Shown here piece after piece: positions 1-37,969 of a stretch of 37,969 bases of DNA (positions within the stretch are counted from its first letter, which is position 1; every line of letters starts with the position of its first letter). Source of the DNA: Fibrobacter sp. UWP2. GTDB lineage: Bacteria; Fibrobacterota; Fibrobacteria; Fibrobacterales; Fibrobacteraceae. The stretch spans positions 1 to 37,969 of the forward strand of contig NZ_FQYM01000026.1 in the NCBI RefSeq assembly GCF_900141705.1. Reading direction: 5' to 3'. The notes beneath the pieces are model-generated. The model saw only the letters and a list, made by a program, of their open reading frames with translations. It did not search any database and was not told the DNA's origin. A program made the position numbers and the translations under genes.

Positions 1-95
1 TTGCTTGGTGTTTTTTTGCTGAACCAAATTTACAAGTTGGAGACCACCTTTTTCTTTTTGGTTGCAGAAATTTCAACTAACTTTGGGGCATCTTC
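1..95 (+). repeat. Left copy of a perfect 95-bp terminal inverted repeat
   Basis: The first 95 bases are the exact reverse complement of bases 37875-37969; the match stops at base 96. The repeat's inner edge falls within the stop codon of the VWA gene, which uses bases 94-96. Read outward the stretch has no complete gene. It may be the edge of a repeat that stopped an assembler, or a true inverted repeat flanking the locus. Confidence 0.9.
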
Positions 96-2208
96 AAAAA
101 TTTGTATTTCCGATTTTTTCTTCCCAAAAGGTAGAATTCAAAATTAGCCCAGATTTAGATAAAAAATTAACCGGTCTTTCAGAGGATTCTCCATCATAAG
201 AGCCATATACTTTTACTAGCCTTGCTTTCAAAGGAACAACAAATTCAGACGATTCTTCATGAGGATGCATTGATAAAGATTTCAGTTGTTCATTCCCCGG
301 GAAAGACCCCAACAAAGCCGCCACAGCATCAACAACCTTTAATTTAATACCCTGTTCTTTTTCGTAATAGACCCCACCCGTTTCCACAGCCATATCAGAA
401 AGTACATTTAGATCAGCATCATCACCGTAAGCAAACGAGTATATTGAAATATTTTTTGAACGATAGAGCTGAGTAACATCATCTAAAGTTTTTTCTCCCC
501 CATTATTCAATCCATCTGAAACAACATACATTAGTTTAAGACTAGCCGGATTATCAATAGCAAAATCATTTATTACCTTGTAAAGAGCATCATATAAAAC
601 AGTCTTACCCGCCGGAACAATAGAATTAATTTTATCGGTTATTTCGCGAATTGAAGGATTCCCTTTCTTTTCATACACTTTAATAAGTTTTTCGTTAAAG
701 GCATAAATGGTTATGGATATATTGGACACATCGTATTCCGCATCTAGGCTCAAAAAACTCTGTGCAATAAATTTCGCAGCCAACTTGGCTTCATCCATTT
801 TCCCATTTACATTCATGCTCCCTGAGCAATCAAGCAAGATAACCATTTCCACACTAGTTTTATCAACCCATTGAATGTTCAGATATTTTCGAGTTTCTTT
901 GCGATATTCTTGAGGAGACCTGCCAGCAAGTTCTACCTTCATATATGGCAATACATATGTTTTAGCAACTTCGCATGTGTCATTACGAACCCATGATGCA
1001 TATCCATCAAGAACCTTTCCGTTATCAGGATTATAATTCATTAAAAAAGATTTTGCAATAAAAACATCCGATTCTGTAGGTTTCTTTTTATTTAAGGATT
1101 TATACCATCGTCTATAATTCTCTCCCGGATCAGCCCCATATACAAAATCATACTGAGGATCTCTAGTCAAAAGGTCCCATGCCGATGACAGTCCTTTAGA
1201 ATCTTCGCAGCACATCGCCATCGGTGAATATGGATTAATATTAAATGAAGTACTCAAATTAGCCCACTGCCATTGAATATTATCATCACCGCAAGCTTTC
1301 GATGCGGCAACGTCATATTGATAATACATCAAAGAATGAGCGACAGAAACCCTATTTATTCCAGGCAAATCCATTCCCCATGGGAAAACGCCTTCATCCC
1401 TAATATCGATACGACGGCCACTTGCATCTTTCAAATTAAACGAGTAAATACCAAAATCCAACTGAGATGCATTTACCTGATCAATCATGGCAAAATCATT
1501 CACCATAAGCCCTGTTCCCCCAAGAGCCGTACTACTCAACCCCTGTGGGATACGGCCCACAACACCATTATTTCCTTTTATCGGGACAAATACTACTGGT
1601 GTTCCCTGCGAAAAAACAGACATATGTTTTTTGAAATAGAGCGGATAATTTAATAAATTTCCTTTATCTTTGATTGTAATCCAATCCGTAACTGGATCAG
1701 CCGTTATTTCTAAAGGGAACGCATAATTCGTTGGCTCCAAAAGAGTCTTTGCATAATCATCATCAATAGCATACCGATAATGCATTGTTTCATGAGTCAA
1801 CGTTATTCCAAAATCCAAACGACTCTGATCATCCGCAATACTCTTACCTGCGCCCCAATCATCTGAAACCCCTATTCCATCCGTTCCAGCTCCAGGCCAA
1901 ACATTTGTTATTTTCCATTTAATATCCGTACTAGAACAAAATCTATTTTCTGGATAGATAATAATATTTCCGATAAAATTAGCACCATTGGTCGCTTCAT
2001 ATAAACCATCTGCATAATAGCCAAGAATATCCTCGTATATATCCTTTTCAGCCTCTGTGGGATTCTTTTCCATGCATATGGTCAAATCATGAACTTCTTC
2101 AGACGGAGAACCATCAGCATCATACGCAGTCACTCTTACCCTTGAAAAAGGAGAATTCAAAGCATAAACCGCAGATGAAAATAGGAAAAGAAGAAGTAAT
2201 TTTTTCAT
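94..2208 (-). CDS. Secreted CLCA-like protein: HExxH metalloprotease motif plus VWA domain
   Basis: Predicted exported protein of 704 residues. The chosen ATG at 2208 begins a clean signal peptide (MKKLLLLFLFSSAVYA); the nine upstream in-frame codons would spoil it. At residues 139-152 the segment HETMHYRYAIDDDY carries a zinc-type HExxH followed by acidic residues and Tyr. This is the same layout as the HExxH...DEY segment of CLCA family proteins, which also place a VWA domain downstream. The VWA domain runs from about residue 455 to 640, with MIDAS motif DCSGS starting at residue 460, a downstream Thr (KTVLYDAL) and Asp (VVSDGLNNGG). A role as a self-processing or cell-surface protease/adhesion protein is inference. 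The gene is AT-rich compared with the next operon and sits alone, divergent from a small exported protein. It lies next to the contig-end repeat. Confidence 0.8.
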   Translation of the reverse strand: MKKLLLLFLFSSAVYALNSPFSRVRVTAYDADGSPSEEVHDLTICMEKNPTEAEKDIYEDILGYYADGLYEATNGANFIGNIIIYPENRFCSSTDIKWKITNVWPGAGTDGIGVSDDWGAGKSIADDQSRLDFGITLTHETMHYRYAIDDDYAKTLLEPTNYAFPLEITADPVTDWITIKDKGNLLNYPLYFKKHMSVFSQGTPVVFVPIKGNNGVVGRIPQGLSSTALGGTGLMVNDFAMIDQVNASQLDFGIYSFNLKDASGRRIDIRDEGVFPWGMDLPGINRVSVAHSLMYYQYDVAASKACGDDNIQWQWANLSTSFNINPYSPMAMCCEDSKGLSSAWDLLTRDPQYDFVYGADPGENYRRWYKSLNKKKPTESDVFIAKSFLMNYNPDNGKVLDGYASWVRNDTCEVAKTYVLPYMKVELAGRSPQEYRKETRKYLNIQWVDKTSVEMVILLDCSGSMNVNGKMDEAKLAAKFIAQSFLSLDAEYDVSNISITIYAFNEKLIKVYEKKGNPSIREITDKINSIVPAGKTVLYDALYKVINDFAIDNPASLKLMYVVSDGLNNGGEKTLDDVTQLYRSKNISIYSFAYGDDADLNVLSDMAVETGGVYYEKEQGIKLKVVDAVAALLGSFPGNEQLKSLSMHPHEESSEFVVPLKARLVKVYGSYDGESSERPVNFLSKSGLILNSTFWEEKIGNTNF

Positions 2209-2215
2209 ACAAAGT

Positions 2216-2221
2216 ATTATA
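2216..2221 (-). promoter_or_regulatory. TATAAT-like -10 element upstream of the VWA gene
   Basis: On the minus strand a perfect TATAAT lies 7 nt upstream of the ATG at 2208, so a transcript from it would have almost no leader. No good -35 hexamer is seen 16-18 nt further upstream, and no Shine-Dalgarno sequence stands next to the start. This is a motif match only. Confidence 0.25.
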
Positions 2222-2246
2222 ATCAAACTCCCCATAGAACGCTATC

Positions 2247-2269
2247 TTTGTAAAACAAAGTTTTACAAA
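2247..2269. promoter_or_regulatory. Perfect 10-bp palindrome between divergent genes
   Basis: The arms TTTGTAAAAC (2247-2256) and GTTTTACAAA (2260-2269) are exact inverted copies separated by AAA. The element lies in the 102-bp divergent interval between the VWA gene and the small exported gene, next to a T9 tract at 2287-2295. Its place between two outward-facing starts fits an operator for a dimeric regulator better than a terminator, because no transcript is expected to end here. The binding protein is unknown. Confidence 0.4.
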
Positions 2270-2310
2270 CAACCGATTGCTACCTCTTTTTTTTTACATA
2301 TATTGATTAT

Positions 2311-2982
2311 ATGCGCAGTGCAGTAATGTACATCCTTTTGTTCGCATGCTCCATTTTTGCCGCAGGCCCCAACGATGATTATCCAGAATCCGGAGACTGT
2401 TTCAACATAATCAGCGTGCTTGATGATTTCAACATCATCAGTGTTAAAGGCATGCAGCTGCGGAAAAATTTGGCTGATAGCACCATTATTGGTCTTCATC
2501 AGACCGCTTCCTTTTCTGGAATTGTTGATTCCGTAGTTGACACCGCATACATTGAATACATAACCTCCAATGGAAAGATTTCTTCCGAAAAAGGATTGTT
2601 CTATATAGGTGCAGACTCAACCGAAAAATATTCCAAACGAATTACTCTACAGAGATTTGAAAAACACGGCAATGCAGAATCTTCTATGGACAAAATTCTG
2701 GATTCTTCCTGGATTTTTGTTCCCCATGAAATTGATGTAAATATTGGAGATTCAATTTACATCAAAGATTATTCAGCCATGTTCACATCCATTTGGAAGA
2801 ATGGCGAGAATTGCACTCTCCAACATTGGGCAAACTTAAAAGGGGAATTTTTTGTTACACATGGAAATTTTTTAGGTTTGCAAAATCCAAACATTTCCAT
2901 AAAACAAACCCGTAAAATGCATAACAGGGATGCAAAAGGAAAAAAATCCCTTAATTGCAATACACGTAAAGCGCGCTTCTAG
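2311..2982 (+). CDS. Small exported protein of unknown function
   Basis: I do not recognise a family. The 223-residue product begins with a short basic and hydrophobic segment (MRSAVMYILLFACSIFAAG) that fits a signal peptide. A Cys at residue 13 makes a weak lipoprotein signal possible, but Phe in the lipobox argues against it. The segment FNIISV occurs twice about ten residues apart near the mature N-terminus, encoded by similar but not identical DNA, which suggests a small internal duplication. The body is acidic and mixed in character. The last 25 residues are strongly basic. A second in-frame ATG at 2326 is an alternative start. The gene is AT-rich, like the divergent VWA gene. It ends just before a sharp change to GC-rich DNA at about 2985-3000. 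It may be regulated together with the VWA gene through the shared palindrome. Confidence 0.6.
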   Translation: MRSAVMYILLFACSIFAAGPNDDYPESGDCFNIISVLDDFNIISVKGMQLRKNLADSTIIGLHQTASFSGIVDSVVDTAYIEYITSNGKISSEKGLFYIGADSTEKYSKRITLQRFEKHGNAESSMDKILDSSWIFVPHEIDVNIGDSIYIKDYSAMFTSIWKNGENCTLQHWANLKGEFFVTHGNFLGLQNPNISIKQTRKMHNRDAKGKKSLNCNTRKARF

Positions 2983-3000
2983 CAACCCAACCCAGCCGAC

Positions 3001-4062
3001 CTATTTCCCTTTCAGGTGATTCTTGCGCATGAACGCGAGCGCATGGCTGCGGCGACGGGCCGTCTCTTGAAGGTTCACCGACTCGTCAAACTCGTCCACA
3101 ATCTCGCGGCCGAGAATCTCCTCGAGCACATCCTCGAGGCTCACGATGCCCGCGATGGAACCGAACTCGTCCACCAGGCCCACCATGTGACCGCGCTGTT
3201 TTAAAAAACGGAGCAACAGCTTGTCGAGGGTCACGCTGTCGGGAATCAGCTGGAGCGGCCGCATAAGCTGGCGGAGCTTTACATCGCGCTTGCCCTCGGC
3301 CAACAGGTTGTAGGCGTCACGACGCAGGACAATGCCTATCCAGTCGTCCTTTTTGCCACCATATAGTGGTATACGGGAGAACGGCCAGTTACCGCGTTCG
3401 TCCAAGCTCTCGCCAAGGCTCTTGTCGGCGGGGAGGCTGAACACCACCTGGCGCGGGGTCATGACCTTGCGCGCGGGGATGGACTTGAGGGAGAGAATGT
3501 TCTTGATGACTGACGCCTGCTGACGGTCGATAACGTCTTCGCGGAGCCCGAGACTCACCAGGCTGTGGATGTCCTCGACGCTCACGTCCTTTTTTTCTTC
3601 GTCCTCGTGCGTCCAGTGCTTGGTAAGCGTGAGGCAGAGCCAGATGATGCCCGTCCACGAGAGTGCCTTGGTAATGTAGTAGAAAGGCACGGCGACCAAC
3701 GGGGCCATGGTCTTCGCCTGCTTGACGCCCAATGTTTTGGGGGTGATTTCGCCGAACAGCAAAATGAGGATGGTCAGCACTATGGGGAGCGCCATCGCCC
3801 CCGCAGGGGAAAGCCGCTTTACGGCAAGGGCCGTGGCGAGGGACGCGCCCACCGTGTTTGCCACCGTGTTCACCACGAGCACCGAGGCGATGTAGCGGTC
3901 GATATTCTTTTTCACGTGGGTCATGTACCGGGCGGTAAACTTTTTGTTCTTTTGCAAAAACTCCACCGTCGCGGGAGGCACGCTGTAAAAGGACGCCTCC
4001 GTCACGGAGCAGAACGCCGAAATGGCGAGGCAGCCCAAAACAGTCAATACAATCGCAAACAT
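3001..4062 (-). CDS. CNNM/CorC-type membrane protein (DUF21 plus CBS pair)
   Basis: This is a 353-residue inner-membrane protein of the CNNM/HlyC-CorC family, whose members have been linked to Mg2+ or Co2+ transport. The N-terminal DUF21 transmembrane domain spans about residues 1-150 with several hydrophobic segments. It carries the conserved TEASF segment near residue 21 and GEITPK at residues 104-109. Two CBS repeats follow at about 196-330, with FSRIPLY and GIVSLEDVLEEILG motifs. The chain ends soon after the CBS pair, so the C-terminal CorC_HlyC domain of longer homologues is missing. The ATG overlaps the stop codon of the upstream sppA-like gene by one base (TAATG), which indicates translational coupling in a two-gene operon. 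The GC-rich composition suggests core genome. Confidence 0.88.
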   Translation of the reverse strand: MFAIVLTVLGCLAISAFCSVTEASFYSVPPATVEFLQKNKKFTARYMTHVKKNIDRYIASVLVVNTVANTVGASLATALAVKRLSPAGAMALPIVLTILILLFGEITPKTLGVKQAKTMAPLVAVPFYYITKALSWTGIIWLCLTLTKHWTHEDEEKKDVSVEDIHSLVSLGLREDVIDRQQASVIKNILSLKSIPARKVMTPRQVVFSLPADKSLGESLDERGNWPFSRIPLYGGKKDDWIGIVLRRDAYNLLAEGKRDVKLRQLMRPLQLIPDSVTLDKLLLRFLKQRGHMVGLVDEFGSIAGIVSLEDVLEEILGREIVDEFDESVNLQETARRRSHALAFMRKNHLKGK

Positions 4063-6356
4063 TATTCCATCCCAACCAAGGAGGGTTCAATCGCCCAGAA
4101 CTTGGTTTGTTCAAAATCAACAAAATAATCAAGTATGGCGGACGGGTTCTTCACCAAAAAATCGCTATCGGTGTTGAGTTGCACCAGTTCCACGTCGGTA
4201 GACTCGCCTATCTCGGCCAGCTTTTTCGCCATAGCGATGGCGTCGTCCATGCCGCCCAACGACTGCACCAGCCCGGCATCAAAAGCCTTGTGGCCAATCA
4301 TCACGCGACCGCCGCCATAAGCGGTATCGACCGTCGCCTGCGGGATTCCCGTCGCCTTGGAGACTATGCCCGTAAAGCGGTTGTAGAAGTCGTCCATGTA
4401 GTCTTGCAGGGCCGCCTTTTCTTCATCGGTCCAGGGTCGGGCAAAGGTTTCCGCATCGGCGTGGTCATGCGTTTTTACAGGCTCGGCACGGAGTCCCACC
4501 TTTTGCATGAGCCCGCTCAGGTCGACCTTGCCGCCATAAATGCCGATGCTCCCCACAATAGAATAGCTCTCAGCCATAATGTGGTCGGCTCCGCAAGCAA
4601 TGTAGTAGGCGCCCGAAGCGCCCATGCTGCCGATGCTCGCCACCACAGGGATTCCTTGTTCACTCACGTGCCGCAAGGCGTGCCAAATCTTATCAGAGGC
4701 GATGGCGCTCCCGCCTGGCGAAGATATGCGCACCACCAACGCCTGCGCACGCGTACCCGGAAGCCTGCGCAAATCCTCGGTCACGGCACGTTCCATACGC
4801 GAGTCAATAGAGCCGTCGATATTCAGTAGGGCAATCTCGGCACGGTGCGCCCAGCTCTCGTCGAACATGCGACGGTCCATGGGCGCCCAGGTCTTGAAAT
4901 GCGCCTGGGGAACATCCAAATCAAAGAAAGTCTTGAGAGCATAGGAGGGCACCTGGTCCAGGTAGAGCATGGTGTCGACGAGTCCCGCGTTCTTGGCGTA
5001 CTTCGCCGTGACCATCGGGATTTTTGCGAGGGAGTCCAGCTGGGCTACCCGCTCCTCGAGGCCCTGGGCTGTACCGCGACGGCCATACGAGACCATGGTA
5101 TTCAACGCCTTCCACAAATCCTTGTAGAGGGTTTCCCTGTTCTCGCGGGCTTCCACCGACATGGAGTCGGCTACGTAGGGTTCCACCGCCGACTTGTAGG
5201 CGCCATGACGCAAGAACTCCACCTTGACGCCAAGCTTGTCAAAGAGCCCCTTGTAAAAAGTGACGTTCCCGCCCAGGCCGCGCCAGGCAAAGTGCGCCGA
5301 AGGTTCCACCACAATGCGGTCGGCCGAGGAGGCCGCCAACAAAACGGAAGGACGTACGTCGTCGAGGTAAGCGACCACCTTGCCACCGCGAGCGCGGTGA
5401 CGCATGACCAGGCGGTTGATTTCGCCCGAAATGCCGACGTTCCCCTTGTAGCCCGAAAAATCGAGAACCACAAGCCCGCAAGAGCGGTCATGCAGCATAT
5501 GGTCAAAGAGATTGCGGACCTTCAAAATTCCAATGGAGCTCTTTTGGAAGAACATGAATTCTTCCTCCACCTCGGACACTTCCATGTTCAAGGGGACACG
5601 AATGATTTTTGCAGACCAGGCCGCATCGGGGTTACGCGAACGGTGGAATCCCCAGGCGCCGCGCTTGGGCAGGTAATCGTCGTAAACGGTAGTGGCGACA
5701 TCGTTGTAGCCGCCAATCGACGCCGAAAGCGTGAGCGTGTACTCGTCGTCGTCGCCATAAACAGGCATCTTGAATCCAAAGCGGTAGCCGTACAGTTCCA
5801 GTTCAAAGAGAAGGCGGTGTTCTTCCCAGTCCTCGAGGTCATAGCTTACACCAAAGTTACGACCCAAACGCACCGTGGCACCAATATTTTGCACGCGGTC
5901 CATGGACTCGGGGCCCAAATACAGCAGGTTGTCGCAGGAATAGCCCAGCGAAAGGTTCCGGAACGGGCGGATCATGAGGCCCAAGCCGTAGCTCCACTCC
6001 GTGCCCTTAAAGCCGGCACTGCGGAGCGCCGTAACGCGGCTCCCGTAAAAAACATAGCGGTTCAGCAAGTCCGTGGCGTGCGTGATGCTCCAGCGGGTCT
6101 CGTCGTACTGTTCGTCATCAAAACGGTAATCAAAACCCACGCCCCAATGGCCAAGGTTCCCGCCCGCGCGAAACATGGAGATTCCGTCGTCGTACTGGTA
6201 ATCGGTAAGGGCGCCCCACGAATCAAAGGCGGTGAGCCCGGCCGGGTTTCCAAAAACGCCATGCCCCCCTTCCAGCGAAACAAAGCGGGATTCGCCTGGA
6301 AGGTACGCCTGGGCGGCGGCCGCAAGGGCAAATAAAGTTGCTAAAATCTTTTTCAT
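4062..6356 (-). CDS. sppA: SppA-type signal peptide peptidase with N-terminal beta-rich domain
   Basis: A 764-residue protein. The ATG at 6356 starts a clear signal peptide ([17 protein letters not shown]). The C-terminal ~500 residues form the tandem S49 peptidase arrangement of long SppA. The general-base Lys is K388 in [10 protein letters not shown] and the nucleophile Ser is S581 in MGASGAYY, close to the spacing of E. coli SppA (about 200 residues). Known SppA cleaves leftover signal peptides in the membrane. The odd part is residues 20-240, which are rich in alternating aromatic and glycine strands (for example [16 protein letters not shown]). They resemble an outer-membrane beta-barrel or PorV-like domain rather than any part of SppA. 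If real, this would place the peptidase at or across the outer membrane and change its substrate. It is followed directly by the CNNM gene. Confidence 0.85.
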
Positions 6357-6376
6357 CGTAAACATATTAGAAAAAA

Positions 6377-6382
6377 ATTATA
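6377..6382 (-). promoter_or_regulatory. TATAAT-like -10 element upstream of the sppA-like gene
   Basis: A minus-strand TATAAT lies 20 nt upstream of the ATG at 6356, within the 54-bp divergent gap between the sppA-like gene and the first glycosyltransferase. A convincing -35 hexamer is not visible. Motif only. Confidence 0.25.
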
Positions 6383-6410
6383 TTTGACTGAACTGCACTT
6401 GGCGAAAAAC

Positions 6411-7400
6411 ATGAACAAAGCTCTGACAATTATCATCCCCACCTACAATATGGAAAAATACTTGGACAAGTGTTTGCGCTCTCTCGTTATCGAAAAGAGC
6501 GACACCCTTGCCCTGTTGGAAGTCCTGGTGGTCATTGACGGCGCTACGGACAAGTCCCTCGAAATAGCCAACCAATACCAGGAAACCCATCCCGAGACCT
6601 TCCGCGTAATAGAGAAGCCCAATGGGAACTACGGTTCCTGCATCAATCGCGGTCTCAAGGAAGCTACCGGCAAGTACATCAAGATTTTGGACGCCGACGA
6701 CTACGCCGTTACCGAGAATCTCGAAAAGCTGGTGCTCTTTTTAAGCCAAAGCGACGTAGACCTGGTCATCACCAACTTTCAAAAAGTCAACGAGCGCGGT
6801 GAAATTTTTGAATCGTCAAAATTCTATGCGCAGCCCGATACGGAGCTCAATTTTTCGGCAATCGACCCCAAGAAGACCATGGAAATGCACATGGTCACCT
6901 ACAAAACCGAAAACCTGCGGGCGTTGGGGTACACCCAGACCGAAAAAATATCGTACACCGACCAAGAATGGATTTTTATGCCCATGGTCACGGTCCAAAA
7001 ATTCTACTACCTCGACATTACCGTGTACAACTACCTGTGGGGTCGAGAAGGCCAAACAATGGATGCCGCGGTCTACCTCAAATCGCAAACGCAGCTAATG
7101 ATAGTGTGCCTTGCCATGATCCGCGAATACAAGAACTGCGAAACAGACTTTACCCACAAGGCCTACCTCACGGAGCGCCTGTACAAAAACTTAAAACGCA
7201 TTTACCGAACGGCACTCGTCGACAACCCCGACGTGGACCTGCAACCGCTCATCGCTTTTGACGGCCTATTAAAAAGGCAGAGCCGCGACGCCTATAAGCT
7301 CGTAAGCCGCTGCAAGCTCCGCGGTCGCTACCCCTACATTTGGGTATGGCGCTTGCTCAAATACAAACGCACCCCCTCCCTGATCAAGTATTTTTTATGA
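6411..7400 (+). CDS. GT2 family glycosyltransferase
   Basis: A 329-residue cytoplasmic inverting glycosyltransferase of GT-A fold. It is the first gene of the plus-strand polysaccharide cluster. The N-terminal nucleotide-binding segment TIIIPTYNMEKYL is followed by DGATD and then by the metal-binding DAD motif in ILDADDYAV. I chose the ATG at 6411 over an upstream TTG because it gives the usual GT2 N-terminus. The acceptor and donor sugars cannot be told from sequence. The stop overlaps the next gene's start as ATGA, so the GT and the LicD protein are translationally coupled and probably act on the same repeat unit. Confidence 0.88.
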   Translation: MNKALTIIIPTYNMEKYLDKCLRSLVIEKSDTLALLEVLVVIDGATDKSLEIANQYQETHPETFRVIEKPNGNYGSCINRGLKEATGKYIKILDADDYAVTENLEKLVLFLSQSDVDLVITNFQKVNERGEIFESSKFYAQPDTELNFSAIDPKKTMEMHMVTYKTENLRALGYTQTEKISYTDQEWIFMPMVTVQKFYYLDITVYNYLWGREGQTMDAAVYLKSQTQLMIVCLAMIREYKNCETDFTHKAYLTERLYKNLKRIYRTALVDNPDVDLQPLIAFDGLLKRQSRDAYKLVSRCKLRGRYPYIWVWRLLKYKRTPSLIKYFL

Positions 7401-8305
7401 ACCTGGAACAAGAGACTCGCAACGGCTACACCGTCACCGCCCAAATGAAAAAAGTCTGGACGGTTCAAATGGACATGGTGAAAAAGCTGATTGACGTGTG
7501 CCAGCGCCACCAGTTGGGCATCTGGGCCGCCAGCGGAACGCTCCTCGGGTGCGTACGCGAGCACGGATTCATCCCGTGGGACGACGACATCGACATGGTC
7601 ATGTTCCGCGACGACTACGACAAACTCCTGGCCATTGCCGACCAGGAATTCAAGCACCCGTATTTTTTGCAGTCCGCCTACTCCGAGAAGGCGCCCTACC
7701 CCAGGGAACACGCCCAGCTCCGCATGGCAGGCACGACGGCAATCATCCCCTACGACATTTTTGCCGACTTTAACCAGGGAATCTTCATCGACATCTTTGT
7801 GCAGGACGGCGTTCCCGACGACGAGAACGAGCTCCTGGCAAAACTCGAAAAAATCAACAAGCTCAAGTTCTACCTGCAAAAAAAGACATTCGGGTACAAA
7901 CTCCGCACGGGCGTCCCCTCCACATGGATCAAGTGGGCAAAGCTCAAATGGCATTTCTTGTTCCACTCCTTCATCGACACGTACCGCGCCCTCGAAGAGG
8001 AACTCCGCAAGCACCCCGCGAGCCAATGCAAGTACGTCTCGAAGGTGGGACTCTTTAGCAACATGAAGTACCTCACCAACAAAAAACTTGAGAGGGAATG
8101 GTACAACAAGACGGTCTATTTGCCCTTTGAAGACATGCAGATGCCCGTACCAGCCGACTACGACAAGGTGCTCACCGCCCTTTACGGCGACTACATGAAA
8201 CCCGCCCAGGCACCCACTTGCCACGGCGGATTTGCCGCACTCGACACCAATAAACCGTACCAGGAATACCTGCCGCGTTTAAGGGCGCAGGCGAAAAAAA
8301 AGTAA
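7397..8305 (+). CDS. LicD family phosphotransferase (first of three)
   Basis: This 302-residue protein has the LicD/FKTN nucleotidyltransferase-fold signature: GTLLGCVREHGFIPWDDDID at residues 47-66 with the metal-binding DDDID. Known LicD proteins transfer phosphocholine, or a related phospho-alcohol, from a CDP-activated donor to a sugar of a surface glycan. The start is the ATG at 7397 in an ATGA overlap with the GT2 gene; a longer upstream reading is not needed. Which CDP donor it uses is not known. The two candidate activation systems are encoded at 10874 and 18220. A Wzx flippase follows 9 nt downstream. Confidence 0.88.
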   Translation: MNLEQETRNGYTVTAQMKKVWTVQMDMVKKLIDVCQRHQLGIWAASGTLLGCVREHGFIPWDDDIDMVMFRDDYDKLLAIADQEFKHPYFLQSAYSEKAPYPREHAQLRMAGTTAIIPYDIFADFNQGIFIDIFVQDGVPDDENELLAKLEKINKLKFYLQKKTFGYKLRTGVPSTWIKWAKLKWHFLFHSFIDTYRALEEELRKHPASQCKYVSKVGLFSNMKYLTNKKLEREWYNKTVYLPFEDMQMPVPADYDKVLTALYGDYMKPAQAPTCHGGFAALDTNKPYQEYLPRLRAQAKKK

Positions 8306-8314
8306 TATTGCACT

Positions 8315-9772
8315 ATGGCTGAGGGCAGTTTAAAAAACAAAGTCATCGGAGGCATGGCCTGGACTGGCATCGAGAAGATTGTCAACAAGGCCGTCAATTT
8401 TTTGATTGGCATCGCCCTCGCCCGTATGCTCGCCCCGACCGACTACGGCGTCATCGGCATGCTCGCCATCTTTATCGCCGTGGCGAACACCTTCACCGAT
8501 AGTGGGCTCTCGAACGCGCTCATCCAAAAGCAGGACCGCACCGAAAAAGACTTTTGCACCATCTTTTACTTCAACATTGTCGTAGCCATCGGCTTCTACC
8601 TCGCCCTCTTTTTTGCGTCGCCCTACATTGCCCAGTTCTACAACATGCCCATCTTGGAAGACGTCACCAAAGTGGTCGCCCTCTCCCTTATCATTACCGG
8701 CTTTACCGCGGTCCAGCGCACCCGCCTCACCATTGACCTGCGGTTCCAAACACAGGCCCTCATTTCGGTCATCAGCCTGCTTGTGACGGGCGCCGTGGGC
8801 CTGATCCTCGCCTACCTGGGCTTTGGCGTGTGGGCGCTCGTGTTCCAGGCGCTGGCAGGGCAGCTGATTTCCTCGATTTGCATTTGGTACTGCTCCCGTT
8901 GGATGCCCAAGCTCATTTTTTCAAAGACCTCGTTTAAGCAGCTCTTTGGATTCGGTTCAAAGCTCCTTTGCTCAAGCCTCATCAACACCATTTACGGGAA
9001 CCTCTACACCCTGGTCATAGGCAAGGCGTTCTCCCCCGCCGACGTGGGCTTTTACAACAAGGGCAACGAATACGCGCTGCTCCCCACGCAAGCCATGCAA
9101 GACATGACCCTCAAGGTCAACTACCCCATTTTGGCCAAGATGCAGGACGACAACGAGCGCCTGCTGCGCGCCTACCGCAAGTTGCTGCGCACGCCCCTCT
9201 TTTTGCTCTACCCCGTCCTCACCGTGATCGCCGTGACCGCAGAGCCGCTCATCGAGGTGATGATTGGCCCCAAGTGGCTTCCCTGCGTCCCCATACTGCA
9301 GGTGCTGTGCTTTGGCTACATGTTCTCCCCGCTCACGCACATCAACCTGAACCTGCTCTATGTGAAGGGCCGCACCGACCTGGTCCTTAAACTGGAACTC
9401 ATCAAAAAGCCCATCGGCTTCGCCATCCTGTTCGCGACACTCCCCTTCGGGATTTACGCCATGGTCATCGGAAAGGCCGCCTACGAGTTCATCGCCTTCT
9501 CGTTCAACTGCTACTACACCGGGAAGATTCTAAACTACGGCGAAATCAAGCAACTCAGGGTGCTCATCCCTGTATTCGTCCAAATTGCCGTCATGGGTGT
9601 CGTCACGCATTTCGCCATGATACCTTTTGACGGGAGCGTCGCCAAGGTGGCCGTGGGCATCGTCACCGCCGCGGTCGTGTATTTCGGGATCGCCGCCATC
9701 GTCAAGGACGAGAGCTTCATGGACTTCAAAGAGATCATTCTCTCGAAAATACGTCCATCGCGCGCTCAATGA
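8315..9772 (+). CDS. Wzx-type polysaccharide flippase (first of two)
   Basis: A 485-residue integral membrane protein of the MOP/PST oligosaccharide flippase family. It is predicted to have about 12-14 transmembrane segments and to move lipid-linked repeat units across the inner membrane. The N-terminal segment with IGIALARMLAPTDYGVIGML is typical of the family. The protein is clearly related to the second flippase at 22476: both share the ARxLxPxDYGxIGxLAIF block and a FGVW segment near residue 170. It belongs to the GT2-LicD-Wzx run on the plus strand. Its last 38 bp overlap the 3' end of the convergent glf gene. Confidence 0.9.
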   Translation: MAEGSLKNKVIGGMAWTGIEKIVNKAVNFLIGIALARMLAPTDYGVIGMLAIFIAVANTFTDSGLSNALIQKQDRTEKDFCTIFYFNIVVAIGFYLALFFASPYIAQFYNMPILEDVTKVVALSLIITGFTAVQRTRLTIDLRFQTQALISVISLLVTGAVGLILAYLGFGVWALVFQALAGQLISSICIWYCSRWMPKLIFSKTSFKQLFGFGSKLLCSSLINTIYGNLYTLVIGKAFSPADVGFYNKGNEYALLPTQAMQDMTLKVNYPILAKMQDDNERLLRAYRKLLRTPLFLLYPVLTVIAVTAEPLIEVMIGPKWLPCVPILQVLCFGYMFSPLTHINLNLLYVKGRTDLVLKLELIKKPIGFAILFATLPFGIYAMVIGKAAYEFIAFSFNCYYTGKILNYGEIKQLRVLIPVFVQIAVMGVVTHFAMIPFDGSVAKVAVGIVTAAVVYFGIAAIVKDESFMDFKEIILSKIRPSRAQ

Positions 9773-10826
9773 CATCGTCCATGTCGTAGTACTTGTACTC
9801 GGCCAGACGGCCGCCAAAAATGACGTTCGGCAGCTGTTTTGACAAGGCAACGTACTCCTGATACAAGCGACTGTTTTTCTCGTCGTTCACCGTGTAAAAA
9901 CGTTCCTTGCCAGGTTCCCACGTCATTGGATACTCGCGGGTGATCACCGTCTTGGGCTGTTCCCCGAATTCAAAATGCTTGTGCTCGATGATGCGGGTGT
10001 AGGGAACAGACGCATCGATATAGTTCACCACGGCGTTGCCCTGGAAGTTCGTGCAATCCAGGAGCTCGGTTTCAAAGCGAAGCGAACGGTATTCCAAAGT
10101 TCCAAGCCGGAAACTAAAGAACTCGTCTATGGGGCCCGTGTACACGATTTTTTTTGCCAACGATTCCAGCTCGGAACGGCACTTCAAGAAGTCCATGTCC
10201 AGGCGGACCTCAATCCCCTCGAGCATCGCCTTGACCAACCCGGTGTAGCCGCCCACAGGGATTCCCTGGAACAAGTCGTTAAAATAATTGTTGTCGAAGG
10301 TGAACCGTACCGGCAAACGTTTGATGACCGAAGTGGGCAACTCTGTGCACTTGCGCCCCCACTGTTTTTCGGTGTATTCCTTGATCAGGGCCTCGTACAC
10401 GTCGCGCCCCACAAGGCTTAGAGCCTGCTCCTCCAGGTTGCGAGGTTCCGTGACTCCCGACGCCGCGCGCTGTTCCTCGATTTTTGCCATGGCCTCCGCA
10501 GGCGTTTTTACGCCCCAAAGCTGGTAAAAGGTGTTCATGTTGAACGGCAGGTTGAACAACCGCCCCCGGGAAAGGGCTACCGGCGAATTGGTGTAGCGGT
10601 TGAACGGGACAAACGAGTTGACAAAATTCCATACCCGAGCGTTGGACGTGTGGAAAATGTGGGCGCCGTACTTATGAACGTCAATGCCCTCGACGTTCTC
10701 CGTATAGCAGTTCCCCGCCACATGCGGGCGCTTTTCGACGACCATGACGCTTTTGCCCGCTTTTTTTGCCAAATGGGCGAAAGTCGCGCCAAAAAGTCCT
10801 GAACCTACGACCAAGTAATCCAACAT
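9735..10826 (-). CDS. glf: UDP-galactopyranose mutase
   Basis: A 363-residue FAD enzyme that interconverts UDP-galactopyranose and UDP-galactofuranose, implying galactofuranose in the exported glycan. The N-terminal Rossmann motif (YLVVGSGLFGATFA) is followed by the family segments EKRPHVAGNCY and KYGAHIFHTSN, and by YTEKQWG further in. I chose the ATG at 10826, which gives the usual MLDYLVVGSG start; the longer reading adds ten unlikely residues. The gene is antisense to its neighbours: convergent with wzx, with a 38-bp overlap, and divergent from the cytidylyltransferase fusion with a 47-bp gap. This suggests it was inserted or inverted in the cluster. No terminal repeats mark the change. 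Confidence 0.94.
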   Translation of the reverse strand: MLDYLVVGSGLFGATFAHLAKKAGKSVMVVEKRPHVAGNCYTENVEGIDVHKYGAHIFHTSNARVWNFVNSFVPFNRYTNSPVALSRGRLFNLPFNMNTFYQLWGVKTPAEAMAKIEEQRAASGVTEPRNLEEQALSLVGRDVYEALIKEYTEKQWGRKCTELPTSVIKRLPVRFTFDNNYFNDLFQGIPVGGYTGLVKAMLEGIEVRLDMDFLKCRSELESLAKKIVYTGPIDEFFSFRLGTLEYRSLRFETELLDCTNFQGNAVVNYIDASVPYTRIIEHKHFEFGEQPKTVITREYPMTWEPGKERFYTVNDEKNSRLYQEYVALSKQLPNVIFGGRLAEYKYYDMDDVIERAMDVFSRE

Positions 10827-10873
10827 GACCGAAATATAACTATTTTGCAAATACACACGGAGTTTTACACTTT

Positions 10874-12694
10874 ATGCAAGCTATTATTCTCGCCGCCGGA
10901 ATGGGAAAGCGACTTGGTGAATACACCAAGGAGAACACGAAGTGCATGGTTCCCGTAAACGGCGTGCCACTGATTGACCGCACCCTGCGTCAACTGGGCG
11001 AACTCAATCTCAACCGGATTGTCGTTGTCACCGGGTACGAAGGCCAGAAACTGAAGGATTACATCGAATCGCACCACAAGGGCACCAAAATCGAATACGT
11101 AAACAACCCGATTTACGACAAGACGAACAACATCTTCTCGCTGGCTCTCGCCAAGGACAAGCTCGCGGAAGACGATTCCCTGCTCATCGAATCGGACCTC
11201 ATTTTCGAAGACGGAATCTTCGAGACCCTCGCAAAGCACCCGTTCCCGAACCTCGCACTCGTTGCCAAGTACGAAAGCTGGATGGACGGGACCATGGTGA
11301 AAATCGACGGCGAAAACAACATCGTGAACTTTATCACCAAGGACGCGTTCAACTACAAGGAATCCGGCCAGTACTACAAGACCGCGAACACTTACAAGTT
11401 CAGCAGGGAATTCGCCGCCAGCAAGTACGTACCGTTCCTCGAAGCCTACTGCAAGGCGGTCGGCAACAACGAATACTACGAAAACGTATTGCGCGTCATC
11501 ACCTTCCTCGACAGTCACGACCTGAAGGCTCTCTCCATCACCGGGAAAAAGTGGTACGAAATCGACGACAAGCAAGATTTGGATATCGCGGAAGCGCTGT
11601 TCGCCGAAGAGAAGGACGTCATCCGCAAGTACTACGGGCGCTACGGAGGATTCTGGCGTTTCCCGGGAATGCTTGATTACTGCTACCTCGTGAACCCGTA
11701 TTTCGGCGAGTCAAAAATCATCGACGAAATGGAAGCGAACTTCCGCACGCTCGCCGGCCAGTATCCATCGGGAATGAAGGTGAATACACTGCTCGCGAGC
11801 AAGTGCTGGGGAATCCGCGAAGACTGGATTCTTCCCGGAAACGGTGCGGCGGAACTCATCAAGGCACTGATGGAACAACTGCCCGGGACGCTCGGCATCA
11901 TCCGCCCGACATTCGAAGAATACCCCAATAGGCGCCGCCCGGAATCGCTCGTGACCTTCGTGCCGAAGAACAGCGACTACCGCTATACCGCAGACGACCT
12001 TATCGATTTCTTTAGCAAGAACCACGCCGACAGCGTCCTGCTCATCAACCCGGACAATCCCTCGGGCAACTTCATCCCATTCAACAATTTGCTACGGTTG
12101 GCCGATTGGGCCGAAAGCGCCGGGACAAGGCTCGTCGTCGACGAAAGTTTTGTCGACTTCAGCGCGGGCTACCGCGACAATACGCTCCTGCGCAACGACA
12201 TCCTGGAAAAATTCCCGCACCTGGTCGTCATGAAGAGCATCTCCAAGAGCTACGGCGTGCCGGGCATCCGCCTCGGCATCCTATGCAGTTCCGACGAAGA
12301 ACTCATACGCAATATCAAGAAAAGCGTGAGCATCTGGAACATCAACAGCTTCGCCGAATTCTTCATGCAGATTTACAACAAGTACGAGAAGGATTACCTG
12401 CGCGCCTGCGACAAATTCATCGCCACGCGAGACGAACTCGAAAAGGAACTCCGGCAGGTAAAGTTCCTGCGGGTCATGCCCTCGGAAGCGAACTATTTCC
12501 TCTGCGAAATCCTCCCGCCGTTCACGGCGAACGGGCTCGTGCTCGCCATGCTGAAGAAATACAACATCCTCATGCGCGACTGCAGCGACAAGAAGGGACT
12601 TGACGGCAAACAATACATGCGCATCGCCGTACGTAGCAAGGAAGACAACGCACGACTTATCAAGGCTTTGCAAACACTCGCAAAGGATTGCTAG
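10874..12694 (+). CDS. Cytidylyltransferase-aminotransferase fusion (PntC-AEPT type)
   Basis: A 606-residue bifunctional enzyme. Residues 1-240 are a LicC/PntC-like nucleotidyltransferase with the sugar-NTP-transferase motif LAAGMGKRLG (residues 6-15) and a conserved Lys in KCMVPVNG. Residues 260-606 are a fold-type I PLP aminotransferase with NPDNPSG at 392-398, Asp423 in VVDES, and the PLP lysine K458 in SISKSYGVPGIRLG. This order matches the fusion described in Treponema denticola. There 2-aminoethylphosphonate (AEP) transaminase and CTP:AEP cytidylyltransferase make CDP-AEP for surface decoration. The match is by architecture, not by search. No PEP mutase or phosphonopyruvate decarboxylase is in the window, so the substrate could be phosphonoacetaldehyde made elsewhere or a different aldehyde phosphate. 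An AGGAG-poor leader with CGGAG lies 12 nt before the ATG. An opine dehydrogenase follows after one base. Confidence 0.85.
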   Translation: MQAIILAAGMGKRLGEYTKENTKCMVPVNGVPLIDRTLRQLGELNLNRIVVVTGYEGQKLKDYIESHHKGTKIEYVNNPIYDKTNNIFSLALAKDKLAEDDSLLIESDLIFEDGIFETLAKHPFPNLALVAKYESWMDGTMVKIDGENNIVNFITKDAFNYKESGQYYKTANTYKFSREFAASKYVPFLEAYCKAVGNNEYYENVLRVITFLDSHDLKALSITGKKWYEIDDKQDLDIAEALFAEEKDVIRKYYGRYGGFWRFPGMLDYCYLVNPYFGESKIIDEMEANFRTLAGQYPSGMKVNTLLASKCWGIREDWILPGNGAAELIKALMEQLPGTLGIIRPTFEEYPNRRRPESLVTFVPKNSDYRYTADDLIDFFSKNHADSVLLINPDNPSGNFIPFNNLLRLADWAESAGTRLVVDESFVDFSAGYRDNTLLRNDILEKFPHLVVMKSISKSYGVPGIRLGILCSSDEELIRNIKKSVSIWNINSFAEFFMQIYNKYEKDYLRACDKFIATRDELEKELRQVKFLRVMPSEANYFLCEILPPFTANGLVLAMLKKYNILMRDCSDKKGLDGKQYMRIAVRSKEDNARLIKALQTLAKDC

Positions 12695-12695
12695 A

Positions 12696-13697
12696 ATGAA
12701 AAAAATTACAATCTGTGGCGGAGGATCCCTAGGGCATGTGTGCCTAGGATTCCTCTCTTCACATGATGATTATTCTGTAAACCTTCTAACAAATCACCCA
12801 GAAAAGTGGAACCGAAACATAACCGTCACAGACATTGACGGAAAACTATTCAAGGGAACGATTGAAAAGCTGTCATCAAACCCGCAAGACGTCATCCCAG
12901 GTGCAGATATCGTTCTTTTTTGTTTGCCCGGCTTTCTAATAAAGCAGACACTGGAAAAGGTCAAACCATTCTTGTCCCCAGACACGTTCGTCGGGAGCAT
13001 CGTCAGCAGTACAGGATTCTTTTTCTTCGCCCACGAAGTCTTGGGAGCAAAGGCAAAAGTTTTCGGATTCCAGAGGGTCCCCTTCATTGCCCGTGTTGTA
13101 GAGTATGGTTCAAAAGCCAATTTGTTAGGTTATAAGGCGTCTCTGAACATTGCGGTGGAAAATGCCGATAATACGGAAGACTTCAGGCAGTTCATCGAAA
13201 AGGCATTCAACACTCCCGTCAATCTGCTCCAAAGCTTTTACGAGGCCTGTCTCACAAACAGCAACCCCATTTTGCATACGGGCCGCCTGTACAGCATGTG
13301 GCACGAATGGAACGGCGTTCCCTACGACCATTGCATCCTATTCTACAAGGAATGGACAGAAGATGCCGCACAATGGCTAATCGACATGGATGCAGAATTC
13401 ATGCAGCTGCTCAGAAAGCTCCCCATGAACCCCAAAGCGGTCCCTCCGCTTTTGGAATACTACGAATCCTCGGATGCAAAATCGCTGGCCGCCAAATTGA
13501 GTTCCATCAAGGCCTTCGAAACCATCAAGGCACCGATGAAGGAGACTGGCAGCGGATGGGTTCCTGACTTCGAAAGCCGATATTTTACGGAAGATTTCCC
13601 GTTTGGGCTTCGCTTTATTGTTGAGTTGGCAAAGGAATATCGCGTAGAGACCCCCAAAATAGACATCGTCTACAACTGGGGAATGTCCAAGATTTGA
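12696..13697 (+). CDS. Octopine/nopaline dehydrogenase family protein
   Basis: A 333-residue NAD(P)-dependent enzyme. The N-terminal Rossmann motif is ICGGGSLGHV (residues 6-15). The C-terminal opine-dehydrogenase domain carries NPILHTGRLYS, with H194 as the probable catalytic His. Known members reductively join the amine of an amino acid to a 2-oxo acid. The ATG at 12696 follows the stop of the cytidylyltransferase-aminotransferase fusion by one base, so the two are very likely translated together. That link suggests the amine made or activated by the fusion, or an amino acid, is N-carboxyalkylated for attachment to the glycan. N-(1-carboxyethyl) substituents are known in some bacterial polysaccharides. 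The actual substrates cannot be read from the sequence. Confidence 0.83.
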   Translation: MKKITICGGGSLGHVCLGFLSSHDDYSVNLLTNHPEKWNRNITVTDIDGKLFKGTIEKLSSNPQDVIPGADIVLFCLPGFLIKQTLEKVKPFLSPDTFVGSIVSSTGFFFFAHEVLGAKAKVFGFQRVPFIARVVEYGSKANLLGYKASLNIAVENADNTEDFRQFIEKAFNTPVNLLQSFYEACLTNSNPILHTGRLYSMWHEWNGVPYDHCILFYKEWTEDAAQWLIDMDAEFMQLLRKLPMNPKAVPPLLEYYESSDAKSLAAKLSSIKAFETIKAPMKETGSGWVPDFESRYFTEDFPFGLRFIVELAKEYRVETPKIDIVYNWGMSKI

Positions 13698-13710
13698 GGA
13701 AATTGTTAAA

Positions 13711-13728
13711 TTAGCTCATATAAGCTAA
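13711..13728. promoter_or_regulatory. Short inverted repeat before the wzc-like gene
   Basis: TTAGCT (13711-13716) and AGCTAA (13723-13728) are inverted copies with a 6-nt spacer. They fill the 40-bp gap between the opine dehydrogenase and the wzc-like gene, 10 bp before its ATG. The stem is too short and lacks a T tract for a good terminator. An operator or an mRNA hairpin near the ribosome site is possible. Confidence 0.2.
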
Positions 13729-13737
13729 AGGTATATT

Positions 13738-15840
13738 ATGGCATCTGCAAAAAAAGAAGAAACCGACCTTTTTGACCTAGCGAAGGATTTGGTCAAAAAC
13801 TGGTACATAGTCTTACCCTGTTTAATTCTATCAGGGATTATTGGCGTCATTGTCGCCCTGTGGATTCGTCCAGTGTATCAAGTAGACGCCCTGCTGCAAA
13901 TCGAATCGAAAAGCAACAAGAGTATGGCCGGAGCCATGATGGGCGGCCTCGGAAGCCTGTTTGCCAGTTCCAGCCCCGCCGAAACAGAAATCGAACTCAT
14001 CAAGAGCCGACAGATTATCGGTGACGCCGTAGACAAGATGCACCTCCAGTACATCGCCACGCCAACGCTCAAGCTGCAGAGGCTTTTCCACAAAGAAGGC
14101 AGGATGGAGCTAGTCCAGCTAGAAATTCCTTGGGACAATCTTCCCGAAGAAGAACGGGGCAAGCCGTGGGTTGCCGTTGTTAAAGACAGCCTCACATTCA
14201 AATTACTTGACCACAATAAAAAATTGATTGTCGACAACTGCCATGCCGGAGAAACCTATAAAATTCCCTATGCAGGTGATACGGTAACTTTCAGCGTTTT
14301 AAGAATGAACGTAAAAAAAGGACAATTTTTCAATCTGTATAAGAAAAATCGTCTTGACGCCATTGACGCGTTTAAAAGTGCATTTGAAATTAAAGAAAAA
14401 GGCAAAAAGACAGGTATCCTTGAATTCACCTATCAGGACATTTACCCAGACCGAGCAACAGAAATCTTGAACGAAATTGCGGCGACGTACTTGCGGCAAA
14501 ACGTAGAACGCAGTAATGCGGAAGCCCAGAAAACTTTGGAATTCCTCGAAAAGCAGCTCCCCGAAGTCAAGTCGCAAATGGACAGCGCCATGTTGAGGTT
14601 CAACAACTACCGCAACCGCGTAGGCTCTGTCGACATCAATGCCGAAACACGCCTCGTCTTGGAAAAGCGCACCAAACTGCAGCAAGACCTCCTAGTGCTT
14701 CAGCAAAAGAAACAAGACGCCATTCGTCTGTTCCAACCGGAGCATCCCACCATCAAGACGTACGAAGAGCAAGAAAACGCCTTGAAGCGCGAGCTTGCTT
14801 CCAATACTAGCGAATCCAAAAAGTTGCCAGCAACTCAGCAAGAAGTCTTAAAACTCAGCAACGAAGTCGAATTGACGAAAGTCATGTACACGACCATGCT
14901 CAACAACATCCAGCAGTTGAAATTGGTTTCCGCCGGCGAAGTCGGCTCCGTGCGCATCATCGACTTTGCCGAACAGGTTTCCAGGCCAACTAAGCCAAAG
15001 AAAAAAATGATCGTTCTCATTGCGCTTTTCTTTGGATTGTTGCTTGGCGCCGCCATCGTCAGCATCAAGAGCAAGTTCAGCAACGGCGTACGTGACGCCC
15101 ACTTCATTGAACGCGAAACCGGCTACAGCGTCTATGCCAAGGTCCCGAAGGGCAATCCCAAGGGAACCAAGGGCACAAGGCCTCTTGCCGTGGTCGAGCC
15201 AGACGATGTCGCCGTGGAATCCCTCCGCGCTCTGCGAAGCTCTCTCGAATTCAGCATGGACGAAGGCTGCCGCCCCGTCATTGGCATCAGCGGCCTTATC
15301 CCCAGCGTTGGAAAAAGCTTTATTTCTGTCAACTTGGCCGCATTATTTGCCGGTCTCGGCAAGAAAGTCTTGCTCATTGACGCAGACCTTCGCAAGGGCC
15401 GCTTGCACAAGGAATTTGGCCTCAAGCGTGGCAACGGACTATCACAATACTTGCTCCACGAAACAACGCTTGAAGACGTCATTCACAGTACCGAAGTCGA
15501 GAACCTCTTTGTCATCCCTTGCGGACATGTTCCTAGCAACCCGTCCGAAATTCTGGGATCCAAGCACTACTCCGACATGATTGACGAATTGGAAAAGCAC
15601 TACGACTTGATTATTGTCGACACACCGCCAATCATGTTGGTCACCGACGCCGCACTCGCTTGCCGCCAGGCTTCTCAGATCGTGATGGTCATTGAATACA
15701 ACAAGCACAGCATTGAAGCAATCCAGGATGGCATGGCCCAATTGCTCAAGGGCAATACCAATGCTCACGCCAGCTTTGTTATCAACAAGTACCAGCATAG
15801 CCATTCCGATGGATTCGGATACAAGTATGGCAAATATTAG
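13738..15840 (+). CDS. wzc: Wzc-like chain-length determinant and BY-type tyrosine kinase
   Basis: A 700-residue inner-membrane polysaccharide co-polymerase that sets chain length and couples polymerisation to export. The Wzz domain begins at the N-terminus with TM1 at about residues 22-43. A periplasmic region with coiled coils spans about 250-400, and TM2 is at about 423-443. The cytoplasmic kinase carries EsLRaLR at 494-500, Walker A GLIPSVGKS at 519-527, Walker A' VLLIDADLRKG at 544-554, and Walker B LIIVDTPP at 624-631. The C-terminal Tyr cluster is short (GYKYGKY, three Tyr), fewer than in enterobacterial Wzc. No Wza-type porin or Wzb-type phosphatase lies in the window. A CotH gene starts 3 bp after its stop. 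Confidence 0.93.
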   Translation: MASAKKEETDLFDLAKDLVKNWYIVLPCLILSGIIGVIVALWIRPVYQVDALLQIESKSNKSMAGAMMGGLGSLFASSSPAETEIELIKSRQIIGDAVDKMHLQYIATPTLKLQRLFHKEGRMELVQLEIPWDNLPEEERGKPWVAVVKDSLTFKLLDHNKKLIVDNCHAGETYKIPYAGDTVTFSVLRMNVKKGQFFNLYKKNRLDAIDAFKSAFEIKEKGKKTGILEFTYQDIYPDRATEILNEIAATYLRQNVERSNAEAQKTLEFLEKQLPEVKSQMDSAMLRFNNYRNRVGSVDINAETRLVLEKRTKLQQDLLVLQQKKQDAIRLFQPEHPTIKTYEEQENALKRELASNTSESKKLPATQQEVLKLSNEVELTKVMYTTMLNNIQQLKLVSAGEVGSVRIIDFAEQVSRPTKPKKKMIVLIALFFGLLLGAAIVSIKSKFSNGVRDAHFIERETGYSVYAKVPKGNPKGTKGTRPLAVVEPDDVAVESLRALRSSLEFSMDEGCRPVIGISGLIPSVGKSFISVNLAALFAGLGKKVLLIDADLRKGRLHKEFGLKRGNGLSQYLLHETTLEDVIHSTEVENLFVIPCGHVPSNPSEILGSKHYSDMIDELEKHYDLIIVDTPPIMLVTDAALACRQASQIVMVIEYNKHSIEAIQDGMAQLLKGNTNAHASFVINKYQHSHSDGFGYKYGKY

Positions 15841-15843
15841 CCG

Positions 15844-17055
15844 TTGAAGCAAGCAAAAAAAATATTAGCCTTCTTTTTATTGGCTGCATGTTCGTGGGAC
15901 TCTTCTAACAGTCCTCAAGACTATTTACCTCTCAACGACAGCGAATACCCATTCGCTGGCGTTCCGCGCCTTGTTATAGAAACAGATGATTTCCGAGGCA
16001 TTCGCGACAAAGAAACGTTAATCAACGCGAAATTGCAAGTTTACGAGAAAGACGGGCCGAGCAGCGAAATCATGACTTTGACCGTAAGAGGCCGCGGAAA
16101 TTCGTCTTTTCGGATGTCCAAATACGGAATCAAGCTCGACTTTGACCAAAAACAGAGTTTGTTCGGAATGCCCAAAGGGACCGATTTCGCCCTGGTCGCT
16201 AATTTCATAGACAAAACCCATGTCAAAAACTATGTAACCTATCAGCTCGCCTCCATACTGGGGGACGACTATTCACCAAAGGCTCAATTTGTCGAGGTCT
16301 TTTTCAACCGCGAGTACATAGGACTATACCTTTTGGTTGAATCCGTAAAAGTCTCAAAAAACAGAGTCATTCTAAACAAAAATAAAAACAGCTATTTAGT
16401 TGAAAAGACAACATCCCATGATGGTAAGCCCTTCTTCGAAACAAAAAACGGAAATCTCTTTGAAATAAAGTATCCCAAAGCCCCCTCACAAGAATCCATA
16501 GACATCATTGTCGAGCACTTCAACAAATTTGAAGATGAAAAAAAAGATACTGTTCATTTTATTCCATCCAATTGGATTGACACCCTTGATTTTGCAAGGT
16601 ACTATTGGATTCAAGAATTTGCCAAGAATTTTGACGCAAGATTTCTTCGAAGCATCTTCGTCACATGGGAACAGGGAGACGTCCTAAAAATGGGCCCCGT
16701 TTGGGATTTTGATTTAGCCTATGGAATTTTCAGGACGGGGACAACAGAACATAAAGACTGGATCGTGCGCAACTTCGGATGGTATAAATGGCTTTGGAAA
16801 AACGATTCCTTTAAAAATAGCTGCCATAACTATTGGGCCAAGAACAAGCACATCTTCAAAAACGTTCCCGATTCCATAGAATCTGTTTCCCGACGGATAA
16901 GAAAAGCCGTCGAAAACGACAACAAGCGTTGGCCAACGCTCAATTTCACAGAAAACATGTATCACGACATCGCTTTCGAATCCTATGAAGATGCGGTAGA
17001 CTCACTAAAAAAATGGGTTTCAGAACGTTATTATTGGATTGACGGGAACCTGTAA
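15844..17055 (+). CDS. CotH-kinase-family lipoprotein
   Basis: A 403-residue predicted lipoprotein. It starts at TTG (15844), three bases after the wzc stop. No usable ATG would keep the lipobox LAAC with C16, so the TTG is well supported. CotH-type proteins are secreted atypical protein kinases. Seen here are the family segments LTVRGRGNSS, YGIKLDF, NFIDKTHVKNYVTYQLA, EYIGLYLLVE, and the metal-binding DFD in GPVWDFDLAYG. The position directly after wzc suggests a role at the cell surface during capsule assembly, perhaps phosphorylating a surface protein or glycan; this is inference. The gene is clearly more AT-rich than wzc, so it was probably acquired separately. An A8 tract lies in codons 4-7. 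Confidence 0.85.
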   Translation: MKQAKKILAFFLLAACSWDSSNSPQDYLPLNDSEYPFAGVPRLVIETDDFRGIRDKETLINAKLQVYEKDGPSSEIMTLTVRGRGNSSFRMSKYGIKLDFDQKQSLFGMPKGTDFALVANFIDKTHVKNYVTYQLASILGDDYSPKAQFVEVFFNREYIGLYLLVESVKVSKNRVILNKNKNSYLVEKTTSHDGKPFFETKNGNLFEIKYPKAPSQESIDIIVEHFNKFEDEKKDTVHFIPSNWIDTLDFARYYWIQEFAKNFDARFLRSIFVTWEQGDVLKMGPVWDFDLAYGIFRTGTTEHKDWIVRNFGWYKWLWKNDSFKNSCHNYWAKNKHIFKNVPDSIESVSRRIRKAVENDNKRWPTLNFTENMYHDIAFESYEDAVDSLKKWVSERYYWIDGNL

Positions 17056-17133
17056 ATCCAGCAAACAAACGGATTTATATATTTTTTTTCATATCAAAAA
17101 AAACGCAAAAAAAAATCAAGGAAAACTCCAATC
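17056..17133. promoter_or_regulatory. Homopolymer-rich leader before the acyltransferase gene
   Basis: This 78-bp gap contains T8 (17082-17089), A8 (17096-17103) and A9 (17107-17115) in close succession, ending in AAGGAAAA about 12 nt before the ATG, which may be the ribosome site. No hairpin terminator for the CotH gene is visible. Such tracts can vary in length and change promoter spacing, and the downstream gene also carries an A9 tract in its coding part. Confidence 0.35.
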
Positions 17134-18125
17134 ATGGATCGTGACGCCAAAATAGATAGCATAAAATTCTTTTTGATTTTTTGCGTCGCATTAGGACATT
17201 GTTTCGGTGAATTTTGGGACAAGCCGTACGTTTTGCCCACCTATAATTTCATCTATTTGTTCCACATGCCGCTTTTCATTTTCCTTAGCGGGTATTTTAC
17301 AAAAAAAAATCTTTATACAGCCGGGATTTCTGGATATCCGAATTAAAACTACTCGAAACATTCATCGTATTCAACTTCATACACAAAATACCCACTCTCC
17401 TCACCGAACCTATTGAACTTCAGGACTTGATTGTTCCAAGTTGGTCCCTGTGGTATCTTCTGAGCCTAATTTGCTGGCGTTTTTTAATTCAGATCATGGC
17501 ATCGACATTTAAGAATTGTAAAGTTCTCATCACGGTCGCTTTCTTGCTGGGCGCATTAATAGGATTCTCCACCCTAAGCGGGGCACTGTCGATCCAAAGG
17601 ACTTTCTGTTTCTTCCCGTTCTTCGTCGTCGGTTACTGCGTCGCACAGAATAACTTTATCGAAAAAATAAGATCGGTGAACCACATTTTCGCAATTGCCA
17701 TTTGCGCCGTAACCGTCATCGCGTGTTTTGGTTTTTTGAATTTCGACATCCATCATGTCATTTGGGGATTGCACCCTTATGAGGAATTCGACGTTGCAGT
17801 TGGCTACGCATTTTCCCTTAGGCTCGCTTTTTACGTAGTCGCGTTGTCACTGTGTTTTTCGATAATCAACCTGTTCAGTTTCAAGAGCCCCTTTATGGCA
17901 AAAGAGGGAAGGAACACCCTCGTCTACTACATGTACCATACCTTGCTGCTGCTTCTGTTCTTTGACCTGGTAGAGCATTTTGACATTCCCGTCAACATAG
18001 GGGTTCTTGTATTGGTCACCCTGTTGATCATGGCCATAATTTTTGCCATGTGCAGAATCAAAGTATTCCTTTGGCTACTAAATCCCGTTTCGTCAATTTT
18101 GGCCCGACATAAAAAGAACGGCTAA
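17134..18125 (+). pseudogene. Acyltransferase-3 gene split by a frameshift at an A9 tract (possibly phase-variable, OFF)
   Basis: Frame 1 from the ATG at 17134 encodes the start of an acyltransferase-3 / fucose-4-O-acetylase-like membrane protein (FFLIFCVALGHCFGE, then PLFIFLSGYF) and stops at 17346. The rest of the family protein continues in another frame to the stop at 18125, with DLIVPSWSLWYLLSLICWRF and LVYYMYHTLLLLL. The switch falls exactly at nine adenines, 17301-17309. One extra A would give a single 330-residue protein, reading ...SGYFTKKKSLYSRDFWISELKL..., which has the normal size and about 8-10 transmembrane segments. The protein would O-acylate the polysaccharide. Phase variation by slippage, transcriptional slippage restoring A10 in some mRNAs, a recent true mutation, or a sequencing error are all open. 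Reading intact on both sides argues against old decay. Confidence 0.85.
17301..17309 (+). repeat. A9 homopolymer, slippage-prone tract
   Basis: Nine consecutive adenines inside the acyltransferase-3 reading frame mark the point where the frame changes. Insertion of one A or deletion of two restores the full-length protein. Confidence 0.85.
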
Positions 18126-18219
18126 AGCCTAAAGCACCTGTTTTTTGCGCAAATTCAGCGTGCCATTGCACGGACTTGCTGGACTTGGGAATTATAAAAT
18201 TTCTATTTTGATTTCCACA
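18126..18219 (+). promoter_or_regulatory. Probable promoter region of the second activation module
   Basis: This 94-bp gap precedes the TagD-oxidoreductase fusion. An AT-rich ATTATAAAAT block at about 18190-18200 lies some 20-30 nt before the ATG and could serve as a -10 element. A short imperfect tandem GGACTTGCT/GGACTTGGG lies just upstream. No -35 at good spacing and no strong Shine-Dalgarno are seen. Confidence 0.25.
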
Positions 18220-19563
18220 ATGAAAAAGGTAATCACATACGGGACTTACGACCTGCTACACCAGGGACACATCAATCTCCTCAAGCGAGCGAAAGCTTTG
18301 GGCGATTACTTGATTGTAGGCGTCACCAACGACAATTTCGACCGGGATCGCGGAAAACTGAACGTCCGCAACAACGTTCTGGAACGTGTCGAAGCGGTCA
18401 AGGCGACCGGGCTAGCCGATCAAATCATCATAGAGGATTACATCGGCCAAAAGATAGACGACATACAAAAATACGATGTGGACATTTTCGCCATCGGCTC
18501 TGACTGGGAAGGCAAATTCGATTACCTGAACGAGTTCTGCCAGGTCGTTTACCTGCCCCGCACCGAGGGCATCAGTTCCACGATGTTGCGGGACAGCTCC
18601 CAGGAAACCCTAAAAGTCGGGATTGTCGGCTGCGGGCGAGTCGCGCAGAGATTCCCATCCGAAGCCTCCGTCGTAAGCGGCATCAAAGTCCAGGCCGCGT
18701 ACGACACCGACATCGCCGCAAGCGACTCCTTTGCCCAAAAATTCACGGACATCACGCCCTGTGCCAGCCTCGACGAACTGTACGGCCTCGTCGACGCGGT
18801 CTATATCGCCACGCCCCACCTCGCCCATTACGGCAACATAAAGTCCGCATTACAGGCAAAAAAGCATGTCCTCTGCGAAACACCCATGGTCCTGAACGGG
18901 GAAGAGGCCAAGGAACTATACAAGCTGGCCGAGTCGCAGGGCGTAATCCTCATGGAAGCGAACAAGACGGCGCACTGCCCCGCTTTCAACCACCTGGTCG
19001 TCCTCATAAAGTCCGGCCTTATCGGCGAAGTCGTCGACATCGAGGCATCCCTTTCACAGTTGCTAGACAAAAAAGGCAGGGAATTCGACGCCGCGCAGGC
19101 CGGCGGAGCCATGTTCGAGCAGGGGTCCTACCCTTTACTTCCGATCCTCAAGCTGATGGGCATCCAGTACGAAAGCCTTGAGCTATTCTCCCGACTGGAA
19201 AATGACGTAGACATTTACACGAAGGGCGTCTTGCGCTATCCCAAGGCAGTCTGTTCGTTCAAGGTGGGGCTCGGAGTCAAGACGGAAGGCGACCTGGTCA
19301 TCTCCGGGACAAAGGGCTACGCCTATGTACCGGCTCCCTGGTGGAAGACGGATTACTTCGAATTAAGATACGAAGACCAAAACAACAACAAGAAATTCTT
19401 TTACAAGTGGGACGGCTTTGGACTGCGATATGAAGTTCAGGAGTTCGTCCGTTGCATATTCAATCATCGTTTCTCTTCTGCACGCCTGCGACGCCGCGAA
19501 AGCATCCAGATGGCGTTCATCATGCAGCAATTTAACGAAAAAGTGAATTTTCACGAAATTTAG
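18220..19563 (+). CDS. TagD-like cytidylyltransferase fused to Gfo/Idh/MocA oxidoreductase
   Basis: A 447-residue fusion. Residues 1-127 are a glycerol-3-phosphate-cytidylyltransferase-like domain with the HxGH motif (LHQGH, residues 13-17) and the ISST motif in RTEGISST (114-121). Residues 131-447 are a Gfo/Idh/MocA dehydrogenase with the NAD(P) motif [10 protein letters not shown] (133-142). The usual catalytic EKP motif reads CETP at 219-222, so the conserved Lys is replaced by Thr. The ATG at 18220 was chosen because it opens directly into the TagD fold. The fusion suggests that a CDP-activated polyol is oxidised, or that a polyol phosphate is oxidised then activated. An aminotransferase follows 8 bp downstream and could aminate the ketone, giving for example a CDP-serinol-like donor. 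That product is inference. Confidence 0.85.
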
Positions 19564-19566
19564 AGG
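19562..19566 (+). promoter_or_regulatory. Shine-Dalgarno site of the class V aminotransferase
   Basis: AGAGG lies 5 nt before the ATG at 19572 and overlaps the stop codon of the fusion gene, supporting coupled translation. Most starts in this window lack so clear a site. Confidence 0.5.
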
Positions 19567-19571
19567 TCATT

Positions 19572-20645
19572 ATGATCAATTTCACTGTGGGTCCCGTACA
19601 ATCTAGCGACGCCGTCCGCGCCATCGGGGCAGAACAAGTCCCTTATTTCCGTACCCAGGAATTCTCCGAACTGATGTTCGAGAACGAGCGCCTGATAAAG
19701 AAATTCGCGAAGGCTCCGGAAGGATCAAAAGTCGCCTTCATCACGGGATCGGGTTCCGCCAGCATGGAAACCGCCATCATGAACACCCTGACCCCTGCGG
19801 ACAAGGCCATCATCGTCAACGGAGGAAGCTTCGGCCACCGTTTCGTGGAACTCTGCGAACTGCACGAAATTCCCTTTGCCGAGATCAAGCTCGAGCCGGG
19901 CAAGGCGCTTAAGGCGGAACACCTCGCCGCCTACGAAGGCAAAGGCTACACCACCTTTATAGTGAACAAGCATGAGACATCGACCGGCGTGCATTACGAC
20001 ATGCAGCTCATCAGCGATTTCTGCAAGAGGAACAACCTCTTCTTGATCGTGGACTGCATCAGCACCTTCCTTGCCGACCCGTTCGACATGGGCGCACTCG
20101 GGGCTGACGTCATGATCACGGGCTCGCAGAAAGCGCTCGCCTGCCCTCCGGGCATTTCGGTAATGGCTCTTTCGCCCAAGGCTCTCGCCCGCATCGACGG
20201 CATCAAATGCAAGTGCCAGTATCTGGACTTGAAGATCGCCTTGAAGAACGCCGAACGCGGACAGACCCCGTGGACGCCCGCCGTGAGCATTCTCCGCCAG
20301 ATCAACGCGCGGCTCAAGGAAATCGAAGCCAACGGAGGCGTCGAAGCAGAGATAGCACGCACGGCATCCCTCGCGAACTATTTCCGCGAACAAATCAAGG
20401 GCATGCCCTTCGAAATCGTTTCGGAATCCCTTTCGAACGCGGTAACCCCGCTTCACCCGACAACGGCAAGCGCCTACGACATCTTCCTCAAGATCAAGGA
20501 CGAATACGGCATGTGGATTTGCCCCAATGGCGGCGACATGAAGGATACCATATTCCGCGTGGGCCATATCGGAGCGCTTACAACGGCGGATTACGACAAG
20601 CTTGTCGCTGCATTTAAGGATCTGCAGGCCAAGGGTTTCATCTAA
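19572..20645 (+). CDS. PhnW-like class V aminotransferase
   Basis: A 357-residue PLP enzyme of the class V family that includes 2-aminoethylphosphonate-pyruvate transaminase (PhnW) and alanine- or serine-glyoxylate transaminases. The N-terminal FTVGPVQ, the HETSTG block at 134-139, Asp161 in IVDCIS and the PLP lysine K187 in [13 protein letters not shown] are all in place. By family it could work on AEP. By position, 8 bp after the TagD-oxidoreductase fusion and before two LicD genes, it more likely aminates the keto product of the oxidoreductase to give an amino-alcohol head group. The locus already carries another aminotransferase domain at 10874, so two distinct amines may be made. Confidence is high for the family and low for the substrate. 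Confidence 0.87.
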
Positions 20646-20656
20646 AGGTCTTTCCA

Positions 20657-21640
20657 ATGAACGGCGTCGTAAACAAGCTCATCCCCAATCCGGCGAAAAA
20701 CGTCCTGAAGAAAATATATGCGGTCGTTTTCAGGAGCAGGCTTAAAATCAAAGAGAAGGACGAAGAGATCAAAGCGTTAAAATATCAAGTCGAATACCTC
20801 AAGCATCATTTCGACATCACGCAGATGAAGCCGGCCACCGGCTACCTGCGGGAATTCCAGCTTAAGGAACTTGACTTCACGCGACAAATTCTCAAGCTGC
20901 TCGAACCGTACGGCATAACGCCTTTCCTGGACGGCGGGGCCCTTCTCGGAGCATGCCGGCACGGGGGATTCATCCCCTGGGACGACGACATCGACTTGAG
21001 CGTCACGCGCGAGCAGTTCAACAGGCTCATCGACATCGCGAAAAAAGACTTTGTATGGGTCGATTCCACGAAAAAGAACTGCTTCTCCGCAAAATTCTAC
21101 GACATGGCAATCCGGGAAAATCCAGGCAAATACGTTTTCATCCTGACTCCCTTCTGCCTTCACCTTTTTCAGGGAACCAGCCTCAGGAATTCAATGAACC
21201 TGGAATTCTTCCCGAACGACTATGTCAGGGAAGAAGTTACCGAAGAGCAGTATATTGCCTACCGCGAGAAAATCTGCAATTTTGTACACGGCAATTTAAA
21301 CTGGAAAGACAGGTTCGATTTTTACGAAAAGGAACTGGAGACGAACAACATCTATTCTCAGGAACCGACCTCCCGCATTACACCGGGGATCGGCAGTTGG
21401 GACCTCACCGAGTTCAAGTTCCGCGGGTTCAGGAGCACCAGCGACCTGTTCCCGTTGCAACCCATTCCTTTCGAGAATACAGCCCTTCCGGCGCCAAGCA
21501 ACCCCAAAGCCATATTGGAAGTTTCATACGGCAAGAACTGGATGCAATTCCCCGACGATGTCGGCACGCCCCATACCCTAGAAGAGCAGAATCTCTATTT
21601 CAAGTCCATCGGCGAACCCATTGACTACAGCGAATTTTAG
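20657..21640 (+). CDS. LicD family phosphotransferase with N-terminal coiled coil (second of three)
   Basis: A 327-residue protein with the LicD signature at residues 93-113 (GGALLGAC, then GFIPWDDDID). The N-terminal 60 residues are an extra basic and charged helix, likely a coiled coil (KIKEKDEEIKALKYQVEYLK), that may hold a partner or the membrane. It differs from the other two LicD proteins in the middle part, suggesting a separate acceptor. AAAGG overlapping the previous stop serves as ribosome site. It is probably part of one operon from 18220 to 25192. Predicted role: transfer of a phospho-alcohol from a CDP donor to the glycan. Confidence 0.85.
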   Translation: MNGVVNKLIPNPAKNVLKKIYAVVFRSRLKIKEKDEEIKALKYQVEYLKHHFDITQMKPATGYLREFQLKELDFTRQILKLLEPYGITPFLDGGALLGACRHGGFIPWDDDIDLSVTREQFNRLIDIAKKDFVWVDSTKKNCFSAKFYDMAIRENPGKYVFILTPFCLHLFQGTSLRNSMNLEFFPNDYVREEVTEEQYIAYREKICNFVHGNLNWKDRFDFYEKELETNNIYSQEPTSRITPGIGSWDLTEFKFRGFRSTSDLFPLQPIPFENTALPAPSNPKAILEVSYGKNWMQFPDDVGTPHTLEEQNLYFKSIGEPIDYSEF

Positions 21641-21655
21641 CTGGGATTTTCAGAC

Positions 21656-22489
21656 ATGAGAGAACTAACCCTAAAAGAGCTGCAAGCATTCGCCCTCGAC
21701 ATCCTGAAAGATGTCCATCAGTTTTGCGAAAAAGAAAACATCCGCTATTCGCTGGCCTACGGGACTCTCATCGGAGCGCTACGGCACAAGGGATTCATTC
21801 CCTGGGACAACGATATCGACATCTGCATGCCGCGCCCGGATTACGAACGTTTCTTAAAGACGTACAAGTCCAACCATTTCGAACTCGCGTTCTTCGGCAA
21901 GGAATGCAAATACGACAGCCTGATTGCCTACGCCCGCGTATTCGACAACAAGAGGACCGTCGCCCAGAGCGGCCACTGGATCGCGCAGCCCGCAGGCGTT
22001 TGGATCGACATCTTCCCGCTCGACGGCGTTCCGGACGACTTTGACGAGTTCAAGAAGCTCTACAACGACTTGCACGACGACTGGGCAAAAATCATCGGGA
22101 AAAAAATCCAGTTCCGCCGTTTTTCCCATTGTTCGGGAATCAAGGAAGCGCTCAAGCTCCTTTATCATAAAATCCGCAGAAGGAACGGCCTCGGCGGCCA
22201 CAAAATGCAAAAGGAATACAACGAAAGGATCGCCCGCATTCCTTTTGGAACGGCCCGGTTCTACTCCCAGCTCGCCGTGATGGACAACGGCCCCGTGGAG
22301 CACCTTCCTGTAGGTTCCTACGACGAGCGGATACTTCTGGATTTCGACGGAGCGAAATTCTACGCGATAAAAGATTATGACACGGCTTTGCGGGCAGTTT
22401 ATGGCGACTACATGCAGCTCCCCCCTGAAGAGGATCGGGTCCCCCATCAGTCATTCATAAAATTCTACTGGAAAGATGGCGTCAATTAA
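21656..22489 (+). CDS. LicD family phosphotransferase (third of three)
   Basis: A 277-residue compact LicD protein with the most typical N-terminus of the three: LQAFALDILKDVHQFCEKEN, then GTLIGALRHKGFIPWDNDID at residues 36-55. One Asp of the usual DDDID is Asn (DNDID), a known variant. It lies 15 bp after the second licD gene and its end overlaps the second flippase gene by 14 bp. Two LicD genes in a row suggest two phospho-substituents or one substituent at two positions. Confidence 0.88.
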   Translation: MRELTLKELQAFALDILKDVHQFCEKENIRYSLAYGTLIGALRHKGFIPWDNDIDICMPRPDYERFLKTYKSNHFELAFFGKECKYDSLIAYARVFDNKRTVAQSGHWIAQPAGVWIDIFPLDGVPDDFDEFKKLYNDLHDDWAKIIGKKIQFRRFSHCSGIKEALKLLYHKIRRRNGLGGHKMQKEYNERIARIPFGTARFYSQLAVMDNGPVEHLPVGSYDERILLDFDGAKFYAIKDYDTALRAVYGDYMQLPPEEDRVPHQSFIKFYWKDGVN

Positions 22490-23915
22490 GCAACAGACTC
22501 TCAGCAGTTCCAAATGGAACTTCATAGAACGAATTTCCTCGCAGGGAATTCAGTTTTTGCTGGGAATCATCATGGCACGATTGCTGTTGCCATCCGATTA
22601 TGGTACCATCGGCCTGCTCGCCATTTTTTTCGACATATCCCAGGCGTTCATCGACAGCGGGTTTAATTCCGCGTTGATCAGGACAAAAGACCCGACGCAA
22701 AAAGATTACAGCACCGTTTTCTATTTCAATTTACTCATATCCGTAGCCGTCTACGCCATCCTCTTTTTCCTCGCCCCATCAATAGCAGGCTTTTTCAAAA
22801 TCCCCATACTTTGCCCCATCCTAAGGGTACAAGCCGTCACGCTCATCATCAATGCGGCCATGGCGGTCCAAGTGTCCATGCTGAACATCCAGCTGGACTT
22901 CAAGTCCCTCGCAAAGCGCAAGGTTGCCGCGACGCTCATTTCCGGAATCTGCGGGGTCGCGTTCGCCTATGCGGGTTTTGGAGTATGGTCCCTTGTCCAT
23001 CAGCAGATTATCGCCGCAGGCGTCAACCTGGTCTTCATCTGTTACGTCTGCAGGTGGATTCCCAAAGCTGGCTTCAGCACGGAGTCCTTCAAAAGGCTTG
23101 GCGCATTCGGCAGCAAGTTGCTCGCGGCCGGTCTCTTGCATACATTCTATAGAAATTTCACGACATTCGCCATCGGTAAATTTTACTCCGCGCAGGATCT
23201 AGGTTACTATTCCCGCGGCACGAGCATCGCCGACCTGCCGGGCAGTACAATAAATGGCGTACTGCAAACCGTCACCTACCCCATTCTCGCAAAAATCCAG
23301 GACGACGACGAGCAATTGGTTCGCATATACCGCAAGTACATCCGGATTACCTCTCTTGGAATCTTCATCATTTCCGGCATACTCTGCGCGTTGGCAAAGC
23401 CCGTCATACTTCTCATCCTCACCGACAAATGGGCGGAATCCGTCATCTATCTCCATATTTTCGCCTTCTCCTACATGTTCGACCATCTAAGTACGATCAA
23501 CCTGAACCTACTCAAGGTCAAAGGCCGGTCAGACCTTTTTTTAAAACTGGAAATCTTGAAGAAGACCATCTCCATCAGCCTTATTCTATTGGCCATTCCA
23601 CATGGCATCCTCGCCATCTGCTTCGCCAAGTTCCTTTATAACCAAATCGCCGTTTTCATCAACACCTACTACACAGGAAAGCTTTTCCACCTGGGCTACA
23701 TCCAGCAAGTCAAGGATTTCTCGCCTTACCTCATCCGTTGCATACTCGCCTGCATTCCGGCCTATCTTGTAACCTATCTAGAGTTACCTCACATTGTCAC
23801 CATCTTCATCGGCGGCAGCCTGGCATTTTTCCTATATTGGCTTATGCTCAGAAAAAATCCGGACATGCTAGAGCTCGTTGAATTATTAAAAGAAAGGTTC
23901 AAGAAGAAAAAATGA
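22476..23915 (+). CDS. Wzx-type polysaccharide flippase (second of two)
   Basis: A 479-residue polytopic inner-membrane protein, a paralogue of the flippase at 8315, with LLGIIMARLLLPSDYGTIGLLAIF near the N-terminus and FGVWSLVHQ at about residue 170. Its start overlaps the third licD gene by 14 bp and its stop overlaps the TagF-like gene as ATGA. Two flippases with one polymerase suggest either two repeat-unit forms or merging of two older clusters. Each flippase follows a licD gene, so the LicD-Wzx pair looks like a reused module. Confidence 0.9.
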   Translation: MASIKQQTLSSSKWNFIERISSQGIQFLLGIIMARLLLPSDYGTIGLLAIFFDISQAFIDSGFNSALIRTKDPTQKDYSTVFYFNLLISVAVYAILFFLAPSIAGFFKIPILCPILRVQAVTLIINAAMAVQVSMLNIQLDFKSLAKRKVAATLISGICGVAFAYAGFGVWSLVHQQIIAAGVNLVFICYVCRWIPKAGFSTESFKRLGAFGSKLLAAGLLHTFYRNFTTFAIGKFYSAQDLGYYSRGTSIADLPGSTINGVLQTVTYPILAKIQDDDEQLVRIYRKYIRITSLGIFIISGILCALAKPVILLILTDKWAESVIYLHIFAFSYMFDHLSTINLNLLKVKGRSDLFLKLEILKKTISISLILLAIPHGILAICFAKFLYNQIAVFINTYYTGKLFHLGYIQQVKDFSPYLIRCILACIPAYLVTYLELPHIVTIFIGGSLAFFLYWLMLRKNPDMLELVELLKERFKKKK

Positions 23916-25192
23916 AAATTATCAACGACATCAAGCTGGCAATCAAGAGAATCGTCAACAGGACGACCGCAAAAGACCGCAAAGCCATTTTCTTCTATCC
24001 GCACAAGAACTGCAGCATTGACGGTTACGACATTCTCAACGGCGAATCCGACAATGTCCTTTGCCTTTTCAACGACATGCTCCGGGATCCGAAATTCAAC
24101 GATTACCATTTTTTCATTCTTTACTACCATAAGGACCGGCTGAAGTCTTACAAGGATTACTGCAAGGACTTTTTCCCCAACCGGATTCATTTCGTACTCA
24201 ACAGCGACAAAGTAAACAAGTTCAAATCCCTTTGCCGGTGCTATACCATTTTTACCGACTCCGACTATACCAAAGTCGAGTACAAGGTTTCTACGCAACG
24301 GACCGTTTGCCTGAACTATTTCGGCGGGCTCATCAAGAACGAATTCCACCGTTGGGAAAACCACGGGGGATTCAAGAAAATGTTGCAGGAACAGGTGGAC
24401 ATGCATCGCCTATACGACTACCACCTCTCCATTTCCGATATCTGTTCCAAATTCATAGCCTTAGACAACTGTCACTATTATTCCAACTTCATATCCCTGG
24501 GCTTCCCGCGTAACGACATTTTGTTCAGGGACCATTCGGCGCTCCGCCAACAGATTGAAGAACTTGTAGGCTTCAAGTTCAAGAAACTGATTACCTATGT
24601 ACCCACCCACCGGGATTACGAAAACCGCACCCGTGAATTTTACGACGCATCCAAAGCGACCACGCGTTCCATTTGGGGGCACGTGACCGCCGAAGAGCTC
24701 GAATCTCTCGAGAAAACGCTGGAAGATACCGACACCTTAATCATCGCGAAGGTCCACCCCATTCAGGATGCCATGACGAATGTCATCTCCAAGGAATCCA
24801 GCAAGCACATCCTGTTCTATAAGGACCTGGTTCAGAATATCAGGACAAGCCTAAACCCACTGCTCGCCATTTCCGACAGCATCATCACGGACTACACCAC
24901 CACGGTTTACGATTTTCTATACATGGACCGTCCCATCATCTACTACTTCTATGACATAGAAGAGTATCGTGCGACCCGCGGATTCTTCATCGAACCCATC
25001 GAATCCGTCTGCGCCGGCCACATCACCCATAACATTGACGAGCTCCAAAACGCCATCCGCGACATTGCAAACGGGAACGACCCCGAAAAACAGAAGCGTC
25101 AGTTCTTGCGGCAACTGTTCATCAAGGACATCGACGGAAACGCGACAAAGAGAATCAAAGACTTTTTCTTTACAGATCCAGCTTCAAGATAA
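23912..25192 (+). CDS. CDP-glycerol glycerophosphotransferase-like protein (TagB/TagF family)
   Basis: A 426-residue cytoplasmic GT-B-fold transferase that in known members adds glycerol phosphate from CDP-glycerol to an acceptor or a growing chain. Family landmarks seen are GFPRNDIL (197-204), YVPTHRD (229-235), KVHP with H282, SDSIITDYTTTVYDF (321-335), and RGFF near 356. The WHGTPxK segment of TagF, which holds a catalytic His, reads YFGGLIK at 136-142, so that His is Phe here. This may mean a changed mechanism, donor or acceptor. The ATG overlaps the flippase stop (ATGA). It is the last gene of the plus-strand run and its end overlaps the convergent hydrolase by 23 bp. Together with the TagD domain at 18220 it supports phospho-polyol in the glycan. 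Confidence 0.83.
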   Translation: MKIINDIKLAIKRIVNRTTAKDRKAIFFYPHKNCSIDGYDILNGESDNVLCLFNDMLRDPKFNDYHFFILYYHKDRLKSYKDYCKDFFPNRIHFVLNSDKVNKFKSLCRCYTIFTDSDYTKVEYKVSTQRTVCLNYFGGLIKNEFHRWENHGGFKKMLQEQVDMHRLYDYHLSISDICSKFIALDNCHYYSNFISLGFPRNDILFRDHSALRQQIEELVGFKFKKLITYVPTHRDYENRTREFYDASKATTRSIWGHVTAEELESLEKTLEDTDTLIIAKVHPIQDAMTNVISKESSKHILFYKDLVQNIRTSLNPLLAISDSIITDYTTTVYDFLYMDRPIIYYFYDIEEYRATRGFFIEPIESVCAGHITHNIDELQNAIRDIANGNDPEKQKRQFLRQLFIKDIDGNATKRIKDFFFTDPASR

Positions 25193-26024
25193 CCGGATAA
25201 TGGTCTGACGGGAAACGCTGTTCCCCGTCTTTTTCGTACTTGTCCAACAAGATCTCGTATTCCAGGACGCGGACGGGCTTGGTCACAAAAACATGGTCCA
25301 GGCGTTCGTCAGATACATAATCCTTCTTAAACCTATTGAACGTGCCGCCCGTGGACTTTTTTTGCTCGGCCAGATGATAACCGTCCCGCACAACGTTCGA
25401 TGAGTTCAGGATTTCGTATCCATCGCTTTTCTGGTTGAAGTTCATGTCACCCATCAATATGACATTCGACGATTCGCCGGCAATATCCTTTATCTTCTGG
25501 ATAAGCAACTTAGAGGATTCTCGCTCCACCTCTCCGCCCGCATAGTCACCATGAGCGTTGAACACCCAGAACACAGCCTGACGGCGCCTTATTCCGAACT
25601 TCACCCAGGTACACGAACGGATGTACGCCCCGTTCCACCCTAGCACAGGCTTTGTATCGTCTTCCGCGAGATAAAACATCCCGCTGTCAAGGACTTCGAA
25701 TCGGTCCTGTTTGAAAAAGATGGAATTGAACGACCCCAACCGTCCATTTTCATGGTTCGGAAAACCGACTCTTCGATATTCATCCAACCGTGAATTCAGT
25801 TCATTCAGTTCCTTCTTGTAATCTTCCTGAACCCCTAAAATGTCAATGTCATTGGATTTGATTATTTTAACCATCGCTTCACGGCGGTTGGCCCAAATAT
25901 TCCCCGCAATAGAATCTTTCTTTATGTTAATACGGATATTCCAGGTTGCGACTTTAATAGGGTCGGCAAAGGACATCCCTACAAACGAGCAACAAAAGAA
26001 AAAAAAGATGAAAAGCCTTTTCAT
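25170..26024 (-). CDS. Secreted endonuclease/exonuclease/phosphatase-fold hydrolase
   Basis: A 284-residue exported protein. A signal peptide (MKRLFIFFFFCCSFVGMSFA) precedes the full set of EEP motifs: ATWNIR (26-31), GVQED (64-68), NAHGDYAG, ILMGDMNFN, LDHVFV and SDHYPV. The fold cleaves phosphodiesters in DNA, sphingomyelin or inositol phosphates, so the substrate is not fixed by sequence. Being secreted and encoded within a locus rich in predicted phosphodiester substituents, it might trim or recycle phospho-substituents of the glycan, or act as a nuclease or phospholipase outside the cell. It is convergent with the TagF-like gene, overlapping by 23 bp, and divergent from the acyltransferase with a 166-bp gap. 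Confidence 0.85.
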   Translation of the reverse strand: MKRLFIFFFFCCSFVGMSFADPIKVATWNIRINIKKDSIAGNIWANRREAMVKIIKSNDIDILGVQEDYKKELNELNSRLDEYRRVGFPNHENGRLGSFNSIFFKQDRFEVLDSGMFYLAEDDTKPVLGWNGAYIRSCTWVKFGIRRRQAVFWVFNAHGDYAGGEVERESSKLLIQKIKDIAGESSNVILMGDMNFNQKSDGYEILNSSNVVRDGYHLAEQKKSTGGTFNRFKKDYVSDERLDHVFVTKPVRVLEYEILLDKYEKDGEQRFPSDHYPVILKLDL

Positions 26025-26091
26025 AATCTTTAAATTTAATCTTTTTCTAGCAAATAACCAAAAAGCAACAAGCAGAAAAGAACAAAAAACA

Positions 26092-26110
26092 CACTTTCAG
26101 CCGCAAAGTG
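26092..26110. promoter_or_regulatory. Short inverted repeat in the divergent gap
   Basis: CACTTT (26092-26097) and AAAGTG (26105-26110) are inverted copies with a 7-nt spacer, in the 166-bp gap between the hydrolase and the acyltransferase. Apart from this and the TATAAT below, the gap is plain AT-rich DNA. Possible operator; weak evidence. Confidence 0.2.
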
Positions 26111-26134
26111 GACTAGGCCATTTAGTTTAATTCG

Positions 26135-26140
26135 TATAAT
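26135..26140 (+). promoter_or_regulatory. TATAAT-like -10 element before the acyltransferase-3 gene
   Basis: A perfect TATAAT lies 50 nt before the ATG at 26191. The -35 position holds no good hexamer. Motif only. Confidence 0.3.
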
Positions 26141-26190
26141 TTCTATTCAGTCGCATACAATTCCTTTGAAAATTAAATTATCTTTAAAAT

Positions 26191-27324
26191 ATGGGCAATT
26201 CTACCGCCAAGACCTCTCCTCCGAATCAGCGATACGCCTTTGTTGACATTGCAAAGGGATTTGCAATTATCGCCGTTGTTTTATGGCACATCAATTTTGC
26301 CAACGACTTTAACGCCGCATTCCCCTTAAAAACAATTCTTGGTGGTGGTTGGCACGTACCCGCATTCTTCATTATTTCTGGATTCTTTTTAAAGGAAGAC
26401 CGATTATTAGCCCCATTCCATTTTGCAAAAAGCAAGCTTAAAACGATTTATCTATGGACTATCGCGATTTACATCCCCGCCATCTTAATGCACAATTTTT
26501 TCTTTAAAATCGGGTTCTACAGCAGCGGACCAAATCTTGGGTATAGTCAAGCGCTGCAACCGTATACTTCCGTAGACTTCATCAAAAAAATCATTGAAGC
26601 GCTGCTATTTGCCGGAAGAGAGCCCATCGTTAGCCCCTTGTGGTTTGCGTATGTCTTATGCCTCGCCTTAATCGGCTATTCATTAATCACTTTTTTCTCC
26701 CAAAAAATTTGGAAAGACCAATATCCTCTAGCTCGGGCGTGCATTTGCGTATTTTTGTCCACGGCATCCAGCGTACTTTCTAATCAATTTGACTGGACCC
26801 TAAATAGATTCAGCAACACCCTCGTCGTTTTATCCCTCCTTTGTTGCGGCCAATACTTGTTCCAAGTCAAAAAAGTCAAGTTTGATTCTCTCCCCGTTTT
26901 TTTATGCGCAGCCATCGCGTCATGGCAAAACTTCTTATTCAACGGGAACATCCTTTTAAACGACAACAAATTCCACGATCTGTTCCATATCGCAATCGGA
27001 TCTACCTGCGCCCTATATGCGATCTGCTTCCTGTCAAAAAAAATCGAAGGTTCTCTTTTGGGCAAAGGAATCCAGATTGTCGGAAAGAAATCCTTTTATA
27101 TCATGGGATTACATCTATTGGCATTTAAAGCCGTTACATGTATACTTCACGAATCGGACGAATCCGTAAACCTCGCCCGGCTAACCCCACTTACAAACGA
27201 CAACGCCTTGCTCATAGCCATTTACCTTATTGCCGGGGTCGGATTACCAGTTCTTTTCGCTTATTTATGGGAATTCTTGTATCACAAGACTACTAGCAAG
27301 ATTAAAGCGAATTTCTGTAAATGA
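26191..27324 (+). CDS. Acyltransferase-3 family membrane protein
   Basis: A 377-residue polytopic inner-membrane protein that by family O-acetylates or otherwise O-acylates a sugar of the exported glycan. The N-terminal YAFVDIAKGFAIIAVVLWHI carries the conserved His in the first transmembrane segment. HVPAFFIISGFFLK and PLWFAYVLCLALIGY follow, then YIMGLHLLAFK near the C-terminus. Unlike the related gene at 17134 it is intact. It is AT-rich and stands alone, with its own divergent upstream region. Its 3' end overlaps by 23 bp the convergent small exported protein. Confidence 0.88.
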   Translation: MGNSTAKTSPPNQRYAFVDIAKGFAIIAVVLWHINFANDFNAAFPLKTILGGGWHVPAFFIISGFFLKEDRLLAPFHFAKSKLKTIYLWTIAIYIPAILMHNFFFKIGFYSSGPNLGYSQALQPYTSVDFIKKIIEALLFAGREPIVSPLWFAYVLCLALIGYSLITFFSQKIWKDQYPLARACICVFLSTASSVLSNQFDWTLNRFSNTLVVLSLLCCGQYLFQVKKVKFDSLPVFLCAAIASWQNFLFNGNILLNDNKFHDLFHIAIGSTCALYAICFLSKKIEGSLLGKGIQIVGKKSFYIMGLHLLAFKAVTCILHESDESVNLARLTPLTNDNALLIAIYLIAGVGLPVLFAYLWEFLYHKTTSKIKANFCK

Positions 27325-27904
27325 AATTCACCGTTATCCTAGTCGTTGACTTGCACCCTTTTTCCAATGGCGTAGAGACCTCTGGTTTCAAAACAATATG
27401 AGGCAAGTCAAAAACCACGCCCACATAGGCCCGTCTTTCCAAGTCCCTATATTCAGCCTGATTCTTTATTCCAAGAAAAAGGCCTACTTCATCCAAGGGG
27501 ATTGCCTGCACCCAAGCATTATAGGCATTCCTGGACTTTAGATCACTATCATAAAAGGGTTGGAACGTTCCCCCAATCTGAAGAAGCCGGCCCACGATAT
27601 TGTAGTTCAACGTCAACATGGCGCCAACATCATAAAAATCCCCATTGTAACGGCGACCATAATAAAGCGTATAGGCCCCTTCGAGCCCAAAGTTTAGATA
27701 AAACGTGTAAAAAGCCGCCGCCCTTGCATATTGGAGTTCGACTTCCTCAACAAAGATGGAATTTTCCAAAGCCACGCCCCAATGCCTTGTATTCTCGTAT
27801 GCGGCATAAGCGTACTTCGAATTACGCATGCCTAACATATAGTAAGACGCGAAGGAGGAGGATATAAATAACAAGCTGCAAATCAGAAGAAGTCGGATTT
27901 TCAT
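27302..27904 (-). CDS. Small exported beta-rich protein of unknown function
   Basis: No family recognised. A 200-residue protein with a good signal peptide (MKIRLLLICSLLFISSSFA). The mature part has alternating hydrophobic and polar strands rich in Tyr and Gly (AFYTFYLNFGLEGAYTLYYG, GAMLTLNYNIVGRLLQIGG), as in small outer-membrane beta-barrels, and ends in RITVNFIYRNSL. It is the last gene of the long minus-strand operon, its ATG overlapping the stop of the SGNH lipoprotein (ATGA). An outer-membrane accessory role in polysaccharide export or modification is possible but not shown. Confidence 0.65.
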   Translation of the reverse strand: MKIRLLLICSLLFISSSFASYYMLGMRNSKYAYAAYENTRHWGVALENSIFVEEVELQYARAAAFYTFYLNFGLEGAYTLYYGRRYNGDFYDVGAMLTLNYNIVGRLLQIGGTFQPFYDSDLKSRNAYNAWVQAIPLDEVGLFLGIKNQAEYRDLERRAYVGVVFDLPHIVLKPEVSTPLEKGCKSTTRITVNFIYRNSL

Positions 27905-28494
27905 AATTTTTCTCGCACCCTCCTAGTTAAAACCTCATAGCCTTCGGGACTTGGATGTAGACCATCATACAACAGGTCTTCATCTATTTCGTACCCCTTC
28001 TCAAGGAAATAAGGGAACACATTGACAAAAGCAAATCGAAGCGACGACGATTGCAAAGAATCTTTCAAAACGGCATTCTGCAATTCAATATTCAAGTTCA
28101 CGGAGGTATCTTGTTTCCCCAAATAATTCCGGGGCAAAATCGAAACGACAACCAATTTCTCGGCATATATTTTTCTAGCGCGTTCCATAAAGAGCTTTGC
28201 GAAATAGCTTCGGCTCGCTTCCGCTTTAGAATCATCTAGACGGATTGTGCCTATATCATTCGTCCCGATTAACAATACCGTTGTAAGCCCTTTGCAATCC
28301 GACACATCCCATTTGTCAATATCTTGAACTTTTGCACCAACAACAGCATGTTTTTTTATAGAATATCCTGGAAAAAAATAATTCAAGTCCCATTGGTGCG
28401 TTATAGAATCCCCAACAAAGCACAGTTCTGATTCACCTTCATTAAAGGCGCAGGCTCCCAAAAAGCACATCAAACCAATCAGGAAGATTCTCAT
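27901..28494 (-). CDS. SGNH/GDSL hydrolase lipoprotein
   Basis: A 197-residue predicted lipoprotein with lipobox LGAC (C15). The ATG at 28494 is preferred to one two codons upstream because it gives a standard signal. SGNH blocks are all present: nucleophile S30 in GDSIT, Gly in VVGAK (block II), N79 in IGTND (block III), and D177/H180 in DGLHPS (block V). Family members are esterases or O-acetylesterases/acetyltransferases acting outside the cytoplasm. With two acyltransferase-3 genes nearby, removal or transfer of O-acetyl groups on the glycan is a sensible inference. It overlaps the next gene by 4 bp. Confidence 0.85.
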   Translation of the reverse strand: MRIFLIGLMCFLGACAFNEGESELCFVGDSITHQWDLNYFFPGYSIKKHAVVGAKVQDIDKWDVSDCKGLTTVLLIGTNDIGTIRLDDSKAEASRSYFAKLFMERARKIYAEKLVVVSILPRNYLGKQDTSVNLNIELQNAVLKDSLQSSSLRFAFVNVFPYFLEKGYEIDEDLLYDGLHPSPEGYEVLTRRVREKL

Positions 28495-28540
28495 AGGCAT
28501 AAATCAGGACAATTAGTTTCGCACAGACTTCATTCGCTTT

Positions 28541-29434
28541 CTAGGATTTTTTCTTCAACATATCGTTTTTCAAATTTGAAAGAAATCCTCTGACAAAGCC
28601 CTTCAATCCTATAGTTTTCACGACACGAGAGCAATTGCAAATTCCCTTCCACAGGGATTTCTTTAACAACAAATAGAACCAATATTCAACATGTTTTGCC
28701 CTGTATTGAGCGCACCCGTTGTCAATCAACATGCTCTCACATTTTAACGCAACACCAAGTCGGCATCGCAAGGCTTCCACAGAAGACGCTTTAATCAAGG
28801 AGTCGTTTCTGTACGTATAATTGTATATGCGAGAATCTATATATTCAACATTTTGGGCAAGCAAAGCTATCCGTGTACTGAACCAGGCGTCATTACTCCA
28901 GCGAGTTTCATCAAACCTCACATTATTGGTTTCAACAAGCTCTCGACGAATAAACTTCGCCCATGGAGCATTTCGTCTGTATCGAATATAGCCTTGGTCG
29001 TTTTCTTTTTTCGCCAAATCAAAAACAGAATTCGCCTTATGCTCAAAATTTGCAATCACCAGGGATTCCGAATCCTTATAATTTATCTTAAAAAAAACAA
29101 GGTCACAAACATCATCCTTGAAGGCGTCCATTTGGGAATCAAGCAAATCTTTTTCAAAGAAATCATCGCAATCTGCAAATACAAGCCACTTACCCGAGGC
29201 CTTCAAAAGGCCGACGTTGCGAGCATGCCCTGCCCCCAGGCCCGTTTTGTCAAAAACGACTTGAACATTCTTTCTTTGAAGGCCTGGAAATTTTTCAAAA
29301 TTGACAACAGAAGGATCGCTATTGTCATCCACGACAATCGTTTCAACATCATCCCGTTCAGGAATCGAATCAAGGCACCTCTGCAAAAGCTTCGGCAAGT
29401 TCTTGTGCGGAATAATGATGGAGTAATTATACAT
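28541..29434 (-). CDS. GT2 family glycosyltransferase
   Basis: A 297-residue GT-A glycosyltransferase with YSIIIPHKN at the start, VVDDNSD, and a DxD-like FADCDDFF metal site. The ATG at 29434 lies 2 nt after the stop of the Stealth gene and is preferred to a TTG two codons upstream. Sugar specificity is unknown. The chain ends in a basic KNDMLKKKS tail. AT-rich like its two upstream neighbours. Confidence 0.87.
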   Translation of the reverse strand: MYNYSIIIPHKNLPKLLQRCLDSIPERDDVETIVVDDNSDPSVVNFEKFPGLQRKNVQVVFDKTGLGAGHARNVGLLKASGKWLVFADCDDFFEKDLLDSQMDAFKDDVCDLVFFKINYKDSESLVIANFEHKANSVFDLAKKENDQGYIRYRRNAPWAKFIRRELVETNNVRFDETRWSNDAWFSTRIALLAQNVEYIDSRIYNYTYRNDSLIKASSVEALRCRLGVALKCESMLIDNGCAQYRAKHVEYWFYLLLKKSLWKGICNCSRVVKTIGLKGFVRGFLSNLKNDMLKKKS

Positions 29435-29436
29435 GG

Positions 29437-30423
29437 TCAAATTTCAAAGGTAGACTTATTGGGAAGCAACTTCTCAAATATTTTTATAAGCTCGTTCTTC
29501 AATTTTTCAAAATTCATCTTCGGATCAGAATCGTTCAAACAGACCATCGGCTCGCGCTGATTCAAAATGACGTCCTCAATTTCCTTCATGGATGATTCCG
29601 ATATTTCCATGAACCGACCTCTGCTTTTACAAGGGACGAAGTTCCCCTTCGCATAGCGCCAGTACCTAAAGAGCCAATTGGTCACGTCGTCATTTTGCCT
29701 AAACTTATGAATCGTCGTCTTTTCAAGAGTTTCAGCTTCACTGTTCCAAACCTCTTCCATGAGAGTCTTGGTATGGGCTACCGGAAGATGGTCGTCATAA
29801 AATCCCGTAAACTGTCCCCACGGAATCAAGGCAAGATTTCTATACAGATTCAATCCGTATTTTAGCGTAAAATATTTGCAGAAGTTTCGTTTTAAACAAT
29901 TTTTCTTCGAAAAGTTTTTGTTCACCAGCGCCATGTTGTTGGCCCTTAAACTGAACAAGGATTCCCCATTCGGAATAAGCGCATTAAAAACAGCCCTGTC
30001 GCAAGGGAGGCCCTTCTTGAAAAAGAATCCCGGGCGCAGACTTTTCAAAAGGAACATATCATCGTTAAAATAGACAAATTGCTCCGACAATTCCGGAATT
30101 CTATGCAAATTGAGTTCCAGAGGATTGCAATTAAACGTCGGCAAAACATCGGGCTGCAAAAAATCGGAATGTTTCACTACATGTAATTTAGGATGCTCCG
30201 TATTCAAGAATTTGGGCAAATGTCCATAGGTTACAAAATGGATTCTATTTACCCACGGAGTAAATTTTTCAACAGCCCTGAACCAATACTGTAGATTATC
30301 CCAATCACGAAAACGAATCACCGACTCGGGGGTATAATTCGGATCCCATCTGTTTTTCTCAGCGAGCCACTTCGGGTCATTCCCGTCGACCCACAAAATA
30401 ACAAAATCTATTTTTTCATTCAT
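29437..30423 (-). CDS. Stealth family sugar-phosphate transferase
   Basis: A 328-residue protein with the Stealth conserved regions in order: CR1 IDFVILWVDGNDPKW (5-19), CR2 from about residue 37 (RFRDWDNLQYWFRAVEKF, then RIHFVTYGHLP), the VYFNDDMFL block with the acidic pair, CR3 around LPVAHTKTLMEEVW, and a CR4-like FRYWRYAKGN. Known Stealth proteins are capsule hexose-1-phosphate transferases that create phosphodiester links between sugars. It therefore adds a further phosphodiester-forming enzyme to the locus. It lies 1 nt after the polymerase stop and 2 nt before the next GT2. Confidence 0.88.
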   Translation of the reverse strand: MNEKIDFVILWVDGNDPKWLAEKNRWDPNYTPESVIRFRDWDNLQYWFRAVEKFTPWVNRIHFVTYGHLPKFLNTEHPKLHVVKHSDFLQPDVLPTFNCNPLELNLHRIPELSEQFVYFNDDMFLLKSLRPGFFFKKGLPCDRAVFNALIPNGESLFSLRANNMALVNKNFSKKNCLKRNFCKYFTLKYGLNLYRNLALIPWGQFTGFYDDHLPVAHTKTLMEEVWNSEAETLEKTTIHKFRQNDDVTNWLFRYWRYAKGNFVPCKSRGRFMEISESSMKEIEDVILNQREPMVCLNDSDPKMNFEKLKNELIKIFEKLLPNKSTFEI

Positions 30424-30424
30424 C

Positions 30425-31522
30425 TTACAGCCACTGTTTCAAAATAATCGATGTATATGGGAACGTGTCGTGATAACCATTATATATAAACATATAATAC
30501 CAATATGCGACATAAAAACACATTCCCAGAGTTCCCACCACCTTTTGCCAGGTCTTATTCAAATGCGCGCAAACAAATGGCAAAGCAAAAATTTGGGTTA
30601 TTACGAAATAATTCATAATACGTTCGGCATCATTGCCGATAAGTTCTCTCGCTTGCGTTGCAACGACCATGACAATCAAAGAAAACGCCAAGTATATCGT
30701 TTCCTTTCTGAAAAACCTTTTCCTATAACAAAAGAAAATGATCGGCATGGGCAGTGTAATTAGGAATTTCGTAATAAAGAACCCATGCGTACTGTCTTTA
30801 AAATAATGCGCATAGTCGGCATTCAATCCCATTGTCGCCAACACCACATCCACCGATTTCTGGACCAATAAGGCCATGACAATCCCCATAATCACCATGG
30901 ACCACATCATTTTATACGACTGGGTTCTTCTAAGAAAAATGAACAGGGGATAGATAGCAAAAGCCACAAATGCGGATATATGGAAGGTACAAGCAAACGC
31001 GACAACGATCAAGAAGGGCAGCAATTTACGCTTATACGCATAGGTACAGGCAAACAGGACTATTGCGCAAGCCGCACTTTGCCTCATTTGGTTCAGCGAA
31101 ATATTGTAATAAGAGAAATAATAAACAAGAAGCGCCAACCATACGGGCATGCGATTTCTGAACACTAGCAAAGCCTTCATCACGAAAAACATCTGCACGG
31201 CCATCAAGACACCAAAAAAAACATTATAGCTACCCGTAAAGCGGCTTACCACATAGTTCAGAAGCAAATAACCCGGTTCCATGCGGATCATCCAAACGAG
31301 ATCTATTTCTGAATACCACCTACTTTGATAAACATCTAAAAAACAATCTTTACCATAAACCAAAACGTCCGTGCCGATGCAATCATCGCGCACGCCGGCA
31401 ATCAGCGCCACCGGCAAGATTGCGAGCAACACCAGAAGCCAACGCTGTTTCGTATCACTGATTCTTGACGCCTTATAAAAAAACAGCGTTGACAGGGCGA
31501 ATATGATGATATAGATAAGCAA
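30425..31522 (-). CDS. EpsG/Wzy-like polysaccharide polymerase
   Basis: A 365-residue polytopic membrane protein with about 10 or more transmembrane segments. EpsG-family landmarks are VALIAGVRDDCIGTDVLVYG near residue 40 and SLNQMRQSAACA near residue 143. EpsG proteins act as Wzy-type polymerases, joining lipid-linked repeat units on the periplasmic side. It is the only polymerase candidate in the window, although there are two flippases. It sits between a GT4 gene (2 nt gap) and the Stealth gene (1 nt gap). Confidence 0.87.
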   Translation of the reverse strand: MLIYIIIFALSTLFFYKASRISDTKQRWLLVLLAILPVALIAGVRDDCIGTDVLVYGKDCFLDVYQSRWYSEIDLVWMIRMEPGYLLLNYVVSRFTGSYNVFFGVLMAVQMFFVMKALLVFRNRMPVWLALLVYYFSYYNISLNQMRQSAACAIVLFACTYAYKRKLLPFLIVVAFACTFHISAFVAFAIYPLFIFLRRTQSYKMMWSMVIMGIVMALLVQKSVDVVLATMGLNADYAHYFKDSTHGFFITKFLITLPMPIIFFCYRKRFFRKETIYLAFSLIVMVVATQARELIGNDAERIMNYFVITQIFALPFVCAHLNKTWQKVVGTLGMCFYVAYWYYMFIYNGYHDTFPYTSIILKQWL

Positions 31523-31524
31523 AT

Positions 31525-32619
31525 TTACAACTCTTTCAGATAAGCGGGAATCGACCTGCTCTGATATTTTCTAAGGAACAAATTCTTGAATACACCCCTG
31601 GCGGCACAATCAAACTCCATCGAATCGATCCTCTTCGCATAATCCGAAGGCGACTCGGCAAGCAACATGAAGTCCGAGAAGTCCTGCGAGATGCCTTCAA
31701 AGGCAAATTCATTCCCGACGACAGGCGTGCCGCATGCAAGCGACTCGACAACCTTCACCTTTACGCCGGCTCCAGAAAAAATCGGGGAAATGACAGCCTT
31801 GCTGTTCGCAATGATTTCATACGGATTGTCGACAAAGCCCAAGTACTCCACGTTCGGAAGGCTTTCTACGTACTTCCTGAAATCGTCCGGCATGCCGATT
31901 CCGATAATCACATACTTTTCGGTCTTCGGCCGACTGGGATAGACATTGTCAAAGAACCATTTCAGACCGTCGAAATTGTCAGGACGCTTCCACTTGCCAA
32001 AAAAGACAAGGCGGTCCTCAACCTTCTGGGGCACGGCCTTTACAATGTTCTCGTCCAAATAGAAATTCGTATAGAGGGAAGGCAACCCATAGGCGCTCTT
32101 TACCAAATCAACATCTTTTGGGCTGAATGTAAAGATGGTCAATTTGGGCATATGCATCAAGCGGCCTTCAGAATGTCTCACGAATTTCGAAACGAGGCCG
32201 CCATTATGGCCAAAGCGCTCCGCCATGACGTCGTGCGACATCAGGACCTTCTTGGCATCCGGGAAATGTTTGCCATACAAAAGCATCTGGCTATGGTCCA
32301 GATACAGCAAGTCGTAGGAATTCTGCTTCCAGGCTTTTTTCAAGAATCGCAGCAACCTGTAACTGAATCGAATAGAGAATGTCGGGTGAAGCGTCGGGTG
32401 CCTAACGCTGTTCCAGAGTTTCACAAGCGTAGAGTTCTTGCAGACTTTCAGGACGCGGACATTCTCGTTCGGACACACGTACTCTTTATCGAAGGAATAC
32501 TTGTAATAGACCAGATCCACCTGGTTTTCCTTGGACAGGTCCTCAAGCAGCAATCTGGTGAATTTTTCTCCACCCGCCCTATCACTCGGCACATACGGCG
32601 TCAGAAACAATATTCGCAT
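31525..32619 (-). CDS. GT4-like (group 1) glycosyltransferase
   Basis: A 364-residue GT-B retaining glycosyltransferase. The N-terminal MRILFLTPYVPSDRAGGEKF is typical, followed by VFFGKWKRPDN before the nucleotide-binding half and PIFSGAGVKVKVVESLACGTPVV near residue 285, with the conserved Glu of the EX7E-like region. Donor and acceptor are unknown. It is separated by 6 nt from the upstream GT2 gene. Confidence 0.9.
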   Translation of the reverse strand: MRILFLTPYVPSDRAGGEKFTRLLLEDLSKENQVDLVYYKYSFDKEYVCPNENVRVLKVCKNSTLVKLWNSVRHPTLHPTFSIRFSYRLLRFLKKAWKQNSYDLLYLDHSQMLLYGKHFPDAKKVLMSHDVMAERFGHNGGLVSKFVRHSEGRLMHMPKLTIFTFSPKDVDLVKSAYGLPSLYTNFYLDENIVKAVPQKVEDRLVFFGKWKRPDNFDGLKWFFDNVYPSRPKTEKYVIIGIGMPDDFRKYVESLPNVEYLGFVDNPYEIIANSKAVISPIFSGAGVKVKVVESLACGTPVVGNEFAFEGISQDFSDFMLLAESPSDYAKRIDSMEFDCAARGVFKNLFLRKYQSRSIPAYLKEL

Positions 32620-32625
32620 AAATAC

Positions 32626-33546
32626 CTATTCGTGTGTTTTCCAATAGTTTTTATTCAGAGCGAATCGAATTCTAGTCTTTTTTGACAATTTCTCGTATCG
32701 GGCGCCCAGCTTGTTCGCCAAAAGCTTTGTCGCGCATTCAACAACATAATAGCCGGCAGCGATAAAGCGGCCCCGCTTCGCCAAGCGCAAAAGGATCCAC
32801 TTCACCATCTTCATGCCTTCAGATGCGGCGGACACGCCGGCGAACAGGTCGTCGTTCATCTTCATGAACGCGGCGACATCGAAATTTCGAGTAAACTGCT
32901 GCTTTAGGGAATAATTGTGGGAATGATAAACTCCGGCGGTTCCCACATAGGCAATCTTGTAACCGGCAAAGATAAACTGGGCGGCAATTTTCATGTCCTC
33001 GTTCACCAGGATATCCTTGTCAAAGCCTCCGATATCATTGTAGGCCGTCCTCCGATAAGCGGAGCAGCAATCCGACGAGAAGAATGTCTTGACGCCCAGA
33101 CGCGGCAAGTCTTCCTTACTACGGACAAACACATGCTCCGGGTAATTGAATTCACGATTCAACTTTTCCGTCACGGGGGCGTCGTCCCTTGCAATCTGCC
33201 TTCCGCTCGACATCGCGATCTTTTCGTCGTCCGCAAAAGGCGCAATCAAGTTCGCAGCGTAGTTTTCATCGACGGGCAAGGCGTCCTGCGTCAAGCAGAG
33301 AATGATATCGCCCGTCGTTTTTTGAATAGCTGTGTCGCGAGTGCCGCCATGGTTAAAATTCCTGCGTTCGACATTAAGAACGGTAACGCCAGCAAAAGAC
33401 TTGGCGATTTCGACGGTCTTGTCTGTAGATTCCGAATCTATGACGACAATCTCATTGAACCTTACCGTCTGGGACAAAAGCCTTTCAAGGAGAGCCCCGA
33501 TGAAGCGTTCCGCATTTAACGTAGGAATGACGACACTCGCACTCAT
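32626..33546 (-). CDS. Rhamnosyltransferase-like GT2 glycosyltransferase
   Basis: A 306-residue GT2 enzyme. SASVVIPTLNAERFI opens the domain, followed by VIDSESTD, then the segment NFNHGGTRDTAI and LCLTQDALP that is typical of the RfbF/rhamnosyltransferase group. The ED motif in VNEDMKIAAQF is the probable catalytic base. The start ATG at 33546 forms an ATGA overlap with the epimerase stop, so the longer reading from 33567 is rejected. A dTDP-rhamnose or related 6-deoxysugar donor is suggested by family only; no rml genes are in the window. Confidence 0.87.
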   Translation of the reverse strand: MSASVVIPTLNAERFIGALLERLLSQTVRFNEIVVIDSESTDKTVEIAKSFAGVTVLNVERRNFNHGGTRDTAIQKTTGDIILCLTQDALPVDENYAANLIAPFADDEKIAMSSGRQIARDDAPVTEKLNREFNYPEHVFVRSKEDLPRLGVKTFFSSDCCSAYRRTAYNDIGGFDKDILVNEDMKIAAQFIFAGYKIAYVGTAGVYHSHNYSLKQQFTRNFDVAAFMKMNDDLFAGVSAASEGMKMVKWILLRLAKRGRFIAAGYYVVECATKLLANKLGARYEKLSKKTRIRFALNKNYWKTHE

Positions 33547-34508
33547 TCGAGGACCTTTCCGTCGCAATCCCTGAACCAGTCCGCGAAGGCTTCTTCCAGA
33601 GAGAACTTCAACGGGTACTTTTCCGACAGGGCCTTGCCACAGATGTTGGTGCTGACCATAAGCTTTTTAACGCGATCGGGACATATTCCCAAACCGAGCC
33701 CGCCGAGCATTCCACCAACGCGTGCAGCAAACATCATGGGCTTTTTGGGGATATAGGGAACGCAGCGATTCATTTTCGTCGCCTTGAGCATCGCCTTGAC
33801 AATGGTTTCAATCGTAGGGGCCGGATAAGAACAGCAATTGTACAACTGGAACCTATCGGAATCGTTGGCCATCAGCCACATCACGCGGACCAAGTCCTTC
33901 ACGTAGATATTCGCCTTGACCGTATCCTTGCGGCCGGCATAGGCAAAGCGGCGCTTTTTCAACCCCGCATACAGACGAGTCATGTTGCCGTGTTCGCCCG
34001 TACCAAAAACAATTCCAGGACGCGCAATGGACAGTTTCCGATTCGGGTCGCCCGCAAGCCATGTCTGGTGTATTTTTTCAGCCACCAGCTTGGAAATGCC
34101 ATACGGGGTATTTGGAGTCGGCAGAGTTTCCTCGGTCTTGACGTCTTCGGACGCCCCGTATGGGGCGATGCTACTGGTAAAAACAATGTTGTTGATACCA
34201 TGCGCCTCGGCAAACGCACAAACGTTTTCCGCACCACGGATATTCGTTTCGAAGTAAGCCCTATCAGGATGTCCCGGAGTACGATGGACCGCAGCAAAAT
34301 TGAAAATGATAGTATCCGAGCCGAAGTCACCTTCAATGTCTATCGGATTACGCACATCCACCTTGCATTCAAATGGGCTCGACCCATCTGCCAAGATATC
34401 GGCCACATAAACCTTCAATTCCGGAGCGTTTTCCTTCAGAAAAGAAACCAAATGCGAGCCAATAAAGCCCTTGCCACCAAAGATCACGACGTTCTTACAA
34501 GCGACCAT
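33543..34508 (-). CDS. NAD-dependent sugar epimerase/dehydratase (extended SDR)
   Basis: A 321-residue extended short-chain dehydrogenase. The Rossmann motif is GGKGFIGSHL (11-20), the catalytic Tyr and Lys are in YGISK (136-140), and Ser112/113 in FTSSIAPYG completes the triad. Family members epimerise, dehydrate or reduce nucleotide sugars; the substrate is not fixed by sequence. It follows ugd by 12 nt, so it may act on UDP-glucuronate, for example as a C4-epimerase or as a modifying reductase. It overlaps the next GT2 gene by 4 bp. Confidence 0.87.
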   Translation of the reverse strand: MVACKNVVIFGGKGFIGSHLVSFLKENAPELKVYVADILADGSSPFECKVDVRNPIDIEGDFGSDTIIFNFAAVHRTPGHPDRAYFETNIRGAENVCAFAEAHGINNIVFTSSIAPYGASEDVKTEETLPTPNTPYGISKLVAEKIHQTWLAGDPNRKLSIARPGIVFGTGEHGNMTRLYAGLKKRRFAYAGRKDTVKANIYVKDLVRVMWLMANDSDRFQLYNCCSYPAPTIETIVKAMLKATKMNRCVPYIPKKPMMFAARVGGMLGGLGLGICPDRVKKLMVSTNICGKALSEKYPLKFSLEEAFADWFRDCDGKVLE

Positions 34509-34520
34509 AATACCTGCTTC

Positions 34521-35891
34521 TTACTCCGCCTTACCCTTACCGATGCTGGAAACTTCAAACCCGATCTTACGGAGAGCGTCGGCATCGAGGATATTGCGGC
34601 CATCGAACACGAAGGCAGGCTTCGCCATGCCCTTGTAAATGCGGTTCCAGTCGAGTTCGGCAAAGCACTTCCACTCGGTGCAGACCACCACGGCATGGGC
34701 GCCCTCGGCAGCCTTGTACGGATCTTCCTCGAACTGGACCTGGTCGAGCACGTCCTTAAGGTCGCGCTTGGCATCGGGGATGGCCTTCGGGTCGGTCACG
34801 ACCGGCTGTGCATGTTCGGCGAGCAAATCACGCACCACGAGGTTCGCGGGGCTTTCGCGGGTATCGCCGGTGTTCGCCTTGAAGGCGAAACCGAACACGG
34901 CAATCTTCTTGCTTGCAATCGTGTTGAACATGGTCTCGAGCATGCGGTCCACCACGCGGTGGGTCTGCCACTCGTTGATCTTCACGACGCTTTCCCAGTA
35001 GGCGGCGACTTCGGGAAGTCCGTAGTAACCGCACAGGTACACGAGGTTCAAAATGTCCTTCTTGAAGCAGCTACCGCCGAAACCGATGGAGGCCTTCAGG
35101 AACTTCGGGCCGATACGGCGGTCCTTACCCATCACGTAGGCGACTTCGTCCACGTCGGCGCCAGTCTTTTCGCAGAGGGCGCTGATGGAGTTGATGGAGC
35201 TGATGCGCTGCGCGAGGAACGCGTTCGCGGTAAGCTTCGTGAGTTCGGAACTCCAGAGGTTCGTCGTAAGGATGCGATCACGCGGCACCCAGTGGGCATA
35301 CACGTCCACCAGCTTCTGGCAAGCAGCAAGGCCAGACTCCGTCTGGTGGCTGCCGATGAGCACGCGGTCCGGCTCAAACAGGTCGTTGATAGCGGTGCCT
35401 TCGGCAAGGAACTCGGGGTTGCTGAGCACCTCGAAGTGCAGGCCCTTGTCGTTAGAGTTCAAGATGCGTTCCATCGCGGCGGCGGTACGCACGGGGAGCG
35501 TCGACTTCTCGACGATGATCTTGCCTTCGTCGGCAATTTCCAAGATGTTGCGCGCCGTCTTTTCCCAGTACTGCAGGTCAGAAGCCTTGCCGGCACCGTG
35601 ACCGAAAGTCTTGGTCGGGGTGTTCACGGAAACAAAGATGATGTCCGCTTCCTTGATGGCCGCCGGAATGTCGGTGCTAAAGAAGAGGTTACGGCCACGG
35701 GCACGTTTCACCACGTCATCGAGGCCGGGTTCAAAAATCGGGAGATTGTCGCTGTTCCAGGCGTCGATACGGGCCTGGTTAATATCAACTACGGTAACCT
35801 TCACGCCGGGGCACTTGTCGGCGATAACAGTCATAGTGGGGCCACCGACGTAGCCCGCGCCAATGCAAAGAATATTGGTATCGAATTTCAT
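34521..35891 (-). CDS. ugd: UDP-glucose 6-dehydrogenase, eukaryote-like type
   Basis: A 456-residue enzyme that oxidises UDP-glucose twice to UDP-glucuronate. The Rossmann motif is [11 protein letters not shown] (9-19). The catalytic Cys is C275 in [10 protein letters not shown], and the conserved Lys is K219 in SSELTKL. The segments [27 protein letters not shown] and [18 protein letters not shown], and the near-identical position of the catalytic Cys (276 in the human enzyme), place it with the animal/plant UGDH type rather than the shorter bacterial Ugd. It heads the long minus-strand operon and implies uronic acid in the glycan. The gene is GC-rich, unlike those at the end of the operon. 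Confidence 0.94.
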
Positions 35892-35920
35892 AGTACTCTA
35901 AATTTAGCAATTACAAAAAA

Positions 35921-37969
35921 TCACTTAAACTTCGCTGTATACGAAACACCGTTTTCAGGCATAATTACACGGGTCGGGGACGTTTCTCCGTCGCTCCAGC
36001 CTGTAAAAATTTCGCTACCATTAGCCATGGCCGTCACACTAATCCCAAGTCCCGTAAAGAAGTCAATTTTCATTTCAGGTCGGTCCAGAGGGAGCCCGTG
36101 AACGAGGATTCTTCCGCCACCTTCTACAGACAACGTAACAGAAACTGTTTCTAGGAGCTTAAAATACTCCGCAAGCTCCTGCATAACGATAGCTTGACGC
36201 TCCGAGGCAAAGGTCTTCAGTTGGTCCAGCCCCGACTTCATGTGGGAGGCGTTCAAATTCCAGCGTTTTTGATCGCGGGCCACTTCGCTTTCCATTTCCG
36301 ACATCATAGCGTCAATGCGGCTCAAAATCCGGCCCGACTCAAAATTCATCGACAAAAGCACAGCCATGCGGTTGACGAACGCCACACGGAAGTCCTCGTT
36401 CTCCAACATCCTCCGCAACAAGAGCGTATATTCGGGGCCGTTTGGCCACGATTCGCCGTTCTCCGCCGTTGCAAACTCAAATATGTTGTTCTTGTACTCG
36501 CTGTGGTTGTTGCCAAAGCCAAAATCCAGATCGTACAAGAACCACCTCCATGGCGTACCTGGATTATGGCAACGCCACTTTTTGAGGTTGTTCCCGGGCC
36601 AATCCCTATTGTTCACAAAAATCTCGGTATGGACGTAATTCATAAAGTTGTCCACATCCATGAGCGAGGCAACATAGGCATAATTCTCGTCGTTGTCCAG
36701 GTGGTGCGTCTCGAGCCAATCCATGAGCGCCACGTAATCGACGGCAGAGCCGCTGGTCACCGAGTTGTCGGCCTTGAGCAAATCGATTTCATCCGAATCG
36801 TAGCCGTAATGCGTCTCAAAGTAGTACTCGTTGGACTTTTCGCGGATGTTGTGGATGCCATAGTACTCGCCGTTGTAATACACGACGGCGGGTCTCCCCC
36901 GCTGGTAATCGACGCCCAGGCCCTCCGTAATGGAACTCGCCAGGCGGTCCTGGATATAGTTGGAGCCGTAATTGCCGCCGTTGTTGCGCAAAACGAACCA
37001 CTTGAACTTTTTCAACTCGGGGAACTCCGGGAACAGCGGGTACTTCAAACGGTTATTCCCGTACTTTTCGCGGAACACAATTGCGACGGACTTTTTCTTT
37101 TGCATCCTGCTGTAGTTGCCAAAAATCTGGAAACCCGCATTCTCGGCAAAGGCGGGCGAGTTCACGCCGGGCTCGAACAGCTCCACAAACACGGGGAGTT
37201 CCTTGTCCAGCCAGTAGTTCGCCCCGTAATGGGGCTCCGCCGTTTGCGCATTTGGACCTTCCATGTATATACCCGTGTCGGGATCAAAGAACGCCCCCGG
37301 GTCACCTACCACAAACACGGAGGCTACCGCAGGTTGGGACTCAAATAAATAGGTGCGCGTCTCTACAGGGCTGGGAGTCGCCCCTGCAACAAAGGAAGCG
37401 CAGCGCACAACGCTCGTGGAATCCAGCACCAGCGAAGTCACCTGCGGGCTCAACTCCGTCGGGAGCGCCCCGCCAAGTTCACAGCGGACATTTTCACCGG
37501 CGTCAAACGCCAATGCCACCGGCTGTGCATAAAAACCCGAAGGTGGTAGCTTTGCCGAGGGCGATGGCGACAGCTCACCCGAGACCACCCCAAGGGTAGC
37601 GCCGTACGGAGACGATTCCGCATAGCCCCAAATCATTGCCCCCACAGAGGAGGTCCCCAACGCCCACGATTTCCCCGTAGGCAATTCGGGGTATGCGACA
37701 GAATCCAGAATTTGGCTCTGCGCGTTTACTAAATAGAGGGAACCGCCCTTTTTGCTCGCCTTAAAACTGGCGTGCGGTTCATGGCCGCGATTGCGGACGA
37801 TGTACGACGAAATGTCCATCGTCACTTCCTGCATTTCCTTGGACTCAGGACTAATGCGAGTCCCGTAAATATTCGAAGATGCCCCAAAGTTAGTTGAAAT
37901 TTCTGCAACCAAAAAGAAAAAGGTGGTCTCCAACTTGTAAATTTGGTTCAGCAAAAAAACACCAAGCAA
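35921..37969 (-). CDS. Lamin-tail/CotH-kinase secreted protein, 5' end cut by window edge
   Basis: The frame stays open to the window edge, so the true start and any signal peptide are missing. In the 682 visible residues a lamin-tail-like part (ISSYIVRNRGHEP, GGSLYLVNAQSQILDS) spans about 50-125, and a chitobiase C-terminal-like segment spans about 135-210. The CotH domain runs from about 250 to 600 with FGNYSR, VVYYNGEYYGIHNIREKS and the DLD metal site in WRWFLYDLDFGFG. A divergent InlB B-type repeat closes the chain from about 610 (VTLSVEGGG, then FTGWSDGE). CotH proteins are atypical secreted kinases. The first ~31 codons lie inside the terminal inverted repeat. It ends 29 bp before ugd on the same strand and may share a transcript. 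It is a second CotH protein, longer than the lipoprotein at 15844. Confidence 0.85.
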   Translation of the reverse strand: MLGVFLLNQIYKLETTFFFLVAEISTNFGASSNIYGTRISPESKEMQEVTMDISSYIVRNRGHEPHASFKASKKGGSLYLVNAQSQILDSVAYPELPTGKSWALGTSSVGAMIWGYAESSPYGATLGVVSGELSPSPSAKLPPSGFYAQPVALAFDAGENVRCELGGALPTELSPQVTSLVLDSTSVVRCASFVAGATPSPVETRTYLFESQPAVASVFVVGDPGAFFDPDTGIYMEGPNAQTAEPHYGANYWLDKELPVFVELFEPGVNSPAFAENAGFQIFGNYSRMQKKKSVAIVFREKYGNNRLKYPLFPEFPELKKFKWFVLRNNGGNYGSNYIQDRLASSITEGLGVDYQRGRPAVVYYNGEYYGIHNIREKSNEYYFETHYGYDSDEIDLLKADNSVTSGSAVDYVALMDWLETHHLDNDENYAYVASLMDVDNFMNYVHTEIFVNNRDWPGNNLKKWRCHNPGTPWRWFLYDLDFGFGNNHSEYKNNIFEFATAENGESWPNGPEYTLLLRRMLENEDFRVAFVNRMAVLLSMNFESGRILSRIDAMMSEMESEVARDQKRWNLNASHMKSGLDQLKTFASERQAIVMQELAEYFKLLETVSVTLSVEGGGRILVHGLPLDRPEMKIDFFTGLGISVTAMANGSEIFTGWSDGETSPTRVIMPENGVSYTAKFK
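37875..37969 (-). repeat. Right copy of the perfect 95-bp terminal inverted repeat
   Basis: Exact reverse complement of bases 1-95; the next base inward (37874) breaks the match. In this copy the minus strand is in frame with the CotH protein, so this side is probably the native coding context and the left copy is the unexpected one. Confidence 0.9.

What the first reader, a model, noticed from the sequence alone, without database searches (positions are those of the whole stretch)
94..2208. Bacterial CLCA-like protein: HExxH plus acidic/Tyr motif before a VWA domain
HETMHYRYAIDDDY lines up position by position with the zinc motif of animal CLCA proteins, and a MIDAS-complete VWA domain follows about 300 residues later, as in CLCA. 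Animal CLCAs cut themselves, so a bacterial counterpart could be a self-processing surface adhesin or protease.
Basis: partly seen in the sequence, partly recalled or inferred. Interest (0 to 1): 0.5.

Follow-up and report, generated by a model that had tools for sequence, protein, structure and literature searches.

The report
Transposon-cut CLCA-like metalloprotease in Fibrobacter
A Fibrobacter genome carries a relative of the animal CLCA proteins (a secreted zinc-protease domain joined to a binding domain), cut short here by a transposon end and sitting beside a small secreted protein of unknown function; bacterial CLCA relatives were already known, but the extra domain and the neighbour found here look new.

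Summary
The protein is a distant relative of the bacterial CLCA-like proteins described in 2013: its N-domain, VWA excluded, matches 15 such domains from other phyla by profile-profile comparison (E 3.6e-42). Its predicted N-domain looks metzincin-like (modest, Z 7-8). It fails Pfam's CLCA model, as do the Shewanella-type proteins tested, so I call it CLCA-like. Three things were not foreseen. (1) The gene is interrupted: its stop lies in a 95-bp insertion-sequence end; relatives have about 1,300 aa, and part of the lost C-terminus lies on another contig. (2) Among the loci examined only genus Fibrobacter carries about 120 extra residues between zinc motif and Met-turn. (3) A small secreted protein of unknown family is encoded at all 10 Fibrobacter-genus loci examined, in five settings, and often persists where the protease gene is absent or eroded. 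Best reading: a secreted zinc endopeptidase with a VWA substrate/partner domain; the neighbour may be its inhibitor or client (inference). Self-cleavage is untested.

The parts
94..2235 (-). CLCA-like metalloprotease/VWA gene, 5' portion only (713 codons); Met10 at 2208 is the likelier start (by eye)
   Evidence: open frames of relatives 1,304-1,342 aa
1753..1794 (-). zinc motif HETMHYRYAIDDDY (residues 148-161)
   Evidence: H,E,H,Y,D,Y invariant in 24 rows; in predicted helix 136-153
1351..1713 (-). extra segment of about 120 residues (about 175-295) between zinc motif and Met-turn, seen in genus Fibrobacter only
   Evidence: motif-to-SIM gap 128-153 in 10 Fibrobacter-genus loci; 10-40 in 15 other loci where the script placed both motifs, 68 in L089; alignments
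1327..1335 (-). SLM, Met-turn-like (residues 301-303)
   Evidence: M303 at least 90% conserved; Q in L081-L083
292..855 (-). VWA domain (residues 461-648)
817..831 (-). MIDAS DxSxS (residues 469-473); with T545 (601-603) and D574 (514-516)
1..95 (.). end of a high-copy insertion sequence; the gene's TGA stop (94-96) lies on its inner edge
   Evidence: exact inverted repeat of 37875-37969; 40 matches listed in G000 (of 54 candidates), all 100% identical over 93-95 bases, many at contig ends
2311..2982 (+). conserved neighbour ('partner'): secreted-looking 223-aa protein of unknown family, divergent to the protease gene
   Evidence: homologues at 10 of 10 Fibrobacter-genus loci; no significant Pfam, NCBIfam or PHROG hit

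Best explanation
The ORF is the 5' part of a gene for a secreted CLCA-like zinc metalloprotease. A signal peptide exports it (inferred from sequence). A metzincin-like domain binds zinc through H148 and H152 plus D159 and/or D160, with E149 as catalytic base (inferred from conservation and from CLCA work in print). A VWA domain with an intact MIDAS binds a metal ion and a protein ligand or substrate (inferred). Relatives go on through a choice-of-anchor-X/beta-rich segment and a C-terminal region. In this genome an insertion sequence has cut the gene after codon 713, so at most a protease+VWA fragment is made, and part of the rest lies on contig C11. In genus Fibrobacter the protease gene sits beside a gene for a small secreted protein, which I take to be its inhibitor or client (inferred, weakest step). 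Shown by computation: homology, domain order, truncation at the repeat, neighbour linkage. Supported but not settled: metzincin-like fold. Not shown: proteolysis, self-cleavage, localisation, partner function.
For: N-domain homology: hhalign of 10 Fibrobacter-genus against 15 N-domains from outside Fibrobacterota, cut before the VWA, Prob 100, E 3.6e-42 over 250 columns. The outside set comes; its taxa (Shewanella, Chloroflexus, Synergistota and others) overlap those of Lenart et al. Table 2. Link to animal CLCA: TIGR00868 in 6 of 8 proteins and in L082, far below that model's cut-off; PF08434's best match in 7 of 10 genomes is sub-threshold, and by place and frame length all 7 lie inside these CLCA-like ORFs. 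Fold: N-domain model pLDDT 82.6, pTM 0.86; 50 of 50 VIA rows shown are adamalysin/ADAM/ADAMTS entries, Z 7.2-8.1 (many rows are the same enzymes, and VIA only re-aligns Foldseek's first 1000). HExxH (model residues 123-127) lies near the end of helix 111-130, as in metzincins (recalled topology). Interruption. Neighbour.
Against: P0001 itself gives no PF08434 or TIGR00868 match. For the N-domain Foldseek has no match at E <= 0.001; its first row is a viral capsid protein, and EF-Tu, sugar-binding and other unrelated chains stand among the metzincins. VIA Z of 7-8 can be a common arrangement by the tool's own note. A sequence profile of 15 N-domains finds no convincing solved structure (best E 0.018, a bovine antibody chain; IgA proteases 0.11). 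I had no coordinates, so the zinc site was not superposed. Three relatives lack the Met of the Met-turn; L085 and L087 have lost HExxH. The gene is truncated and may be dead. About 250 codons of the middle were not found in G000, so a deletion or a lost contig also took part.
Confidence: 0.7

Rival explanations
1. Animal-CLCA-like self-processing surface protein: the protease cuts its own chain C-terminal to the VWA, in cis or trans, and the fragments stay associated.
For: Same CAT-VWA-beta order as CLCA2, whose self-cleavage near residue 700 needs zinc and HExxH (PMC10669480, passages); L082 aligns with TIGR00868 positions 307-688.
Against: No cleavage site was identified or looked for by alignment; no self-cleavage data; the animal Cys-rich region is absent.
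Confidence: 0.25
2. In this genome the gene is simply a pseudogene: the insertion sequence ended its function and nothing useful is made.
For: Truncated at an IS end. The family is eroded elsewhere: C-terminal remnants in G117 and G141 (by eye), fragments in G158 and G004.
Against: The remaining 713 codons are open with all motif residues intact. [quoted passage not shown]
Confidence: 0.5
3. It belongs with peptidase family M64 (IgA-peptidase type) rather than with CLCA.
For: The M64 motif HExxHxxxxLxDEY is close (PMC3650047); the M64-type BF3526 peptidase appears in Foldseek; IgA protease chains appear at E 0.11 in a profile search of PDB sequences.
Against: No PF09471 hit to P0001; sub-threshold in 3 of 8 relatives, E 0.037-0.19; homology to VWA-bearing bacterial CLCA-like proteins is direct and strong. 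No M64 profile was compared directly.
Confidence: 0.06
4. The neighbour has no functional tie to the protease and is merely a common secreted Fibrobacter protein that shares loci by descent.
For: Partner homologues occur in 32 of 167 Fibrobacterota genomes, 21 of them without an N-domain match; shared descent alone could give the matching divergence.
Against: It is at 10 of 10 Fibrobacter-genus protease loci examined, in five settings by my reading; divergence of partner and protease correlates (Mantel r 0.87, 0 of 5,000 permutations), confounded by shared ancestry.
Confidence: 0.4

Closest known systems
Bacterial CLCA homologues (Lenart et al. 2013, PMC3650047); here the Shewanella-type protein L104
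   Same: HExxH...D(E/D)Y zinc motif, SIM (Met-turn-like), N(F/L/H)ST and SAW motifs, VWA with MIDAS, choice-of-anchor-X segment in longer relatives; N-domain homology E 3.6e-42
   Different: Fibrobacter-genus proteins have about 120 extra residues after the zinc motif; P0001 has DDDY instead of DEY; Pfam finds Big/cadherin repeats in L104 and L098 but not in P0001 or P0003; an adjacent secreted partner; the word Fibrobacter does not occur in that paper's main text
Animal CLCA1/CLCA2
   Same: zinc motif (HEWAHL in CLCA2), CAT-VWA-beta order; VWA fold matches 6pyo
   Different: no PF08434 match, no Cys-rich region, self-cleavage untested, truncated here
Peptidase M64 and adamalysin-type metzincins
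   Same: predicted N-domain fold resembles metzincins; similar motif
   Different: no Pfam match of P0001 to these families
KLIKK protease-potempin pairs of Tannerella forsythia (PMC7296668, passages)
   Same: a variable secreted protease gene with a gene for a small exported protein next to it
   Different: potempins are described there as lipoproteins that inhibit the protease, encoded directly upstream; here the partner is mostly divergent, has no lipoprotein look in most copies (by eye) and unknown activity; homology not tested

Membership tests
CLCA (PF08434-defined) | PF08434 CLCA model over its gathering score (25.6 bits) | tested here: not met
   no match for P0001. Also 0 of 8 relatives over cut-off, 5 of 8 sub-threshold, best E 0.0028, and 0 of 10 genomes over cut-off: the test does not separate this protein from the Shewanella-type ones.
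CLCA (PF08434-defined) | HExxHxxxGxxDEY consensus | tested here: inconclusive
   5 of 7 fixed positions in P0001 (A for G, D for E); 7 of 7 in some relatives
CLCA (PF08434-defined) | CAT domain followed by VWA and beta-rich domain | tested here: met
   CAT+VWA in P0001; the beta-rich part only in longer relatives: L082 to TIGR00868 307-688, choice-of-anchor X in P0003, L080, L082. The fibronectin domain was not tested.
CLCA (PF08434-defined) | Cys-rich region after the catalytic core | tested here: not met
   no cysteine between residues 162 and 300 of P0001
CLCA (PF08434-defined) | zinc-dependent self-cleavage | not testable with these tools
   needs protein
bacterial CLCA-like proteins | homologous N-domain independent of the VWA | tested here: met
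   hhalign Prob 100, E 3.6e-42; in the tree the 10 Fibrobacter-genus rows form one group, 100/100
metzincins | metzincin fold with the HExxH helix in a zinc site | tested here: inconclusive
   leans to yes: 50 of 50 VIA rows shown are metzincins, Z 7.2-8.1, rmsd 3.2-4.2, 144-161 residues; but Foldseek E > 0.001 with a mixed list and no residue-level check
metzincins | Met-turn methionine | tested here: met
   M303 in P0001; Q in 3 relatives, L081-L083
Peptidase M64 | PF09471 over cut-off | tested here: not met
   no match for P0001; sub-threshold in 3 of 8 relatives
potempin-type inhibitor (partner) | inhibits the neighbouring protease | not testable with these tools
   adjacency only

The most novel reading that the evidence does not exclude
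Genus Fibrobacter has turned a CLCA-like metzincin-VWA protein into a two-gene module: the extra domain between zinc motif and Met-turn, found in this genus alone among the loci examined, is the docking site of a co-encoded secreted partner that inhibits the protease or protects the cell from it. The partner genes (up to three in tandem, and orphans) outlive repeated loss of the protease gene, as immunity genes do, which points to a protease used at the cell surface against neighbours or competitors rather than to a housekeeping enzyme.
Probability: 0.2. Interest if true: 0.65.

Novelty: new variant of a known kind. Interest (0 to 1): 0.42.

Why it matters
CLCA proteins are medically studied, and no structure of a CLCA catalytic domain turned up in the PDB searches made here (only the CLCA1 VWA, 6pyo). 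A bacterial relative with a natural partner protein would offer a tractable system for structure and regulation. For Fibrobacter, known as a cellulose degrader of the rumen (recalled), a secreted protease that is lost, eroded and IS-interrupted while its neighbour persists would be a new lead on surface competition.

Tried and rejected
P0001 alone against genome contigs found no relative; a family alignment was needed. PF08434 in 60 relatives gave weak hits in 6, none at this gene family and none over cut-off. In 369 and 385 genomes of two other classes it gave no protein over cut-off that could anchor the family to Pfam; the E limit of 0.001 there also hid the known weak match in G167, the one hit has stops inside, and nothing rang at all, so these calls do not show absence. 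I suspected that the extra segment is a phage-type E1_FCCH-like beta domain (recalled motif); Pfam (3 segments) and PHROGs (1 segment) do not support it. That animal CLCA has its Cys-rich region at the same place rests partly on recall and is not used. Chance HExxH was rejected. The full-length model search was filled by VWA chains, so the N-domain was folded alone; families not listed there are not excluded. phmmer of the Shewanella-type protein against PDB sequences listed other VWA proteins, not CLCA1. The right IS end on C11 resembles the 95-bp end over about 27 bases (score 33; maximum of 300 shuffles 32): suggestive, not proof. The transposase-like ORF beside another copy has no Pfam hit, so 'insertion sequence' rests on copy number, contig ends and that ORF. 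A8 in 11 genomes with relatives from outside genus Fibrobacter gave nothing; that call had no positive control, but A8 rang in 32 of 167. Of the 25 loci, 15 form the outside set; not in it were 5 Fibrobacter (used on the other side), 2 Chitinispirillales, and L114 (frame-split), L117 (contains N), L118 (VWA only). The outside loci were found through two short patterns of a related alignment, which favours those stretches.

Full report
What is there. The ORF at 94-2235 on the minus strand encodes 713 aa. The zinc motif HETMHYRYAIDDDY is at residues 148-161, the VWA domain at 461-648 with a complete MIDAS (D469, S471, S473, T545, D574). The window is a whole contig (C26, 37,969 bases) of a genome (G000) of 3.23 Mb in 72 contigs. 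Same-genus genomes such as G030 are Fibrobacter MAGs: the contig of G030 has the length of the Fibrobacter contig behind L112. So the window comes from genus Fibrobacter.

The gene is interrupted. Window bases 1-95 are the exact reverse complement of 37875-37969. A search of G000 with this 95-mer listed 40 matches of 54 candidates, all 100% identical over 93-95 bases, many at contig ends. In the continuation of one copy an ORF is open, without a Pfam hit. The gene's TGA stop lies at 94-96, on the repeat's inner edge. Relatives in G030 and G033 have ORFs of 1,305 and 1,336 aa. A 505-aa query from the missing part of the G033 protein matches C11:117-851 with its residues 259-503, 63% identical. 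C11 then runs into genes that I read as rplM, rpsI, an MscS-like gene, rpsB, tsf and pyrH; rpsB and tsf also lie on that side of the gene in G033, with other genes between. C11 begins with a sequence resembling the 95-bp end, in the orientation expected for the other end of one element (marginal). About 250 codons between the halves (P0003 residues from about 748 to 999) were not found in G000.

What it is related to. P0001 alone matches only VWA models in Pfam above cut-off and no NCBIfam model above cut-off. Of 60 genomes (own included) 12 had a match to P0001 at E <= 0.001; in 7 of these it covered VWA only; full-length relatives were in G030 (48%) and G033 (45%). With an N-domain alignment, 15 of 167 Fibrobacterota genomes have a match at E <= 1e-4. 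A scan of genome contigs with a 13-row alignment gave 25 loci, among them Shewanella, Pseudoalteromonas, Robiginitomaculum, Chloroflexota, Verrucomicrobia, Sumerlaeia and Synergistota. These overlap the taxa in which Lenart et al. (PMC3650047; abstract, passages and sections 7-8 seen) described bacterial CLCAs. Their motifs, such as HEWGHYAYGVFDEY, fit the CLCA consensus. Profile-profile comparison of 10 Fibrobacter-genus against 15 outside N-domains, cut before the VWA, gives Prob 100 and E 3.6e-42 over 250 columns. The animal model TIGR00868 matches 6 of 8 relatives (best 9.2e-29) and the Fibrobacter protein L082 (7.3e-14), but not P0001, P0003, L080 or L116; all are far below its cut-off of 900.85 bits. 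PF08434 is reached by no protein tested, though its sub-threshold matches in 7 of 10 genomes all lie in these ORFs. I therefore call the protein CLCA-like and do not file it under PF08434.

Fold. The full model (pLDDT 79.5, pTM 0.76) gives VWA matches in the rows shown, the solved CLCA1 VWA among them. The N-domain alone (pLDDT 82.6, pTM 0.86) has no Foldseek match at E <= 0.001. Metzincins and the BF3526 peptidase recur in that list, but its first row is a viral capsid protein and EF-Tu and other unrelated chains are mixed in. All 50 rows shown by VIA-align are adamalysin-, ADAM- or ADAMTS-type metzincins, Z 7.2-8.1; many are entries of the same few enzymes. I take this as leaning to a metzincin fold. 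The zinc site was not superposed.

A genus-specific segment. Between the DEY-type motif and the SIM/SLM motif the 10 Fibrobacter-genus loci have 128-153 residues. In 15 other loci for which the script placed both motifs it is 10-40, in L089 68; for 10 loci the pattern failed, and in L108 it hit a later site, where the alignment shows a short gap. The segment is predicted as strands with short helices and matches no Pfam or PHROG family.

A conserved neighbour. The 223-aa ORF at 2311-2982(+) has a signal-peptide-like start (by eye) and homologues at 10 of 10 Fibrobacter-genus loci: window, L050, L051, L078, L079, L080, L081, L082, L083, L084. In seven it lies divergently on the 5' side, in up to three tandem copies. 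In L081-L083 a short paralogue lies at the 3' side and a full copy one ORF away on the 5' side. The full-length copies aligned share a tail with NR(D/N)AxG(K/R) and a last residue Y or F. The loci fall in five settings by my reading of the flanking ORFs: window/G033; G030/G119/G136-C8; G136-C11; G130; G143/G144/G150. Genome tally: partner in 32 of 167 Fibrobacterota genomes; all 9 genus genomes with a complete N-domain match (G000 among them) are included, as are G004 and G158, which keep fragments; 21 have the partner without an N-domain match. Of these 21, G117 and G141 keep what I read as a C-terminal remnant of the protease gene beside the partner. The four other Fibrobacterota genomes with relatives lacking the segment (G038, G057, G063, G094) have no partner match, nor have 11 genomes of loci from outside the genus, one of which appears to be G057 again. 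Segment and partner thus go together, but within one clade (100/100). Protease and partner divergence correlate (Mantel r 0.87, 0 of 5,000 permutations), which shared ancestry could also cause.

Mechanism. Shown: homology, order of domains, truncation, linkage. Inferred: zinc by H148, H152 and D159/D160, E149 as base, a MIDAS-bound ligand on the VWA, extracellular protein substrates. In print, CLCA2 self-cleavage needs zinc and the HExxH glutamate (PMC10669480, passages), and in CLCA1 a CAT+VWA fragment was the more active protease (PMC6851300, passages). The IS-cut gene would encode a similar piece, which is suggestive only. The nearest precedent for the gene pair is the potempin-KLIKK arrangement (PMC7296668, passages). 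The rival that the partner is unrelated to the protease remains strong (0.4).

Novelty. Bacterial CLCAs are known since 2013. I found no paper on a Fibrobacter CLCA: a search for both words gave 4 papers, seen as a listing only, none apparently on this subject, and three searches on bacterial CLCA relatives (listings) gave PMC3650047 as the one that deals with them. New here are the Fibrobacter subfamily, its extra segment, its neighbour and its repeated erosion. Verdict: new variant of a known kind, interest 0.42.

Noticed in passing
window 35921-37969 (-): The CotH-kinase-type protein (PF08757, 1.6e-40) at the other window end also runs into the same 95-bp insertion-sequence end, so its N-terminus is probably cut as well.
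   Followed up: partly
window 15844-17055 (+): A second CotH-family protein (PF08757, 4.8e-40) lies within what I read as a polysaccharide/LicD-type gene cluster.
   Followed up: no
L085 1978-5148, L087 4529-7678 (G063): Relatives with the zinc motif replaced (REFARYTY, both His to Arg) but the MIDAS kept: likely pseudo-proteases; PMC3650047 describes substituted sites in CLCAs.
   Followed up: no
L159, L160 (G117, G141); L091 (G158); L092 (G004); L094, L086: Copies of the same gene family that look eroded or frame-broken, several still beside the partner gene.
   Followed up: partly
L169 (G150 C28), L158 (G008), L168 (G013), L164 and L165 (G112, G001): Partner genes at places where related genomes carry the protease gene but these do not, by my reading of the flanking ORFs.
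   Followed up: partly
window 3001-6365 (-): A CNNM/CBS membrane protein and a large S49 peptidase follow the partner gene; same order in G033 and G141.
   Followed up: no
L088, L089, L090: Deep-branching Fibrobacterota relatives with HEWGH...GLGDEY in which the pattern D.S.S(M/V) was not found.
   Followed up: no
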